64,000 bases of DNA from Pseudomonadales bacterium. Lineage in GTDB: Bacteria; Pseudomonadota; Gammaproteobacteria; Pseudomonadales; Azotimanducaceae. The notes beneath the pieces are model-generated. The model did not search any database. It was not told the DNA's origin and saw only the letters and a program-made list of their open reading frames with translations. Numbering within the stretch: position 1 is the stretch's first letter; each line of letters starts with the position of its first letter. The stretch covers positions 1-64,000 of the forward strand of contig JADHNI010000006.1 in NCBI GenBank assembly GCA_016779585.1. The letters run 5' to 3'. A program made the translations under genes and the position numbers. Below, in pieces: positions 1 to 64,000 of this stretch.

Positions 1-109
1 ATACCGAGTTGATTGCCGCCCACTCCGATAGACCATCTTTCTGTGCTTCCTCAACAAGTCGCACAGCCCTTTCCCGGACCTCCGGGGGATATCGATTTGA
101 AGTAGTCAT
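1..109 (-). CDS. IS3-family transposase OrfA, N-terminal fragment (cut by window edge)
   Basis: Reading the minus strand from the ATG at 109 gives 36 codons with no stop before the window edge. The peptide starts MTTSNRYPPEVRERAVRLVE and continues with a tryptophan-containing helix (SEWAAINSV). This is the typical start of IS3-group OrfA proteins, whose N-terminal helix-turn-helix binds the element ends. OrfB, which carries the DDE catalytic domain, would lie outside the window. A terminal-repeat-like sequence lies directly upstream (131-159). Family assignment rests on recalled similarity of this short N-terminus; whether the element is intact cannot be judged. Confidence 0.7.
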   Translation of the reverse strand, partial: MTTSNRYPPEVRERAVRLVEEAQKDGLSEWAAINSV

Positions 110-130
110 TACTCTATCCTCTCAAAGAAT

Positions 131-159
131 AGAGTCTCCGGGAAAGCCGGGGGGATTCA
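131..159 (-). repeat. Probable terminal inverted repeat of the IS3-type element
   Basis: On the minus strand this reads TGAATCCCCCCGGCTTTCCC followed by GGAGACTCT, resembling the TGAACCGCC...GGAGACT ends of IS3-group elements. It sits 22 bp upstream of the orfA start, as expected for a left end. The partner repeat is outside the window, so the boundary near position 159 is an inference. Confidence 0.55.
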
Positions 160-463
160 CACCTAGATTGGTGTCCGGTTTTATTGAACCACTACATACT
201 GACTGCCAAGTATGGAAGCATTCATGCTGCACAAGAGCAGCTAGGCAGCGTGCAAGACATACAAAGCACCTTCGTGGACTTTCAGCAGTATCTTTACGCT
301 GCTGAGGGGAATTAGAGGGCTAGATTATTACGTCACCACGGTTAGCGCAGAGGGCTGTAATGTTTACAACCGTCACTAATGCTAAGTAACTGATATTGAA
401 GCGATTATGAAGAAAGGGCAGAGACAAAGATGAGCGAAGGAACTTGCAAACTACTTGTAAACT
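160..463. other. Non-coding stretch without a recognisable gene
   Basis: About 300 bases between the IS end and the hairpin before tadA. The longest open frame here (9-305, plus) runs antisense through the orfA start and the IS end and has no recognisable features. A segment at about 171-197 (GTGTCCGGTTTTATTGAACC...) resembles the ends of some other IS elements, so this may be a graveyard of insertions. No tRNA, promoter or gene remnant could be supported. Confidence 0.4.
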
Positions 464-511
464 CAGTTTTGCCCCTCGCAAACCCTTGCTACATAAGGGT
501 TTGCAAAACTG
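464..511 (+). repeat. Long bulged hairpin upstream of tadA
   Basis: The arms GCAAACCCTT (478-487) and AAGGGTTTGC (495-504) pair perfectly around a 7-nt loop. Outside a one-sided 7-nt bulge, CAGTTTT (464-470) pairs with AAAACTG (505-511). The total is 17 base pairs. There is no T-run on either side, so it is not an ordinary intrinsic terminator. It ends about 20 bp before the tadA start and may be an operator, an RNA element or a small mobile palindrome. Confidence 0.6.
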
Positions 512-530
512 TCACTATTGAGTGGGAGTA

Positions 531-989
531 ATGCTGGATTCAGCTCATACTGACTGGATGCGCGAAGCTATTGATCTCGCAGCGATTGCAGCGAATAAGG
601 GTGAAGTGCCGGTTGGCGCTGTTGTCGTGTGTGACGGTGAGGTCATCGGCAGGGGTAGTAATGCGCCGATATCGGATGCAGACCCAACGGCCCACGCCGA
701 GATCAATGCGCTGCGGGACGCGGCAAAACGAATTGGCAATTATCGATTGCCGGGATGCACGCTGGTGGTGACCGTGGAGCCCTGTACCATGTGTGCCGGT
801 GCGCTTGTCCATGCTCGAATCGAAACGTTAGTATTTGGCGCTCGGGAACCTCGCGCCGGTGCAGTCTTTTCCTCGGCAAACGTACTGGAAAATCCCGGAC
901 TCAATCACAGGGTTTCTGTGGTTGAAGGTGTATTGGCCGGGGAATGCGGAGAACTGATGTCATCCTTTTTCAGGGAGCGTAGATACTAA
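531..989 (+). CDS. tadA: tRNA-specific adenosine deaminase TadA
   Basis: The 152-residue protein converts adenosine-34 to inosine in the anticodon of tRNA-Arg(ACG). It has the cytidine/deoxycytidylate deaminase zinc signature: HAE with zinc ligand H55 and catalytic E57, then PCTMC with zinc ligands C85 and C88. The N-terminus ([12 protein letters not shown]...EVPVGAVVV) aligns well with TadA of enteric bacteria. ATG 531 was chosen because it gives the usual length; an in-frame GTG at 522 would add three residues. Neither start has a well-spaced Shine-Dalgarno site, although GGGAG lies just before ATG 531. The stop overlaps the purL start as TAATG, so the two genes are probably cotranscribed. 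Confidence 0.95.
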
Positions 990-3900
990 TGGTTATGCTG
1001 GTCTTTCCAGGACCGACAGCGCTGTCGTCCTTCAGGGTCAGCAAGCTGCGCGCCGAGCTGGCTGCTGCGGGTGTCGACGTCCGGCGGATCGATACGCAGT
1101 ATCTGCACTTCGTTGACCTGGCGGAGAAACTTAACCAGGAAGAACTGGCCGTCCTGGCGGGTCTTCTTCGATATGGTGCTGAGGAAGAACAGCGCCGGGA
1201 ACTCATGCAGACAGACCAGTTCCTGCGCCTGGTGGTTCCGAGGCGAGGCACCATATCTCCCTGGAGTTCCAAGGCGACTGATATCGCCAGGATCTGTGGT
1301 CTCGATAAGGTTATTCGCATTGAACGGGGCACCGCCTACCGGATTAATGCCAGCGAGCCAGAGGCAGCAGACCCCTTTATTCATGATCGAATGACCCAGG
1401 AGGTCGTTGGAACCACGCAAGTCAGTTACCTGTTTGAGACAGAAGACCCGGCACCACTGGGTACGATTGACCTGCTCGGACAGGGTCCGGCTGCTCTGCA
1501 GGTGGCTAACATCAGTCTTGGTCTTGCTCTCACCCGGGATGAGATAGCCTATCTCGTGGAAGCCTATCGGGAACTTAAGCGCAATCCGACAGATGCTGAA
1601 CTGATGATGTTTGCGCAGGCGAACTCAGAACACTGCCGGCACAAAACTTTCCGCGCCAGCTGGACCATCGACGGCGAGGAAAAACCGCACTCTTTGATGG
1701 ACATGATCCAGAACACTTACCGCCAGACAAATGGCGAAGGTGTGCTTTCCGCCTATGAAGATAATGCGGCGGTGATCGAAGGTTCCAGGGCAAGCCGCTT
1801 TTTTCCGGATCCGATGACACGGGAGTATGATTTCGTTAACGAGGATGTGCACATCCTGATGAAGGTTGAAACGCACAACCACCCCACCGGTATTGCCCCC
1901 TTCCCAGGAGCCGCGACAGGTGCCGGTGGTGAAATTCGTGATGAGGGTGCGACGGGCCGTGGCGCCAAACCCAAAGCGGGCCTTACCGGTTTTACAGTGT
2001 CGAACCTTCACATTCCTGGTGCCAAACAACCCTGGGAGGTTGACTATGGTCAACCGTCTCGCATTTCCTCGGCCCTGGACATCATGATTGAAGCGCCGAT
2101 TGGTGGTGCTGCTTTTAACAACGAGTTTGGTCGGCCAAATATCTCAGGCTACTTCCGGACCTTTGAACAGGAGGTAGACGGCGAGGTGCGTGGTTATCAC
2201 AAGCCGATCATGATTGCCGGTGGTATCGGCAATATTCGACCGAAACACGTACAGAAAGAACGCATTGAAATAGGTGCGGCGCTTATCGTGCTGGGCGGTC
2301 CAGCCATGCTGATCGGCCTGGGCGGTGGTGCTGCTTCGTCCATGGCGACGGGGGAGAGCCTTGAGGAGCTGGACTTCGCCAGCGTTCAACGGGGCAATCC
2401 GGAAATGGAACATCGCTGCCAGGAAGTCATCGACCAGTGCTGGCAGCTTGGGGACGATAACCCGATCCAGTTTATTCACGATGTGGGTGCGGGTGGCCTG
2501 TCCAATGCCTTGCCCGAGTTGGTCAAGGATGGCGGCGTTGGTGGTGATTTTGAGCTGCGCCGAATACCGAACGCTGAAATGAGCATGAGCCCGATGGAGA
2601 TCTGGTGCAACGAAGCCCAGGAACGTTATGTGCTCGCGGTTCGATTTGCCGACCTCGATCGGTTTACACGCATTTGCGATCGTGAGCGTTGCCCTTATGC
2701 AGTGGTGGGGCAGGCGAAAGATGGGAACCGGCTGCGCGTCAACGATAACATCCACGGTGAGCGCCCGGTGGACATGTCATTGGCAACGCTGTTCGGTAAA
2801 GCGCCGAAGTTGCAGAAGCAGGTGGCTCGTGCACCCCTGGCTCTGAAGCCTTTCAACACAGACCGGAACATCATCGAAGGGCTGGTACGTGTACTCAACC
2901 ATCCTACTGTCGCCAGCAAGAAGTTCCTGATCACTATCGGTGATCGAACCGTGGGTGGGCTGGTTTACCGTGACCAGATGGTCGGACCCTGGCAGACCCC
3001 TGTAGCAGATGTTGCTGTCACTGCCTCTGGTTTTACCGGGAATACCGGCGAAGCCATGGCGATGGGTGAAAGATCACCGATAGCTTTGATTTCCAGCCGG
3101 GCTTCTGCCCGCATGGCGATTGGAGAGGCTATTACCAACATCGCCTCTGCCAATGTTGCCAAATTGCAGGATGTCAGCCTCTCTGCCAATTGGATGGCTG
3201 CCGTTGGTGCGAAAGGCGAGGACGCGAATCTTTTTGATGCTGTGGAGTCTGTGGGTATGGAACTTTGCCCGGATCTGGGCATCGCCATTCCGGTAGGCAA
3301 AGACTCGCTTTCCATGCAAACACGCTGGCAGGAAGACGGTGAACCCAAGTCGGTGACATCCCCGATGTCATTAATTGTAACTGCCTGTGCACCAGTGCTT
3401 AATATTCGGGAAACAATTACGCCGGAACTTTATCCGCTGGAAGCCGAAACGGTCATAGTTCTGCTGGACCTTGCCGAGGGTCGTCAGCGCATGGGTGGCA
3501 GCATCCTGGCACAGTGTTACTCGGAGCTGGGCAATGAGGCACCTGACCTGGAGAATCCGGAAATCGTCAAGCGGTTCTTTGCCTTTGTGCAGGAAAAAAG
3601 GGAAGACATCCTCGCTTACCACGACCGTTCTGATGGTGGCCTGATCACCACGTTGCTGGAGATGGGATTTGCCGCGCGCTGCGGTCTTGAAGTTACCGTT
3701 CCCGATGAAGAAGACCCGATCCCTTACCTGTTCAATGAAGAGCTCGGTGTTGTTATCCAGATTGAGACTGAAAAGGCTGAGGACCTGATCGGCGAGCTGA
3801 CTGGCCATGGCATAACCGCGACCCCGGTAGCGCGGGTCAGGAAAGACCAGGTGGTGCGCCTGGTACATCAGGGCAGGGAACTGGTGTCGTCGCCCAGGGC

Positions 3901-4849
3901 TGAACTGGAGCGCCAGTGGAGTCGTTCCAGTTTCCAGATACAGAGACTCCGGGATAACCCAAAGTGTGCACAGGAAGAGTTCAACACCATCGGAGAGGAC
4001 TATGATCCGGGGCTGATTGCGGAACATCGTTTTGATATCAATGAAGATATTGCGGCGCCGATGATCGCAACCGGCGTGAAACCGCTGGTCGCGATCCTTC
4101 GTGAGCAGGGGGTGAACAGCCAGACTGAAATGGCGGCCGCGTTTACGCGGGCGGGGTTCACGGCTGTCGACGTTCATATGTCGGAAATTTTCAAGGGCGA
4201 TACTGCACTGGCGCAGTTCAAGGGGCTGGTCGCTTGCGGCGGTTTCTCCTATGGTGACGTCCTGGGTGCTGGTGAAGGCTGGGCAAAGTCCATCCTCTAT
4301 CACGAGAGAACACGTGATTCTTTCCAGGAGTTTTTTGAGCGCGCTGATACCTTCACCCTGGGTGTCTGTAACGGGTGCCAGATGCTGGCCACGCTGAGTG
4401 ACCTGATCCCCGGTACTGACTCCTGGCCGAAGTTTATCCGTAACGAATCTGAACAGTTTGAAGCTCGATTGAGCCTTGTGCGGGTTGAACGCAGCCAGTC
4501 TATTTTCCTGCGCGGAATGCGCGGCGCCCTGCTGCCTATCGTGGTCAGCCATGGCGAAGGACGCGCCACTCTGACGCGCATTGCCATGGACGATCTGATC
4601 AATCGTGAGCAGATTGCGCTACGATTCTCGGACCACTTTGGTGATGCAACGACGAGTTACCCGGATAATCCGAATGGATCACCCGGCGGTATGACAGGTG
4701 TGACAAGTCTTGATGGCAGGGTTCTGGCGATGATGCCGCATCCTGAGCGGGTGTTTCGGACAGCCCAGCACTCATGGCACCCTGATGACTGGGAGGAAGA
4801 TGCGCCGTGGATGCGTTTGTTCCGTAATGCCCGGGTCTGGGTAGGTTAA
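989..4849 (+). CDS. purL: Phosphoribosylformylglycinamidine synthase (FGAM synthetase)
   Basis: A large single-chain PurL of 1286 residues, the size typical of Gammaproteobacteria. It makes FGAM from FGAR, ATP and glutamine in step four of purine synthesis. The N-terminal PurS-like part is followed by two AIRS-like ATP-binding halves ([10 protein letters not shown] near residue 214, ETHNHPT near 293) and a C-terminal class I glutaminase. The glutaminase nucleophile lies in [10 protein letters not shown] near residue 1125 and its His/Glu pair in MMPHPER near 1250. The start overlaps the tadA stop by one base; ATG at 995 is an alternative. The last four bases (TTAA) are shared with the convergent Nudix gene. 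Confidence 0.98.
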
Positions 4850-5400
4850 CGGATTGGATCTCTCCGCCGATCGATCCCAATATCCTGGGATCGTGTCGGA
4901 AACTCGCCCCTGGGAAGGTCTCTGAAGTAGTGCTTCAGGGTCTCCGTAATTACGGGAAAAGCCAGTTCGTCCCAGGGGATTTCTTCTTCGCTAAAAAGGC
5001 AGGTTTCCAGAGACTCAATTCCTGGATGAAAGTCCAGGTCAGTCAGGCGGGCGCGATAGAAGATGTAAATCTGGGAGATATGCGGCAGGCTGAACATGGT
5101 ATAGAGGTCCATGATCTCGGCTTTGGCGTTGGCTTCTTCCATGGTTTCCCGCAGAGCACCCTCGGCTGCGGTTTCCCCGTTTTCCAGGAAACCTGCCGGC
5201 AGGGTCCAGTATCCGTGTCGCGGTGCAATAGCGCGTTTGCACAGCAGTACCTTGTCCTCGTGAAACGGCAGGCAGCCGGTCACAACCTTGGGATTCTGGT
5301 AGTGGATCGTTTCACACTGGATGCAGACAAACCGAATCCGGTTATCACCTTCCGGGATTCGTTCCGCCACTGGGTCGCCGCATTGACTACAATATTTCAT
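4846..5400 (-). CDS. Nudix hydrolase with N-terminal zinc ribbon
   Basis: The 184-residue protein starts with a CxxC...CxxC zinc ribbon (C4, C7, C26, C29) followed by a Nudix fold. The Nudix box reads [20 protein letters not shown], with the GX5EX7REXXEE pattern intact except that the usual distal glycine is Asn. Zinc-ribbon Nudix proteins of this type are usually annotated as NADH or ADP-ribose pyrophosphatases; the substrate cannot be read from sequence. ATG 5400 was preferred over an upstream in-frame codon at 5442 because the ribbon begins immediately and the longer form would overlap the divergent gene. It is convergent with purL and divergent from nudL across 40 bp. Confidence 0.85.
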
Positions 5401-5440
5401 GACCGAAGTATAAAGGATCACCACGGAAACGCTTAAGCGC

Positions 5441-6001
5441 ATGCTGGAAGAGATAAAAAACAGGCTTGCCCGCCATCAACCGGAATCCCTGCCGCATTTC
5501 CATCGCGATCGGGCCCGCGCGGCAGTTCTGATCCCCTTGCTGGACAGGGGTGCGGAGCCCCATGTGTTACTCACCGAGCGTGCAGGTGCATTGTCCAGTC
5601 ATGGTGGTGAGGTTGCGTTTCCCGGTGGCAAGGAAGACGAGACAGATGATTCACTGGTCTGGACGGCGCTGCGTGAAAACGAAGAGGAACTTGGTATTGC
5701 ACCGGACTCTGTAGAGATCCTTGGACAACTGAAACCGTTTGTTTCCAAATACGGCCTGATGGTGACGCCTTTTGTTGGTCTCGTGGATGAACGAGTGACC
5801 CTCTCACCGAACCCGGACGAGATCGCTTCCGTATTTGAAGTTCCCCTGACCTTTTTTGAAAGGACCTCGCCAGCGCGTATTGACCAGGTGGCGCGACACG
5901 GAGAGGCCTATGCAGTACGGGTATTTGAGTATGACGGCTATGAGATCTGGGGATTAACGGCGTTGATCGTGGATGAATTCCTTAATATAGGTCTGCGATA
6001 A
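5441..6001 (+). CDS. nudL: Coenzyme A pyrophosphatase-type Nudix hydrolase (NudL/YeaB)
   Basis: A 186-residue Nudix protein with the extra motif that marks the CoA pyrophosphatase subgroup ([21 protein letters not shown]), followed by the catalytic glutamates in [12 protein letters not shown]. The family hydrolyses CoA or acyl-CoA to phosphopantetheine plus 3',5'-ADP, using Mg or Mn. It starts 40 bp from the divergent zinc-ribbon Nudix gene, so the two promoters must overlap. The next gene begins 28 bp downstream on the same strand. Family membership is clear; the physiological substrate is inferred. Confidence 0.88.
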
Positions 6002-6029
6002 TCCGGATTCAGTTGATGGAGTGTGAACC

Positions 6030-6551
6030 ATGATTTATTCACTGGGTGACCGATCACCGGAATTCAAGGGTGATTACTGGGTAGCAGACAGCGCCACCGT
6101 GCTTGGGGCAGTGGTGCTCGAACATGATGCCAGTATCTGGTTCAACGCTGTGCTGCGTGGCGACAATGATGTCATTACCGTTGGCGAAGGCTCTAACATC
6201 CAGGATGGTTCGGTGCTGCATACAGATCCCGGCATGCCGCTCACCATAGGCAAAGGTGTGACAGTTGGCCACAAGGTCATGCTGCACGGTTGCACCATTG
6301 GCGATAACTCCCTCATTGGTATCAACGCGGTGATCCTTAACGGCGCAAAAATAGGTAAAAATTGCCTGATTGGCGCGAACTCACTGGTACCGGAGGGCAA
6401 AGAGATTCCTGATGGTTCTCTGGTGATGGGGTCCCCGGGCAAGGTGGTTCGTGAGCTGAACGAGGCCGCCATCAAGGGCCTTACCTTGAGCGCGCAGGGC
6501 TATGTCGCCAACTACAAGCGGTTCCAGAAGGAATTGAAACCCCTTGCCTAG
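6030..6551 (+). CDS. Gamma-carbonic-anhydrase-like hexapeptide-repeat protein (YrdA family)
   Basis: A 173-residue left-handed beta-helix protein. Hexapeptide turns run through the middle ([50 protein letters not shown]). Three histidines in the VLHTD and [10 protein letters not shown] segments match the zinc ligands of gamma-class carbonic anhydrases and YrdA-like trimers. Catalytic activity is unproven for many family members. ATG 6030 is the first start and gives a full-length protein. The promoter of the leuA transcript overlaps the last 18 bases of this gene. Confidence 0.9.
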
Positions 6552-6562
6552 GCGTTTATAGT
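6534..6562 (+). promoter_or_regulatory. Sigma-70 promoter of the leuA leader transcript
   Basis: TTGAAA (6534-6539) and TATAGT (6557-6562) are separated by 17 bp, each one mismatch from consensus. Initiation is expected near 6569-6571, about 28 bases before the leucine-rich leader peptide. The -35 box lies inside the upstream coding region. Confidence 0.75.
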
Positions 6563-6597
6563 TCGCACCTGAAACCTATCGGTAACTCGCAGAGCGA

Positions 6598-6699
6598 ATG
6601 AACACGAATACAAATTTCGACGTTCTTTCCAGCAGCACTCTTCAGCTGCTACTCGCCCCTGCACAGCTTTCAGGCCTGCTGCTACGACTGCCGTTGTAG
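6598..6699 (+). CDS. leuA leader peptide (leucine-rich, 33 residues)
   Basis: This short open frame (ATG 6598, TAG 6697) encodes 33 residues, 11 of them leucine, including LQLLLAPAQ and GLLLRLPL next to the stop. Five of the six leucine codons are used. Position between a strong promoter and leuA, together with this composition, matches leader peptides through which translating ribosomes sense charged tRNA-Leu. I saw no U-tract terminator between the peptide and leuA, so control may work through RNA refolding at the leuA start region, Rho, or a less canonical hairpin. The Shine-Dalgarno site is weak. Confidence 0.75.
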   Translation: MNTNTNFDVLSSSTLQLLLAPAQLSGLLLRLPL

Positions 6700-6775
6700 G
6701 CGGCCATCCCAAATACCTGCACTGCCCGGTGCCTGCAACTCGCAGGAAAGAAACAAAAAACCCGAGACACAGAAC
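6700..6775 (+). promoter_or_regulatory. leuA leader RNA region with competing short stems
   Basis: Between the leader peptide and leuA, CCTGC (6732-6736) pairs with GCAGG (6742-6746). The same GCAGG could pair with earlier CCTGC copies near 6657, 6684 and 6717, giving mutually exclusive stems. No run of Ts follows; instead the sequence is A-rich (6747-6760). An AGGAAAG inside this hairpin lies too far (about 25 nt) from ATG 6776 to be a normal ribosome binding site. The mechanism is not determined. Confidence 0.4.
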
Positions 6776-8491
6776 ATGAATGCTGAAAACCCATCGATAA
6801 ATACCGATAACGTGACGGCCAGGAAAATGCCGTTTCACAAGTACAAGGCCTTCCAACCGGTTGCACTGAAAGATCGCACCTGGCCCGATAATGTCATCAC
6901 CGAGGCTCCTCGCTGGTGCAGTGTGGACCTGCGGGACGGTAACCAGGCGCTGATCGAGCCAATGACTCCCAACGAAAAGCAGAAGATGTGGGATCTGCTG
7001 GTTGAAATCGGATTCAAGGAAATCGAGGTTGGCTTCCCCGCGGCATCGCAGACAGATTTCGATTTTGTCCGAAAGATCATCGAAGAAGATCGTATACCTG
7101 AGGGCGTCACTATCCAGGTACTGTGCCAGGCACGTGAAGAACTGATCCGGCGAACCTGTGAGGCTGTGGCGGGTGCGAAGAATGTCATCTTCCACCTCTA
7201 TAATTCCACCTCCACCCTGCAGCGCAAGGTGGTGTTCAACATGAGTCGTGAGGAGGTTATCAAGCTTGCTACCGACGCAACCCAGGTCGTGTGGGAGAAC
7301 ACACGTGATCTTGTGGCATCCGGCACCAACCTGACGCTCGAATACTCACCTGAGAGCTATACGGCAACGGAAATGGAATTTGCCGTGGAGATCTGTGCTG
7401 CAGTGATGGAAGTCTGGAAGCCAACGCCCGAGAACAAGATTGTGCTTAACCTGCCTTCTACCGTCGAGATGGCAACGCCGAATATCTACGCGGACCAGAT
7501 TGAATATTTCATTCGTAACCTGCCAAATCGTGAGAGTGCAGTGATCAGCCTGCATACCCATAATGATCGTGGCACTGGTGTTGCTGCATCTGAGCTTGGC
7601 CTGATGGCAGGCGCCGAAAGAATTGAAGGCACACTCTTCGGCAACGGTGAACGCACGGGCAATCTGGATGTGATCACCATGGCGATGAACATGTTCTCCC
7701 AGGGAATTGACCCGAAGCTTTATCTCTCGGATATGCCAAAGATTGTTGCCGTCAGCGAGGAGTGCACGAAGATTCCCATCCACGTCCGCCAGCCATACGC
7801 CGGTGAACTGGTTTTCACAGCGTTTTCCGGTTCACACCAGGATGCAATCAAGAAAGGTATGCAGTTCGTGGAAGCTGGTGGTGATACATCCTGGGAAGTC
7901 CCGTACCTGCCGATTGATCCTGCAGATGTCGGCAGTTCCTATCGTGAAACCGTGCGGGTAAACAGCCAGTCCGGAAAAGGTGGTGTGGCATTTGTCCTTG
8001 AGCACCACTTTGGTGTCTCGTTGCCGAGATCCCTGCTGCTTGAATTCAGCCCGGTTGTTCAGAAGCTCTCGGAATCAGACGGCGGTGAACTGAAACCCGA
8101 TGCAATCTGGAAAGCTTTTGTGGATGAGTACATCGAAGTTGAAGGGCCTTACCAGCTGATTGATTACCAGGTGCACACTGAAGCTGGTGGCGGCGAAACC
8201 TGCCAGGCGAAGATCCAGGTCGGTGACAATGAAGTAGATGTCAGTGGTGTAGGCTCCGGACCTATCGATGCGTTTATCAATGCCATGGTTGAAACCCTGA
8301 ACGAACCCCTGAATGTGGTTGAGTACCAGGAGTATGCACTGAACGAAGGTGCTGAGGCGCAGGCGATCTGTATTCTGGCGATCACGGATGAGCAGGGTAA
8401 CCGTTACTATGGCGTCGGCATCAGCCAGAACACCACGACAGCGGCGTTCAAGTCGATCATCGCGGCGATCAACCGCAAATGGCAGATCTGA
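6776..8491 (+). CDS. leuA: 2-isopropylmalate synthase (long LeuA form)
   Basis: This 571-residue enzyme condenses acetyl-CoA with 2-oxoisovalerate, the committed step of leucine synthesis. The TIM-barrel part shows DLRDGNQALIEPM near residue 50 (catalytic Arg/Asp region) and the metal-binding LHTHNDRG near 260. The C-terminal third is the LeuA dimerisation/allosteric domain (YQVHTEAGGGETCQAKIQVG, GSGPIDAFINAM) that binds leucine. It belongs to the longer LeuA type found in pseudomonads and actinobacteria. ATG 6776 was taken as start; ATG 6827 (after AGGAAA) is an alternative. The leucine-rich leader upstream implies control by leucine supply in addition to feedback inhibition. Confidence 0.96.
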   Translation: MNAENPSINTDNVTARKMPFHKYKAFQPVALKDRTWPDNVITEAPRWCSVDLRDGNQALIEPMTPNEKQKMWDLLVEIGFKEIEVGFPAASQTDFDFVRKIIEEDRIPEGVTIQVLCQAREELIRRTCEAVAGAKNVIFHLYNSTSTLQRKVVFNMSREEVIKLATDATQVVWENTRDLVASGTNLTLEYSPESYTATEMEFAVEICAAVMEVWKPTPENKIVLNLPSTVEMATPNIYADQIEYFIRNLPNRESAVISLHTHNDRGTGVAASELGLMAGAERIEGTLFGNGERTGNLDVITMAMNMFSQGIDPKLYLSDMPKIVAVSEECTKIPIHVRQPYAGELVFTAFSGSHQDAIKKGMQFVEAGGDTSWEVPYLPIDPADVGSSYRETVRVNSQSGKGGVAFVLEHHFGVSLPRSLLLEFSPVVQKLSESDGGELKPDAIWKAFVDEYIEVEGPYQLIDYQVHTEAGGGETCQAKIQVGDNEVDVSGVGSGPIDAFINAMVETLNEPLNVVEYQEYALNEGAEAQAICILAITDEQGNRYYGVGISQNTTTAAFKSIIAAINRKWQI

Positions 8492-8834
8492 CTCGCTGAC
8501 AATAGGTACTGCCGGAGAATACCGGGGTATACACTCGCTTACCTCGCTTCGGCGTCCTGCCTCAGCTTCGGAACAGGCATCACTGGCTACTCCGGCATCC
8601 TGCCTCCGTACGCTCGCGAACTACGCTCGTGCACACCCCGGCTATTCTCCGAATCACGATCATCGCGAGAAGATGCTCGCGATGATCGTGAGGCGAGCGC
8701 GCCCGGGTAACGGGGCGCGGCAGACTGGAGGGCAGGGACAGCCCGAAAGTCAGCGTTACATGGATGTACTTGAGCGGTGACGCGACCCATTACCCGCGGC
8801 AGCGAGCCCTTCGAATCTTCGTTAGAGAAAGCTT
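8492..8834. other. Structured non-coding region between leuA and the corB-like gene
   Basis: About 340 bases without a credible gene. CGGAGAATA-CCGGGG (8513-8527) is mirrored by CCCCGGCTATTCTCCG (8637-8651), enclosing roughly 110 bases that contain repeated CCTGCCTC and TACGCTCG words. A perfect 15-bp hairpin follows at 8655-8690. The region is convergent (leuA plus, corB-like minus), so it must contain the ends of both transcripts. No T-run terminator is visible. It may be a repetitive palindromic element or a structured RNA. Confidence 0.5.
8655..8690. repeat. Perfect 15-bp hairpin downstream of leuA
   Basis: CACGATCATCGCGAG (8655-8669) and CTCGCGATGATCGTG (8676-8690) are exact reverse complements around the 6-nt loop AAGATG. 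No T-run follows on either strand. It may help end both convergent transcripts or be a dispersed palindromic repeat. Confidence 0.8.
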
Positions 8835-10097
8835 TTAGAACGGTTCGGGAGGCTCCGACAGCTTCGCGGTGCGGATCATGTTGTCATGGATCTGCACAAT
8901 CTCAATCCGGTATTCCCCAAGCGTAAAACAGATGTTTGCATCCGGAATCGTCTCCAGGTGTTCCGTAATCAGCCCATTCAAAGTCTTCGGACCATCGACG
9001 GGAAGCTCCCAGTCCAGGGTCCGGTTGATCAGCCTGATCTGCGTGCCGCCATCAATGAGGTAGGAACCATCTTCCTGAGGGTGGATGTCCACACTGGTGG
9101 ACGCAAGGTCCGTGGTGAAGTCGCCGACAATTTCCTCAAGGATGTCTTCTAAAGTTACGATTCCCTGGATATCACCGTATTCATCCACCACCATGGCGAT
9201 ACGCTCTTTTTCAGCCTGGAAGTTAATGAGCTGTGTCTCCAGTGGTGTACTTTCCGGTACGAAATAGGGATCGGTTGTTTCCTGCAGCAGTGCAGCCTTG
9301 CTGAGGTTGCCGTCAATAAGGAACCTGGCCGCGTTTCGGATGTGCAGCATGCCAATGATCCTGTCCACGTCTTCCTTGAACACGGGAAGCCTTGTGTGTT
9401 GCACGGAACGAATCTGCGCGACGATGTCCTCCATGTCGTCTTCGATATCGATACCTACAATTTCCGTTCTCGGAACCATGATGTCGTCCACGGTGACTTT
9501 TTCCAGGTCGAGCACGCCGAGCATCATGTCCTGGTGCTTACCGGCAACCTGGGAACCCTCGTGCACGACTGTCCTGAGTTCTTCGATGCTCAGGTGATCT
9601 TCACCAGCCTCGTCGTGGCGTACGCCGAACAACTGCAGCATGCCGTTGGCGATACCGTTCACCAGCCATACGAACGGGTAGGTGATCCAGAGCAGCGCCT
9701 GCAGCAGGTAGGAACTTGGCATTGCGATCTTTTCCGGATAGATAGCTGCAATGGTTTTTGGTGCTACCTCAGCAAAGATCAGAAACACGATGGTGCAGAT
9801 CACGGGCGCAACTGCCACACCGGCATCTCCCAGCAGGTCCAGTGCCAGCAGAGTTGCCAGTGAAGCCGCTGTAAAGTTGGCGAGGTTGTTTCCGATCAGG
9901 ATGACACCCAGAAGGCGGTCCGGCCTCTCCAGGAGTTTCTCAGCACGACGGGCGCCGCCGTGACCTTCTTTACTCAGGTGTTTAAGGCGATACCGGTTGA
10001 GAGCCATCATGGCGGTCTCGGAACCGGAGAAATATGCGGAGACAATAACTAGCAGGACTATGGAGCCGAATAAGACCCCGGTCGACGGATCGTCCAA
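8835..10097 (-). CDS. corB: CNNM/CorB-type membrane protein (DUF21, CBS pair, CorC_HlyC domain)
   Basis: A 420-residue inner-membrane protein. An N-terminal DUF21 transmembrane domain contains several hydrophobic helices and the conserved SGSETAMMALN near residue 25. Two CBS domains follow (IMVPRTEIVGID near 206; RIAMVVDEYGDIQGIVTLEDILEEIVGD near 295-325), then a C-terminal CorC_HlyC domain. CNNM/CorB proteins are linked to Mg2+ efflux or homeostasis. The neighbouring ypjD-like gene and divergent ffh reproduce the arrangement of E. coli yfjD-ypjD-ffh. ATG 10097 gives the expected length. Confidence 0.9.
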   Translation of the reverse strand: MDDPSTGVLFGSIVLLVIVSAYFSGSETAMMALNRYRLKHLSKEGHGGARRAEKLLERPDRLLGVILIGNNLANFTAASLATLLALDLLGDAGVAVAPVICTIVFLIFAEVAPKTIAAIYPEKIAMPSSYLLQALLWITYPFVWLVNGIANGMLQLFGVRHDEAGEDHLSIEELRTVVHEGSQVAGKHQDMMLGVLDLEKVTVDDIMVPRTEIVGIDIEDDMEDIVAQIRSVQHTRLPVFKEDVDRIIGMLHIRNAARFLIDGNLSKAALLQETTDPYFVPESTPLETQLINFQAEKERIAMVVDEYGDIQGIVTLEDILEEIVGDFTTDLASTSVDIHPQEDGSYLIDGGTQIRLINRTLDWELPVDGPKTLNGLITEHLETIPDANICFTLGEYRIEIVQIHDNMIRTAKLSEPPEPF

Positions 10098-10154
10098 ATA
10101 TGGAGACCTCGCAGTTGTGTGGGAATGCAGTTGTACGAATTCAGCGGGGGAGTG

Positions 10155-10955
10155 TCAAGCTCGACCCAAAATGACTTCGAGTACCAGTTTGCTGCCAAAG
10201 TATCCTAGCGCCAGGAGAATGAATCCGGCGAGTGCCCAGCGTGAAGCAATGGCGCCGCGCCAACCCAGCTTATGACGACCCCAAAGCAGAACGATGAATA
10301 CAAGCCAGGCCGCCAGGGTGATGACCGTGTGGTGAACCAGCCCTGGTCCTGACAGGTTTTCCAGGAAAACGAAACCTGACACGATACTGAGTGTCAGGAA
10401 CAGCAGGCCACCCCAGAGCATTTCGAACATAAGCTGTTCCATCGTTTCCAGCGGCGGCATGTTCCTGAGTACGACGATTTGATGGTGTCGCAGCAGGGTG
10501 TCGCCAAAGGAAAGGAGAACTGCCTGGACCGCCGCGATAGTCAGGATGGAATAGGCGATCACTGAAAGAACGATGTGGCTGAGTATCCCGGAGGTTATCT
10601 GTCCCCTGGGCGTGTAATCTCCGGCAAACACCAGGTCCATTAATATCGTGATGATTGCGATAGGAAAGATCACCAGGAACAGGTTGTCCAGCGGGCGCCT
10701 CAGGCTGCTCAGAAGTACCATCGCAACAATGGTTAGCGCCATCAGTGACAGCATCGGGTACAGACCCAGGTCATAGCCGCGACCTTCACCGACGAACCCG
10801 CTGTAGGTGGCAAACCCATGGCAGATAATTGCCACAGCAGCCAGGCCCTTGATCAGCCCGGCACTGTGCCTGCCTCTCAGGATGCTTTGCAGCTGCAGGC
10901 CCGTGGCGAGCAGGTAGCAGACGCAGGCTGTCGCACTTACGATCAGCGTGGGCAT
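10155..10955 (-). CDS. ypjD: CcsA/YpjD-type cytochrome-assembly-like membrane protein
   Basis: A 266-residue protein with about eight hydrophobic helices and the scattered histidines typical of the CcsA/CcmC/YpjD superfamily (ICHGFATY near 45, SHIVLSVIAYS near 125, HHTVITLAAW near 208, GRHKLGWRG near 226). Related proteins handle haem in cytochrome c maturation, but the role of YpjD itself is not established. ATG 10955 is 69 bp from the divergent ffh start, and the gene ends 57 bp before the corB-like gene, probably one transcript. Confidence 0.85.
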   Translation of the reverse strand: MPTLIVSATACVCYLLATGLQLQSILRGRHSAGLIKGLAAVAIICHGFATYSGFVGEGRGYDLGLYPMLSLMALTIVAMVLLSSLRRPLDNLFLVIFPIAIITILMDLVFAGDYTPRGQITSGILSHIVLSVIAYSILTIAAVQAVLLSFGDTLLRHHQIVVLRNMPPLETMEQLMFEMLWGGLLFLTLSIVSGFVFLENLSGPGLVHHTVITLAAWLVFIVLLWGRHKLGWRGAIASRWALAGFILLALGYFGSKLVLEVILGRA

Positions 10956-11024
10956 GTGTGGCGTATTTCCGAACTGTGGGATTCGTTATACTAGCCCACC
11001 CAGCGGTAACTTTCAGGTAGTTCA

Positions 11025-12398
11025 GTGTTTGAATCCCTAACGGAGCGTCTGGGCAAGACGCTCTCCAATATCACCGGCAAGGCAAGGCTGACTGAAGATA
11101 ATATCTCTGAGGCCCTGCGTGAGGTCCGTGTGGCACTGCTTGAAGCAGATGTGGCACTGCCTGTCGTTAAAGACTTTATTGCCAGTGTGAAGGAGCGGGC
11201 ACTGGGTACTGAGGTATCTTCCAGCCTCTCACCAGGCCAGGTCTTTATCCGCATTGTTAATGATGAGCTGGTGTCCATCATGGGTGCCGGGGAAGGTGAC
11301 CTGAACCTGGCGGTTCAGCCGCCGGCCGTCATTCTGATGGCGGGTCTGCAGGGTGCTGGTAAAACAACGTCCACCGCCAAGCTGGGTCGGTTTCTGAAAA
11401 ACCGTGTGCAGAAATCCGTCATGGTCGTGAGTACCGACGTCTATCGACCGGCGGCCATCGATCAGTTGCGCACCCTCGCTGAACAGGCGGAACTGAAATT
11501 CTTTGAGTCCAGAACTGACCAGAAACCGCTGGACATTGCCAAAGCTGCACTGTCCGAAGCAAAAAAACAGTTTGCGGATGTGCTCATCATCGATACCGCA
11601 GGTCGGCTGGGTATTGACGAGGAAATGATGCAGGAGATCAGGGATCTTTACGTGACCGTGTCTCCTGCAGAGACATTGTTCGTGGTCGATGCCCTGACTG
11701 GCCAGGATGCGGCCAATACGGCGAAGGCATTTTCCGATGTGTTACCCCTCACCGGTGTTGTCCTCACCAAGGCGGATGGCGATAGCCGGGGCGGTGCTGC
11801 ACTCTCCGTCAGGGCGGTCACCGGTAAACCCATCAAGTTCATGGCGGTGGGTGAAACCATCGAAGACCTGGATGTGTTCCATCCCGATCGTATTGCATCA
11901 CGGATCCTTGGCATGGGTGACGTGCTGTCCCTGATTGAGGAAGCCGAGCAGAAGGTCGACCAGAAAAAGGCGCGTAGGCTCGCCACCAAGCTGAAGAAAG
12001 GCAAGAGTTTCGACCTGGAGGATTTTCGCGACCAGATTCAGCAGATGAACAACATGGGTGGCCTTGCAGGCATGATGGACAAGCTGCCAGGTATGGGGCA
12101 GATGGCGCAGGCAGCGCAGCAACAGATGAGCGACAGGACTTTCGTCCAGATGGAAGCCATCATCAACTCCATGACGCCGGGAGAGCGGCGATTTCCTGAC
12201 AGGATCAACGGCTCCCGCAAAAAGCGTATTGCAGGTGGTTCGGGCACCCAGATCCAGGATGTGAACCGACTGCTGAAGCAGCACAAGCAGATGCAGAAAA
12301 TGATGAAGAAACTGGGCAAGAAAGGGGGCATGGCCAATATGATGCGTGGCATGGGTGGCATGATGCAGCCACCGGGCGGCGGATTCCCCGGGCGTTAA
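11025..12398 (+). CDS. ffh: Signal recognition particle protein Ffh
   Basis: The 457-residue SRP54 GTPase binds 4.5S RNA and signal sequences and targets ribosomes to FtsY. The N domain leads into the G domain, with P-loop GLQGAGKTTSTAKL near residue 107, DTAGR near 190 and TKADGDSRGGAALS near 247. The methionine-rich M domain follows (MGGLAGMMDKLPGMGQM near 345; tail with KKGGMANMMRGMGGMM). The start is GTG at 11025; MFESLTERL matches the family's N-terminus. A terminator-like stem lies 54 bp downstream. Confidence 0.98.
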   Translation: MFESLTERLGKTLSNITGKARLTEDNISEALREVRVALLEADVALPVVKDFIASVKERALGTEVSSSLSPGQVFIRIVNDELVSIMGAGEGDLNLAVQPPAVILMAGLQGAGKTTSTAKLGRFLKNRVQKSVMVVSTDVYRPAAIDQLRTLAEQAELKFFESRTDQKPLDIAKAALSEAKKQFADVLIIDTAGRLGIDEEMMQEIRDLYVTVSPAETLFVVDALTGQDAANTAKAFSDVLPLTGVVLTKADGDSRGGAALSVRAVTGKPIKFMAVGETIEDLDVFHPDRIASRILGMGDVLSLIEEAEQKVDQKKARRLATKLKKGKSFDLEDFRDQIQQMNNMGGLAGMMDKLPGMGQMAQAAQQQMSDRTFVQMEAIINSMTPGERRFPDRINGSRKKRIAGGSGTQIQDVNRLLKQHKQMQKMMKKLGKKGGMANMMRGMGGMMQPPGGGFPGR

Positions 12399-12451
12399 AG
12401 TCAAATATCCCTTTATAAACAGTAAGTTAAACTCGGCCTGAGGCGCCCCCG

Positions 12452-12477
12452 CCAGAGATGAAACTCTGGTTTTATTT
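12452..12477 (+). terminator. Weak intrinsic terminator after ffh
   Basis: CCAGAG (12452-12457) pairs with CTCTGG (12464-12469) around a 6-nt loop and is followed by TTTTATTT. The stem is only 6 bp, so read-through into the rpsP operon is possible. Confidence 0.55.
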
Positions 12478-12511
12478 CCGGATTCTTTCCCGTACAATAC
12501 GGCCCCTTTCG

Positions 12512-12548
12512 GCCTGCCCGGCAGCCAGATCGTGCTCGTCTGGCAGGC
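12512..12548 (+). promoter_or_regulatory. Leader hairpin upstream of rpsP
   Basis: GCCTGCC (12512-12518) pairs with GGCAGGC (12542-12548) and encloses a smaller AGA/TCT pairing. A TACAAT -10-like box lies just upstream at 12493-12498, so this would be the 5' leader of the rpsP transcript. Whether it regulates the operon is unknown. Confidence 0.45.
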
Positions 12549-12582
12549 TTTCGAAGCAAAATTATTAAAGGAAAACAAATAG

Positions 12583-12858
12583 ATGGTCACTATTCGCCTG
12601 GCGAGAGGTGGTAGCAAGAAGCGTCCCCACTATCACATTAATGTGGCTGACCGACGTGTGTCCCGTGATGGCAGGTTCATCGAGCGTATTGGATTCTTCA
12701 ATCCGATCGCACGTGGTGCTGAAGAAGGTACTCGAGTTGATCTGGAAAGGTTCGATTACTGGGTTCGCCAGGGTGCGCAGGTATCAGATCGCGTGAATAA
12801 ACTGGTTAAGGATTACCGCAAGTCAACCGCGGGTACCACCAGCGAGGAAGCGGCGTAA
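12583..12858 (+). CDS. rpsP: Ribosomal protein S16
   Basis: The 91-residue small-subunit protein begins [20 protein letters not shown], the S16 signature, and continues [17 protein letters not shown]. It has a short Ser/Thr/Glu-rich tail. It is the first gene of the conserved rpsP-rimM-trmD-rplS operon. AAAGGA precedes the ATG at a good distance. Confidence 0.98.
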
Positions 12859-12895
12859 CTCTTTCCAGCTCACTAAAAGGGGCTCACGTTCCGTG

Positions 12896-13411
12896 ATGGA
12901 AGAACTGCGTCTTGGCAGTATCAACGGCAGTCACGGGATCAAGGGTTGGGTAAAGGTCTTTTCCTATACCGATCCGATGGAAGCAATTTTCGATTACTCC
13001 CCCTGGATTCTTAAGAAAGGGAGAGAAATCAAAGAAGTTAAAGTCAGCAAGGGTCAGGTCAGCGGAAAACGCCTGATCGCCCAGTTGGAAGATGTGGACT
13101 CAAGAAGTGCAGCTGACGCGTTGATTGGGTATGAGATCCATATTGCGCAGGACGCGCTGCCCGGGCTGGAAGAGGGCGAGTACTACTGGTACCAGCTGGA
13201 AGGACTCAAAGTCAGGGACGAGAGAGGTACGGTGTTTGGCCAGGTTGACCATATGCTGGAAACCGGCGCCAACGACGTCATGGTGGTGAAGCCAACGGAC
13301 GAAAGCGTGGATGATCAGGAACGGCTGATCCCTTTTGTATATGAAGGGGTCGTGATTGCGGTCGATCAGGCAGCTGGAGAGATAGTGGTCGACTGGCAGG
13401 TCGATTATTGA
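12896..13411 (+). CDS. rimM: Ribosome maturation factor RimM
   Basis: The 171-residue protein assists maturation of the 30S head and binds S19. The N-terminal RimM domain has LGSINGSHGIKGWVKVFSYTDP, and the PRC-barrel half has YYWYQLEGLKVRDERGTVFGQV. ATG 12896 is preferred; the adjacent GTG at 12893 would add one residue. It lies between rpsP and trmD with short spacers, as is nearly universal in Gammaproteobacteria. Confidence 0.97.
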   Translation: MEELRLGSINGSHGIKGWVKVFSYTDPMEAIFDYSPWILKKGREIKEVKVSKGQVSGKRLIAQLEDVDSRSAADALIGYEIHIAQDALPGLEEGEYYWYQLEGLKVRDERGTVFGQVDHMLETGANDVMVVKPTDESVDDQERLIPFVYEGVVIAVDQAAGEIVVDWQVDY

Positions 13412-13439
13412 TCTTTAAGTAGAAGGGGAGAGAAGGCCC

Positions 13440-14192
13440 ATGTGGATAGGTGTCGTCTCATTGTTCCCCGAGATGTTTGAAGCCGTTTCTGGTTCAGGGA
13501 TCACGCGCAGGGCGATTGAAGGCGAACTTCTCGAGCTGCAGACCTGGAACCCGAGGGAATTTGCCACAGACAGGCATCGAACCGTGGACGACAAGCCTTA
13601 CGGCGGCGGTCCGGGGATGCTCATGAAAGTGGAGCCGTTGAAAGCGGCTATAGACGCAGCGAAAGCGGAAGCGAGGTCGACACCCTGCAAGGTGATCTAC
13701 CTGTCTCCCCAGGGAGTGCCTTTAACCCAGGCAAAACTGGAGGAGTTGGCCATACAGGAATCATTAATCCTGGTGGCTGGAAGATATGAAGGTATCGATG
13801 AAAGACTGCTTCAGTCGGTCATCGATGAGGAAGTCTCCATCGGTGACTATGTCCTGAGTGGAGGTGAGCTGCCTGCAATGGTGCTGATTGACGGAATAAC
13901 ACGTCTTTTACCCGGCGCAGTCGGTGACAGGGAATCTGTCGAGCAGGATTCGTTTTCTAGCGGTCTGCTGGACTATCCCCAGTACACCAGGCCCGAGACA
14001 GTTGATGGCCTCGAGGTACCTGAAGTACTGATGAGCGGCGATCATGAAAAGATTGCCAGGTGGCGCAGGATGCAGGCGCTGGGCAGAACGTTTGAACGAC
14101 GACCGGATCTTGTGTCTGATCGATCGCTCACCGATGAAGAGCAACAGTTAATAAGAGAGTATCTTGCGTTAGGCGAGACGAAAGGAACTTGA
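13440..14192 (+). CDS. trmD: tRNA (guanine-N1-)-methyltransferase TrmD
   Basis: This 250-residue SPOUT methyltransferase makes m1G37 in tRNAs reading CNN codons, preventing frameshifting. The start [16 protein letters not shown] and motifs [14 protein letters not shown] near residue 50, [13 protein letters not shown] near 110 and [14 protein letters not shown] near 133 are diagnostic of the trefoil knot that binds SAM. It begins at ATG 13440 after a purine-rich GGGAGAGAAGG and ends two bases before rplS. Confidence 0.98.
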
Positions 14193-14193
14193 A

Positions 14194-14544
14194 ATGAAAA
14201 ACAAGATTATCGAACAGATCGAGAATGCACAGCTGAAGGCTGATGTGCCCGAGTTCAGTGCCGGGGATACCGTCGTGGTGCAGGTTCGTGTTGTGGAAGG
14301 CACCCGCGAGCGTCTGCAGGCATACGAGGGTGTGGTTATTGCCAAGCGCAACCGTGGCCTGAATTCAGCGTTCACCGTTCGCAAGATATCCCACGGCGTT
14401 GGCGTTGAGCGAACTTTCCAGACACACAGCCCGCTGATTGACAGCATCACGGTTAAACGCCGCGGTGATGTTCGCAAGTCCAAGCTCTATTACCTGAGAG
14501 AGCGCAGCGGACGTTCAGCGCGAATCAAGGAAAAGCTGAACTAA
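14194..14544 (+). CDS. rplS: Ribosomal protein L19
   Basis: This 116-residue large-subunit protein lies at the 30S/50S interface. It shows the L19 core [20 protein letters not shown] and the tail [19 protein letters not shown]. It is the last gene of the rpsP operon and is followed by a strong terminator. It begins one base after the trmD stop. Confidence 0.98.
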
Positions 14545-14568
14545 AGTCAGTTCCAGTGACACAAAAAA

Positions 14569-14592
14569 GCCCGACCTATGTCGGGCTTTTTT
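14569..14592 (+). terminator. Intrinsic terminator of the rpsP-rplS operon
   Basis: GCCCGAC (14569-14575) pairs with GTCGGGC (14580-14586) around CTAT and is followed by six Ts. The stem is preceded by a run of As, so it may also work on the opposite strand. Confidence 0.93.
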
Positions 14593-14594
14593 GT

Positions 14595-14669
14595 GGGGAC
14601 AGTTTACTTTTATCGCTTTTTGGGGACAGTTTACTTCAATGAATCCATCAAAAAAGTAAACTGTCCCCA
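14595..14669. repeat. REP-like element with three GGGGACAGTTTACTT copies, abutting the xerD start
   Basis: GGGGACAGTTTACTT occurs directly at 14595-14609 and 14622-14636. Its reverse complement occurs at 14654-14668. The second and third copies form a 16-bp stem (14621-14636 with 14654-14669) around a 17-nt loop. Its last base immediately precedes the A of the xerD ATG. Sequences of this kind are seen as dispersed palindromes linked to RAYT-type transposases in Gammaproteobacteria; that link is from recall. It displaces any normal Shine-Dalgarno site for xerD. Confidence 0.75.
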
Positions 14670-15578
14670 ATGCCGCGGCCCGATGACCACAACCAGGTTC
14701 TGATAGAACGATTCCTTGATTCTCTCTGGCTCGAAAAAGGGCTGAGTGAAAATACGCTCAAAGCCTATCGCCAGGACCTGCAGGGGTTCACAGCCTGGCT
14801 ACATGAATCCGGAGCCCAGATAGACAAGGTCAGACGAGAGGACGTTCTGCGTTACCTCGCTTACAGGATGGAAAGGGGGCTGAAGGCTCGCTCCACAGCA
14901 CGGAGCCTGTCCTGCCTACGTGCGCTCTACCGGTATCTGCTGCGCGAAAAAGTCCTGAGCGAAGATCCTACCCTGAGAGTGGAAAACCCAAAGCTGGGCA
15001 GGCCACTTCCCGACACATTAACGGAACAGGATGTGGAGAGACTCCTGGCAGCACCGGATATCGATACTGCAATCGGTATGCGTGATCGCACCATGCTGGA
15101 AGTGCTGTACGCCTGTGGGCTTCGGGTCAGTGAACTGACGGGCCTTCGTTTAAGTGAAATCAACCTGCGCCAGGGTGTGATCAGAATCATCGGCAAGGGG
15201 TCCAAAGAACGCCTGGTTCCTATGGGGGAAGAAGCCATCGACTGGCTGAGCCGTTATCTGGAGGGTGCCAGGCAAGAACTGTTGAAGCAGAACCTGATTG
15301 AGGACACGGTTTTTCCGTCGAATCGCGGCGTGCCTATGACGCGCCAGACTTTCTGGCATCGCATTCGGCAACATGCCCGGACCGCAGGTATTGAGAAGAA
15401 ACTCTCTCCGCACACGCTTCGGCATGCGTTTGCCACCCACCTTCTGAATCATGGCGCAGATCTGCGCGTGGTGCAGCTACTGCTTGGTCACTCTGACCTG
15501 TCGACGACCCAGATCTATACTCACGTGGCACAGCACCGGATGAAAGAGCTGCACCAGATGCACCATCCACGGGGGTAA
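14670..15578 (+). CDS. xerD: Site-specific tyrosine recombinase XerD
   Basis: The 302-residue recombinase works with XerC at dif under FtsK control to resolve chromosome dimers. The N-terminal SAM-like core-binding domain (FLDSLWLEKGLSENTLKAYRQDL) precedes the catalytic domain: Arg in CGLRVSELTGL near 152, Lys in GKGSKERLVP near 176, HTLRHAFATHLL near 248-251, LGHSD near 274 and the nucleophile Tyr in TQIYTHV near 283. All are intact. XerD rather than XerC is supported by the match to E. coli XerD and by dsbC downstream. The ATG sits directly on a REP-like hairpin and lacks a visible Shine-Dalgarno site. Confidence 0.95.
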   Translation: MPRPDDHNQVLIERFLDSLWLEKGLSENTLKAYRQDLQGFTAWLHESGAQIDKVRREDVLRYLAYRMERGLKARSTARSLSCLRALYRYLLREKVLSEDPTLRVENPKLGRPLPDTLTEQDVERLLAAPDIDTAIGMRDRTMLEVLYACGLRVSELTGLRLSEINLRQGVIRIIGKGSKERLVPMGEEAIDWLSRYLEGARQELLKQNLIEDTVFPSNRGVPMTRQTFWHRIRQHARTAGIEKKLSPHTLRHAFATHLLNHGADLRVVQLLLGHSDLSTTQIYTHVAQHRMKELHQMHHPRG

Positions 15579-15665
15579 ATGCCCCAACTGAGGGAACCTT
15601 TCGTTGCAGTGTCGGGTCTGTTCATGCAGACTCGCACCAAATTACCGTCAGAAAGCACGAGATTT

Positions 15666-16427
15666 ATGCAAAAACTTTTCCTATCATCCCTGCTAGCCGG
15701 GTTCCTGATGCTGCCTCTGGTGCCAGCATTAAGTGCGGAGAGCGCTGAGAGCAATTCAGGCATGCTGTCTGTTGAAGCCGCGAGAGCGAAATTGTTGCAT
15801 GCTAGACCTAACCTGCGGATTAGTGACATCAGCATAAGTAGCCTTCCTGGTTTCTTTGAAGTCGTGATCCAGGGCGGCACGATCCTCTATATGGATGGCC
15901 AGGCGGATTTCTTTATCGCTGGTGACCTGTTTTTCGTTCGGCCCAGTGGCCTGGTGAATGCAACGGAACTAGCACGAACCGACAAGCGTCGTCAGCTGCT
16001 GCAGTCCCTGGATGAAGAAGATATGGTGGTTTTTGCGCCAGTTGAGGGTGAAATCAAGGCAACCATTACGGTGTTTACCGATATTGACTGCGGCTATTGT
16101 CGCAAGCTGCACCAGGAAGTTCCCGAGCTGAACGATCTCGGTGTTTCCGTTCGCTACCTGGCCTATCCCAGGGCGGGAGTGGGGTCAGCTTCCTACGATA
16201 AAATTGTTTCCGCCTGGTGTGCGGATAATCCGAAAGTGGCGCTAACTTTGGCCAAGGCGGGTCAGGAAATTTCACCGAAGACCTGCGAAAACCCGGTCGC
16301 AGCGCACTACAACATGGGTGGTGACTTCGGTGTTTCAGGAACGCCGGCGATCATTTACGAAGACGGTACGCTTCAGCCTGGATACCTGCCGGCAGCCCAG
16401 CTGGCGCAGCGACTTGGTATTAACTGA
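15666..16427 (+). CDS. dsbC: Periplasmic disulfide isomerase DsbC
   Basis: A 253-residue protein with an N-terminal signal peptide (MQKLFLSSLLAGFLMLPLV, cleavage near ALSA-ES), an N-terminal dimerisation domain and a thioredoxin fold with active site CGYC in DIDCGYCRKLH. The cis-proline loop is GTPAIIYEDG. It rearranges wrong disulfides in exported proteins and is kept reduced by DsbD. ATG 15666 was chosen because the signal peptide begins there; the frame is open back to 15579, directly after xerD. The xerD-dsbC pair is conserved in Pseudomonas and enterics. Confidence 0.95.
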   Translation: MQKLFLSSLLAGFLMLPLVPALSAESAESNSGMLSVEAARAKLLHARPNLRISDISISSLPGFFEVVIQGGTILYMDGQADFFIAGDLFFVRPSGLVNATELARTDKRRQLLQSLDEEDMVVFAPVEGEIKATITVFTDIDCGYCRKLHQEVPELNDLGVSVRYLAYPRAGVGSASYDKIVSAWCADNPKVALTLAKAGQEISPKTCENPVAAHYNMGGDFGVSGTPAIIYEDGTLQPGYLPAAQLAQRLGIN

Positions 16428-16440
16428 TCAATCCTGAGAC

Positions 16441-17727
16441 ATGAGCGACTCGCGGGCTGCTCGTCACGCCGAGCAGCGCTACGATATTTTTGTACAGCGT
16501 AACCTGACGCGTAATTTCTTTACGCTGCTTGTACATGGCATGCTCGGCCAGACCGGTTTGCGGTTTATCAATGCACCTACCTTTATTCCCGCCTATATCC
16601 TGATGCTGTCTGGTGGGTCCAATTTCATGGTAGGGCTCGCGCTCTCCCTGGAAGGCCTCGGCATGATGCTGACACCCATGATCAGTGCCAACCTGATATC
16701 ACACCGTCGAAGAGTTCTACCCATAGGATTCGCAGTTGGCGCATCCATGCGGGTCTGTGTCCTCTTCATGGGCCTGGCTGGTCTATTTTTTACTGAAAAC
16801 ACCACGCTGATCATCGTCGTCTGCCTGATGGGGCTTTTCGGTATCTTCGAAGGAATGCAGGGAGTGATCTTCAACTACCTGATGTCAAAGACAATCCCGG
16901 TGTCCAAGCGGGGTCGACTCACGGGCATGAGAAACTTTCTCGCTGGCATCATTTCCGCTGGCGTTGCCTACATCGGCGGTACCTTCCTGATCGGTGAAGA
17001 ATCCACCATGGCAGGCTACTCATGGACCTTTATTCTCGCCTTCGTGTTAACGGCCACCGGTCTGGCAACGCTGTTGGCGATAAAGGAGCCAGAGCCACCA
17101 ACGGTACGGCCACCGACTTCACTAGGACAACAGCTTCGCGAGATTCCTGAGTTGCTTCGTTCGGACCATACCTTTACCCGTTACTTCATTGCCCGGGCCA
17201 TCGCCACGATGGGGCGCATGGCAATGCCGTTTTATATTCTCTATGCGGGAGCCTCGATTGGCCTGACGGGTGTCACGCTGGGTATTGTGACCTTTGCATT
17301 TACGATATCAGGGACCATATCCAATCTCATCTGGGGTGTGATTGCTGATTCAAAGGGTTTCAGGCTGGTGTTCCTGCTTTCCTGTCTGCTCTGGATCTTG
17401 TCATCCGCGTTATTGATGGTGGCGCCAACATTTATCCTGACAGTCATTGTGTTCGCGGGTATCGGTGCTGCTCACCAGGGGTTTGAGAATTCCTCGCGTA
17501 ATATTGTTCTGGAGTTCGGCGACCGTGAAAACCGGCCGACCCGGATTGCAATTGCCAATACGGTAGCCCAGATTGCCGGCGCTATTGGTCCTCTGCTGGG
17601 CGGGGTCATGGCAACAATGCTGGGTTACGAGTCGGTGTTTGTTACAGCCATCGTCTTCCTGTTTATAGGTGCCATGATGGTTCAGGTTTATGTTCCTGAA
17701 CCAAGGCATTCTGCTACCGGAACCTAG
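16441..17727 (+). CDS. Major facilitator superfamily transporter
   Basis: A 428-residue membrane protein with about twelve hydrophobic helices in two halves separated by a polar loop near residue 215 (IKEPEPPTVRPPTSLGQQ). Between helices 4 and 5 the loop PVSKRGRLTGMRNF is consistent with MFS. No substrate-specific motif was recognised. It starts 13 bp after dsbC and is probably cotranscribed. It ends just before the promoter of the alanine-rich leader, so it could exchange an amino acid or related metabolite, but that is a guess from position only. Confidence 0.8.
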   Translation: MSDSRAARHAEQRYDIFVQRNLTRNFFTLLVHGMLGQTGLRFINAPTFIPAYILMLSGGSNFMVGLALSLEGLGMMLTPMISANLISHRRRVLPIGFAVGASMRVCVLFMGLAGLFFTENTTLIIVVCLMGLFGIFEGMQGVIFNYLMSKTIPVSKRGRLTGMRNFLAGIISAGVAYIGGTFLIGEESTMAGYSWTFILAFVLTATGLATLLAIKEPEPPTVRPPTSLGQQLREIPELLRSDHTFTRYFIARAIATMGRMAMPFYILYAGASIGLTGVTLGIVTFAFTISGTISNLIWGVIADSKGFRLVFLLSCLLWILSSALLMVAPTFILTVIVFAGIGAAHQGFENSSRNIVLEFGDRENRPTRIAIANTVAQIAGAIGPLLGGVMATMLGYESVFVTAIVFLFIGAMMVQVYVPEPRHSATGT

Positions 17728-17741
17728 AACAGGAACTGCTA

Positions 17742-17770
17742 TCGACGTAGCCATATCACTTGGGTAATAT
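17742..17770 (+). promoter_or_regulatory. Sigma-70 promoter of the alaC leader transcript
   Basis: TCGACG (17742-17747; four matches to TTGACA) and TAATAT (17765-17770) are separated by exactly 17 bp. The predicted start, 7-9 bases after the -10 box, falls at 17777-17779, on or beside the A of the leader-peptide ATG. The leader would therefore be translated from a leaderless or nearly leaderless RNA. Confidence 0.7.
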
Positions 17771-17778
17771 GTCGCCCC

Positions 17779-17853
17779 ATGAATTTTCGAGCTTTGGATC
17801 TGAACGCAATCGCAACCGTGGTTACCGCTGCGGCTGCGGCGGCGTGCGTCTAA
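17779..17853 (+). CDS. Alanine-rich leader peptide of the alaC-hom operon (24 residues)
   Basis: ATG 17779 to TAA 17851 encodes 24 residues, nine of them alanine. The C-terminal half reads AIATVVTAAAAAACV, with six consecutive alanine codons (GCT GCG GCT GCG GCG GCG) two codons before the final one. Two threonine and three valine codons are also present. A perfect terminator begins 14 bases after the stop codon. The first structural gene, alaC, makes alanine by transamination, so the run of alanine codons fits a ribosome-mediated attenuator sensing charged tRNA-Ala. There is no Shine-Dalgarno site (GTCGCCCC precedes ATG), consistent with leaderless translation. Existence as a translated peptide is inferred. 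Confidence 0.8.
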   Translation: MNFRALDLNAIATVVTAAAAAACV

Positions 17854-17862
17854 ATCCCGATT

Positions 17863-17883
17863 GGAGTGCCGGGCCTGCACTCT
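17863..17883 (+). promoter_or_regulatory. Candidate antiterminator hairpin in the alaC leader
   Basis: GGAGTGC (17863-17869, last six pairs Watson-Crick) can pair with GCACTCT (17877-17883) around the loop CGGGCCT. This uses the same GCAC (17877-17880) that the terminator stem needs, so the two structures exclude each other. The alanine codons also contain CGGC (17840-17843), which can pair with GCCG (17868-17871). Together these give the three alternative pairings of a classical attenuator. Read by eye only. Confidence 0.5.
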
Positions 17884-17905
17884 GGTGCAGGCCCGGCTTT
17901 TTTTT
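17868..17905 (+). terminator. Attenuator terminator upstream of alaC
   Basis: GCCGGGCCTGCAC (17868-17880) and GTGCAGGCCCGGC (17885-17897) form a perfect 13-bp GC-rich stem with the 4-nt loop TCTG, followed directly by eight Ts (17898-17905). It lies between the leader peptide and alaC, not at an operon end, which indicates regulated termination. Confidence 0.93.
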
Positions 17906-17973
17906 GGGTGGCCGTTGGCCACCTGGCTGAGGACTCTTTTTTGGGTGGCCGTTGGCCGCTCGCTGAGGGCTCC
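17906..17973 (+). repeat. Two tandem 37-bp repeats between attenuator and alaC
   Basis: GGGTGGCCGTTGGCC starts at 17906 and again at 17943, each followed by a related CTGAGG-CTC tail and a T-run. In the first copy GGTGGCC and GGCCACC form a 7-bp hairpin with loop GTT. In the second copy the hairpin is broken by substitutions. It looks like a recent tandem duplication in the 5' leader of alaC; its function is unknown. Confidence 0.7.
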
Positions 17974-18007
17974 TTTATGCCCAACAAATAACTGGCGAAT
18001 TTAGAAA

Positions 18008-19195
18008 ATGGACGATTTTCCGCGAATCAAGCGACTACCCCCCTACATCTTCAGCATTACTGACCAGCTGAAGAGGGAAGCGCGAGCGCGAGGGGAAGAC
18101 ATTATCGATTTCGGCATGGGTAACCCCGACCAGCCTACACCCCAGCATATTGTCGACAAGCTGGTCGAAACCGTGGAACGTGGTGATACCCACAGGTACT
18201 CGCAGTCGAAAGGTATCCCCAGGCTGCGACGCGCTATCTGCAACTGGTACAAGAACAAGTTCGATGTTGACCTGGATCCGGAAACCGAGGCTATTGTGAC
18301 CCTCGGCTCCAAGGAAGGGATTGCTCACCTTGCGATGGCTGTACTGGGGCCGGGTGACGCGGTGCTGGTGCCAAACCCTTCTTACCCGGTGCACCCCTAT
18401 GGTTTCGTTATCGCAGACGCAGACGTGCGTCATGTACCTCTCACCAAGGAACTGGATTTCTTTGATGAACTCGAACATGCCATTGTTAACTCATGGCCCA
18501 AGCCGAAAGTCCTGGTGGTGAACTTTCCTGGAAACCCCACCACCGAATGTGTTGAGCTGGATTTCTTCGAGAAGCTGATCGCCATCGCCAAGGAACACGA
18601 AATCTGGGTGGTGCAGGACCTTGCCTATGCTGACCTGGTGTTTGATGGCTATGAGGTGCCCAGCATCCTGCAGGTGCCGGGTGCAAAAGATATTGCGGTT
18701 GAGTTCTTCACCATGTCAAAGAGCTACAACATGCCTGGCTGGCGAGTCGGGTTCTGTGTTGGCAACCCGACGTTGGTTGGTGCGCTCGCCCGGATCAAGT
18801 CCTACCTGGACTACGGCACTTTCACACCCATCCAGGTTGCGGCCATTGCTGCGCTGGAAGGTGACCAGACCTGCGTCGAGGAAATTCGGGAGATGTATCG
18901 CAAGCGACGTGATGTGCTGTGTGATGGCCTGAATGCCATTGGCTGGGAGGTAACACCACCCAAGGCAACCATGTTTGTCTGGGCGAAGATCCCTCCGCAG
19001 TTTGAAAACATGGGTTCACTGGAGTTCAGCAAACACCTGCTGAAAGAGGCCAAGGTAGCCGTCTCACCAGGCATTGGTTTTGGCCAGTACGGTGATGATC
19101 ACGTGCGTTTCGCATTGATCGAAAACGAACACCGGACACGACAGGCACTGCGTGGTATTCGTAAAATGTTCAAGAATTATTCCGAAGGGAGCTGA
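18008..19195 (+). CDS. alaC: Alanine-forming aminotransferase (AlaC type)
   Basis: The 395-residue class I PLP aminotransferase resembles E. coli AlaC, the glutamate-pyruvate transaminase. Motifs are [12 protein letters not shown] near residue 36, [10 protein letters not shown] near 123, NFPGNPTTE near 175, [11 protein letters not shown] near 205 and the PLP-lysine segment [15 protein letters not shown] near 238. It lies behind an alanine-rich attenuator and two bases before hom, so alanine synthesis and homoserine formation appear co-regulated. Close relatives are sometimes annotated as other aminotransferases; AlaC is favoured by sequence and by the leader. Confidence 0.88.
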
Positions 19196-19197
19196 TT

Positions 19198-20466
19198 GTG
19201 CGAGTAGGCATCTGTGGCCTGGGAACTGTTGGGTCGGGGCTGTTCAATCTGTTTGCGACCAACCACGATGAGATTGGTCGCAAGACAAAAGATGCACCGC
19301 AACTGGTTCAGGTAGGTTGTCGCCGCGATCACCCGGACTGTGACCTGTCTTCGGTTGATGTGACGCGCGACGTTTTTGAGGTCGCCAGAAATCCTGGCAT
19401 CGATGTGCTGGTTGAGTTGATTGGCGGAACCGATACCGCGAAGGATCTGGTCCTTGGAGCGATCAATCACGGCAAACATATCGTTACCGCGAACAAGGCG
19501 CTGATTGCACTGCATGGGGATGAAGTGTTTGCAGCCGCGGAAAAAAAGGGTGTTTCTGTACGCTACGAGGCTTCGATCGCCGGTGGTATCCCTGTCGTCA
19601 AAGCTATTCGTGAAGGCCTGGCTGGTAACCGCATCGATTGGGTAGCTGGCATGATCAACGGCACGACCAATTTTATCCTGACTGAGATGTCTCGACCGGG
19701 CAGCAATCGATCCTTTGATGATGTCCTGAAAGAAGCCCAGGACCTGGGCTATGCCGAGGCAGATCCAACTTTTGATGTTGAAGGTATTGACGCAGCCCAC
19801 AAGCTGACCATCCTGGCGTCAATTGCTTTCGGGATTCCATTGCGATTTGACGCCATGTATACAGAAGGGATCTCCAGGATTACGTCAGACGACATTCTTT
19901 TTGCTGCTGAACTTGGATACTGCATCAAGCACCTGGGCGTTGCGCGTCGCAGTGGCAGGGACGTGGAGCTACGGGTACATCCGACCCTGATCGCCAACGA
20001 CCAGATGCTAGCCCAGGTGAATGGTGTAATGAACTCGGTCATGGTTGGCAGTGATGCAGCAGGTGCAACCATGTACTACGGAGCAGGAGCCGGTGCGGGA
20101 CCCACTGCGTCAGCTGTGATGGCGGACATCATTGATACCGTTCGTGGAACACAGGTACCTAACCTCGGTTTCAACGATTTGTCTGAGCCCAACTTTACGC
20201 CGATATCTTCCATCAGCTCCTCCTACTACCTGAGATTAGGCGTGGAAGACAAAGCCGGTGTGATGGCTAATGTGTCAACTGTGCTGAGTAACCATGGGGT
20301 CAGCATTGAAGCATTGATCCAAAAAGATGCGAGAGTTCGCGATGCGCAGATCGTCATTCTGACTGACGAGGTTGTAGAGTCAAAAATTGATGCTGCGATC
20401 AGTGAGCTCGAATCCCTAGATGCAGTCACATCTTCAGTTTCTCGTATCCGGGTTGCGAGCCTCTAA
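19198..20466 (+). CDS. hom: Homoserine dehydrogenase
   Basis: The 422-residue monofunctional enzyme reduces aspartate semialdehyde to homoserine for threonine, methionine and isoleucine. It has an N-terminal NAD(P) fold (GICGLGTVGSGLFNLF), the TANKALIALHG segment near 100, the catalytic core GGIPVVKAIREGLAGN and MINGTTNFILTEM near 150, and a C-terminal ACT domain (YYLRLGVEDKAGVMANVSTVLSNHGVSIEALIQ) for feedback by threonine. The GTG start is two bases after alaC. thrC, often next to hom, is absent here; recJ follows instead. Confidence 0.96.
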   Translation: MRVGICGLGTVGSGLFNLFATNHDEIGRKTKDAPQLVQVGCRRDHPDCDLSSVDVTRDVFEVARNPGIDVLVELIGGTDTAKDLVLGAINHGKHIVTANKALIALHGDEVFAAAEKKGVSVRYEASIAGGIPVVKAIREGLAGNRIDWVAGMINGTTNFILTEMSRPGSNRSFDDVLKEAQDLGYAEADPTFDVEGIDAAHKLTILASIAFGIPLRFDAMYTEGISRITSDDILFAAELGYCIKHLGVARRSGRDVELRVHPTLIANDQMLAQVNGVMNSVMVGSDAAGATMYYGAGAGAGPTASAVMADIIDTVRGTQVPNLGFNDLSEPNFTPISSISSSYYLRLGVEDKAGVMANVSTVLSNHGVSIEALIQKDARVRDAQIVILTDEVVESKIDAAISELESLDAVTSSVSRIRVASL

Positions 20467-20474
20467 CGAAACCG

Positions 20475-22154
20475 ATGAAAAAGCGCATTGTCCGTCGTGA
20501 AAGTCCGGGTGACCCGGACTTTTCGGCGCCTCTGCTCGCTCGTGTACTCGCAGCTCGCGGTGTGCACTCTGAAGACGACCTTGATCATTCCCTGGGTGGT
20601 TTGCTGCCGCCAGACCTGAAAGGTATTGATGCAGCAGCAGACATTCTGGTGCGCGCGGTGATGGATAACGAGTCCATCCTTATCGTTGGCGATTTTGACG
20701 CTGATGGAGCCACAAGCTGTGCGCTCATGGTGACGGCACTGAAGACCATGGGTGCCGGGAAGGTTAACTACCTAGTGCCCGATCGATTCAGATTCGGCTA
20801 TGGCCTGACTCCTGAAATTGTTGAGGTTGCGAGGGATTTCCAGCCGGAGGTTCTGGTTACCGTGGATAATGGCATCGCCAGTATTGACGGTGTAGCGCGT
20901 GCCAACCAGCTGGGTATGACGGTGGTCGTCACTGATCATCATCTTCCAGGCACCCAGCTGCCCGACGCCGGGGCTATTGTTAACCCGAACCAGCCTGGTT
21001 GTTCTTTCGCCAGTAAATCCCTTGCAGGAGTCGGTGTGTCGTTTTACCTGCTCAGCGTGGTTCGCCGAATGCTGCGTGACCAGGGCTGGTTTGAATCCAG
21101 GGATGAACTCAATCTGGCGGATTTCCTTGACCTGGTTGCCCTTGGCACCATCGCTGATGTGGTGCCCATGGACCAGAACAATCGCCGCCTTGTGTCTGAG
21201 GGTTTGAAAAGAATCCGTTCGGGCCGGATCAGGCCTGGATTACTTGCCATGCTCAGGGTTTCCGGTGTTGATCCGAGGTTTGTCACCAGTCGGGACCTGG
21301 CATTTTCGATTGCGCCGCGGCTCAATGCAGCGGGCAGGTTACAGGATATGACGATTGGTATTGAGTGCCTCATGGCTGTTGGTGAACGGGCGCAGGAGCT
21401 GGCTGAGCATCTTGATGCCCTGAACAAGGAACGTCGTGAAATCGAAAGCGACATGCGCGACAAGGCGATGTCTGTACTCGCCGGTATTTCTGTCGACAAT
21501 GCGGCTGCCGCGGGTATCTGTCTGTATGACGAAGCATGGCACCAGGGTGTCGTTGGAATCGTTGCCTCCCGGATCAAGGAAAAGTCTCAGAGGCCTGTCA
21601 TTGCTTTTGCCGATGCAGGCAACGGCGAATTGAAGGGCTCCGGGCGATCAGTACAGGGTTTTCACATGCGTGATGGCCTGGATGCTATTGCTACCCGGCA
21701 TCCTGGATTACTGAACAAGTTTGGAGGACATGCCATGGCTGCGGGCCTCAGCCTCCGCCAGGAACACTATGCACGTTTTACCGAGGCGTTTGATGACGAG
21801 CTGCGGCGCGTGCTCGGTGAAGCACCGATTGAACAGGTTGCAATATCAGACGGCCAGGTCACTGAGCCCGTCACGGTTGGTCTGGCCCGGCAGCTGGAAT
21901 CGGCGGCACCCTGGGGTCAGGGATTTCCTGAACCGGAATTTGACGGTCGATTTGAGATTCTGGAACAACGACTGGTCGGGGAGCGACACCTGAAACTCCT
22001 GCTGCAACCTGAAGCAGGTGGGCCTGTGGATGCCATCTGTTTCAATCACCCTTTCCTTGTGGAAGGGCGTTACATCGATTGCGCCTTTCGAATAGAGGTG
22101 AACCGTTATCGAGGGTCTGAAAAACCGCAGTTGCTGGTGACGCTCATTCTCTAA
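20475..22154 (+). CDS. recJ: Single-stranded-DNA exonuclease RecJ
   Basis: The 559-residue DHH-family 5'-3' exonuclease acts in RecF-pathway recombination and mismatch repair. It shows motif I ILIVGDFDADGATSCALM near 68, VTVDNGIAS near 128, the DHH triad VVTDHHLPG near 152, SIAPRLNAAGRL near 277 and the DHHA1 part (GSGRSVQGFHMRDGLDAI, FGGHAMAAGLSL near 400-425). A C-terminal OB domain follows. ATG 20475 lies 8 bp after hom. Confidence 0.97.
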   Translation: MKKRIVRRESPGDPDFSAPLLARVLAARGVHSEDDLDHSLGGLLPPDLKGIDAAADILVRAVMDNESILIVGDFDADGATSCALMVTALKTMGAGKVNYLVPDRFRFGYGLTPEIVEVARDFQPEVLVTVDNGIASIDGVARANQLGMTVVVTDHHLPGTQLPDAGAIVNPNQPGCSFASKSLAGVGVSFYLLSVVRRMLRDQGWFESRDELNLADFLDLVALGTIADVVPMDQNNRRLVSEGLKRIRSGRIRPGLLAMLRVSGVDPRFVTSRDLAFSIAPRLNAAGRLQDMTIGIECLMAVGERAQELAEHLDALNKERREIESDMRDKAMSVLAGISVDNAAAAGICLYDEAWHQGVVGIVASRIKEKSQRPVIAFADAGNGELKGSGRSVQGFHMRDGLDAIATRHPGLLNKFGGHAMAAGLSLRQEHYARFTEAFDDELRRVLGEAPIEQVAISDGQVTEPVTVGLARQLESAAPWGQGFPEPEFDGRFEILEQRLVGERHLKLLLQPEAGGPVDAICFNHPFLVEGRYIDCAFRIEVNRYRGSEKPQLLVTLIL

Positions 22155-22165
22155 ACATATACAAT
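22137..22165 (+). promoter_or_regulatory. Possible sigma-70 promoter for prfB-lysS
   Basis: GTGACG (22137-22142) and TACAAT (22160-22165) are spaced 17 bp apart, immediately after recJ and about 44 bp before the prfB start. The -35 box overlaps the end of recJ. It is plausible but only moderately close to consensus. Confidence 0.5.
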
Positions 22166-22208
22166 GCCGCGTCCAATATTCACTGCAAAAAAAAGCAGCA
22201 AAACCAAT

Positions 22209-23307
22209 ATGTTAGAAACCAACGCCATTCACAGCCGAATCAAGGACCTCAGGGAACGCACGGAAGTGCTCAGGGGGTATCTTTGACTATGAAAATCGTA
22301 AGGAACGACTGGCTGAAGTAGAACTGGAGCTGGCTGACAACAAGATCTGGGATGACCCCGAGTACGCCCAGAAGCTGGGGAAAGAGCGCTCCACGCTGGA
22401 AAATGTTGTCCACACGATTGACAGGCTGGACTCAGGACTTGGCGATATTGAAGACCTGGTAGAGCTGGCAGCCGAGGAACAGGATGAATCCCTGCTGGAA
22501 GAATCCGTGCTGGATCTCGACCAGATGGAAAGCCGGCTGCAGGGCCTGGAGTTCCGCCGCATGTTCTCCGGTGAAATGGATCCCAACGCTGCCTATCTGG
22601 ATATTCAGGCAGGTTCCGGCGGTACCGAGGCCCAGGACTGGGCAGAGATGCTGCTCCGCATGTACCTGCGCTGGGGTGAAAGCCACGGCTTTAAAACCGA
22701 AATCATGGAAGTCTCTGACGGTGATGTTGCAGGCATCAAGGGTGCAACCATTCATTTCGAAGGTGAGTATGCTTTCGGCTGGCTCAGAACCGAAACCGGT
22801 GTTCACAGGCTGGTCAGGAAGTCACCGTTTGACTCCGGTAATCGACGGCACACGTCGTTTGCTTCAGTGTTCGTCTCACCGGAACTCGATGATGATATCG
22901 ATATTGACCTGGATATGTCGGATGTCCGTGTTGATACCTATCGCGCAAGCGGTGCCGGAGGGCAGCACGTCAACAAGACTGATTCCGCGATCCGCCTGAC
23001 GCATGAGCCCAGCGGCATCGTTGTTCAGTGCCAGAAAGAGCGTTCCCAGCACAAGAACAAGGACCAGGCGATCAAGCAGTTGAAAGCAAAGTTGTACGAA
23101 CTGGAAGAACAGAAACGCCGGGCCGAAATGCAGGAAATTGAAGAAAACAAATCTGATATCAGCTGGGGCAGCCAGATTCGTTCCTACGTACTGGACTCAG
23201 CGCGCATCAAGGATCTCAGAACCAATGTGGAAACCAGCAGCACCCAGGCTGTGCTCGATGGTGACCTCGATCCCTTTATTGAAGCCAGTTTGAAGATGGG
23301 CTTGTGA
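22209..23307 (+). CDS. prfB: Peptide chain release factor 2 with programmed +1 frameshift
   Basis: The gene is read as 22209-22283 joined to 22285-23307, giving 365 residues, the same length as E. coli RF2. The first 25 codons end at CTT followed by an in-frame TGA; slipping +1 continues as [14 protein letters not shown]2 features are the SPF anticodon-like tripeptide in [12 protein letters not shown] and the GGQ catalytic motif in [23 protein letters not shown]. It terminates at UGA and UAA and senses its own level at the internal UGA. lysS begins one base after the stop, a common pairing. Confidence 0.97.
22272..22287 (+). promoter_or_regulatory. RF2 programmed frameshift site
   Basis: AGGGGG (22272-22277) acts as an internal Shine-Dalgarno three bases before CTT TGA C (22281-22287). 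The 16-base site is the same as in E. coli prfB. Low RF2 leaves UGA unread and promotes the +1 slip. Confidence 0.97.
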
Positions 23308-23308
23308 C

Positions 23309-24811
23309 ATGACAGAAGACAACAACGAACAACAGGACGAAAACGAGATCATTCGGCTGCGCCGTGAGAAGCTCTCCGCGATCCGGGAAAAGGGTATCGC
23401 CTTCCCGAACGATTTCAGGCGCCAGCACCTTGCTGAAGAACTGCACGAGCTCTACGGCGAGCAGAGCAAGGAAGAACTCGAGGGTGCAGATGCCACAACC
23501 TCTATTGCCGGTCGCGTGGTATTGAAGCGCCTCATGGGCAAAGCCAGCTTCCTTACTGTCCAGGATGTCTCCGGTCGCATCCAGCTTTACGTGACGCTGA
23601 ACGCTCTTGGTGAAGATGCTTACGAGGAATACAAGCACTGGGATATCGGTGACATCATTGCAGCCGATGGCTCCATGATGAAGACCAACAAGGGTGAACT
23701 GACGGTTAACGTGTCCAGCATTCGCCTGCTGACAAAGTCACTGCGCCCCTTGCCTGAAAAACATGCCGGCCTGACAGATACGGAAACCCGCTATCGCCAA
23801 CGCTACCTTGACCTGATCATGAATGAGGAAAGCCGTGATCTGTTCCGCAAGCGTTCGGCTATTGTTGATGGTATTCGTCGCTTCCTGATCGATCGCGACT
23901 TCATGGAAGTGGAAACACCCATGATGCTGAACACCCCGGGTGGGGCGACAGCTTCCCCTTTCATTACGCATTATAACTCGCTCGGTATTGACATGTTCCT
24001 GCGCGTTGCCCCGGAGCTGAACCTTAAGCGGCTTGTGGTAGGGGGTTTTGAGAAGGTCTTTGAGATCAACCGGAACTTCCGTAACGAGGGTATGTCCACG
24101 AAGCACAGCCCGGAATTCACGATGCTTGAATTCTACTGGGCTTACGCTGATTACAACGACCTGATGGATATGACCGAGGAGATGTTCCGGGACCTGGCCA
24201 CCAACGTCCTTGGCACCACCGAAATCAAGTTTGAGAATGTGACCATTGACCTGGCCAAACCTTTTGCGCGCAAGACGATGCAGCAGGCTATCTGTGAGTT
24301 TAATGATCATGTCAGCCCCGATGACTTGAATGATATCGTTCGGGCCAAAGCGCTCGCGAAGAAGTCCGGCATTGAGGTCAACGATGCCTGGGGACTTGGC
24401 AAAATTGTCATGGAGCTGTTTGAGGCGCTGGTTGAAGACCGGATACAGATGCCGATGTTTATCACCCAGCACCCGACAGAGGTGTCGCCGCTGGCGCGCC
24501 GAAACGATGACGAGCCGGACATCACCGATCGATTTGAACTGTTCATTATGGGCAAGGAAATCGCTAACGGATTCTCCGAGTTGAATGACGCGGAAGACCA
24601 GGCGTCCCGATTCCATGACCAGGTTGCAGCGAAAGAAGCTGGTGACGACGAGGCCATGCATTTCGACGACGACTACATCACGGCACTGGAATACGGATTG
24701 CCACCCACTGCGGGCCAGGGCCTGGGTATTGATCGCCTGGTTATGCTGTTTACGGATTCGCCATCGATCAGGGATGTAGTGCTGTTCCCGCATATGCGTC
24801 CCAGAGGTTGA
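23309..24811 (+). CDS. lysS: Lysyl-tRNA synthetase (class II)
   Basis: The 500-residue class II enzyme charges tRNA-Lys. It has an N-terminal OB-fold anticodon domain ([23 protein letters not shown]...IQLY) followed by class II motif 1 ([21 protein letters not shown]), motif 2 ([23 protein letters not shown]) and motif 3 ([11 protein letters not shown]). The start [26 protein letters not shown] resembles E. coli LysS. It is cotranscribed with prfB. Confidence 0.98.
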
Positions 24812-24850
24812 GGGAAAGGGTTTTGAAGGAAAAAGTCCTGAAGGAAGGGG

Positions 24851-25564
24851 ATGGCTGAAGTTTCCCAGAAGGTGCAGCTGGAACCTGGCTGGCTTGACCA
24901 GCTGGAGTCGGAGTTTTCCGAACCTTACATGCAGGCCCTGAGGCAGTTCCTGGTCCAGGAGAAGTCGAAAGGCAGTGTGATTTACCCCGCCGGCGGCGAA
25001 TACTTCAACGCGCTCAACACAACACCGTTTGAAAAGGTCAAGGTTGTGATACTCGGTCAGGATCCCTATCACGGTCCCGGTCAGGCTCATGGCCTGTGTT
25101 TCTCTGTCCGGGAAGGTGTCGCGCCACCACCATCACTGGTTAATATCTTCAAGGAGATCCAGTCAGATCTCGGGTTTCCGCCTTCGGATTTTGAACACGG
25201 TTGCCTCGAGCACTGGGCGCAGCAGGGCGTGTTGCTGCTAAACAGTGTGCTCACCGTTGAGCGGCACAAGGCGGCTTCACACCAGGGCAAAGGCTGGGAG
25301 CAGTTCACCGACAGGGTTATTGAGAAGCTGTCCGCACGCGAAAAACCTTGCGTGTTTCTATTGTGGGGCAGCTATGCACAAAAAAAAGGTGCCGTGATCG
25401 ACAGTACCAGGCATCGGGTTTTTAGGGCGCCACATCCATCACCGCTGTCTGCACATCGTGGTTTTTTCGGTTGCAAACATTTTTCAGCCTGCAATGAAGC
25501 GCTTGTAGCGATGGGTGAGTCACCCATCGACTGGCGCGTTCGAGATTCGAGTACAAAAGGATAG
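24851..25564 (+). CDS. ung: Uracil-DNA glycosylase
   Basis: The 237-residue family 1 UDG removes uracil from DNA to start base excision repair. The water-activating loop is [17 protein letters not shown] (catalytic Asp within), the uracil-binding strand is [11 protein letters not shown], and the DNA-intercalation/His loop is [17 protein letters not shown] 24851 was chosen for position and length. It is separated from lysS by 39 bp and ends two bases before the next start. Confidence 0.97.
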
Positions 25565-25565
25565 G

Positions 25566-26687
25566 ATGCCCATGGAAGACCTGGTCACATTTGAAACCCT
25601 GGGGGAAAGATCCGGGATTGGTGTTGTGCGCCTGGTGCGCGAGAAACCGCTGAACAGTCTTTTGCTCGAAACTATCGAGCTGCTTTCGGACCGGATTTAT
25701 ACATGGCTCGAAGATGACAGCATCAACTGCATTATTCTCGATTCCTCCAGTGATCGAGCGTTTTGTGCCGGAGCAGACATTACCGCGCTTTATCACAACA
25801 TCAGGGAATCTGACGGGCCGAGTGCCTATGCTGACAATTTCTTCCTGCATGAGTACCGCCTGGATCATGCCCTGCATACTGCGCGCAAGCCGATCGTTGC
25901 CTGGGGTAATGGTATTGTCATGGGTGGAGGCCTTGGTCTGCTGGGTGGCTGTTCCCATCGAATTGGCACGCCGACCACGCGCATTGCGATGCCGGAGATT
26001 ACCATTGGCCTCTTCCCGGATGCCGGTGGCACCTCCTTCCTGTCGCAGCTACCCGATGGCCTGGGTTACTATGCCGGACTGACCGGCTGCCAACTCTCAG
26101 CCGCGGATGCACTTGGTCTTGGTCTGCTTGATGTCGTGGTTGATGCTGAAGCCAAAGATAAAATATTTGCATCGCTTGCAGAACCACGGTTCTCGGGCGA
26201 TGCGGACAGGGATCGCGAACAGGTAACCGGCGTCCTTGAAACCTTCACTAGTAATGAGCCTTTAGTCGAACAGTTGCTTGAGCACCGAGCGATCATCAAG
26301 GAGATGATTTCTGCCTGTGAATCCAGCGACGATTTTCTTGCGACCTTTGAAGACAGGCTCGAGAAGCTGCCGGCTGATGAATGGCTTGCAGGGGCAGCAG
26401 CGACTTATAGGAGTGGTTCTCCCCTGACTGCCAGAATCTTTGTTGAGCAGATGACAAGGGCCAGGGGCATGACGCTGGAAGACATGTTCAGGATGGAGCT
26501 GATGATTGCGTACCGTTGTTCCCGTGGTCCCGAATTTCCCGAGGGTGTGCGAGCCCTTCTGGTTGATAAAGACAGGAATCCTCAGTGGCAGTACTCAAGT
26601 CATGCCGAAGTGCCGCAGGAGATTGTGGAAGAACATTTCAGGCCGTCCTGGGAAGGCGCTCATCCGCTTGCAGACCTCGGTGCCTAG
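25566..26687 (+). CDS. 3-hydroxyisobutyryl-CoA hydrolase (crotonase superfamily)
   Basis: A 373-residue crotonase-fold protein. The oxyanion-hole segments AFCAGADI near residue 62 and NGIVMGGGLGLLG near 115, plus MPEITIGLFPDAGGTSFLSQL near 145, keep the Glu and Asp that serve catalysis in HIBYL-CoA hydrolases of valine breakdown. Length and the long C-terminal part also fit this subgroup rather than a short enoyl-CoA hydratase. Other branched-chain degradation genes are not nearby, so the substrate is inferred. ATG 25566 (after AAGGATAGG) was taken; ATG 25572 is equally possible. Confidence 0.8.
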   Translation: MPMEDLVTFETLGERSGIGVVRLVREKPLNSLLLETIELLSDRIYTWLEDDSINCIILDSSSDRAFCAGADITALYHNIRESDGPSAYADNFFLHEYRLDHALHTARKPIVAWGNGIVMGGGLGLLGGCSHRIGTPTTRIAMPEITIGLFPDAGGTSFLSQLPDGLGYYAGLTGCQLSAADALGLGLLDVVVDAEAKDKIFASLAEPRFSGDADRDREQVTGVLETFTSNEPLVEQLLEHRAIIKEMISACESSDDFLATFEDRLEKLPADEWLAGAAATYRSGSPLTARIFVEQMTRARGMTLEDMFRMELMIAYRCSRGPEFPEGVRALLVDKDRNPQWQYSSHAEVPQEIVEEHFRPSWEGAHPLADLGA

Positions 26688-26693
26688 AAAAGC

Positions 26694-27455
26694 CTAGTCT
26701 CCACGAATCGGGATAGCGGTAACGCTTCCGTCGTTACCAGCCACCTCAATGGGCTCGTCTGTCGTGTTGTTCAGGATGACAAGACAGTCAGTTGAACCTG
26801 ATGCGACAACATCACCTTCGCTGACGGTTCGGCTGGTTCGATGCAGCCGTCGTTTCAGCTCACCCCGGTACTGCATGCGGGCAACGATCTCCTGACCCAG
26901 GTAACAGCCCTTGTTGAAATTAATGCCCCCCAGAAGGTGGTAGGCAAACATCTGTGGCAGGAACTGTTCGCTGGTCGAGTCGTTGACCCAGGCGATACCC
27001 GCAGCAATCTCAAGGTCCTGCCATTCAACATCGGCCTGGACCGCGTTTTTGATATCGGCTGGTTGCCAGATCTCGCTGCGGTTTGCGAGGTTGATGCAAA
27101 TGCTGTCACCGTCTCGGTCGACCTCAGCACCGCTATCGCTTACATCAGTGGAGCCAAAGCAGTGAAGTTCATCGGAGATGTCCTGCAGTTCCGCCTTGGA
27201 GAACACGATATATTTGTTCAGGAATTGCATGGTGCCCTCGACCAGGGAACGGTGCATGCGCAGGATGAGATCGTTTCCTTCCCGGATCACGAGGAAGCTG
27301 GTTAGCATGCGTCCCTGGAGATTGCAGATAGCGCCGAGTTGAACAGATGACCCGGTCAGCGCATTCAGGTCACAGGTGGTGTAACCTTGCATGAAGCTGA
27401 TGGCATCTTTCCCGATTACTTTGAGAAAGCCGAATTGTTCGAGGCGATATGTCAT
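26694..27455 (-). CDS. ygfZ: Folate-binding protein YgfZ, tRNA-modifying/Fe-S factor
   Basis: A 253-residue GcvT-like protein with the diagnostic KGCYLGQE motif (FNKGCYLGQEIVARMQYRG near 178), whose Cys is essential in YgfZ. It helps maintain certain Fe-S enzymes such as MiaB in a folate-dependent way. It is shorter than E. coli YgfZ (about 326 residues), mainly at the N-terminus and C-terminal barrel. It is divergent from sdhE-ygfX across 70 bp, the same neighbourhood as in E. coli. Confidence 0.92.
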   Translation of the reverse strand: MTYRLEQFGFLKVIGKDAISFMQGYTTCDLNALTGSSVQLGAICNLQGRMLTSFLVIREGNDLILRMHRSLVEGTMQFLNKYIVFSKAELQDISDELHCFGSTDVSDSGAEVDRDGDSICINLANRSEIWQPADIKNAVQADVEWQDLEIAAGIAWVNDSTSEQFLPQMFAYHLLGGINFNKGCYLGQEIVARMQYRGELKRRLHRTSRTVSEGDVVASGSTDCLVILNNTTDEPIEVAGNDGSVTAIPIRGD

Positions 27456-27525
27456 GGGCGGTATTCTACATCACGTGCATCATATGCATCCTGGACATTA
27501 CCAGCTTGCTTAAGGAATAGGGCTT

Positions 27526-27780
27526 ATGCCGCTCGACGAAATGCAACGCAACCGTCTTCGATGGCGCTCCCGCAGGGGAATGCTGGAGCTCGACCTGTTG
27601 CTTCTACCCTACTTCGACGAGGTGTTTGACTCGCTGCCTGACGATGAGCAGGCGATTTTTGTTCGCCTGCTGGAGCAGGACGATCCGGATCTGCTGCAGT
27701 GGTTCTCGCGTAAGGGTGTGCCTGACGACCCGGAACTTGCTGCACTTGTAGAGCGAATCCTGGACAGGGTTCAACCCTGA
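27526..27780 (+). CDS. sdhE: FAD assembly factor SdhE
   Basis: This 84-residue five-helix protein attaches or assists covalent FAD on SdhA/FrdA. The motif RRGMLELDLLL near residue 16 contains the RGxxE signature, and the tail includes DPDLLQWFSRKGVPDDPELAALVERI. ATG 27526 follows AAGGAATAGG. ygfX begins 6 bp downstream. Confidence 0.95.
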   Translation: MPLDEMQRNRLRWRSRRGMLELDLLLLPYFDEVFDSLPDDEQAIFVRLLEQDDPDLLQWFSRKGVPDDPELAALVERILDRVQP

Positions 27781-27786
27781 TCTGAT

Positions 27787-28176
27787 ATGGAGTTTGCGGC
27801 TCGCCCCTCGATGGGACTGCGCTCGATGAATTTTTTTGCCCATGGTGTGGCGCTTCTGGCGATCCTGGCCGGAAATGCATCTGATCCAGGTCCTGCATCC
27901 CTTGCAGCGATCCTGGTCTGCCTGTCTGCTTTTCGACAGGTATCTCTTTCAGGCCTGTTTTTGCTTCGCACCTTTGAAGATCGCTGGTTTGTTAACGGCG
28001 GAGAAGCCGAGCGACTGCTTGCACCGGTGTTTGTGGGACATTGGTTCCTGGTGTGTCGATTCAGCAGGACCGGTATCGTGTGCGTCGGGCGTGACAGTCT
28101 GCCGGATGATGACTTTCATAAACTCAGTTCGCTGCTTCGGATCAGGGCTAACCGAATGATGGCGGTGTCAGGATAG
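27787..28176 (+). CDS. ygfX: YgfX/CptA-family inner-membrane protein
   Basis: A 129-residue protein with two adjacent hydrophobic segments near residues 15-60 ([27 protein letters not shown]) and a soluble C-terminal half with [11 protein letters not shown]. Position directly after sdhE and this topology match YgfX, annotated in E. coli as the toxin-like partner of SdhE/CptB, a role that has been disputed. Its 3' end overlaps the convergent nadB by 29 bp. Confidence 0.8.
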
Positions 28177-29755
28177 TATCCTCAGCCTTGTCGTTCAGGC
28201 CCGGATAATCGAGTGTATAGTGCAGGCCGCGGCTCTCTTTCCTGCGAAGGGCGCATTGGATCATCAGGTCGGCCACCAGGATCAGGTTTCGCAGCTCCAG
28301 CAGGTCGCTGCTGATGCGATAGTTGCTGTAGTACTCGGTGACTTCCTGGTTTAGCAGCTGCACCCTGCGCCTTGCCCGTTGCAGGCGCTTGTCGGTTCTG
28401 ACGATACCGACGTAATCCCACATGAATCGCCTGAGTTCGTCCCAGTTGTGGGAGATGATGACATCCTCATCCGAGTTGGTGACCTGGGTATCGTCCCAGC
28501 TGGGAATAGCCAGGGGTTCATTTGAAGCTTCCGGGTGGGAATCGATATGTTCTGCAGCAGCGTGAGCAAACACTATGCATTCCAGCAGGGAATTACTTGC
28601 CATTCGATTGGCACCGTGCAGACCCGTAAAACTTGATTCCCCAATGGCGTAAAGAAACGGCAGGTCCGTTGTTCCGTATTTTCCCGTAACGATACCGCCG
28701 CAGGTGTAGTGTGCGGCCGGCACGATAGGAATGGGCTCCCTGGTGATGTCGATACCAAGGTCGAGACACCTGGAATAAATGTTGGGGAAGTGTGATTTGA
28801 TGAACGCCTCATCCTTGTGACTGATATCGAGATACACGCACTCACAACCGAGTCGTTTCATTTCATGGTCGATTGCACGGGCAACAATATCCCTTGGGGC
28901 CAGCTCCGCCCGTTCATCAAAATCGGGCATAAACCGGGTGCCATCGGGCAGGATCAGTTTTGCACCCTCTCCCCTTAAGGCCTCCGAGATCAGGAAGGAC
29001 TTGGCCTCAGGATGATAAAGGCAGGTCGGGTGAAACTGGTTGAACTCGAGGTTCGCCACCCGGCAACCTGCACGCCAGGCCATGGCGATGCCGTCGCCTG
29101 ATGCCGTGTCCGGATTACTGGTATAGAGATAAACCTTGGAGGCGCCACCCGTGGCAAGAACCACATAGCGAGCCCTGAACAGCTCTACTTTGCCCGAATC
29201 AAGGTTGAGTGCATAGGCGCCGACACAGTCTTTGCCCCGCAGGCCGATCTTGTCCCTCGTGATAAGGTCCACCGCCACGTATTTGGGGAATACGGTGACA
29301 TTGTGCAGTTCCTTAAGGTGATCGCTCAGGGTTTCGGCGATTTCCCTGCCGGTTGCGTCCGCCGCATGAATCACCCGTCGGTGACTGTGACCGCCCTCGC
29401 GGGTCAGGTGAAACTCGGTGCTGCCATCTCCTGCGGTTCTCGTATCAAAATTGACGCCGAGTTCCACCAGCCACTTGATGATTTCCGCGCTGCGCTCCAC
29501 GGTGAACTCGACGACATCTTCATGACAGAGTCCGGCACCGGCGTTCAGCGTGTCCGCGATATGCGAGGAAACTGAGTCGTATTCGTCCAGGACCGCAGCG
29601 ACACCACCCTGGGCGTAGTAGGTGGATCCCTCTGTCGGATCGTCCTTGCACAACATGGCGATGCGATGGTGGCGACCCAGTTTCAGGGCAAGCGTCATCC
29701 CGGCAGCGCCGCTACCGATGACGAGAACATCATATTCGTGCCTGACCTCTGACAA
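28148..29755 (-). CDS. nadB: L-aspartate oxidase
   Basis: The 535-residue flavoenzyme oxidises aspartate to iminoaspartate for NAD synthesis. The FAD dinucleotide fold is at the N-terminus ([22 protein letters not shown]). Active-site regions include [19 protein letters not shown] near 117, [27 protein letters not shown] near 242 and [40 protein letters not shown] near 355-395. The order nadB divergent from rpoE is common in Gammaproteobacteria. ATG 29755 gives full length. Confidence 0.97.
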
Positions 29756-29864
29756 TTGCTGATCCTTGCCGGCAAGTGAACCAAAAATGAAGCAAAGCAG
29801 GTTACACCGTCTGTTCTAACGGGTCTATTTGGTATGATGCGCTTTTTTTGGACAAGAGTAGAAC

Positions 29865-30437
29865 TTGAGCGGCGCCGAGGAAAATGACAAGCAGCTGGTC
29901 GAGAGGGTGCAGCGTGGGGACAAGCGCGCCTTCGATCTGCTTGTGCTCAAGTACCAGCACAAAATCGTGTCACTGGTGGGAAGGTACGTGCGTGATTCCG
30001 ATGAGGTCCTTGATGTCACCCAGGAAGCCTTTATTCGTGCCTATCGCGCCCTGCCGCGATTCCGCGGAGATAGCGCCTTTTACACCTGGCTCTACAGAAT
30101 AGCGATAAATACCGCCAAAAATTACCTGGTTTCGCGCTCTCGGAGACCTCCGGACACAGATATTGATATTGATGGGGAATTTCAGACGGATTCTGCTGTC
30201 TTAAGAGATGTTGCGGGCCCCGAGAGTCGCCTGGCGACAGATCAGCTTGAGCAGGTGATTTTCGATGCTATTGAAAATCTGCCTGAGGAGCTCAAGGTAG
30301 CAGTCACCCTCAGGGAGTTCGAGGGAATGAGTTATGAAGAGATCGCAGAAGTGATGGAATGCCCGGTTGGGACTGTTAGAAGCCGCATTTTCAGGGCCCG
30401 GGAAGCGATTGAGAAAAGCATTGCAGCAATTGGATGA
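29865..30437 (+). CDS. rpoE: Extracytoplasmic sigma factor RpoE (AlgU)
   Basis: The 190-residue ECF sigma factor has region 2 (FDLLVLKYQHKIVSLVGRYVRD...DVTQEAFIRAYRALPRFRGDSAFYTWLYRIAINTAKNYL) and region 4 (LPEELKVAVTLREFEGMSYEEIAEVMECPVGTVRSRIFRAREAI). It drives the envelope-stress regulon and is held by RseA. The start is TTG 29865; no in-frame ATG occurs until region 4, so TTG is effectively forced. A TATGAT -10 box lies at 29833-29838. It is followed by rseA-rseB-rseC-mucD. Confidence 0.97.
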   Translation: MSGAEENDKQLVERVQRGDKRAFDLLVLKYQHKIVSLVGRYVRDSDEVLDVTQEAFIRAYRALPRFRGDSAFYTWLYRIAINTAKNYLVSRSRRPPDTDIDIDGEFQTDSAVLRDVAGPESRLATDQLEQVIFDAIENLPEELKVAVTLREFEGMSYEEIAEVMECPVGTVRSRIFRAREAIEKSIAAIG

Positions 30438-30471
30438 TGGCCATATATTTTCGCCGGCCTGAGGGAGAAGA

Positions 30472-31050
30472 GTGACAGAAGTAAGAAGAGAATCCTTGTC
30501 CGCTTTGATAGACGGAGAAGCGAGTGAAATCGAGGTGCACCGACTTGTTCGGGAGTTTCGATCTGACAATTCCCTGACCACCAGCTGGGGTGTCTACCAG
30601 AAGATACGGACAACAGCCCGCCGGGATGTTGACCCTCTTTCCATTGAACATCACCACCGGCTTTTTGAACGCATCTCTACAGCAATTGATTCTGAAGACG
30701 TCCACGACGTGGTGGCTCCTGCCCAGGCATCGTCTTCGCACAAAGTCATCTTTGGCAGCCTGGCGCTGGCTGCCTCGCTGGTGGTGGCAGTGTTTATCGG
30801 TGTGCAGCAGCCTGACCAGGGCACGCCGCTGGCTGAAGCAGATCCTGCTGCGATTAACGTAACGCCTGTATCCGTCGCAACGAACAACCTGCCTGAACAG
30901 GGTGCCGCTGAGCTCATCGAGCTGGACGAAGAAAAGCAACGAAGGCTCAGGGCCTATCTGCAACAACACGATCGCATGTCCCGAATGAACCCTGATAAGC
31001 AGTTTGTGAACTACTCAACAGGACCAGAAAGGGCAAGTGCCCAAAAGTGA
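30472..31050 (+). CDS. rseA: Anti-sigma-E factor RseA (MucA-like)
   Basis: This 192-residue single-pass membrane protein has a cytoplasmic sigma-binding domain (ESLSALIDGEASEIEVHRLVREF...TSWGVYQKIR), one membrane segment near residues 100-117 (FGSLALAASLVVAVFIGV) and a periplasmic C-terminus that RseB binds and DegS/RseP cut. Start GTG 30472 follows GGGAGAAG. The gene order matches Pseudomonas mucA. Confidence 0.93.
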   Translation: MTEVRRESLSALIDGEASEIEVHRLVREFRSDNSLTTSWGVYQKIRTTARRDVDPLSIEHHHRLFERISTAIDSEDVHDVVAPAQASSSHKVIFGSLALAASLVVAVFIGVQQPDQGTPLAEADPAAINVTPVSVATNNLPEQGAAELIELDEEKQRRLRAYLQQHDRMSRMNPDKQFVNYSTGPERASAQK

Positions 31051-31058
31051 AACGGTAA

Positions 31059-32033
31059 GTGAGAACAGGATTCAGACAATGGCTAGCCTTACCAGGCTTG
31101 CTGGCATGCAGCCTGGTTTTTCCTGGCGGTCTTCTGGCGCAAACGCCTGAAGGTACTTCGCCGGATCCCGTCAGCTGGCTGAAGAAAATGCAGGAAGCAC
31201 TGCAGCACCAGAATTATGATGGCATTTTCACCTACATGCGCGGCAGCACTTTTGACACGGTCAGGATTGTTCATGTCGCCGATGACGGTGCTGAAACGGA
31301 GAGACTGTTTAACCTGAATGGGGAAGTGCGAGAGCTTTATCGTGAAGATAATGAAGTGCACTGCTTCCATCCTGAATCCCAGGGTGATCTGGATGAGATA
31401 GCGGACCACAGTGTTCATATCGGTCCATTTTCCCCGGTGTTCACGCAGCGTGTGCTTGCGGCCAGGGATCTCTACAACCTCAGCATGCATGGCGAAGACA
31501 GGATCGCGGGCAGGTCCGCTGTCAAACTTTCGGTTTCCCCCCGTTACAACGATCGCTACGGTTATCGCCTCTGGCTTGAGGAAGAAACCGGTTTGCTGCT
31601 TCAGTCTCATCTGATTGATCGCGGTACGGTCCGCGAGGTTTTTCAGTTCACCAGTCTCGAATTGGGTGATGAGGTTTCTGCCGCTGACCTGGAAACCCGC
31701 ATTGCAGGTGCGACCCAGTCGCATCAGTTGGCGCTTGAGGGTAATGACGCGACCGAGCAACCCGTAGTCAGGGTGAAGTGGCTGCCGGATGGATTCAGGC
31801 CGGTGCGCGCCCAGGGAAACCGGCTGCACTTCTCAGACGGGCTTGCGAACTTTTCAGTGTTTGTTGAAAAGCCTGACGCAGCGGCGTTACCCGAGATGAC
31901 GACTACCGTCGGCGGTACCGTTGTGATTACCCGTCGTGTCGCCAAGACCGGACCACAGGTCACCGTGGTGGGAGAAGTGCCCATACAGACGGCTCGCAGG
32001 GTCGCCGATTCGGTTGAACCGGTCATTTACTAG
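31059..32033 (+). CDS. rseB: Sigma-E regulatory protein RseB (MucB)
   Basis: A 324-residue periplasmic protein with signal peptide (WLALPGLLACSLVFPGGLLA-QT) and the LolA-like MucB/RseB fold. Recognisable blocks are DPVSWLKKMQEALQHQNYDGIFTYMRG near 36 and RYNDRYGYRLWLEEETGLLLQSHLID near 165. It shields RseA from DegS until lipopolysaccharide or misfolded porins signal stress. Start GTG 31059, eight bases after rseA. Confidence 0.95.
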   Translation: MRTGFRQWLALPGLLACSLVFPGGLLAQTPEGTSPDPVSWLKKMQEALQHQNYDGIFTYMRGSTFDTVRIVHVADDGAETERLFNLNGEVRELYREDNEVHCFHPESQGDLDEIADHSVHIGPFSPVFTQRVLAARDLYNLSMHGEDRIAGRSAVKLSVSPRYNDRYGYRLWLEEETGLLLQSHLIDRGTVREVFQFTSLELGDEVSAADLETRIAGATQSHQLALEGNDATEQPVVRVKWLPDGFRPVRAQGNRLHFSDGLANFSVFVEKPDAAALPEMTTTVGGTVVITRRVAKTGPQVTVVGEVPIQTARRVADSVEPVIY

Positions 32034-32048
32034 AGCTCATTTACCGCA

Positions 32049-32399
32049 GTGAGTGTTATCCAACTCGAACGACTCAGTTCAGATCAGCCTGTTTATCGGG
32101 CGAACGGTGAAGCATGTGCCGGCTGCGCGGGTTGTGGTGTTCGGGCTCAAAACATCAGGTTACCGCAGCTGTCGGGCAGTCGAGCGAGTATTGAGATGTC
32201 CTCCGCTGATCAGTGGCGTATGCTGGTTAACAGCTGGCTAAAACCGCTCGTAATGCTGGTTGCGGCGAGTCTGGTTTGCAGTATTTTTTCCGTGGGGCCC
32301 ATGATTGAAGGTCTGCTTCTGGTTACCGCGTTTGTTGCCGGTGTCCTGATCTGCCGTAATGTGCCTGCTGAAGCTCTGGTATGTAATGAAGAAGTTTGA
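32049..32399 (+). CDS. rseC: Sigma-E regulator RseC (MucC), short form
   Basis: This 116-residue protein has a cysteine cluster CAGCAGCG near residue 23, likely a metal or redox centre, then two hydrophobic helices (PLVMLVAASLVCSIF, IEGLLLVTAFVAGVLIC) typical of RseC/MucC. It is shorter than E. coli RseC (about 159 residues). Start GTG 32049. The end lies 13 bp before the mucD start; an alternative mucD start (32386) would overlap it. Confidence 0.88.
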   Translation: MSVIQLERLSSDQPVYRANGEACAGCAGCGVRAQNIRLPQLSGSRASIEMSSADQWRMLVNSWLKPLVMLVAASLVCSIFSVGPMIEGLLLVTAFVAGVLICRNVPAEALVCNEEV

Positions 32400-32412
32400 A
32401 GGGAAGCATGAG

Positions 32413-33792
32413 ATGAATAAGTTTGTGTCACTGATCTGTCTGTCGCTGGTTGTTATGGTACTCAGCCCGATCGCCAGCGCCAGTTTCCCTGAGTTTACCG
32501 AGCTTGTTGAAAAGGCCTCGCCCGCCGTGGTCAACATACGAACCACCAGGGTTGCCAGTTCGGGTCTTGACGGCCTTGATGAGCAGGAGGTGCCGGAAAT
32601 TTTTCGCCGCTTCTTTCGCGATATGCCTGACAGGCGGCAACCAGGACCCGGTGCAGGCTCCGGATTCATTATTGACTCCGACGGCTACATACTGACCAAC
32701 AATCATGTCGTTGATGGTGCAGAAGAGGTGATCGTGGCGCTCAGCGACCGGCGCGAGCGTGAAGCGAAGATTATTGGTCAGGACGCCCTGTCTGACCTGG
32801 CCCTCCTGAAGATAGATGAAAAAGACCTGCCGGTGGTCAATATCGGTAAATCTGAAGATCTGAAACCCGGCCAGTGGGTGGTTGCCATCGGCTCACCCTT
32901 TGGATTCGAACACAGTGTCACGGCAGGTATTGTCAGTGCCACCGGACGCAGCCTGCCGGAAAACAATGGCAACTATGTACCCTTCATTCAGACTGATGTG
33001 GCGATCAATCCGGGTAACTCCGGTGGTCCGCTGCTCGACCTTGATGGCAAGGTGGTCGGTATCAATTCCCAGATATTTACGCGATCCGGTGGATTCATGG
33101 GGCTGTCTTTTGCTATCCCGATTGATGTAGCCATGGAAGTTACGGAACAGCTTAAGGACAAAGGCTCTGTTTCCAGGGGCTGGCTGGGTGTATTGATACA
33201 GCGAGTGGACCGTGACCTGGCTGAGTCTTTTGGTCTTGATCGACCATCTGGAGCGCTGGTCACACAGGTCTTTGCGGACAGTCCGGCAGAAGCGGCGGGT
33301 CTGCGTGAGGGCGATATTATTGTCTCTTTCAACGGCAGGATGATCGATCTTTCGTCCGACTTACCGCATATGGTCGGTCGTACACGTGCAGATACTAAAG
33401 CAAAGGTGGAAATCGTCCGGAATGGTGAGAGTCAGACTCTTGAGGTTGTTATCGGCAAGCTGGATGACGATGACCTGAACGGGCCGAGAACACCCTCAGC
33501 TTTGGCATCCAACGGCAATCGTATTGGTATCAATATCGAAGACCTGGAAGATGCAGACAAGCGGCAGCTTGGTGTGGAAAGAGGCGTGGTCGTCAGTCAG
33601 ACCTTTTCAGGACCTGCCAGGGAGGCAGGCATCCAGCGTGGTGATGTGATTACTGATTTTGACGGTGAAGCGATTGACAGTGCTGCGCAGCTCAATCGCC
33701 TGGCGGATGCGCTACCAGCTGGAATTACCGTTCACGTTCGAATTGTCAGGAACAAGCGACCACAGTACCTGGCAGTTAAAGTCCCTGACTAG
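32413..33792 (+). CDS. mucD: Periplasmic serine protease of the Do/MucD family
   Basis: A 459-residue HtrA protease with signal peptide (MNKFVSLICLSLVVMVLSPIASA). The trypsin-like domain has His in ILTNNHVVDGAEE, Asp in SDLALLKI and Ser in NPGNSGGPL. Two PDZ domains follow (SRGWLGVLIQRVD... and a second ending RIVRNKRPQYLAVKVPD). It degrades misfolded envelope proteins. The fifth-gene position after rpoE-rseABC is the Pseudomonas mucD arrangement. ATG 32413 was chosen because the signal peptide begins there; the frame is open upstream to 32359. Confidence 0.95.
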   Translation: MNKFVSLICLSLVVMVLSPIASASFPEFTELVEKASPAVVNIRTTRVASSGLDGLDEQEVPEIFRRFFRDMPDRRQPGPGAGSGFIIDSDGYILTNNHVVDGAEEVIVALSDRREREAKIIGQDALSDLALLKIDEKDLPVVNIGKSEDLKPGQWVVAIGSPFGFEHSVTAGIVSATGRSLPENNGNYVPFIQTDVAINPGNSGGPLLDLDGKVVGINSQIFTRSGGFMGLSFAIPIDVAMEVTEQLKDKGSVSRGWLGVLIQRVDRDLAESFGLDRPSGALVTQVFADSPAEAAGLREGDIIVSFNGRMIDLSSDLPHMVGRTRADTKAKVEIVRNGESQTLEVVIGKLDDDDLNGPRTPSALASNGNRIGINIEDLEDADKRQLGVERGVVVSQTFSGPAREAGIQRGDVITDFDGEAIDSAAQLNRLADALPAGITVHVRIVRNKRPQYLAVKVPD

Positions 33793-33806
33793 GCACGGGT
33801 AAAGCC

Positions 33807-33848
33807 GCGTGTTCAGGTGTCTCTAATGGCGCCTGAACACGCTTTCCT
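33807..33848 (+). terminator. Intrinsic terminator after mucD
   Basis: GCGTGTTCAGG (33807-33817) pairs with CCTGAACACGC (33832-33842), an 11-bp stem extended by wobble pairs, followed by TTTCCTAT. The T-run is short, but the position at the end of the sigma-E operon fits. Confidence 0.75.
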
Positions 33849-33890
33849 ATAGACTTCACCGGCTTTTTTCGACGCTCCGAGCGCAACCCT

Positions 33891-35693
33891 TTGACAGACC
33901 CCGCACATATCAGAAACTTTTCGATCATTGCCCATATCGATCATGGCAAGTCGACGCTGGCTGACAGGTTCATTCAGCTTTGTGGTGGCCTGACTGAGCG
34001 GGAGATGGAGGCCCAGGTCCTGGATTCGATGGACATCGAACGGGAGCGAGGGATCACGATCAAGGCCCAGAGCGTGACCCTTTATTTCAAGGCTGAAGAC
34101 GGTGAGACCTACCAGCTGAACATCATTGATACTCCGGGGCATGTGGATTTTAGCTATGAGGTATCACGGTCCATGGCGGCCTGTGAAGGAGCGCTGCTGG
34201 TTGTCGATGCAGCCCAGGGTGTTGAAGCACAGTCAGTAGCCAACTGTTACACAGCGATTGAACAGGATCTTGAAGTCCTTCCCGTACTGAACAAGATCGA
34301 CCTGCCACAGGCAGAACCCGAGAGGGTGTGCCAGGAAATTGAGGAGATCATCGGCATTGATGCCACCGGCGCCATGCAGGTCAGTGCCAAGAGCGGTCTT
34401 GGTGTGAACGAGCTGCTGCAGCAGATCGTCGATGTTATCCCGCCACCCGAAGACAACAGGGACAAGCCGCTGCAGGCGCTGATCATCGATTCCTGGTTCG
34501 ACAACTATCTCGGTGTCGTGTCACTGGTTCGTGTTGTGCAGGGATCCATATCAGTGAAAGACAAGATCGTTGCCAAGTCGATTGGCAAGGCGCACCAGGT
34601 AGATTCGGTAGGGATCTTCACGCCACATCGAAAAGAAACCGGTGTATTGAGTACCGGGGAAGTGGGTTTTGTCGTCGCTGGCATCAAGGATGTCAGAGGT
34701 GCGCCGGTAGGTGACACAATTGTGCTCAGCAGCCAGATGACGGAAGTGGGAGCACTGCCCGGGTTCGAACAGGTAAAGCCGCAGGTCTATGCTGGTATGT
34801 TTACCGTCAGTTCGGATGACTTTGACAACTTTCGTGATGCCCTTGAAAAGCTGACACTGAACGACGCTTCGCTGGTTTATGAACCGGAAAGTTCTGATGC
34901 GCTTGGCAGCGGATTTCGCTGCGGATTTCTTGGCATGCTGCATATGGAAATCATCCAGGAACGCCTGGAGCGTGAATACGACCTCAACCTGATAACCTCT
35001 GCGCCTACGGTGATCTATGAAGTGATCACCAAGTCCGGTGAGGCGATTAAAGTTGATAACCCTTCACAGCTGCCGGATACGTCAATCATTGACGAGATGC
35101 GTGAACCCATTGTTCGCGCCAATATCCTGGTGCCGTCTGAACACGTGGGAAATGTCATCACCCTGTGCGTGGAACGACGCGGTATCCAGAAAGATATGCA
35201 GTTCATTGGCCAGCAGGTTTCACTCACCTATGACCTGCCAATGAGCGAGGTGGTGCTGGATTTCTTCGACAAGCTGAAGTCAGTGTCCCGTGGTTACGCA
35301 TCTCTGGATTATTCGTTTGATCGATTTGAAAAAGCTGACCTGGTTAAACTGGATGTATTGATCAATGGCGACAAGGTCGACGCCCTGGCAGTGATCGTGC
35401 ATAAGGATGACTCCAGGTCCAAGGGATTCGCGCTGACCAAAAAGATGAAGGAGCTGATTCCCAGACAGATGTTTGATGTGGCCATTCAGGCGGCTATCGG
35501 GGGGCAAATCATTGCGCGCCAGACGGTTAAAGCCTTGCGCAAGAATGTGACGGCAAAGTGTTATGGCGGGGATATCACCCGGAAGAAAAAGCTGCTCGAG
35601 AAGCAGAAGGCAGGCAAGAAGCGAATGAAACAACTGGGTAGCGTGGAGATTCCGCAGGAAGCATTCCTCGCGGTTCTTAAGGTGGATAAATGA
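33891..35693 (+). CDS. lepA: Elongation factor 4 (LepA)
   Basis: The 600-residue translational GTPase has G1 [13 protein letters not shown] near 16, G3 [11 protein letters not shown] near 80, G4 [13 protein letters not shown] near 134, and the LepA-specific C-terminal domain ([54 protein letters not shown]). It promotes ribosome biogenesis and remodels stalled ribosomes. The start is TTG 33891 with no ATG available in the N-terminal part. The stop overlaps the lepB ATG. Confidence 0.97.
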
Positions 35694-36484
35694 GCATCAA
35701 TTTCCCGCTTATCCTTGTACTGGCCACCGCAGTCACCGGCTTAATCTGGCTGTTGGATATCCTGCTGCTGAAACCGAGGAGGCTTGAGAAACTCGAAGGC
35801 GCGGGGGATGTTGATGAGGAGGCGCGTAACCGGTTACTGGCAGAGCCTGCGGTTGTGGAGTACTCCATCTCCTTTTTCCCGGTACTCGCCATTGTTCTGG
35901 TGATCCGCTCGTTCCTGTTCGAACCCTTCCAGATTCCCACTGGCTCCATGATCCCGACCCTGCAGGTGGGTGACTTCATCCTGGTTAACAAGTACACCTA
36001 CGGCCTCCGTCTACCGGTAATCGGCACCAAGGTGGTTGATATCAATGAGCCACAAAATGGCGAGATCATGGTGTTTATCCCGCCTCACCAGGATGAGTAT
36101 TTCATCAAGCGTGTCGTGGGTATCCCCGGTGACAGGGTTCGATATCAGGACAAGACGCTGTATATTAATGGCGAGAAGCAGAACCAGACGTTTGTTGCGC
36201 AGATTCCGCCGGTTAACCCAAGGTACCTGGTGTACCGGGAAAAGCTGGGAGACACTGAGCACCTTATACAGAGAAACCCGTACCGCGAGACTCGCGTGGA
36301 CGAGTGGGTTATCCCGGAAGGTCACTACTTTATGATGGGTGACAACAGGGACCAGAGCAGCGACAGTCGGTATTGGGGACTGGTATCCGAGGAGAATATA
36401 GTTGGAAGGGCAGTGGCTATATGGCTGCACAAAAAACCTGGACTTCGCCTTCCCGAGTTATCCCGGAACGGCTGGATTGAGTAG
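35690..36484 (+). CDS. lepB: Signal peptidase I
   Basis: A 264-residue membrane protease that removes signal peptides. Two N-terminal membrane segments ([38 protein letters not shown]) precede the catalytic Ser in [23 protein letters not shown] near 90 and Lys in [14 protein letters not shown] near 142. A C-terminal [14 protein letters not shown] box near 221 is also typical. The start overlaps the lepA stop (ATGA). Confidence 0.97.
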
Positions 36485-36515
36485 AAAGTAGAACATAAAA
36501 GGGCCATTGACTGTG

Positions 36516-36890
36516 ATGAACACGAGCAGATACCGACAGAACGGCGCGATGGGCAGCCTGATTTTTGCCATCCTGATTTTCGGTGGCATGATCAGCCTCG
36601 GTGCGAAAGTGGTACCTGTCTACATGGATCACAACACCATGTCGACAATCCTGGACAAGATGGCCGAGGAACCTGGTATGGGGTCCCGCGGAGATGGTGG
36701 TATTCGGGAGGAGATGCGCAAGCGTTTCAAGCTTAACAACATTCGTGATTTTGACCTGGGCAAACATGTCTCTATCGAGCGCCACGGTCGCGGTACCGAC
36801 GTAATGCTCGATTATGAGGTCAGGATTCCCCTGGTCAGTAACCTGGACCTGCTAGCCAGCTTCAACAAAAAGGTAGAGCTGCGAGACTGA
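36516..36890 (+). CDS. DUF4845 membrane protein
   Basis: A 124-residue protein with one N-terminal hydrophobic segment (GSLIFAILIFGGMISLGAKVVPVYMDH) and a soluble tail. Position between lepB and rnc and the sequence match the DUF4845 family found there throughout Pseudomonas-like genomes. Function is unknown; the position suggests an envelope or secretion-related role, but nothing shows this. ATG 36516 was chosen over GTG 36513. rnc begins three bases after its stop. Confidence 0.8.
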   Translation: MNTSRYRQNGAMGSLIFAILIFGGMISLGAKVVPVYMDHNTMSTILDKMAEEPGMGSRGDGGIREEMRKRFKLNNIRDFDLGKHVSIERHGRGTDVMLDYEVRIPLVSNLDLLASFNKKVELRD

Positions 36891-36893
36891 CGG

Positions 36894-37580
36894 GTGGCCC
36901 GATTAAACCGACTTGAAGACAGACTCGGTTATCAATTTCAACAGCAAAACCTGTTAACCCAGGCGGTGACGCACCGCAGTTTCAGCGAAGCAAATAACGA
37001 ACGCCTCGAGTTTCTTGGGGATTCCATCCTGAATTACCTGATCGCAGCGGCGCTGTATTCACGATTCGACCAGGCGGCGGAAGGAGAACTGTCGCGGCTG
37101 CGTGCCCGCCTGGTGAAGCAGGCCACGCTCGCCGAGGTTGCGCGGGAAATTGACCTTGGTGACTACCTGAGCATGGGCAGTGGTGAATTGAAAAGTGGCG
37201 GGTTTGAGCGCGACTCCATACTGTCTGATGCCGTTGAAGCCATTATCGGGGCCATCTACCTCGACGGTGGCATCGAATCAGCTTCTGACTGTGTTTATTC
37301 GTTATTTGCGTCCCGCCTGGATAACCTCTCTGAAACGGATCTTGAAAAAGATGCCAAAACCCGTCTGCAGGAGCACCTGCAGGGAATTGGCGAATCGGTT
37401 CCAGAGTATGAGTTGTTAAAGATGAAGGGAAAGTCGCCGAACCAGGTGTTCGAGGTCGAGTGCCGGGCCGCGCCGCTTAAATCTGCGATTCGTGCATCCG
37501 GTTCCTCACGGCGCCGGGCTGAACAGACTGCTGCAAAGCTGGCTTTGCAGCAACTCGTTGACGAAGGGCAGGAGTCTTGA
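36894..37580 (+). CDS. rnc: Ribonuclease III
   Basis: This 228-residue double-strand-specific endoribonuclease processes rRNA and regulates mRNAs. The catalytic RNase III signature is ERLEFLGDSILNYLIA near 38 and the second acidic cluster is DAVEAIIGAIYLDGG near 113. A C-terminal double-stranded RNA-binding domain follows (DAKTRLQEHLQGIGESVPEYELLKMKG...FEVEC). The start is GTG 36894. Its TGA stop overlaps the era TTG start. Confidence 0.97.
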   Translation: MARLNRLEDRLGYQFQQQNLLTQAVTHRSFSEANNERLEFLGDSILNYLIAAALYSRFDQAAEGELSRLRARLVKQATLAEVAREIDLGDYLSMGSGELKSGGFERDSILSDAVEAIIGAIYLDGGIESASDCVYSLFASRLDNLSETDLEKDAKTRLQEHLQGIGESVPEYELLKMKGKSPNQVFEVECRAAPLKSAIRASGSSRRRAEQTAAKLALQQLVDEGQES

Positions 37581-38467
37581 ACACCCGCTGTGGTTACGTT
37601 GCGATCATCGGTCGCCCCAACGTCGGCAAGTCGACTTTACTGAATCGCCTGCTCGGCCAGAAGATCAGCATTACTTCAAAGAAACCCCAGACGACTCGCC
37701 ACAACCTTCTTGGTATCAAAACCACTGGTGATGCCCAGGTGCTGTTCGTGGATACGCCGGGTATTCACTCAAACGAACCGAGGGCGATCAATCGTTACAT
37801 GAACCGGGCAGCGCTATCGGCGCTGCGTGATGTTGACGTGGTGCTTTTCCTGATTGACCGTGAAAAGTTCTCGGAGGATGACGAAAAGGTCGCTGAACTG
37901 TTTCGCAATGCTCACGGTCACAAAATCCTGGTCATCAACAAAATTGATCTGATGTCTAACAAATCCACTCTGCTGCCGATGCTTCAGAAATTACAGGTTG
38001 CTTTCCCGGAAGCCTCGCTGGTTCCTGTTTCTGCAGAGAAGGGAGTCAACCTTGAAGAACTGGAAAAGGTTATTGTCAGTGGGTTGCCGGAATCACCTTT
38101 TTACTATGATGAAGACCAGGTGACTGATCGCTCTGAACGATTTCTCGTGGCTGAGGTAATTCGGGAAAAACTTATGCGACAGCTTGGGGATGAACTCCCG
38201 TATTCGCTGACCATCCAGGTCGACCGTTTCGAGGAAGATGAGAAGATTGCACATATCGATGCGACCATATTCGTCGAGAAAGATGGGCAGAAACGTATCC
38301 TGATTGGTAAATCCGGTGAGAAGCTAAAACGTGTTGGCACTGATGCACGAACGGATATAGAAGAACTGCTGCAGAAAAAGGTCATGCTGAATACCTGGGT
38401 CAAGGTGAAGAGTGGTTGGTCCGATGATGAACGCGCCATCAAGAGTCTTGGTTACGATGATGTCTAG
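37577..38467 (+). CDS. era: GTPase Era
   Basis: The 296-residue GTPase helps 16S rRNA maturation and 30S assembly. G1 is GRPNVGKSTLLNRLLGQKISI near 13, G3 VDTPGIHS near 59 and G4 INKIDLM near 120. The C-terminal KH domain (KDGQKRILIGKSGEKLKRVGTDARTDIEELLQKKVMLNTWVKVK) binds the 3' end of 16S rRNA. Start TTG 37577 overlaps the rnc stop as TTGA, implying translational coupling. Confidence 0.97.
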   Translation: MNTRCGYVAIIGRPNVGKSTLLNRLLGQKISITSKKPQTTRHNLLGIKTTGDAQVLFVDTPGIHSNEPRAINRYMNRAALSALRDVDVVLFLIDREKFSEDDEKVAELFRNAHGHKILVINKIDLMSNKSTLLPMLQKLQVAFPEASLVPVSAEKGVNLEELEKVIVSGLPESPFYYDEDQVTDRSERFLVAEVIREKLMRQLGDELPYSLTIQVDRFEEDEKIAHIDATIFVEKDGQKRILIGKSGEKLKRVGTDARTDIEELLQKKVMLNTWVKVKSGWSDDERAIKSLGYDDV

Positions 38468-38498
38468 GAACCAGGGCAATTGGCGATGGTGCTTGTGA

Positions 38499-39215
38499 AT
38501 GAGTACTTTTGACAACAGCAACAGGGGTGTACTTGAACCAGCCTACATCCTGCACAGCCGGGATTACCGCGACACCAGCCTGATCATCGATGTGCTCACC
38601 CGGGATTTTGGCCGTTATTCCCTCGTGGTACGCGGTGCGCGTTCATCAAAGTCGAAGATCAGGGGAAGGCTGCAACCATTCACGCCGCTTCTTGTTGGAT
38701 CAACAGGGCGTGGTGAATTGAAAACTGCGACAACAATAGATTTTCCCGGTGCAGCCTGGCGGCTCCAGGGCCAGAACCTTATGCTCGGACTTTATGTTAA
38801 CGAGTTGCTGTACCGTCTTCTTGGAAAGTTTGATCCTGTTCCCGAGATCTATGAATCTTATGAAGACTTGCTGCAGGCGCTTCAGTCTGCGGCTGGCGGG
38901 GTACTTTCAATCAGGTTGTTTGAGTTGACGCTTCTGGAGGCGCTCGGTTACGGCATCAGTTTTGAATATGATGCAGGCAACGGAGAACGCGTGACAGAGC
39001 GGTTTCGCTATCGCTTTATTGTCCAGGAAGGTTTTCGAAAAACGGCGGCCGACGATCATGAAACTTTCACCGGTGCTGAATTGCTGAGCATCGCGGCCAG
39101 GGAACTTGAGCATGTAAGCGACGCGAAGCTTAAACAGGTAACCCGCAGTTCTCTTGGAGTGCTCCTGGGAGAGAAACCCCTAAAATCAAGATCACTGTTC
39201 AGGAGCAGTAGCTGA
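38499..39215 (+). CDS. recO: DNA repair protein RecO
   Basis: The 238-residue RecF-pathway mediator loads RecA on SSB-coated DNA with RecR. The N-terminal OB-fold (AYILHSRDYRDTSLIIDVLTRDFGRYSLVVRGARSSKSKIRGRLQPFTPLLV) and the central helical part (LRLFELTLLEALGYGISF-like region) are characteristic. Its TGA overlaps the acpS ATG. In many Gammaproteobacteria pdxJ lies between recO and acpS; here it does not. Confidence 0.95.
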   Translation: MSTFDNSNRGVLEPAYILHSRDYRDTSLIIDVLTRDFGRYSLVVRGARSSKSKIRGRLQPFTPLLVGSTGRGELKTATTIDFPGAAWRLQGQNLMLGLYVNELLYRLLGKFDPVPEIYESYEDLLQALQSAAGGVLSIRLFELTLLEALGYGISFEYDAGNGERVTERFRYRFIVQEGFRKTAADDHETFTGAELLSIAARELEHVSDAKLKQVTRSSLGVLLGEKPLKSRSLFRSSS

Positions 39216-39598
39216 TGATCGTCAGCGTGGGTACGGATATCGTTGACTCCCGGAGAATAGATCATTCCCTGCGCCGTTTTGGCATGAGATTCCAGAATCG
39301 AATTCTGGGCAAGGATGAACACCGGGCTTTGGATGAACGGGAACTGGCTGCTTACTTAGCGCGCCAGTTTGCAGCCAAGGAAGCGGTGGCGAAGGCGCTG
39401 GGAACGGGGATGCGGCAGGGTGTCAGTTTCAGGTCCATTCGTGTTTATCGCAATGAACAGGGAGCACCCCTGGTTTCACTCGTTGATGGGGCTGATCAGG
39501 TCGCCCGGAAGCTGGGTATCACCAGGATTCATATCAGCCTTTCGGATGAACGCCACTATGCGCTGGCGTTCGCAGTCGCGGTAAACGATCCAATTTAG
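39215..39598 (+). CDS. acpS: Holo-[acyl-carrier-protein] synthase
   Basis: The 127-residue 4'-phosphopantetheinyl transferase activates acyl carrier protein. The Mg-binding Asp is in SVGTDIVDSRRI near 8 and the second motif is RQFAAKEAVAKALGTGM near 56. It is coupled to recO by a TGATG overlap and lies convergent to the gacS-like gene, 16 bp away. Confidence 0.97.
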   Translation: MIVSVGTDIVDSRRIDHSLRRFGMRFQNRILGKDEHRALDERELAAYLARQFAAKEAVAKALGTGMRQGVSFRSIRVYRNEQGAPLVSLVDGADQVARKLGITRIHISLSDERHYALAFAVAVNDPI

Positions 39599-39614
39599 TC
39601 GCGGTCGTCGCGCT

Positions 39615-41525
39615 TTACCTTGATTCCAGAACGTCGGGATTGTCCCGACGCCAGTTAACCAGTGCGGTGATTTCTCCATTCAACAGGTTGAGTAACAATG
39701 GAATCTGCTGGGCATCGTCCTGTTTCAATGCCGTTTCAAGTTTCTCTATGGCGCGATTGAGCCTCGGAACACCGCAGTATCTGACCGCCCCGTGCAGCTT
39801 GTGCACAGCTTTTCTGAGCGATGGATAATCTGCAGCTACATCGTTTTTGGCTTTCTGGTCCTCGGGCAGCCCGGCAATCAGTAGGTCAAGCAGTTCTGCA
39901 GCCAGTTCAATTCGCTGGTTGGCATTGGCAAGAGACAGATCCAGGTCGAAAACAGGAATCCGATTGCTCGCAGCGGCAGATAATGGCGGGCGAGGTGAAG
40001 CTTTACCCATCCGGTGGATCACAGATTTCAGGTTCTCCATCCGCACGGGTTTGATCAGCACATCATCGATTCCCGCATTGTTGTATTCCTCTTTCTCCTG
40101 CGCTGTGGCGTGGGCTGTCAGACCCACTATGGGTAGCTTCTGGTTAAATGTCCGGATCTGGCGTGTTGCCTCTGCACCACTCATGTCAGGCATCTGGATA
40201 TCCATGAAGACGAGGTCAAAATCATTTTCTTCAACCTGCGCAAGTGCCTCGCTGCCGGACCTGGCGATGGTGACAGTGTGACCGAGTTCGGTGAGCTGCA
40301 TCTCAAGTAGCTGGATGTTTGCCTGGCTGTCATCCACCGCCAGTATCTGCTTGTGAGCCGTTTCATCCTTGACGACAGCGATATCGTGGATCAGCTCGTT
40401 GAGTCGGGCCTGTGTTATAGGGTCATCTACCTGGACCCACAGCGGGTTCTGGTGGAGGGTCCTGTTGCCCAGCAGGAGGACGTAGGTCGAATCGGACGGG
40501 TAAGGGTGCAGTGCGCGAAAAGACTCGCTGGTTTCATCAGCTACGACACAGACATCAACGAAGCCTGAATCGAAGTCAGTGGTAGTCTCGAGACCGAGCA
40601 GGCTAAGTCGACCAGTAATACTCAGGCGTTCCAGTTCTGAATCAGCAACAACCAGGGCGCGCAGTCCCGTTTCCCGTGCAAAGGTACCCGGGTGCGGTCT
40701 TACTGGAAACTCGAGCTTACGAGCCGTCCAGCGAGCGCCGCTGTTGGTCAATGCTTCATCCAGCCTGATTGAAATGACCGGATCGAATTCATCTTTCGAC
40801 TCGTTGTTGAATTCCAGCATGGCACCGTTATCACTGAGGGAGAATTCGATATCCACGGTGCCGGGCGAATCATTCGCCAAATGTTGCGCGAGCAGATGAA
40901 ACAGAATGTCCTGAAATCTCGGCGCGTTGATTTCAACATTGGGCAGACTGGCGTCAGTTGGTATCACCCGAAAATGAACACCCTTCCTGCCTGCTGCGGG
41001 TGCTATTCGAACCAGTACCTCATCTATCAGGTCGAGCAGGTTATGGCTCCCGATACTGCTTGCCTTAAAGGGCTCTCGCAGCAGGGCAGTGAGGTGTGTG
41101 GCGATTCCTATGGCATCATCGTGCTCGCTTTGGTTTATGGTGTTCACAAAATCCCGCCCGAGAGACTGCGCACACTCTCGCAGTACAAGCTCCCAGCGCT
41201 GCTCATCTTCCAGTTGCGCGTACAGCGTTTCGAGGCGCATCGCCTCGTCCCTCAGCTCCGATCGCTGTGCTTCGACACGCTGTTCACTGGCAGCCATCTC
41301 CGCCTGCAACTCTTGAAGTCTGGCAATCGCGTCCAGGTTTTGTCGACGTGCGTGAAAGTCGAGGGCCCGTCTCAGGGGATCCTCTGGCGAAAGCGTCTCG
41401 CCGCGGATAAGGCGATCAATGGCCTGTTCCAGCGATCGGCTGGCCGCGTGTCGTGTCCAGTAGATAGTGAGCGGAATACCCACCAGCACAACCAGGAGAA
41501 AGACTGACCACTCTATGGATGGCAT
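39615..41525 (-). CDS. GacS/BarA-like hybrid sensor with degenerate kinase core
   Basis: A 636-residue protein at the usual gacS position beside cysM-rlmD-relA. It has one membrane segment (residues 7-23), a coiled coil (about 60-110), a HisKA/HATPase-like region (115-275), a degenerate receiver (about 288-380), a true receiver (393-505) and an HPt domain (about 535-625). In the H-box region DFVNTINQSEHDDAIGI, the position of the conserved His is Gln132, and no N-, G1- or G2-box of an ATPase is visible. The receiver residues D398, D399, D442, T470 and K492 and the HPt His575 (HKLHGA) are present. GacS normally exceeds 900 residues with a periplasmic sensor. It may act as a phosphorelay hub fed by another kinase, or be decaying. 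Confidence 0.8.
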   Translation of the reverse strand: MPSIEWSVFLLVVLVGIPLTIYWTRHAASRSLEQAIDRLIRGETLSPEDPLRRALDFHARRQNLDAIARLQELQAEMAASEQRVEAQRSELRDEAMRLETLYAQLEDEQRWELVLRECAQSLGRDFVNTINQSEHDDAIGIATHLTALLREPFKASSIGSHNLLDLIDEVLVRIAPAAGRKGVHFRVIPTDASLPNVEINAPRFQDILFHLLAQHLANDSPGTVDIEFSLSDNGAMLEFNNESKDEFDPVISIRLDEALTNSGARWTARKLEFPVRPHPGTFARETGLRALVVADSELERLSITGRLSLLGLETTTDFDSGFVDVCVVADETSESFRALHPYPSDSTYVLLLGNRTLHQNPLWVQVDDPITQARLNELIHDIAVVKDETAHKQILAVDDSQANIQLLEMQLTELGHTVTIARSGSEALAQVEENDFDLVFMDIQMPDMSGAEATRQIRTFNQKLPIVGLTAHATAQEKEEYNNAGIDDVLIKPVRMENLKSVIHRMGKASPRPPLSAAASNRIPVFDLDLSLANANQRIELAAELLDLLIAGLPEDQKAKNDVAADYPSLRKAVHKLHGAVRYCGVPRLNRAIEKLETALKQDDAQQIPLLLNLLNGEITALVNWRRDNPDVLESR

Positions 41526-41552
41526 CGAAGGAACTTATGACGTGAATGAATT

Positions 41553-41590
41553 TGGTTAGTCATTCCTGATATTATAGGAATCGCTAACCA
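41553..41590. promoter_or_regulatory. Palindrome between the gacS-like gene and cysM
   Basis: TGGTTAG (41553-41559) mirrors CTAACCA (41584-41590), and ATTCCT (41562-41567) mirrors AGGAAT (41576-41581), around an AT-rich centre GATATTAT. The arms differ only at a 2+2 internal mismatch. The centre contains TATTAT, a possible -10 box for cysM. It is probably an operator for one or both divergent genes. Confidence 0.5.
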
Positions 41591-41641
41591 TCTCCTATCA
41601 TGGCGTCTTTTCCAGGAATACATCACCGGGCTTTCAGAACA

Positions 41642-42532
41642 ATGGCCGACTATCCAACAATCGAAGACTGTATCGGCGAGACACCTCTCGTCAGGCTACA
41701 ACGCATACCAGGCAACACCAGCAACACTATTCTGGCGAAGCTCGAAGGAAATAATCCCGCTGGATCGGTGAAGGATCGCCCGGCAATGAGCATGATCCAG
41801 CGGGCAGAGAGGCGTGGTGACATTAAACCGGGTGACACGCTGATCGAGGCGACCAGCGGTAATACCGGGATCGCGCTTGCGATGGCCGCAGCGATCAAGG
41901 GTTATCGCATGGTACTCATCATGCCCTCGCACATGAGTGAAGAGCGAAAAGCCGCTATGGCTGCCTATGGCGCTGAGCTGGTGATGGTAACCCAGGAAGA
42001 AGGCATGGAAGGAGCGAGAGACCTGGCAACACAGATGCAGGCCGAGGGAAAAGGGCTGGTACTTGACCAGTTCGCCAATCCGGACAACCCGATTGCACAC
42101 TACGAGGGAACTGCGCCTGAGATATATCGTCAGACTAATGGAGAAATCACCCACTTTGTCAGCTCCATGGGTACAACCGGAACCATCATGGGATGCTCCA
42201 GGTATTTCAAGGAAGTAAAACCGGAGATAGAAATCGTGGGTCTGCAACCGGTGCAAGGTTCCCAGATTCCAGGTATTCGCCGCTGGCCTGAAGCGTATCT
42301 GCCGAAGATTTACAAGGCTGATGACGTTGATCGCGTGATAGATGTAGAGCAGTCTGTGGCAGAAGTCATGATGCGTCGCCTTGCCAAGGAAGAGGGAATC
42401 TTCGCAGGCGTTTCTTCAGGGGGTTCGGTGGCAGGTGCAATGATGCTCAGCGAGGAGGTTGAGAACGCCACCATCGTTGCTATCGTCTGTGACCGTGGTG
42501 ATCGCTACCTCTCTACCGGGGTATTCTGCTGA
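41642..42532 (+). CDS. cysM: Cysteine synthase B
   Basis: This 296-residue PLP enzyme makes cysteine from O-acetylserine and sulfide or thiosulfate. The PLP-lysine is in LEGNNPAGSVKDRPAMSMI near 42, the substrate loop is EATSGNTGIALAMA near 70, and SSMGTTGTIMG and SSGGSVAGAM follow. The CysM-type sequence FVSSMGTTG...IPGIRRWPEAYLPKI distinguishes it from CysK. ATG 41642 matches CysM N-termini (DYPTIEDCIGETPLVRLQRIPG); the frame stays open to 41600. Confidence 0.95.
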   Translation: MADYPTIEDCIGETPLVRLQRIPGNTSNTILAKLEGNNPAGSVKDRPAMSMIQRAERRGDIKPGDTLIEATSGNTGIALAMAAAIKGYRMVLIMPSHMSEERKAAMAAYGAELVMVTQEEGMEGARDLATQMQAEGKGLVLDQFANPDNPIAHYEGTAPEIYRQTNGEITHFVSSMGTTGTIMGCSRYFKEVKPEIEIVGLQPVQGSQIPGIRRWPEAYLPKIYKADDVDRVIDVEQSVAEVMMRRLAKEEGIFAGVSSGGSVAGAMMLSEEVENATIVAIVCDRGDRYLSTGVFC

Positions 42533-42573
42533 AACGAGATGAACCCATAACCGTTCAGGTTGCGAAGGTTAAG

Positions 42574-43833
42574 GTGGATGGCTTTGGCTATTCTGCTGAC
42601 GGACGTTTCGCAATCAGCGGTGCTCTGCCGGATGAAGAAGTTACCGGCATGCCGTTTTCGAGGCAGCGAAAAAAACTGTTCCTGAGGCCGTCAGATATTC
42701 AGAATGCCTCACCTGAAAGGGTTCAACCTGCCTGCGGTGCCGCGGCTTATTGTGGCGGTTGTAGCTTTCAGCATGCCAGTCATGACTATCAGTTGTTCCT
42801 GAAGGAATCGTTCCTGAGGGAATGTCTTGTGCCACTGACACCAGAAAAATGGCTACCCGCGATTTCTGGAAAAGACCATCACTACCGCACAAAAGCGCGC
42901 CTGGGTGTTAAGTTCGTTGAGAAAAAGGGCAAGGTGCTGATCGGATTCCGCGAAAAACTGAAACCATTCATTGCAGAAACATCAGCCTGCACGATCCTCA
43001 TTGAGCCGGTTGCCAGTCTGCTCGAGCCAATGGGGCAAATGGTTGAAAAGCTTTCTGTGGCGAAGAAGATTCCACAGGTGGAACTTGCTGCCGGCGACGA
43101 GGACGTGGCCCTGATATTCCGTCACCTGGAGGAGATGAGTGAAGAGGACCTGGCACTGCTCAAGACGTTCGGGGCTGAGCACGGTCTCCAGATTCTGCTG
43201 CAACCCGGCGGGTTGGATTCAACGCATCGAATCTACCCCGAGCCAGGTGCTCTGACGCTGCATTATACTTTACCCGCCCACCAGCTGATTTTTGGGTTTT
43301 CCCCCCAGGATTTCACCCAGGTCAATCTCGAGGTAAACCGCATGATGGTTGACCGGGCACTGGATCTGCTGGACCTCCAGTCAAAAGACAGGGTGTTCGA
43401 TGCCTTCTGTGGAATCGGAAACTTTTCTCTTGCAGTTGCCAGGTATGCGGATCACGTGGTGGGCGCCGAGCAGTCGGAATCCAGCATCGACCGTGCCAGG
43501 CAAAATGCTATTGATAACAAGGTAGTGAATGCCGATTTCCAGGTGGTCGATCTGCATGATGAAACCAGGGAAATCAAAGGGTTAGAAGGTGTTAATAAAG
43601 CTCTGCTTGATCCGCCCCGAAGTGGTGCAGAGATGCTCGTCAAAAAACTTGCCAGTAGTGATATCGAGAGGGTAGTGTACGTGTCCTGCAACCCGGAGAC
43701 GTTGGCGCGAGACGCGAAAATACTGGTCGAAGCAGGTTTTTCGCTCCGCTCTGCAGGAGTTATCAATATGTTTCCCCATACAACCCATGTAGAATCCGTT
43801 GCGCTTCTCGTCCGGGAAGGCAAGTCCAAATAA
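42574..43833 (+). CDS. rlmD: 23S rRNA (uracil-1939-C5)-methyltransferase RlmD
   Basis: A 419-residue SAM-dependent RNA methyltransferase. An N-terminal TRAM-like domain precedes the Fe-S cysteines (CGAAAYCGGCSFQH near 49-58, plus C133 region), then the methyltransferase motifs FDAFCGIGNFSLAVARYADHVVGAEQS near 270, LDPPRSGAEM near 347 and the nucleophilic Cys in YVSCNPETLARD. GTG 42574 is the first standard start but would cut the first TRAM strand. The frame is open upstream and reads ITVQVAKVKVDGFG back to the cysM stop, so initiation may occur at ATT 42523 or CTG 42526/42529. Neighbours cysM and relA match Pseudomonas. Confidence 0.93.
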   Translation: MDGFGYSADGRFAISGALPDEEVTGMPFSRQRKKLFLRPSDIQNASPERVQPACGAAAYCGGCSFQHASHDYQLFLKESFLRECLVPLTPEKWLPAISGKDHHYRTKARLGVKFVEKKGKVLIGFREKLKPFIAETSACTILIEPVASLLEPMGQMVEKLSVAKKIPQVELAAGDEDVALIFRHLEEMSEEDLALLKTFGAEHGLQILLQPGGLDSTHRIYPEPGALTLHYTLPAHQLIFGFSPQDFTQVNLEVNRMMVDRALDLLDLQSKDRVFDAFCGIGNFSLAVARYADHVVGAEQSESSIDRARQNAIDNKVVNADFQVVDLHDETREIKGLEGVNKALLDPPRSGAEMLVKKLASSDIERVVYVSCNPETLARDAKILVEAGFSLRSAGVINMFPHTTHVESVALLVREGKSK

Positions 43834-43860
43834 GACCTCAGGTCACACGCAAAACAGTTC

Positions 43861-46074
43861 ATGGTTAAGGTCAGACAAGAACAGCCGCTGCTGGTTGATG
43901 GTTCGGTCAACATTGAGATGTGGCTCTGCAAGATTGGTGACAGTCGACCTGAAATCAATCTCGCGCGGCTGCGTGACGTTTGTGAACTCTCCGAGCAGGC
44001 TGAAGAAAAGGCAATTGATGCCAGCACCATCTGGGCTGAAGGCCACAGCAGTTTTCGCACTGGCCTGGAAATGGCCGAAATACTCAATGAACTGCGGGTC
44101 GACGAAGATGCCCTCGTAGCCGCGATTATTTACCGCGCAGTTCGGGAAAACCAGCTGACGATCAACCATGTTCGCAAGCAGTATGGCGAAGACGTCGCGC
44201 GGCTGATCGAGGGTGCCCTGAAAATGGCTGCGATCAGCGATATTCAGTTCGGTGCCCGCAAGAAAGTACTTGGTGAGCGTTCTGACCAGATCGAGCAGGC
44301 GCGGCGCATGCTGGTATCGCTGGTGGACGATGTCCGGGTTGCCCTGCTGAAACTGGCAGAAAGAACCTGTGCCATTCGAAATGCGGCGAAAACCGCTAGC
44401 CCCAAGGGGCTCAAGCTGGCCCGGGAAGTGGTGGAAATTTATGCCCCCCTCGCACACCGGCTGGGAATTGGTCACCTGAAATGGGAACTGGAAGACCTGG
44501 CGTTCCGAATTCGTGAACCGCTGCCTTACAAACGCATAGCCAATCTGCTTGATGAGAAACGAACCGCTCGACAGGATTACATTGCCCAGGTCGTAGAGGA
44601 GATTAATCGGCGTCTCAGGCAGTTTGGCATGGAGGCTAATGTCTCCGGTCGACCGAAACACATCTACAGCATCTGGCGCAAGATGCGCAGGAAAGGTATT
44701 CCGTTTTCAGAAGTTTACGATGTGCGTGCGGTACGAATTCTGGTGAATCATGCCGATGACTGCTATCGGGTCCTGGGTGTTGTACACAACCTCTGGCGCA
44801 ACATTCCCCACGAATTTGATGACTACATCGCCAATCCGAAAGAAAACGGTTACCAGTCACTGCACACGGCTGTCATTGGTCCTGAAGGCAAGGTCCTGGA
44901 AATTCAGATTCGCACCCACGAAATGCATGAAGAGGCAGAATTTGGAGTCTGCTCGCACTGGCAGTACAAGGACGGTGATCACAGGAAAGGCACGGAATCC
45001 TACGAGCAGCGATTGGCCTGGCTCAGGCAGATCATCGAGGGGCAGGAGGAAGATGACGAGGAACTGGACATCGTTTCGGAGATGTCCATCGATCGAATCT
45101 ATGTATTCACACCGGATGGCGACGTGGTTGATATGACGCCGGGCGCGACGCCGGTGGACTTTGCCTACCGCGTACATACAGAGATCGGTCACAAGTGCCG
45201 TGGTGCGAAATTGAACGGTCGCGTTGTGCCCTTGAATACCGAACTGAATTCCGGCGACCGGATTGAAATTATTGTCGGCGAGGAGGCGGAACCAAGAAGA
45301 GAATGGCTGCATGGTCATCTGGGATATGTAGCAACTTCTCGCGCGCGAGCGAAGATCCAGGGCTGGTTTGCCCGTCGCGAACGCGAGAAGAACGTAGATG
45401 AAGGCAAGAAGATGTTGATTGAGGAGCTCAGTCACCTGGGTGTGGAGAACCTCGACTTCTCTGACCTGGTGGATCGGGTAGGTTATGAATCAGCCAACGA
45501 CCTGTTTTATGCCATCGCCATTGGCAACCTTTCAGCTTACGAGGTAGTGGAAGAAGCAGCAGACCTCGTCAATCTCGATGTGGCAGAGCACCAGTTGACC
45601 CTCGGTATAGAAGAGCCCGATGGCGAAGCCTCGCTGATTGCAGGCCAGGGCGATCTGATCTGCACGATGGCCGAGTGTTGCCAGGCGGTACCCGGTGATC
45701 TTATTGTTGGCGTCGTTGACGATGATGACGTTGTACATGTCCATCGTCAGGACTGCCTGCAGGCGCTGCGTGCCGATGTATATGGGCGCCTGATGCGTCT
45801 GGAATGGACTGAGGCGAGGGAGGCGACTTTCCCAGTGAACATTGAGGTCGCGGCTTATGATCGATTCGGCCTTTTGCATGACATCACCGGTATCCTCATG
45901 CGCGAACAGACTAACGTCTTGTCCGTTGATACCAAGACAGACAAACAGAATAACCGGGTCAGCCTGAAGATGGTGATCGAGGTATCGCAGCTGAACAAGT
46001 TGCTGCAAACCCTTGAGAAAATTGAACAGCTGCCCAACGTGATGAGTGCGAAACGCACCATATCACCGACCTGA
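43861..46074 (+). CDS. relA: (p)ppGpp synthetase RelA
   Basis: The 737-residue ribosome-associated alarmone synthetase responds to uncharged tRNA. The N-terminal HD-like domain lacks an intact HD pair (DEDALVAAIIYRAVREN), as in synthesis-only RelA. The synthetase domain has RPKHIYSIWRKMRRKG near 262 and NPKENGYQSLHTAVIGPEGK near 325. TGS (IYVFTPDGDVVDMTPGATPVDFAYRVH), zinc-finger and ACT domains follow. It starts at ATG 43861 after rlmD. With two leader-peptide attenuators nearby, amino-acid starvation is sensed at several levels. Confidence 0.97.
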   Translation: MVKVRQEQPLLVDGSVNIEMWLCKIGDSRPEINLARLRDVCELSEQAEEKAIDASTIWAEGHSSFRTGLEMAEILNELRVDEDALVAAIIYRAVRENQLTINHVRKQYGEDVARLIEGALKMAAISDIQFGARKKVLGERSDQIEQARRMLVSLVDDVRVALLKLAERTCAIRNAAKTASPKGLKLAREVVEIYAPLAHRLGIGHLKWELEDLAFRIREPLPYKRIANLLDEKRTARQDYIAQVVEEINRRLRQFGMEANVSGRPKHIYSIWRKMRRKGIPFSEVYDVRAVRILVNHADDCYRVLGVVHNLWRNIPHEFDDYIANPKENGYQSLHTAVIGPEGKVLEIQIRTHEMHEEAEFGVCSHWQYKDGDHRKGTESYEQRLAWLRQIIEGQEEDDEELDIVSEMSIDRIYVFTPDGDVVDMTPGATPVDFAYRVHTEIGHKCRGAKLNGRVVPLNTELNSGDRIEIIVGEEAEPRREWLHGHLGYVATSRARAKIQGWFARREREKNVDEGKKMLIEELSHLGVENLDFSDLVDRVGYESANDLFYAIAIGNLSAYEVVEEAADLVNLDVAEHQLTLGIEEPDGEASLIAGQGDLICTMAECCQAVPGDLIVGVVDDDDVVHVHRQDCLQALRADVYGRLMRLEWTEAREATFPVNIEVAAYDRFGLLHDITGILMREQTNVLSVDTKTDKQNNRVSLKMVIEVSQLNKLLQTLEKIEQLPNVMSAKRTISPT

Positions 46075-46081
46075 TTTATAA

Positions 46082-46771
<690 letters not shown>

Positions 46772-47035
46772 TTCGCAGACTATTGGCCTGAATCAATTTG
46801 TTAACGGTTAAGTTAGAGCGCAACTTAACAGCTCACCAAAAGTTAAATCGAAGTTACAAGTGGAAGCTTTGAAATTACTTTAAAAAAGGTGTGCAAATTG
46901 AAATTTTTTTTTCTAAACTTTGCAGCGTATTTGCACAGTATGTGCTGTGTTTACTATTTATTAGTAAGTAAATAGTAAGTTTCACCGGCGAATACATATG
47001 CGGTACAAGATACTTTTCAACGTATAACAGGAGCG
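46772..47035 (+). promoter_or_regulatory. AT-rich intergenic region with two hairpins upstream of the histone-like gene
   Basis: This 264-base region is markedly richer in A and T than its surroundings. GTTAAGTT (46807-46814) pairs with AACTTAAC (46822-46829), and TTACTATTTA (46951-46960) pairs with TAAATAGTAA (46969-46978). A possible promoter is TTGCAC (46931-46936) with TATTTA (46955-46960), 18 bp apart. CAGGAG at 47028-47033 is the ribosome binding site of the next gene. No terminator for adk is clear. Confidence 0.5.
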
Positions 47036-47443
47036 ATGAAAGTGGTTGCAAAGAGAAAGCCTGCTGCAAAGAAAAAAGCTGCAACGAAAAAAACTGCTAA
47101 GCGGAAAGTAGCGGCTAAGAAGAAGCCTGCTGCTAAGAAGAAAGCACCTGCAAAGAAAAAGCCTGCGGCTAAGAAAAAGCCAGCTGCTAAGAAAAAGGTA
47201 GCCAAGAAAAAGCCTGCGGCCAAGAAAAAGGCAGCTGCCAAGAAAAAGCCAGCCGCCAAGAAAAAGGTTGCCAAGAAAAAGCCTGCGGCTAAGAAAAAGC
47301 CAGCTGCCAAGAAAAAGGTAGCCAAGAAAAAGCCTGCGGCTAAGAAAAAGCCTGCGGCTAAGAAAAAGCCAGCGGCCAAGAAAAAGGTAGCCAAGAAAAA
47401 GCCTGCGGCCAAGAAAAAGCCGGCCGCCAGGAAGCGCAAGTAA
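47036..47443 (+). CDS. Lysine/alanine-rich histone H1-like protein (AlgP-like)
   Basis: The 135-residue protein is almost wholly Lys, Ala, Pro and Val in repeated units KPAAKKK, KVAKKKPAAKKK and KAAAKKK, ending PAARKRK. It has no globular domain. Such proteins (AlgP/AlgR3 of Pseudomonas, Hc1-like proteins) bind DNA nonspecifically through PAAK repeats. The DNA is itself a near-tandem repeat, so unit number may vary between strains. The gene has its own AT-rich promoter region and a strong terminator. The exact target or role is not readable from sequence. Confidence 0.85.
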   Translation: MKVVAKRKPAAKKKAATKKTAKRKVAAKKKPAAKKKAPAKKKPAAKKKPAAKKKVAKKKPAAKKKAAAKKKPAAKKKVAKKKPAAKKKPAAKKKVAKKKPAAKKKPAAKKKPAAKKKVAKKKPAAKKKPAARKRK

Positions 47444-47454
47444 CCTGATTTAAA

Positions 47455-47479
47455 AGCCCTCCCTCGTGGAGGGCTTTTT
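47455..47479 (+). terminator. Intrinsic terminator of the histone-like gene
   Basis: AGCCCTCC (47455-47462) pairs with GGAGGGCT (47468-47475) around CTCGT and is followed by TTTTT. It is preceded by AAAA, so it may work weakly in the other direction too. Confidence 0.92.
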
Positions 47480-47578
47480 GTTGCAGGACCTTTTTCGAAG
47501 CCGGCTTTAGGGCAGGTCGACGTTTAGTCGTTGCCTTGCCGGGCGTGCTTCCATAGCAGAGCAGCCCTTGCACCAGGG

Positions 47579-48169
47579 CTACTCCAGTTGACTGCCCTCA
47601 TTGATGTTGTGCAGCTGCGTGCCCGTAAACCGGGCTCTTGCAAGCGATTGTCTTTCAAGCCAGCCGTGCACTGACCTACCTCCTTCCTGCAGGTATGCTG
47701 CAATAGTGCCAAGGCACTGCGTTTTAGCCAGCATGATTAACGGCTGATCCCGATCTTCATCGACGGCAATACACACATCTGATCCCGCAAGGTTTGTTTT
47801 CAGAACCTGGACCAGGTCCTCAGGCAGATTGGGTGTGTCGCAGGGAACAACCAGGGTGAACGGGGTTTTCACTCCGTCCAGGCAGGCTGCGATTCCCGCA
47901 AGGGGACCGTCGAAGTTACTGTTTTTGTCAGCCATGCAGTTGAAAGGCAAATCATCGTATCTTGGATCCAGCCGATTCCTCGACACCAGGATGCCTGACA
48001 CCTGTGGTTTCACCTGATCAATCACATGCATGATCAGTGGTTTACCGCGATGAGTCACCCATGCTTTTTCTTCAAAATTCATTCTTGAACCCTTGCCACC
48101 GGCCAGTACGATGGCGGTAGTGCCTGAAGTCACTGAGTCATTCAAATTTTTGTCTGCAAAACTTTCCAT
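47579..48169 (-). CDS. mobA: Molybdenum cofactor guanylyltransferase MobA
   Basis: A 196-residue nucleotidyltransferase that adds GMP to molybdopterin. The N-terminal GTP-binding motif is AIVLAGGKGSRMNFEEKAWVTHRGKPLIMHVID near 19-50. The Asp-containing GPLAGIAACLDG and VVPCDTPNLPEDL follow. It diverges from yoaA with a 17-bp gap. ATG 48169 was used; slightly shorter starts are possible. Confidence 0.9.
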   Translation of the reverse strand: MESFADKNLNDSVTSGTTAIVLAGGKGSRMNFEEKAWVTHRGKPLIMHVIDQVKPQVSGILVSRNRLDPRYDDLPFNCMADKNSNFDGPLAGIAACLDGVKTPFTLVVPCDTPNLPEDLVQVLKTNLAGSDVCIAVDEDRDQPLIMLAKTQCLGTIAAYLQEGGRSVHGWLERQSLARARFTGTQLHNINEGSQLE

Positions 48170-48186
48170 GAACGAAGGCTAACGCC

Positions 48187-50079
48187 ATGCGGCCTGTAAC
48201 TGAAGTCTTCGATAGACTGTCTGAAGTATGGCAGGGCTATGAAGTGCGACCGGGTCAGCTGGAACTGGCTGAAAACATAGCCTCTGTTATCCAAGCGGGT
48301 GCAACCGGCTTGTTTGAAGCAGGCACAGGCACGGGCAAGACACTCAGTTATCTGATTCCTGCATTGCTTGCCGATGGCCAGGTGATCGTGTCCACAGGAA
48401 CCCGGTATCTGCAGGATCAATTGTTCCTCAAAGACATTCCGATGTTGTCAGGTTTGTTTCCTGATCGTCGCGTGGCATTGCTTAAAGGCCGCGCCAACTA
48501 TCTTTGCCCTTATCGATTGGGCCGCAGCCTAAAAACCCGGCAACAGTCTGATGTAACTGAAGCCAGGTTGATTGAATTGAGGCAATGGTCTTTGCAGAGC
48601 CGTACCGGTGATCTCAATGAATTCCTTGATATGGAACAGGCAGGTCCCCTGGTACCACTCGTAACCAGTACTCGCGACAATTGCCTTGGATCCCGGTGCC
48701 CGGACTTTTACCAGTGCCCGTTGTACCGGGCACGCCAAAAAGCACTTGAGGCAGATCTGATTGTCGTCAATCATCACCTGCTCTTTGCCGACCTTGCACA
48801 AACTGACGATCACGTCAGGAAACTGTTGCCTCATGCCGCAGCGGTGATTGTGGATGAAGCGCACCAGATCACGGAAACAGCAAGGCAGTTTTTTGGCCAG
48901 AGACTTTCCAGCGGTCAGTTCATTGACCTGGTACGTGATGTTCGCACGGAACTGTTCCTGCTGGGCAATGATGATCCTGTAACTCTCACTCTGGTTGATG
49001 AATTCGAAAAGATGATGAACCTGCTGCGTCGGGAAGTACTGTCTATCAATGCAGCCCGGTTCACTACCTGGCTTCAGGCTGAGGGCCGTCAGGTGTTGCA
49101 TGATATGGATGATGCGCTTGCTGATCTTTCGGCGGGTCTGCGGGTGATTGCAGATCGAAGCGAGGGCCTGCGTTTGAGTGCGGAACGCGCCCAGCGACTG
49201 CTCGATCACTTTGCCCTGATTACGGAAGCTGCACCGGAAGACGGTGATTTTGTTCAATGGTTGGACCAGCGCGAATCAGGTTACACAGTGCACCTCTCAC
49301 CTGTTCGGATTGCAGACGAGCTGTCGCCGTTGCTGGCTGACTCTGCGGCGAGTTGGGTTTTCACTTCTGCCACGCTGTCTGTTGCTGGCTCTTTTTCTCA
49401 TTTCAGTACTGAGTCAGGTGTCAGTGATGAAATCTCTGCGATTTTCCCCAGCCCGTTTGATTACGAAGCCAGTGTTAAGGGGTATTTGCCAGCAGAGCTC
49501 CCGGAACCGGCCGATGAAAGACATACAAGATGCCTGGTAGAAAGTGTGCTACCTCTTATTCATGGTAACGGCGGCCGAACATTCTTTCTCTTTACCAGCC
49601 ACAGGGCACTGCAGGAAGCGGCCTCGATACTTTCTGGTATTGATCGACCCTTGCTGGTGCAGGGCCATCAATCGAAGCAGGCACTGATGGCGAGCTTCAG
49701 GCAGCTGGAGCAGAGTGTTCTCCTTGGTACCCAGAGTTTCTGGGAAGGTGTGGATGTGCGAGGTGCTGGCCTGCAGCTTCTCATCATTGACAAACTCCCG
49801 TTTCCAAGTCCCGGTGATCCCGTGTTTGAGGGGCAATCCAGGAGACTGAGGGACGAGGGCGGCAACCCTTTCAGGGATCTGGCGCTGCCGAGGACGGCTA
49901 TGAGCCTTAAGCAGGGCTTTGGGAGATTGATCCGAGAAGCGTCTGACGCGGGTCTGTTTGTGCTTGGTGATCCTCGGGTGTTCAAGCGTAACTATGGTGG
50001 TTACATCAGGTCGAACCTGCCGGTGGTGCACTGGTGTAATTCCGCAATTGAGGCTCGCGAGTGGCTACGCGAGTTATAA
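48187..50079 (+). CDS. yoaA: DinG-family ATP-dependent helicase YoaA
   Basis: A 630-residue XPD-like superfamily 2 helicase. Walker A is FEAGTGTGKTLSYLIPALLADG near 40. Four Fe-S cysteines lie between about residues 104 and 180 (YLCPYRLG, NCLGSRCPDFYQCPLY), and the DEAH box is VIVDEAHQITETA near 222. The C-terminal motor half includes TQSFWEGVDVRGAGLQLLIIDKLPFPSPGDP and GFGRLIREASDAG. In E. coli YoaA works with HolC in repair of stalled forks. tsaB follows after 7 bp, as in E. coli. Confidence 0.95.
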   Translation: MRPVTEVFDRLSEVWQGYEVRPGQLELAENIASVIQAGATGLFEAGTGTGKTLSYLIPALLADGQVIVSTGTRYLQDQLFLKDIPMLSGLFPDRRVALLKGRANYLCPYRLGRSLKTRQQSDVTEARLIELRQWSLQSRTGDLNEFLDMEQAGPLVPLVTSTRDNCLGSRCPDFYQCPLYRARQKALEADLIVVNHHLLFADLAQTDDHVRKLLPHAAAVIVDEAHQITETARQFFGQRLSSGQFIDLVRDVRTELFLLGNDDPVTLTLVDEFEKMMNLLRREVLSINAARFTTWLQAEGRQVLHDMDDALADLSAGLRVIADRSEGLRLSAERAQRLLDHFALITEAAPEDGDFVQWLDQRESGYTVHLSPVRIADELSPLLADSAASWVFTSATLSVAGSFSHFSTESGVSDEISAIFPSPFDYEASVKGYLPAELPEPADERHTRCLVESVLPLIHGNGGRTFFLFTSHRALQEAASILSGIDRPLLVQGHQSKQALMASFRQLEQSVLLGTQSFWEGVDVRGAGLQLLIIDKLPFPSPGDPVFEGQSRRLRDEGGNPFRDLALPRTAMSLKQGFGRLIREASDAGLFVLGDPRVFKRNYGGYIRSNLPVVHWCNSAIEAREWLREL

Positions 50080-50086
50080 TCTGCCT

Positions 50087-50794
50087 GTGAACCTTCTAAT
50101 AGTTGATACATCCAGCAATGCAACCGTGCTGGGTCTCGCCAGGGGAGATGAAATCCTGGACCGTACGTCGGGGGATGTGAAAACCCACAGCCGGGAGATT
50201 CTCCCCTCCATCGAGTCCCTCCTGCATGAGGCAGGTGTTACCCCAGGTGAACTGGAAGCGGTGATTTACGGACGCGGTCCGGGTTCTTTTACCGGGCTTC
50301 GCATTGCCGTTGGTGTCGTGCAGGGTCTTGCCTATGGTCTTCAGATCCCCGCCGTACCCGTGTCTTCCATGGCAGCCATGGCACAGGCTGTAGTCACTGC
50401 CAACAGTCTTGAAGAGGCGCATGTGTTCGTCGGTTTGTTTGCGCGACTGCAGGAGGTCTACTATGGTGCCTACCATCTGCGTGCCGGTGCTTTTCCAGGA
50501 GAAATAACACCGGAAGGTGTCCTGGATGTTTCAGAGTTGCCTGCGCTTGAAAGTCGGAGCAAAGCGCCCTGGCTGGCGGTTGGTAACGCGTCCGAATTAT
50601 GGACAGGCATTGAATCCTCAACCGGTGTGAAATTTGCCTCGGTGACTGAAAATGCGATTCCATCAGTGACCTCACTTCTTGTACTGGGCCGACAGGTTCT
50701 GGAGTCCGGTGGTGGCCAGGATGCGCGACAAGCGTCGCCAGTTTACCTTCGTGAAGAAGTCGCGGAGAAGCCCGTTCGCGGAAGACAAAAGTAG
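50087..50794 (+). CDS. tsaB: tRNA threonylcarbamoyladenosine synthesis protein TsaB
   Basis: The 235-residue inactive ASKHA-fold paralogue of TsaD is needed for t6A37 formation. It starts NLLIVDTSSNATVLGLARGD and has the helix segment IYGRGPGSFTGLRIAVGVVQGLAYG. GTG 50087 was chosen because the family begins at this strand; the open frame extends back inside yoaA without similarity. Its TAG overlaps the rsmJ GTG start. Confidence 0.95.
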   Translation: MNLLIVDTSSNATVLGLARGDEILDRTSGDVKTHSREILPSIESLLHEAGVTPGELEAVIYGRGPGSFTGLRIAVGVVQGLAYGLQIPAVPVSSMAAMAQAVVTANSLEEAHVFVGLFARLQEVYYGAYHLRAGAFPGEITPEGVLDVSELPALESRSKAPWLAVGNASELWTGIESSTGVKFASVTENAIPSVTSLLVLGRQVLESGGGQDARQASPVYLREEVAEKPVRGRQK

Positions 50795-51462
50795 TGTCAC
50801 GTTTCAGGCTTGCACGTGATGAGCAGGGCTACTACCTCGATGACATTTTCAATCGCCAGAAACCACTACGGGCGAACTTCATTGAACCTGCTTTGCTAAC
50901 CCGCCTCGGCAGGGCAGGAAAAAAAAGCGAGCTGGTTGCTCGCGCGGTCAGATCGGAGTCAGGTCTGAGGGTCCTGGATTGCACAGCTGGTCTCGCAAGG
51001 GACAGCCTGATACTTGCATACCTGGGATGCCAGGTGACCTTGTGTGAGCGATCGCCGGTTATGCAGTGTCTTCTTGCAGATGCGCTCGAACGTGCCCAGG
51101 ATCACGAAATGCTGGGCCCTGCTGTTTCCCGCATGACCCTTGTACCCTCGGATGCGATTTCAATGCTGGACAGCGGTATTGAACATGATGTGGTCTACCT
51201 GGATCCGATGTTTCCTGAAAAGGAAGGCAGCGCCGCTGTCCGTGGCAGCATGCAGTACCTGCAGAGGTTTCTTGGGGTGGATGAGGATACTGACCGACTG
51301 CTTGAAACCGCTCTTTGTATGCATTGTGATCGAGTGGTGCTTAAGCGTCCGGCTAAAGGAGGGACACTACATAGCGAGTTGCCGGAACCGATTCATGTAT
51401 TCAAAAACCGCAACAGCCGCTTTGAGGTCTACTCACCTATCAGGAAAACAGGTCAGTCCTGA
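50794..51462 (+). CDS. rsmJ: 16S rRNA (guanine-1516-N2)-methyltransferase RsmJ
   Basis: The 222-residue SAM-dependent methyltransferase has motif I in LRVLDCTAGLARDSLILAYLGCQVTLCERSP near 58-88 and the catalytic-type motif VVYLDPMFPEKEGSAAV near 133, characteristic of RsmJ/YhiQ. Start GTG 50794 overlaps the tsaB stop. The 3' end overlaps the convergent plsB by 10 bp. Confidence 0.94.
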   Translation: MSRFRLARDEQGYYLDDIFNRQKPLRANFIEPALLTRLGRAGKKSELVARAVRSESGLRVLDCTAGLARDSLILAYLGCQVTLCERSPVMQCLLADALERAQDHEMLGPAVSRMTLVPSDAISMLDSGIEHDVVYLDPMFPEKEGSAAVRGSMQYLQRFLGVDEDTDRLLETALCMHCDRVVLKRPAKGGTLHSELPEPIHVFKNRNSRFEVYSPIRKTGQS

Positions 51463-53930
51463 TCAGTTGTAGTTTTCACATAGTGCCCGGCTGCCTGCAG
51501 AACGTTGTATCGAACATCGGCATCCAGTGACCTGGCGATCATGGATTCAACGGCTTCGAACCCCTCAGTCGCGACCAGTTCAGAATTGATGACTTTCTGG
51601 CGTTTTAAGGTTGCCAGGAAGGTTGAGAACAGGGACTTGTCAAAGAAGTCTGGTGAATTAATTCCGTAGAGCACTGAGAGCTGTTCTGCGATCCCGGCGG
51701 AAACCGTTTCGAGTTCTTTCGTCGATGAAGCCGGAGATGACCTGAGGAGTGCAAGAACAATAAAGAAGCGCTCCAGTGTCGCATCCGTGATTTGTGTGAT
51801 GTCAGTGAGTGCGCTGTACTCGGTGGAGTCTGGCCTGGGTACGGTCAGGCTCGGACCGTACTGGTGCAGTACATCACAGTTGACCAGGGCATCAATGGTT
51901 CTGTCGATCATGTCATCAAGCTCACTGCGAGACCATGGCAGAAACATTTCGCTGCTGATAAACGGATACAGGCCCGCGAGGAAAGCTTTAACATCGGCCC
52001 GGGTCGTATTGTTTTCAGATCGTACAAACCTTGCCACCAGGGACGGGAGGGCGAAAACGTGAGTTACGTTGTTGGCATTGTATGTCAGGCTGATGGTCTG
52101 CTCCGGCGAGGCTGATACGATGGTCCCAAAACGGTGACTGCGCCTGCTGAGGCCAATAATTTCAATAGCTGAGTCGAGGATTTCTTCCGGCGTTTCCTCC
52201 GCCACGGTGCAACCGTCTGGTCCGCAATGTCGAGCAAGCCGTCTGAGGCGCTCAATCTGGTTCAGGAGATACTGTTCCTCGATGTTCTGTCGCATCGTTG
52301 AAAGCAGTGCCACGGCAACCAGGTTGGTGGGTTTAACTGCGACCACAGAGTTGATTCTCGTGGCCAGAAGTTCTGCAAGATCCTGGCAGATATCTGAGAA
52401 TGCGGCGGATGTGACACGCAGCGGTTCGTCCCAGTTCTCGAGCCTGCCATCCAGGAACTCACGTAACAATACAGGTTCACCAAAGTTCACTGTGACCTTG
52501 CCGAATTCACGCTTGAATGACGAAAAAATCCGGAAGACATCAAAGACGGACTCTGATTTTTTGTCCTTACCGGCAAGTTCTGCCATGTAGGTAGAAGACT
52601 CCAGTACCCGTTCGTAGCCGAAGTAAACAGGCATAAAGGCAATGGGTTTGGTGGAGTCCTTCTGGAAGCTCCTTACAGTCATCCTGAGCATGCCGGTTCG
52701 CGGTGGCAGGGTCCGTCCGGTCCGGCTTCGTCCACCCTCAATAAAGTACTCGACTGAGTAGCCCTTGATGAACATCTGGTGCAGGTACTCATCGAACACT
52801 TCCTTGTACAGCGCATCTCCCTGGAAACTGCGTCGCATGTAAAAAGCACCGGCACGACGCAGTATCGGGCCTATAACCGGCAGGTTGAGGTTTCTACCTG
52901 CAGCAATATGGGGCGGGGTCAGGCCATTGTGATAAAGCACGTATGAAAGCAGCAGGTAATCAATGTGGCTCCGATGACAGGGGATGTACACTATTTCATG
53001 TGATTGCGCATGTTGCTTGACCACTTCGACGTTGTTCACCTCGATACCGCCATATAGGTTGTTCCATAACCAGGTCAGCAGGGCATCGAAGAAGCGGATA
53101 ATCCGGTAAGACTGATCCGAGGCAATCTCCTTCGCATAGTTCGTTGCTTTCTTTTCAATGGCCGCGTAGTTGTTGTTTCCGCTTCTTGCCTCGCGCTCTA
53201 TGGCGTCCTGGACACCTCGACTTTCAAGAATGGTATTGATCAGCGTTCTGCGATGCGACAGGTCAGGACCAATAATGGCCTGCCTCTGGTTGTTGAAGTG
53301 CACCCGCAATAGTCGCATCAGTTTACGAATCTGCCTGGGACGATCTTCCTCGGAAGCCATGAGTTCATCCAGGTGGATCGGTGTGCCGAACTGCACGAGG
53401 ATATGATTGGGGTGAAACAGGCCCGCAAGGAATTTTTTCATACCACTGGTGGCACTCCAGTGCTCGGACAGCAGGATCTTGAACAGGGATTTCTCGCGAT
53501 CCGGCTGATGCCCCCAGAAAATGGAAATCGGGACAATCTTGATGCGCTTTCCGGCTTGTCCCGCCAGAACGGACTGGTGTTCGAAAAGACGAGTCATGCG
53601 CTCTGACTGCTGGCGCTGTGATCGACGCCCCAGGGTACCTTCCGGTCTGCCGAGGAAAAACACCGCTCGATCTTCAGAAAGTTCGTCTATGGGGTCTGCT
53701 GGTGCCGGTAACCCACCATACTCACAGGCCATGTCTGCGACCAGCAGGTCAGCCGTGGAGCGGAAAGGCAGGACATAGCAGAGAATATCGTCGTCTTCGA
53801 TACCCAGGTCACCGGTTGTCCCACCCAGGAAGGTGGGTCGAATCCAGGAAAAAAGTACTTTCCGTGAGAATGAGAACCGGACGTTCTTCAGTCGGCGACG
53901 AAGTTGATACAGTCTAGGGCGACTTTCCAT
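51453..53930 (-). CDS. plsB: Glycerol-3-phosphate acyltransferase PlsB
   Basis: The 825-residue membrane enzyme makes lysophosphatidic acid from glycerol-3-phosphate and acyl-ACP or acyl-CoA. The acyltransferase blocks are PCHRSHIDYLLLSYVLYHNGL (HX4D), GAFYMRRSFQGDALYKEVF, VEYFIEGGRSRTGRTLPPR and KPIAFMPVYFGYERVLES. ATG 53930 was chosen; the frame is open to 53972 inside gspD. The start overlaps the gspD stop by 17 bp, suggesting coupled translation, an unusual partner for a lipid-synthesis gene. Confidence 0.96.
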   Translation of the reverse strand: MESRPRLYQLRRRLKNVRFSFSRKVLFSWIRPTFLGGTTGDLGIEDDDILCYVLPFRSTADLLVADMACEYGGLPAPADPIDELSEDRAVFFLGRPEGTLGRRSQRQQSERMTRLFEHQSVLAGQAGKRIKIVPISIFWGHQPDREKSLFKILLSEHWSATSGMKKFLAGLFHPNHILVQFGTPIHLDELMASEEDRPRQIRKLMRLLRVHFNNQRQAIIGPDLSHRRTLINTILESRGVQDAIEREARSGNNNYAAIEKKATNYAKEIASDQSYRIIRFFDALLTWLWNNLYGGIEVNNVEVVKQHAQSHEIVYIPCHRSHIDYLLLSYVLYHNGLTPPHIAAGRNLNLPVIGPILRRAGAFYMRRSFQGDALYKEVFDEYLHQMFIKGYSVEYFIEGGRSRTGRTLPPRTGMLRMTVRSFQKDSTKPIAFMPVYFGYERVLESSTYMAELAGKDKKSESVFDVFRIFSSFKREFGKVTVNFGEPVLLREFLDGRLENWDEPLRVTSAAFSDICQDLAELLATRINSVVAVKPTNLVAVALLSTMRQNIEEQYLLNQIERLRRLARHCGPDGCTVAEETPEEILDSAIEIIGLSRRSHRFGTIVSASPEQTISLTYNANNVTHVFALPSLVARFVRSENNTTRADVKAFLAGLYPFISSEMFLPWSRSELDDMIDRTIDALVNCDVLHQYGPSLTVPRPDSTEYSALTDITQITDATLERFFIVLALLRSSPASSTKELETVSAGIAEQLSVLYGINSPDFFDKSLFSTFLATLKRQKVINSELVATEGFEAVESMIARSLDADVRYNVLQAAGHYVKTTTDQD

Positions 53931-55818
53931 TAAACAGTTCTGAGATGGCTTCCGCCGAATCTCTTCCCTCAATTTCTACTTCGTACACACTATCAAACTT
54001 TCGGGTAGTGACGTCACTAATTGCTTGACGACTGTCCAGAACTGTTGGTTTCAGGAATACGAGCAGATTCTGCTTTTCCACCGTGGTGCTGGTGTTTCGG
54101 AAGAAAAATCCCAGTCCGGGAATGCTGCCAAGCACAGGTACCTTGGAGTTGCTTGCGGTCTCTTTGTCACGGATCAGGCCGCCAAGGATGATAACTTCCT
54201 GGTCGTCGACCAACACGGTTGTATCAATCGTTCGCTTGTTGGTGATCAGGTCTGAAGTGCCGTCTGTGCCAATGGCATTTAGAGAAGAAGGGTCCACCTC
54301 TGAGGTTTCCTGGTGCACCTTCAGTCGAACCAGATTGCCGTCATGGATGTGTGGCGTCACCTCAAGTGTCAGGCCGACATCTTCACGCTGGATCGTGGTG
54401 AATGGGTTGGTTGTGCCGTCACTCCCGGTTGCGGTTGATCCGGTTCTGAAAGGCACGTTCTGGCCGACGACAATTTTGGCTTCCTCGTTGTCCATTGTGG
54501 TAATGCTCGGCGTCGAAAGAAGGTTTACATCACCGTTGGTAGCCAGCGCGCGAACCAGGACGCCGAAACTGGTTCCTGTCTCATTGATACGTCCTCCAAC
54601 CACCAGTGGGTTTGATCCAAGATTCGGGATACTGGGTGTTTCTCCATCTCCGTTCAATGCGATAGCTGACAGGATTTGCGCCAGGGTACCGGTGGGCGCG
54701 GTCAGGCCGAGTGGTACGTTTCCGCTGTCTGCGTCTGCTACAAACAGTTCAGAGCCCAGTTCCCGGGTGAAATCTGCGCTGACCTCGACAATCGCCGCTT
54801 CAATCAGCACCTGCAGGCGCCTCACATCGAGACTTGCCACGATATCCTTGATTTCCAGCATGGTTGAAGGGTCGGCCCGAACAACCAGCGCGTTTAATGC
54901 TTCGTCCGGCTGGATGCTAACCTTGACTGAGTTGCTTGATTCCCCGCCCTGGTCCCCCTCACCGATTATGTTTCTCAGTATCTCCGCAAGTTCTGTTGCG
55001 TCAGAGTGGGCGAGTCGGATTACCTGGGTTGAGCCTGACCGATTTGCAGGAACGTCCAGGCGCTCAATGAGTATCTTTACCCTGCTGACGGTTTCACGTT
55101 CACCTTTGACCACGAGGGAGTTCGTTCTTTCACTGGCGACAATTGTGACGCGATTGGGACCTTTTGCACCTTTGCCGATCTGGTCAGGTGCCAGCTGTTC
55201 GAGCAGCGCCACCATGTCTTCCACCCACGCGTCCTTGAGATCAACGATTTCGACAGTCTGGTTGTCTGCGACGTCGATTCGTTCAACGATCTGGGTCAGG
55301 CGCTCAATATTGGAGGCGTGGTCGCTGATGATCAGTGCGTTTGGTGATTCAATACCGGCTACATGTCCATACTGTGGAATCAGCGGGCGCAGGATCTTGA
55401 CCAGCTCCGATGAGGGTGAGTTGCGTACCGCTATCACGGAAGTCACAAGCTCTTCGGAGTCCTGGTTAACAAGGAAGTCTTTCGGATTGCTGCTTTGTTT
55501 TGCCAGTACCTGCTGTACTACCTTGGTCACGCTGCCAGCGGGAACGGCAGCGTAGCCATGAACTCTCAGCACAGAAAGAAACAGTTCGTAAACAGCATCC
55601 TGGTTCATGGAGGCGGTTGAAATCACGGTGACATTACCCTTCACACGTGGATCAACAACAAAACTCCTGCCGGTGATCGCAGAAACCTGGGTAACAAACT
55701 CCCTGATGTCAGCGTTTTTCAGGTTTACTTTCCAGGTTTCCTCTTCCGCAGAGATGCCAGCAGAAAAGCATAACGCCGCAATGGCGATCATCAGGAATCG
55801 TTTCGTCTTAACAAGCAT
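53914..55818 (-). CDS. gspD: Type II secretion outer-membrane secretin GspD
   Basis: A 634-residue secretin with signal peptide (FLMIAIAALCFSAGISA), N0 domain (VNLKNADIREFVTQVSAITGRSFVVDPRVKG), N1-N3 repeats, and the C-terminal beta-barrel domain with VGQNVPFRTGS and DDQEVIILGGLIRDKETASNSKVPVLGSIPGLGFFF. It forms the outer-membrane channel for folded exoproteins. It follows gspC in a gspN-gspC-gspD cluster. The other gsp genes are not in this window. Confidence 0.96.
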   Translation of the reverse strand: MLVKTKRFLMIAIAALCFSAGISAEEETWKVNLKNADIREFVTQVSAITGRSFVVDPRVKGNVTVISTASMNQDAVYELFLSVLRVHGYAAVPAGSVTKVVQQVLAKQSSNPKDFLVNQDSEELVTSVIAVRNSPSSELVKILRPLIPQYGHVAGIESPNALIISDHASNIERLTQIVERIDVADNQTVEIVDLKDAWVEDMVALLEQLAPDQIGKGAKGPNRVTIVASERTNSLVVKGERETVSRVKILIERLDVPANRSGSTQVIRLAHSDATELAEILRNIIGEGDQGGESSNSVKVSIQPDEALNALVVRADPSTMLEIKDIVASLDVRRLQVLIEAAIVEVSADFTRELGSELFVADADSGNVPLGLTAPTGTLAQILSAIALNGDGETPSIPNLGSNPLVVGGRINETGTSFGVLVRALATNGDVNLLSTPSITTMDNEEAKIVVGQNVPFRTGSTATGSDGTTNPFTTIQREDVGLTLEVTPHIHDGNLVRLKVHQETSEVDPSSLNAIGTDGTSDLITNKRTIDTTVLVDDQEVIILGGLIRDKETASNSKVPVLGSIPGLGFFFRNTSTTVEKQNLLVFLKPTVLDSRQAISDVTTRKFDSVYEVEIEGRDSAEAISELFNGKSP

Positions 55819-55874
55819 GCAGTTGAAATCTCACTATACTTCGATGATATGCGAGTGCCTTTCGCAATCCCAGT

Positions 55875-56831
55875 TTATTTGGGCACCGGAACCGTCAGGA
55901 AGAAGCGGCGGCTGCCGCGTTGCACCTCTACCCGCACCCGAGATGATGCCATAACCTGATCCATCAGGGCTGAATCATTGGCTGCGACACCCACAGGGCG
56001 CCCATTGACAGAAAGCACCACATCCCCGGGCTGAAGGCCGGCCTGTTTGATCGCTGCCTGTGCGTCAGAACCGATGCGATATCCCTTGGCATCTCCCTCT
56101 GAAACCGGTGCGATGCCAGCCTCACTGAATGCACCCTGGGCGTTGGTTTTTAGCCTGTCCTGGAAGCTCTGCAATTTTGTGCGCGCCTCGCTGTTGCTGC
56201 GTGAAACGGCAGGTTCACCTTGTAATGCTTCAGGATTGTTGCGCAGGCGGTCACGAATCCGTTTCAGGTTCGCTTTCTGCTCATCTGTGGCACCTGCGGC
56301 ATGCTGGTCGCGAACAGCGGCAGCTGAGGCATTTTCTGAAACTACCGTTCTGAATTTGTTGTCGGAGAACATGAGTTTCTCCATCCGTGTGCCACGCTTT
56401 AACAGCACGTGATCTTCGAAAACTGCTGACAACGTTGCGTTCCCGGGAAGTTTGTCGCCGATGGCATAAAGTTCACCGGTCTTGTTTTTCTGGCCTACGA
56501 TTGCTGTGGATCTTTCATCGTCCTCGGCGATGAAAACACCCTGTAGTTCCAGATTCAGCTTGGTCTCGGGTGCGTCAATAACTTCCTGGACTGTCACTTT
56601 TTCTTCAGCTTTACCAAAGAGTTCCAGGTTTGACACCTTGAAGGTTCTGCCGCTTTCACTGCGTGCGGCAGGTTTGTTGTTCGTTGGGATGACACTGGGA
56701 GGATTCATGTTCTCCAGTACGAACAACACTGTATTGGCTACCGAAAGGCTCATAAGAATCACCAGGACCACGCAGATGCCGGTTGCGATTTTCCGGTTAT
56801 GTTCACTGATGAGGTCGACGATCTGGTTCAA
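55875..56831 (-). CDS. gspC: Type II secretion inner-membrane protein GspC
   Basis: A 318-residue bitopic protein. It has a short cytoplasmic N-terminus, one membrane helix near 16-40 (IATGICVVLVILMSLSVANTVLFVL), a periplasmic homology region (LNLELQGVFIAEDDERSTAIVGQKNKTGELYAIGDKLPGNATLSAVFEDHVLLKRG), a low-complexity charged linker and a C-terminal PDZ domain (IKQAGLQPGDVVLSVNGRPVG). It links the inner platform to GspD. The only reasonable start is TTG 56831, since the next Met lies within the membrane helix. Confidence 0.92.
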   Translation of the reverse strand: MNQIVDLISEHNRKIATGICVVLVILMSLSVANTVLFVLENMNPPSVIPTNNKPAARSESGRTFKVSNLELFGKAEEKVTVQEVIDAPETKLNLELQGVFIAEDDERSTAIVGQKNKTGELYAIGDKLPGNATLSAVFEDHVLLKRGTRMEKLMFSDNKFRTVVSENASAAAVRDQHAAGATDEQKANLKRIRDRLRNNPEALQGEPAVSRSNSEARTKLQSFQDRLKTNAQGAFSEAGIAPVSEGDAKGYRIGSDAQAAIKQAGLQPGDVVLSVNGRPVGVAANDSALMDQVMASSRVRVEVQRGSRRFFLTVPVPK

Positions 56832-56918
56832 CGGGCTACCGATTCAGTTTGGATTGGCTTTAGGAGTCGATTGTAGGGTGTAAAAGTACCATAGAAGCAT
56901 TAACCCAAGATTAATGTG

Positions 56919-57659
56919 TCAAAGCACTTTCTCTTCGATAAGCAGGGCAGGTCCTGCCACGTCTGTTCTGGCGTCCAGCGGTATAGGCAGACCTGCCAGC
57001 TCGATAAAGGCGAAGCTGACGCCAACAGCTGCCCAGCCACTGGGTTTAAGGCTCAGGTCAATCAGTGGTGTGTTCGTGTCGTTGATGGCCAGCTTAACGG
57101 AATCACCGTCCATGGAAAGTTTTCCTCGCAGCGGCGGCAGATCGACAGTGTGTAACCGTTCAGGTGTTTCAATGTGAACAATCCCACCAGGCCAGTCGAG
57201 GTCTCCGGTTGCCGCGGTGATCCAGCGACGATTGAAGGAGATTTCATCAGAACTAAATGAGAATTGCCCCGAAAGATCGAGACCGTATCCTATCGATACC
57301 TGGTTGATATAACGTGCATCCACAAAGGCTGTTGCACCCGTGATGCTACCTTCGTTGCTGTTGGCCGACACATGGAAAGCAGCGTCCAGGCCATCACCAG
57401 CCACTTCAACGTCGGCAGATATTCTGCCCAGTGCCAGGGGTAGCGCCGCCAGATTCCATGAAACCAGTGCCGGGAAGCTCTGGTACTGAAGCTCTGCAGC
57501 GCCCGCCCAGATGCGACCTTCCACACGACCGACCTCAAGATCAGGAACTTTCTGCAAATTGTCCCCGGCCAGTGAGACCAGCAGACTGGCAGGTGCCATC
57601 ACGAGGATGAATACAAGAAAAGTGATAATGCCTGCGGCTACGTAAAAGAACTTGTTCAT
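56919..57659 (-). CDS. gspN: Type II secretion protein GspN
   Basis: The 246-residue protein has an N-terminal hydrophobic anchor (FFYVAAGIITFLVFILVMAPASLLV) and a periplasmic beta-rich domain with VGRVEGRIWAGAAELQY, matching GspN. The part played by GspN in secretion is poorly defined and it is absent from many systems. Here it is the first gsp gene and overlaps the upstream hypothetical by ATGA. Confidence 0.88.
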   Translation of the reverse strand: MNKFFYVAAGIITFLVFILVMAPASLLVSLAGDNLQKVPDLEVGRVEGRIWAGAAELQYQSFPALVSWNLAALPLALGRISADVEVAGDGLDAAFHVSANSNEGSITGATAFVDARYINQVSIGYGLDLSGQFSFSSDEISFNRRWITAATGDLDWPGGIVHIETPERLHTVDLPPLRGKLSMDGDSVKLAINDTNTPLIDLSLKPSGWAAVGVSFAFIELAGLPIPLDARTDVAGPALLIEEKVL

Positions 57660-58033
57660 GTCAGCCAGTTAACAACGCTTCGCCCATTCTCGGTAAATCG
57701 ATACCAGCCGCCTTCTGAAGGTGAACTGTTGGACCAGCCACCGGTAATACAGCGAACCTCCAGCTGGAAAACTTCAAATGCCTCTGCAGCGCAGGCTTCA
57801 TCGTTATCCCAGGGAGTGTGGTTTGGCTCGAACATGACGGATGTGTAGCCTCCCTTGGCTGCGTTCTCATAGATGGTGCAGGTCAGAGGTTTGCCCTCCC
57901 GCTTTAGCTGTAGCCTCAGTGTTTCTCCCGCTTCCTGCTGCTCACCCACGGTGAATCGCTGATCCAGCCACTGCAACAGGTCTGCCAGTGGGACGCGCTT
58001 GATGTATATCTCAATGTCCGGGTGTCGTTCCAT
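57656..58033 (-). CDS. Small hypothetical protein between dapE and gspN
   Basis: A 125-residue soluble, acidic protein with no signal peptide or membrane segment. Visible features are IEIYIKRVPLADLLQWLDQRF, a middle strand region GKPLTCTIYENAAKGGYTSVMFEPNHTPW and a tail GGWYRFTENG. I do not recognise the family. Both ends are translationally coupled: the start shares one base with the dapE stop and the stop overlaps gspN as ATGA. It is expressed with these genes, but its role cannot be deduced. Confidence 0.75.
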   Translation of the reverse strand: MERHPDIEIYIKRVPLADLLQWLDQRFTVGEQQEAGETLRLQLKREGKPLTCTIYENAAKGGYTSVMFEPNHTPWDNDEACAAEAFEVFQLEVRCITGGWSNSSPSEGGWYRFTENGRSVVNWLT

Positions 58034-59166
58034 CAGGTGAGCAGGCGGTTCATGATCTGTTCGTAGACTTCAGACAACTGGTTCAGGGAAGTGATCGAGA
58101 CCTGTTCATCGACCTTGTGGATTGTGGCGTTACAGGGACCCAGCTCAACAACTTCGATGCCCCTGGGTGCAATAAACCGGCCATCAGAGGTGCCACCTGA
58201 GGTGGATAGTTCTGTTTCCACCTGCATGCATTCCCTCAGCACTTCCTGTACTGCCGGGATCAGGGTACCACCTTCCGTCAGGAATGGAGGCCCTGACAAC
58301 TTCCAGCTTATTTCGTAATCCTTGCAGTGTTTCCCGACAATCTTTTCGGTCCGCGCGCGAAGCGATTCTTCCGAGGATTCCGTGGAGAATCGAAAGTTGA
58401 ATTCAATCGCCACATCGCCGGGAATGACGTTGTTGGCACCGGTGCCGCCCTGGATGTTTGATATCTGGAATGAGGTGGCGGGGAAGAACTCGTTGCCCTG
58501 ATCCCAGTGCGTTTCAGTCAGGTCGGCAATCACCTCACCACACTCGTGAATCGGGTTTCTTGCCTCGTCCGGGTAGGCCACGTGCCCCTGGATACCTTTA
58601 ATACGAAGTGAACCGTTCAGCGAGCCGCGTCTGCCGACACGCACGACATCACCAACGACTTTGGAACTGGAAGGCTCGCCAATGACGCAGTAGTCAATTT
58701 TTATGCCCCTGCTGTCCAGTTCATCCATCACCCTGACGGTGCCGTCGGTGGCAACATCTTCTTCATCCGAGGTGATGAGGAAGGCCAGGGTACCTTTGAA
58801 TTCCGGGTTGCCGGCCAGGAAACGTTCGCTTGCGGATAACATGGCGGCCAGTGAGCCCTTCATATCGGCAGCGCCTCGGCCGTGCAGTACATCCCCTTCA
58901 ATGACACCTTCAAACGGCGGATGCTGCCACTTGTCTTCCGGGCCAGTGGGTACGACGTCGGTATGTCCGGCGAAGCACAGAGTGGGACCCTCGCCGTTGG
59001 TTCGGATTGCCCAGAGGTTGCTCACCGGTCCGAATGGCAGGTGTTCAACGGTAAAGCCGAGTTCTTCCAGGACACCCGCCATGATCGACTGGCAGTGACC
59101 ATCCTCCGGAGAAACGGATCGCTCCCGGATCAGCGACTGTGCGAGGCTGATCGTATCGATACTCAT
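58033..59166 (-). CDS. dapE: Succinyl-diaminopimelate desuccinylase
   Basis: The 377-residue M20-family metallopeptidase releases LL-diaminopimelate for lysine and peptidoglycan synthesis. The metal-binding blocks are LCFAGHTDVVPTGPEDKWQHPPF near 65, HGRGAADMKGSLAAM near 95, LITSDEEDVATDGT near 130 and GEPSSSKVVGD near 164; SGGTSDGRFIAPRGIEVVELGP lies near 320. ATG 59166 is preferred; GTG 59181 is in frame. Both starts lie in a short tandem duplication at the dapD end. Confidence 0.96.
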   Translation of the reverse strand: MSIDTISLAQSLIRERSVSPEDGHCQSIMAGVLEELGFTVEHLPFGPVSNLWAIRTNGEGPTLCFAGHTDVVPTGPEDKWQHPPFEGVIEGDVLHGRGAADMKGSLAAMLSASERFLAGNPEFKGTLAFLITSDEEDVATDGTVRVMDELDSRGIKIDYCVIGEPSSSKVVGDVVRVGRRGSLNGSLRIKGIQGHVAYPDEARNPIHECGEVIADLTETHWDQGNEFFPATSFQISNIQGGTGANNVIPGDVAIEFNFRFSTESSEESLRARTEKIVGKHCKDYEISWKLSGPPFLTEGGTLIPAVQEVLRECMQVETELSTSGGTSDGRFIAPRGIEVVELGPCNATIHKVDEQVSITSLNQLSEVYEQIMNRLLT

Positions 59167-59194
59167 ATCAGTTGTAGACACTCATATCAGTTGT
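59161..59194 (-). repeat. Tandem duplication at the dapD stop / dapE start
   Basis: ACTCATATCAGTTGT (plus strand) occurs at 59161-59175 and 59180-59194, a period of 19 bp. On the minus strand each copy reads ACAACTGATATGAGT. The upstream copy supplies the dapD TGA and begins a five-codon frame (MSVYN, stop); the downstream copy supplies the dapE ATG. Confidence 0.8.
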
Positions 59195-60203
59195 GGCTGT
59201 GCAGGGTCGTGTTCAGCTCAATAGCCTTGCGATTGGTTCGACACTCGACCACACCGTTCTGCGAATTACGGATAAACAACAGGTCTGACATGCCTGCCAG
59301 CTCTCGTGCCTTGACCAGTCGGAGCGCATTGCGCTCTTCGTCAAGAATCTGCACTACGGTACCAGGCGTAATGTAGAGACCGGCTTCAATGGTGCAGCGA
59401 TCCCCAAGCGGGATACCGGTACCGGCGTTGGCGCTTATCAGGCAGTCCTGGCCAATAGATATTACTATGTTGCCGCCACCTGACAAGGTTCCCGCCGTGC
59501 TGGCGCTGCCGCCGAGGTCTGAACCGCTACCCACGGTGACACCCTGCGATATCCGGCCTTCAACCATATTCGGGCCGATGGCACCTGCATTGAAGTTTAT
59601 GAAGCCCTCGTGCATGACGGTTGTGCCTTCGCCCACATAGGCACCCAGCCGAACACGACCCGAATGAGCAATACGGGCGCCTGACGGCACTACATAGTTG
59701 GTCATCTTGGGGAACTTATCGACCGCCGCTACTTCGAGAACACGACCCTCAAGGCGTGCTTCGATCTGAAGATCCTCCAGTTCCTCGAGGTCCACCGCGC
59801 CCTGTTCTGTCCAGGCCACGTTTGGCAGAAGCGGGTAGATACCTTCCAGGTTCTGTTCGTTAGGCAGCACGAAACGATGCGACAGCAGGTGCAGCTTTAG
59901 ATAGGTTTCCGGCGTCGACTGAAGCGCTGAATCCGTGTCCAGCATGGTAAGGACCAGCGGCTTTGTGGAACCGGCCATCCTGCGCAGCAGGGATTTCTGG
60001 CTGGCATCGGAAACCTTGTCGCTAAGTGCAGCAACGGTTGCCTGATCCAGGTCGATATCTTTGTTGCCACCCGAATAACCCGTGACAGAAGCGATTTCAT
60101 CCACCAGGGTCTGATCTGGATGGAAGACGGGACGAGGGTAATAGACCTCAAGCCATTCATCCTTGCGATTCCTGGTACCAATACCTAAAGCCAGCGCGTA
60201 CAT
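59187..60203 (-). CDS. dapD: Tetrahydrodipicolinate N-succinyltransferase (Pseudomonas type)
   Basis: A 338-residue enzyme adding succinyl from succinyl-CoA to tetrahydrodipicolinate. It starts MYALALGIGTRNRKDEWLEVYYP and carries a left-handed beta-helix (IAHSGRVRLGAYVGEGTTVMHEGFINFNAGAIG...GVTVGSGSDLGGSASTAG). This longer form is typical of Pseudomonas and actinobacteria, distinct from the E. coli type. It is flanked by dapC and dapE. Confidence 0.95.
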   Translation of the reverse strand: MYALALGIGTRNRKDEWLEVYYPRPVFHPDQTLVDEIASVTGYSGGNKDIDLDQATVAALSDKVSDASQKSLLRRMAGSTKPLVLTMLDTDSALQSTPETYLKLHLLSHRFVLPNEQNLEGIYPLLPNVAWTEQGAVDLEELEDLQIEARLEGRVLEVAAVDKFPKMTNYVVPSGARIAHSGRVRLGAYVGEGTTVMHEGFINFNAGAIGPNMVEGRISQGVTVGSGSDLGGSASTAGTLSGGGNIVISIGQDCLISANAGTGIPLGDRCTIEAGLYITPGTVVQILDEERNALRLVKARELAGMSDLLFIRNSQNGVVECRTNRKAIELNTTLHSHN

Positions 60204-60253
60204 GTTTCTTCCGTATTAACTAAAGTGCGAGGGCGCACATTATAGGCGGTTTT

Positions 60254-61456
60254 CTACAGGCGTTCCCAGACCTGGACTATTCGCCCGGCTGCTTCGATAC
60301 ATTCTTCCAGGGTGGCGACCAGAGCCATGCGGACTCTCTGCTCGCCGGGATTACCGGATTCGGTCATCCGGGAGAGGAAACTACCGGGCAGGACCTTGAC
60401 GTTGGCGAGCTCGATCAGGCGCACAGCGAAGTCCGTGTCGGCCATGGGAGTCTCCGGCCAGAAATAGAATCCGGCATCGGGCCTTTCCATGTGCCATACC
60501 GGCTCAAGAATCTGTGCAACAGCATCGAACTTTTCTCGGTAGAGGGTGCGGTTCTCAATGACATGCTGTTCATCGTTCCAGGCCATTTCTGACACCAGCT
60601 GGTGATGCACAGGCATGGCGGACCCGTGGTAGGTACGATAAAGCAGGAACTTCTCCAGTATCTGCGCATCACCGGCAACATAGCCGGAACGAAGTCCTGG
60701 CAGGTTGGATCGCTTTGACAGTGAATTCACCGCGATACAGTGGCGGTAGTCGGACCAGCCCATGGCGTCGGCTGCACCGAGTAATCCCGCCGGAGGGTTG
60801 CCTTCAGCGAAATAAACTTCTGAGTAACATTCATCTGACACTATGACGAAATTGTGCCGGTCGGCAAGCTGGATCGCCTTCTGCAGGCTTTCAGTGCTCA
60901 TCACGGCGCCAGTTGGGTTCCCAGGCGTGCAGAGATAAAGGAGTTTACAGTCCTGCCAGACATCTTCAGGAACGCTGTCGAAGTCAGGCAGGAAGTTGTT
61001 CTCTGCAGTGCAGTTCATGTAATAGGGCTGGGCACCCGCGAGGATCGCTGCCCCTTCATAAATCTGGTAGAACGGGTTTGGCATCACCACGCGACCGCCA
61101 TCGGCAGCGCTGATCACGGCCTGCGCAATGGCGAAAAGCGCCTCTCTTGTCCCGGTTACTGGCAGCACCTGGGATTCCGGGTCCGGTTTTTCTTCCAGGT
61201 TGTAACGTCGCTGAAGGAAGGAGGCGATGGCATCCCTGAGTTCAGGTATACCCCTGGTTGGCGGGTATGTACCGAGGCCTTTGCGAATGAGTGTCTCGCT
61301 CTGCATGGCTTCTACCAGGAATCCTGCCGCCTCGTGCCTGGGTTCTCCCATGGACCAGGCGATCAACGGTGCGTTTGTGGCCGTCTCGACGTTTTCCAGT
61401 AGTTGGTTAAATCGCTGGAAAGGGTAGGGGTGCAGCAGTTCTAGCTGTTTGTTCAT
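60254..61456 (-). CDS. dapC: N-succinyldiaminopimelate aminotransferase
   Basis: The 400-residue class I PLP aminotransferase transfers the amino group to N-succinyl-2-amino-6-oxopimelate. Motifs are WSMGEPRHEAAGFLVEAM near 34, TGTREALFAIAQAV near 101, PNPFYQIYEGAA near 125, CTPGNPTGAVMS near 165 and the PLP-lysine in NSLSKRSNLPGLRSGYVAGD near 234. ATG 61456 begins NKQLELLHPYPFQRF, the DapC N-terminus. It lies one base after the glnD stop. Neighbouring dapD and dapE confirm the pathway. Confidence 0.95.
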   Translation of the reverse strand: MNKQLELLHPYPFQRFNQLLENVETATNAPLIAWSMGEPRHEAAGFLVEAMQSETLIRKGLGTYPPTRGIPELRDAIASFLQRRYNLEEKPDPESQVLPVTGTREALFAIAQAVISAADGGRVVMPNPFYQIYEGAAILAGAQPYYMNCTAENNFLPDFDSVPEDVWQDCKLLYLCTPGNPTGAVMSTESLQKAIQLADRHNFVIVSDECYSEVYFAEGNPPAGLLGAADAMGWSDYRHCIAVNSLSKRSNLPGLRSGYVAGDAQILEKFLLYRTYHGSAMPVHHQLVSEMAWNDEQHVIENRTLYREKFDAVAQILEPVWHMERPDAGFYFWPETPMADTDFAVRLIELANVKVLPGSFLSRMTESGNPGEQRVRMALVATLEECIEAAGRIVQVWERL

Positions 61457-61457
61457 G

Positions 61458-64000
61458 TCAGACCGCGAGTTTCTCGACGTGTTCGTCGAGTTCCATGCAG
61501 ATGGCAGACCGGACTCGCTCCAGCTGGCCCTCGTCGACCAGAAGTTCGCCCGCTTCGTCGGTGACAAAGAAGGTATCTTCGATCCGATCGCCAAGCGTGG
61601 TGATTTTTGCGGACACCAGGTTGATGTTGAAGTCAGCAAGTACGCTGGCAATAACCACAAGCAGTCCGGGCCTGTCGGCAGAGATAACTTCAAGTGCAGT
61701 GACGCCACGTTCTGTGTCCTGGGTCACATTGACGCGTGTTTTGTGTGTGAACTGCTTCAGGATACTTGGCATACGCCTTGTCTGGACCTGCCTGACTTCT
61801 TGCCGCTCCAGGTTGCGTGTAATGGTTGCCTTGATCTTCTCTACCCGGGAAGTCTTGTTGCCAACCGGTTGCCCATCGCTTTCCAGGACGGTAAAGGTAT
61901 TGAACGTTAGATCTGACGCAGAGGTGGCGATTCGTGCATCGACAATCATCAGGCCCAGTTCGTCGATGGCAGACACGATGGCAACAAACAGGTCCTTTCG
62001 ATCCCGGGTGTGCACAAATATCTGTGTAAAACCTGTATCGGTTCTTCGAGACATATCATCCTGCACAAGAATGACGGGACCTGCTCCATCACTGCCCAGG
62101 ATAGCTTCGGTATGCCAGACGATGTCGTTGACGCGTTCCAGCAGGAAGTACTCGTCGTCCACCTGGTTCCAGAGTTCTTCGATCCTCGATTCACCAAAGT
62201 TGTGTTCCGTCAGCTTTTCTATGGCTTGCTGTCGTATGTCTTCGACGTATTCATGGCGGTCCACAGGTTCTTCCAGGCCATGGCGAAGAGCTTTTTTGGT
62301 CTCCGAGTACAGTTGGTTTAGCAATGCTGCGCGCCAGCCATTCCACAGGGTAGGATTTGTGGCGTTCATGTCCGCAACTGTCAGCGCATACAGGTAATCC
62401 AGGCGCACCTTCTCACCCACAATCCGGGCGAAATCATGTACGACTTCCGGGTCCTGGATATCCTTGCGCTGTGCGGTGGTCGACATCAACAGGTGATTCT
62501 GGACCAGCCAGCAAACGAGGTTTGTGTCCCAGGTGGGAAGGCCATGCCGTTCGCAGAAATCCCTTGCAATACCGACGCCCAGTTCCGAGTGATCACCGCC
62601 CATACCCTTGGCTATGTCATGGTAAAGCCCGGAGATGTAGAGCAGTTCGATTTTCGGCAGACGCGAGTGTATATGAGCTGCGATAGGGAACTGCTGGGTA
62701 TTGTTCTTGTAGCGAAAGCGCCGCATGTTCCTGACTACCTGCAGGGTGTGTGCATCGACGGTATAGATGTGGAACAGGTCAAACTGCATCTGGCCGATAA
62801 CGCGGCCGAATTCCGGCAGGTAACGACCCAGGATACCCCAGCGGCCCATGCGCCTTAGTTGCGTGAACAGGTGGTTGTTGCAACCAAGCAGTACCATAAA
62901 GAGTCTTGTGTTCTCGGGGTCTTCACGGAATCGGTCGTTGATCAGGTATACATGGCGCTGCGCCAACCGGATGGTTGAGGCGCGAAACCCCTCAATGGTT
63001 TCATCGGAACCAATGATGACAAACATCTCGAGCAGTGATGAGGGTGATTTCACGAACACATCGTTACTGATGACTTCCAGCATGTTGTTAACCAGCCGGA
63101 ACCGATCATTCACGGGTTTTACCTGGAGCCTGGAGCCAGCTTGCACGATCACTTCATCGAAGTGCTGCATCATTGTTTCATTGATCGTGTTAACCCGGAG
63201 CGCCGTGCGGTAGTAGTGCTGCATGAACTGCTCGACGGCGAGTTGGTCGCCATCTTCGTAGCCGAAGAGTTTGGCGAGCTGCTGCTGGTATTCGAACAGC
63301 AGGCGGTTCTCGTCACGGTCAGTGATGATGTGCAACCCGAAACGAATTTTCCACAGTTCCCTCAGGCTCTGGGTCAGTGCCTTGCTCTCTTCGTCGGTCA
63401 GGATTTCCTGTTCAGCCAGGTCGGCAAAATGTTCCGTGCCGTACTGCCTTTTCGCGACCCAGGTAATCGTCTGGATATCGCGCAACCCACCGGGCGAGGT
63501 TTTAACGTTGGGTTCGAGTGACAGCTCAGTGTGATCCGAACTTTCATGTCGCTCTCTCTGTTCATTGCGTTTGGCGATAAAGAAGGCTTTCGGGGCCCAG
63601 ACTTTGCCTGGCGCTATCCGTGTCTGCATCCTTTCCAGCAGTTCGTCGTCGCCAATGATCGTCCGGGATTCCATCATGGCGGTCAGTACGGTGACGTCGT
63701 GCGCGGCCTGGGCCTTGCATTCGCCAATGGAGCGAACACTGTGGCCCACTTCCAGACCAATATCCCAGAGCAGCGTTGTGAAGCTCTGGATATTGTTGCG
63801 ATGAGTACTGTGACTGTTTCTTTCCAGCAGGATCAACAGATCAATATCGGAGTTCGGCAGCAACTCGTGTCGACCATAGCCGCCAACGGCGATCAGAGAA
63901 ATACGGGATTTGCGCCAGGCGCGTCGATTTTCCTGCCAGTCGAAGCGGCTCCACGCCAGGCACATGACACCGTCCATGAACTGCGAGTGTTCGGCAATCA
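61458..64000 (-). CDS. glnD: Bifunctional uridylyltransferase/uridylyl-removing enzyme GlnD (5' end outside window)
   Basis: 847 codons are visible and the frame stays open to the window edge; the first residues of the family's roughly 900 are missing. GlnD modifies the PII proteins in response to glutamine. The nucleotidyltransferase core is ISLIAVGGYGRHELLPNSDIDLLIL. The HD hydrolase has LLYISGLYHDIAKGMGGDHSELG, and two ACT domains (TGFTQIFVHTRDRKDLFVAIVSAIDELGLMIV; TALEVISADRPGLLVVIASVLADFNINLV) close the protein. An ATG at 63977 is internal, not the start, because similarity continues upstream. Confidence 0.96.
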   Translation of the reverse strand, partial: IAEHSQFMDGVMCLAWSRFDWQENRRAWRKSRISLIAVGGYGRHELLPNSDIDLLILLERNSHSTHRNNIQSFTTLLWDIGLEVGHSVRSIGECKAQAAHDVTVLTAMMESRTIIGDDELLERMQTRIAPGKVWAPKAFFIAKRNEQRERHESSDHTELSLEPNVKTSPGGLRDIQTITWVAKRQYGTEHFADLAEQEILTDEESKALTQSLRELWKIRFGLHIITDRDENRLLFEYQQQLAKLFGYEDGDQLAVEQFMQHYYRTALRVNTINETMMQHFDEVIVQAGSRLQVKPVNDRFRLVNNMLEVISNDVFVKSPSSLLEMFVIIGSDETIEGFRASTIRLAQRHVYLINDRFREDPENTRLFMVLLGCNNHLFTQLRRMGRWGILGRYLPEFGRVIGQMQFDLFHIYTVDAHTLQVVRNMRRFRYKNNTQQFPIAAHIHSRLPKIELLYISGLYHDIAKGMGGDHSELGVGIARDFCERHGLPTWDTNLVCWLVQNHLLMSTTAQRKDIQDPEVVHDFARIVGEKVRLDYLYALTVADMNATNPTLWNGWRAALLNQLYSETKKALRHGLEEPVDRHEYVEDIRQQAIEKLTEHNFGESRIEELWNQVDDEYFLLERVNDIVWHTEAILGSDGAGPVILVQDDMSRRTDTGFTQIFVHTRDRKDLFVAIVSAIDELGLMIVDARIATSASDLTFNTFTVLESDGQPVGNKTSRVEKIKATITRNLERQEVRQVQTRRMPSILKQFTHKTRVNVTQDTERGVTALEVISADRPGLLVVIASVLADFNINLVSAKITTLGDRIEDTFFVTDEAGELLVDEGQLERVRSAICMELDEHVEKLAV

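Follow-up and report, generated by a model that had tools for sequence, protein, structure and literature searches.

The gene on the minus strand at positions 39615-41525 of the window, a stretch of 64,000 nucleotides from a Pseudomonadales genome of the family Azotimanducaceae, encodes an orthologue of the hybrid sensor kinase GacS (here P0001) that has lost its kinase centre and retained its receiver (REC) and histidine phosphotransfer (HPt) domains. Judged from its sequence, P0001 is a GacS predicted to be unable to bind ATP or to autophosphorylate, because the H-box and the ATP site are missing. It probably acts as a membrane-anchored phosphorelay intermediate which is fed in trans by another histidine kinase and passes the phosphate on to GacA; the direction of phosphoflow and the partner kinase are what we infer in this reading. 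The selective loss and the repurposed relay hub proposed in the initial annotation were thus supported, as the kinase motifs are lost, REC and HPt are conserved and GacA is present.

The frame stays open over 636 codons from an ATG start and represents a real gene. The gene order at the locus, era-recO-acpS-[gacS]-cysM-rlmD-relA, matches the surroundings of gacS in relatives and overlaps with barA-rlmD-relA of E. coli, and the proposed canonical gacS position beside cysM was therefore borne out by synteny both here and in the relatives. The gene labelled acpS is presumably that gene, being named from its position and from general knowledge of the acpS family. The features of the locus are compiled in Table 1.

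Table 1. Coordinates of P0001, its domains and the neighbouring genes within the window
Feature	Position	Strand	Basis
Kinase-less GacS orthologue, 636 aa (P0001)	39615..41525	-	ORF, Pfam, relatives, synteny
Single transmembrane helix, residues ~1-26, without periplasmic domain	41448..41525	-	Hydropathy; model helix 5-40
Signalling coil with a relic of the DHp, residues ~51-145; Glu117 aligns with the missing H-box His	41091..41375	-	Alignment, model
Pseudo-CA, residues ~159-280, Bergerat fold predicted to be kept; ATP lid and N, G1 and G2 boxes missing	40686..41051	-	Model, fold search
Pseudo-receiver-like domain that follows the CA and precedes REC, residues ~284-385	40371..40676	-	ShkA-like DHp-CA-REC-REC order
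Receiver domain, residues 393-505, with D398, D399, D442, T470 and K492	40011..40349	-	Pfam, alignment, fold search
HPt domain, residues 521-628, phospho-acceptor H575	39642..39965	-	Pfam, alignment
acpS (presumed), landmark of the gacS locus	39215..39598	+	Position
cysM, neighbour of gacS, divergent	41600..42532	+	ORF, synteny
rlmD	42574..43833	+	ORF, synteny
relA	43861..46074	+	ORF, synteny

The only Pfam domains recognised in P0001 were Response_reg (residues 394-503, E 2e-28) and Hpt (542-625, E 7e-8), while neither HisKA nor HATPase matched, and the NCBIfam BarA model covered residues 381-615 only (E 1e-52). The REC-HPt part is of the GacS type according to both this model match and the REC-HPt tree. 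The absence of the ATP-binding N, G1 and G2 boxes was confirmed, and the sensor, described as reduced to one membrane helix, does consist of a single transmembrane helix with no periplasmic stretch. D442 and H575 were said to be kept with their motifs, and indeed D398, D399, D442, T470 and K492 of the receiver and H575 of the HPt domain were invariant in nine orthologues from the genus. The account of the H-box was right in that the phospho-acceptor histidine is absent and wrong in the register that put Gln132 in its place: the family alignment sets the H-box EFLANMSHE opposite RWELVLREC of P0001, which brings Glu117 under the histidine, and FVNTINQ of P0001 pairs with the IIGFTNLL stretch downstream of the H-box. 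The position of Glu117 is taken by I, D, L, Q, S or a gap in relatives.

As the fold search with the whole model was dominated by REC, a separate model was made of the dead kinase part (AlphaFold2, residues 60-284 of P0001 with four orthologues, no templates, pLDDT 77). It comprises a long coil followed by a short hairpin and then an alpha/beta domain. It matched the CA domain of HK853 (5uht) with a Z score of 13.1 at 2.5 A over 118 aligned residues; for 7z8n, a structure of the GacS kinase, the Z score was 12.1 over 169 residues at 7.8 A rmsd. The Bergerat core thus appears to be retained in P0001 with its nucleotide-binding loops lost. For the full-length model, the match of rank 1 was ShkA, a hybrid kinase of the order DHp-CA-REC-REC.

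In an alignment whose 34 rows are kinase-less or fused proteins, the REC Asp and the REC Lys were each conserved in 33 and the HPt His in 31; the latter was lost in G024 and replaced by Asp in the G096 fusion described below. The H-box column held E, I, D, L, G, F, Q, N, S, Y, R or a gap, plus three H which fit one DHp-only form and the two fusions with a new kinase. Among the orthologues of the genus, invariant positions amounted to 32 of 113 in REC, 28 of 108 in HPt, 7 of 122 in the pseudo-CA and 0 of 50 in the relic DHp. The comparison of D442 and H575 with residues 110-275 therefore showed the phospho-sites kept and the relic DHp and pseudo-CA far less constrained, and instead of the random decay which would have spoken against a retained function, REC and HPt were the most conserved parts, their active sites being retained down to 27% overall identity. 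Pairwise dN/dS of the closer orthologue pairs ranged from 0.07 to 0.59 over the domains. As it lies well below 1 in every domain, the P0001-type gene is not a pseudogene; the dead domains are constrained too, less than REC and HPt.

Kinase-less GacS was found in 34 of 207 genomes of the family, mostly from uncultured bacteria, at a match threshold of E<=2e-41. No intact GacS was detected among the 207, the sequences of nearly all 34 matches having been inspected. Within the genus, ten genomes carried a P0001-type gene of ~32% to 71% identity, and the H-box was absent from the proteins of all ten. Since the P0001 orthologues lack an intact H-box as well, with the same loss in ~32 kinase-less orthologues, sequencing error and chance were ruled out as its cause. 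Other families of the order gave full-length matches to the BarA model in 13 of 21 genomes at E<1e-180, and two of these GacS sequences, inspected whole, had both the H-box and the G2 box. A second full gacS, which would have spoken against the proposed relay, was not detectable in the own genome, nor was one found in the congener G014 (100% complete). For the own genome this result covers an assembly that is 94.6% complete, and an intact GacS may still lie in the gap.

The kinase core was lost in more than one form. In G098 (495 aa, L200/L220) the protein has HAMP, a DHp with the H-box His, REC and HPt, and the CA domain is deleted; the G018 form is HAMP-REC-HPt and the G182 form TM-REC-HPt. 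The CA-less GacS of G098 may serve as a target which another kinase phosphorylates in trans with its CA domain. In the tree, which was built on REC-HPt and leaves the deep branches among intact GacS proteins without resolution, the main kinase-less clade comprised 26 rows (support 99/94) and G098 and G018 formed a pair outside it (support 99/90). By this placement, there were at least two independent losses of the kinase core.

The presumed recipient of the phosphate is encoded in the own genome. Both genes of the output side were recovered there on a search proposed by the initial annotation for gacA: GacA has 56% identity to E. coli UvrY and retains the phospho-Asp, its gene standing in the customary order gacA-uvrC-pgsA away from the P0001 locus, and CsrA is encoded as well. 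Within the genus, GacA was found in 10 of 10 genomes with kinase-less GacS versus 0 of 7 without it (p=5e-5), a co-occurrence inflated by the small size or incompleteness of several of the seven genomes that lack GacA and the relay. Across the family the corresponding counts were 31 of 34 versus 99 of 173 (p=7e-5), a test inflated by shared ancestry. Many family members have a GacA-like protein and no detected GacS relic, which suggests that GacA can do without a relay of the P0001 type and is not dependent on it. The genera g7, g43, g50, g54 and g58 have GacA-like proteins of about 36-60% identity with no detectable GacS or relic. The rsm small RNAs, also suggested for a search, were approached through their promoter boxes only: the own genome had 2 GacA boxes (TGTAAG-N6-CTTACA, one mismatch allowed), whereas the reversed control gave 8, so that the boxes were not enriched and lent no support to rsm promoters. 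In G014:C17 (L159 4595-5248), a second GacA-like regulator of 50-52% identity adjoins two NtrB-type hybrid kinases.

We then looked at the kinases that may charge P0001. Contig 18 of the own genome encodes an orphan cytoplasmic hybrid kinase of the order PAS-HisKA-CA-REC (881-aa frame, G000:C18:16346-18952), which ends in a C-terminal REC and has no HPt or output domain. In two sister genera, a PAS-HisKA-CA-REC kinase is fused to a GacS-type REC-HPt, giving proteins of 982 aa (G096:C276, L206) and 826 aa (G174:C553, L207 and L208). As the REC-HPt of these fusions is nested within the kinase-less clade of the tree, the relay would first have lost its own kinase and later joined a different one. 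Among the kinases of the own genome that were compared, the 881-aa kinase was nearest to the kinase halves of the fusions (39% and 36% identity, E 1e-108 and 3e-97), versus 30% (E 5e-70 and 2e-58) for the next one. Full-length orthologues of the 881-aa kinase were nearly confined to genera with kinase-less GacS, the two co-occurred within genera (CMH p=0.009), and the HATPase hits of the reduced genome G007 included no recognised hybrid kinase other than its orthologue. Full-length matches at E<=1e-75 were lacking from the relay-bearing genomes G093 (well-assembled), G183, G184 and G018, among others, and the kinase was present without the relay in G012, G089 and G092; it is therefore not the donor everywhere. 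We tentatively regard this PAS hybrid kinase as the leading donor candidate for P0001, a choice that may well turn out otherwise. On the contig of the 826-aa fusion (G174:C553), a second GacA paralogue (57%) was observed ~13 kb from the fusion.

Donors of the LadS/RetS type, with which the initial annotation had drawn a parallel, were rejected. Kinases with 7TMR-DISM (PF07695) were not found in the own genome G000 (94.6% complete) at E<=1e-8, nor was PF07695 found in G001, G005, G007, G010 and G015, and the donor of P0001, if there is any, is therefore another kinase. A BarA-like hybrid kinase of 668-680 aa beside a YfiR-like protein was likewise rejected as a general donor, as in the genus it occurred only in G001, G004, G005 and G010 among the genomes listed. 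In G001:C392 and G010:C145 (L161/L162), i.e. in part of the genus only, an apparent operon joins the YfiR-like protein, the BarA-like kinase (~668 aa) and an outer-membrane-like protein. The own genome further encodes a 2076-aa hybrid (G000:C113, L156 3485-9715) with a Ser/Thr kinase-like N-terminus, AAA, a GAF/PAS-like middle part and HisKA-CA-REC-HPt. With its own REC-HPt and counterparts in many family genomes, it could serve as a GacA kinase independent of P0001.

In the proposed relay, a separate histidine kinase would charge P0001 in trans by one of two routes, either from the DHp of the donor to D442 of the P0001 receiver and on to HPt, or from the receiver of the donor directly to H575 in the manner of LadS and GacS. 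H575 would then phosphorylate GacA and give rise to the Gac/Csr(Rsm) output, with the dead kinase part probably retaining its fold for dimerisation or docking. Such a relay is chemically plausible because of two precedents. A kinase-dead GacS H294A chimera signals when a partner hybrid kinase phosphorylates its REC Asp (PMC8175716), and LadS, a separate hybrid kinase, signals via the HPt of GacS in P. aeruginosa (PMC4866733). The GacS(H294A)-3082 chimera resembles the present case in that a kinase-dead GacS takes up phosphate at its receiver from another hybrid kinase and serves GacA through its HPt, but it is a laboratory construct with a swapped receiver, whereas P0001 represents a natural state that has become fixed across a family of bacteria. 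With the LadS-to-GacS relay it shares the separate hybrid kinase that reaches GacA via a GacS HPt; GacS of P. aeruginosa, however, is itself a kinase to which LadS is an extra input, while P0001 would be a relay only. To GacS/BarA proper P0001 is orthologous by its locus (acpS, cysM-rlmD-relA), REC-HPt tree and GacA partner, and the order of its domains agrees as well, including the receiver-like domain ahead of REC; it differs in the lack of the periplasmic sensor, H-box and ATP site. In RcsD, which is a membrane protein, the HATPase-like part does not act as the kinase of the pathway, and a functional HPt carries phosphate from the hybrid kinase RcsC to the response regulator (PMC7418988). 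Both proteins combine a degenerate kinase domain of CA fold with an intact HPt, but RcsD has no receiver, has a periplasmic domain and serves RcsC/RcsB, whereas P0001 has a full receiver and sits at the gacS locus between acpS and cysM, with gacA elsewhere. P0001 may thus work like RcsD and, going by domains and locus, is not a member of the RcsD group.

The main rival, a phosphatase role toward GacA also being named in the initial annotation, is that P0001 is a phosphatase or sink, its HPt drawing phosphate from GacA-P and D442 hydrolysing it, so that GacA charged by other kinases or by acetyl phosphate is dampened. All residues needed for reverse transfer (H575, D442, T470 and K492) are conserved, the GacA proteins of genomes without a GacS relic point to other routes by which GacA is charged, and hybrid kinases such as ArcB are known to run phosphoflow in reverse. 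Nevertheless we consider a sink unlikely, since in two genera REC-HPt is attached to the C-terminus of a hybrid kinase that looks active, which suggests forward flow, and the GacS parts without kinase activity in the two precedents relay forward (PMC8175716, PMC4866733). Forward flow could also start from a low-molecular-weight donor. Were acetyl phosphate to charge REC, with relay to GacA, the regulator would be coupled to central metabolism without a kinase; E. coli UvrY is chargeable by acetyl phosphate, the catalytic residues of REC are intact and the candidate donor kinase is not universal. The membrane anchor, the coil and the constrained pseudo-CA would however be superfluous in that case and the fusions point to a kinase, which makes this reading very improbable.

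The same constraint bears on the notion that P0001 is a functionless relic in slow decay, an intermediate of a family-wide loss of GacS. The gene is wholly absent in other genera, and besides the lost HPt His of G024 the reading frame is disrupted ahead of HPt in G181 and split by a stop in G184. Against these cases stand dN/dS below 1 in REC/HPt and in the dead domains, the active sites retained at low identity and the association with GacA, and there is very little chance that decay explains P0001. Conversely, the pseudo-CA fold (Z 13) and the purifying selection on it would suit a scaffold or inhibitor without phosphorelay, in which the dead part would form a heterodimer with another kinase and either inhibit or activate that kinase, comparable to RetS and GacS, REC and HPt being secondary. 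But REC and HPt are by far the most conserved parts, and G018 and G182 keep REC-HPt with the whole kinase part gone; a pure scaffold is accordingly extremely unlikely. The relay from another kinase to GacA remains the reading that we prefer.

In the open-licence literature we came across no description of a GacS that naturally lacks its kinase, and such a GacS as a natural, family-wide state appears to be undescribed. A wider scenario, which we put forward with less confidence than the relay itself and as a possibility only, is that the family dismantled GacS to a relay-only hub through at least two losses of the core, that a different, cytoplasmic PAS hybrid kinase took over the charging of its REC-HPt and that the relay was re-fused to this type of kinase in two genera; if true, the re-fusion would have created a novel Gac sensor responding to another input. 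As a master regulator, GacS/GacA serves as a model for how further kinases feed into GacS, and a lineage with a relay-only GacS would show that the REC/HPt hub is the part retained by selection. It would also offer a clean system, free of a background of self-phosphorylation, for asking which kinase feeds GacA and how the specificity of receiver and HPt is rewired. As the fusion proteins name the likely class of the partner, the hypothesis is directly testable.
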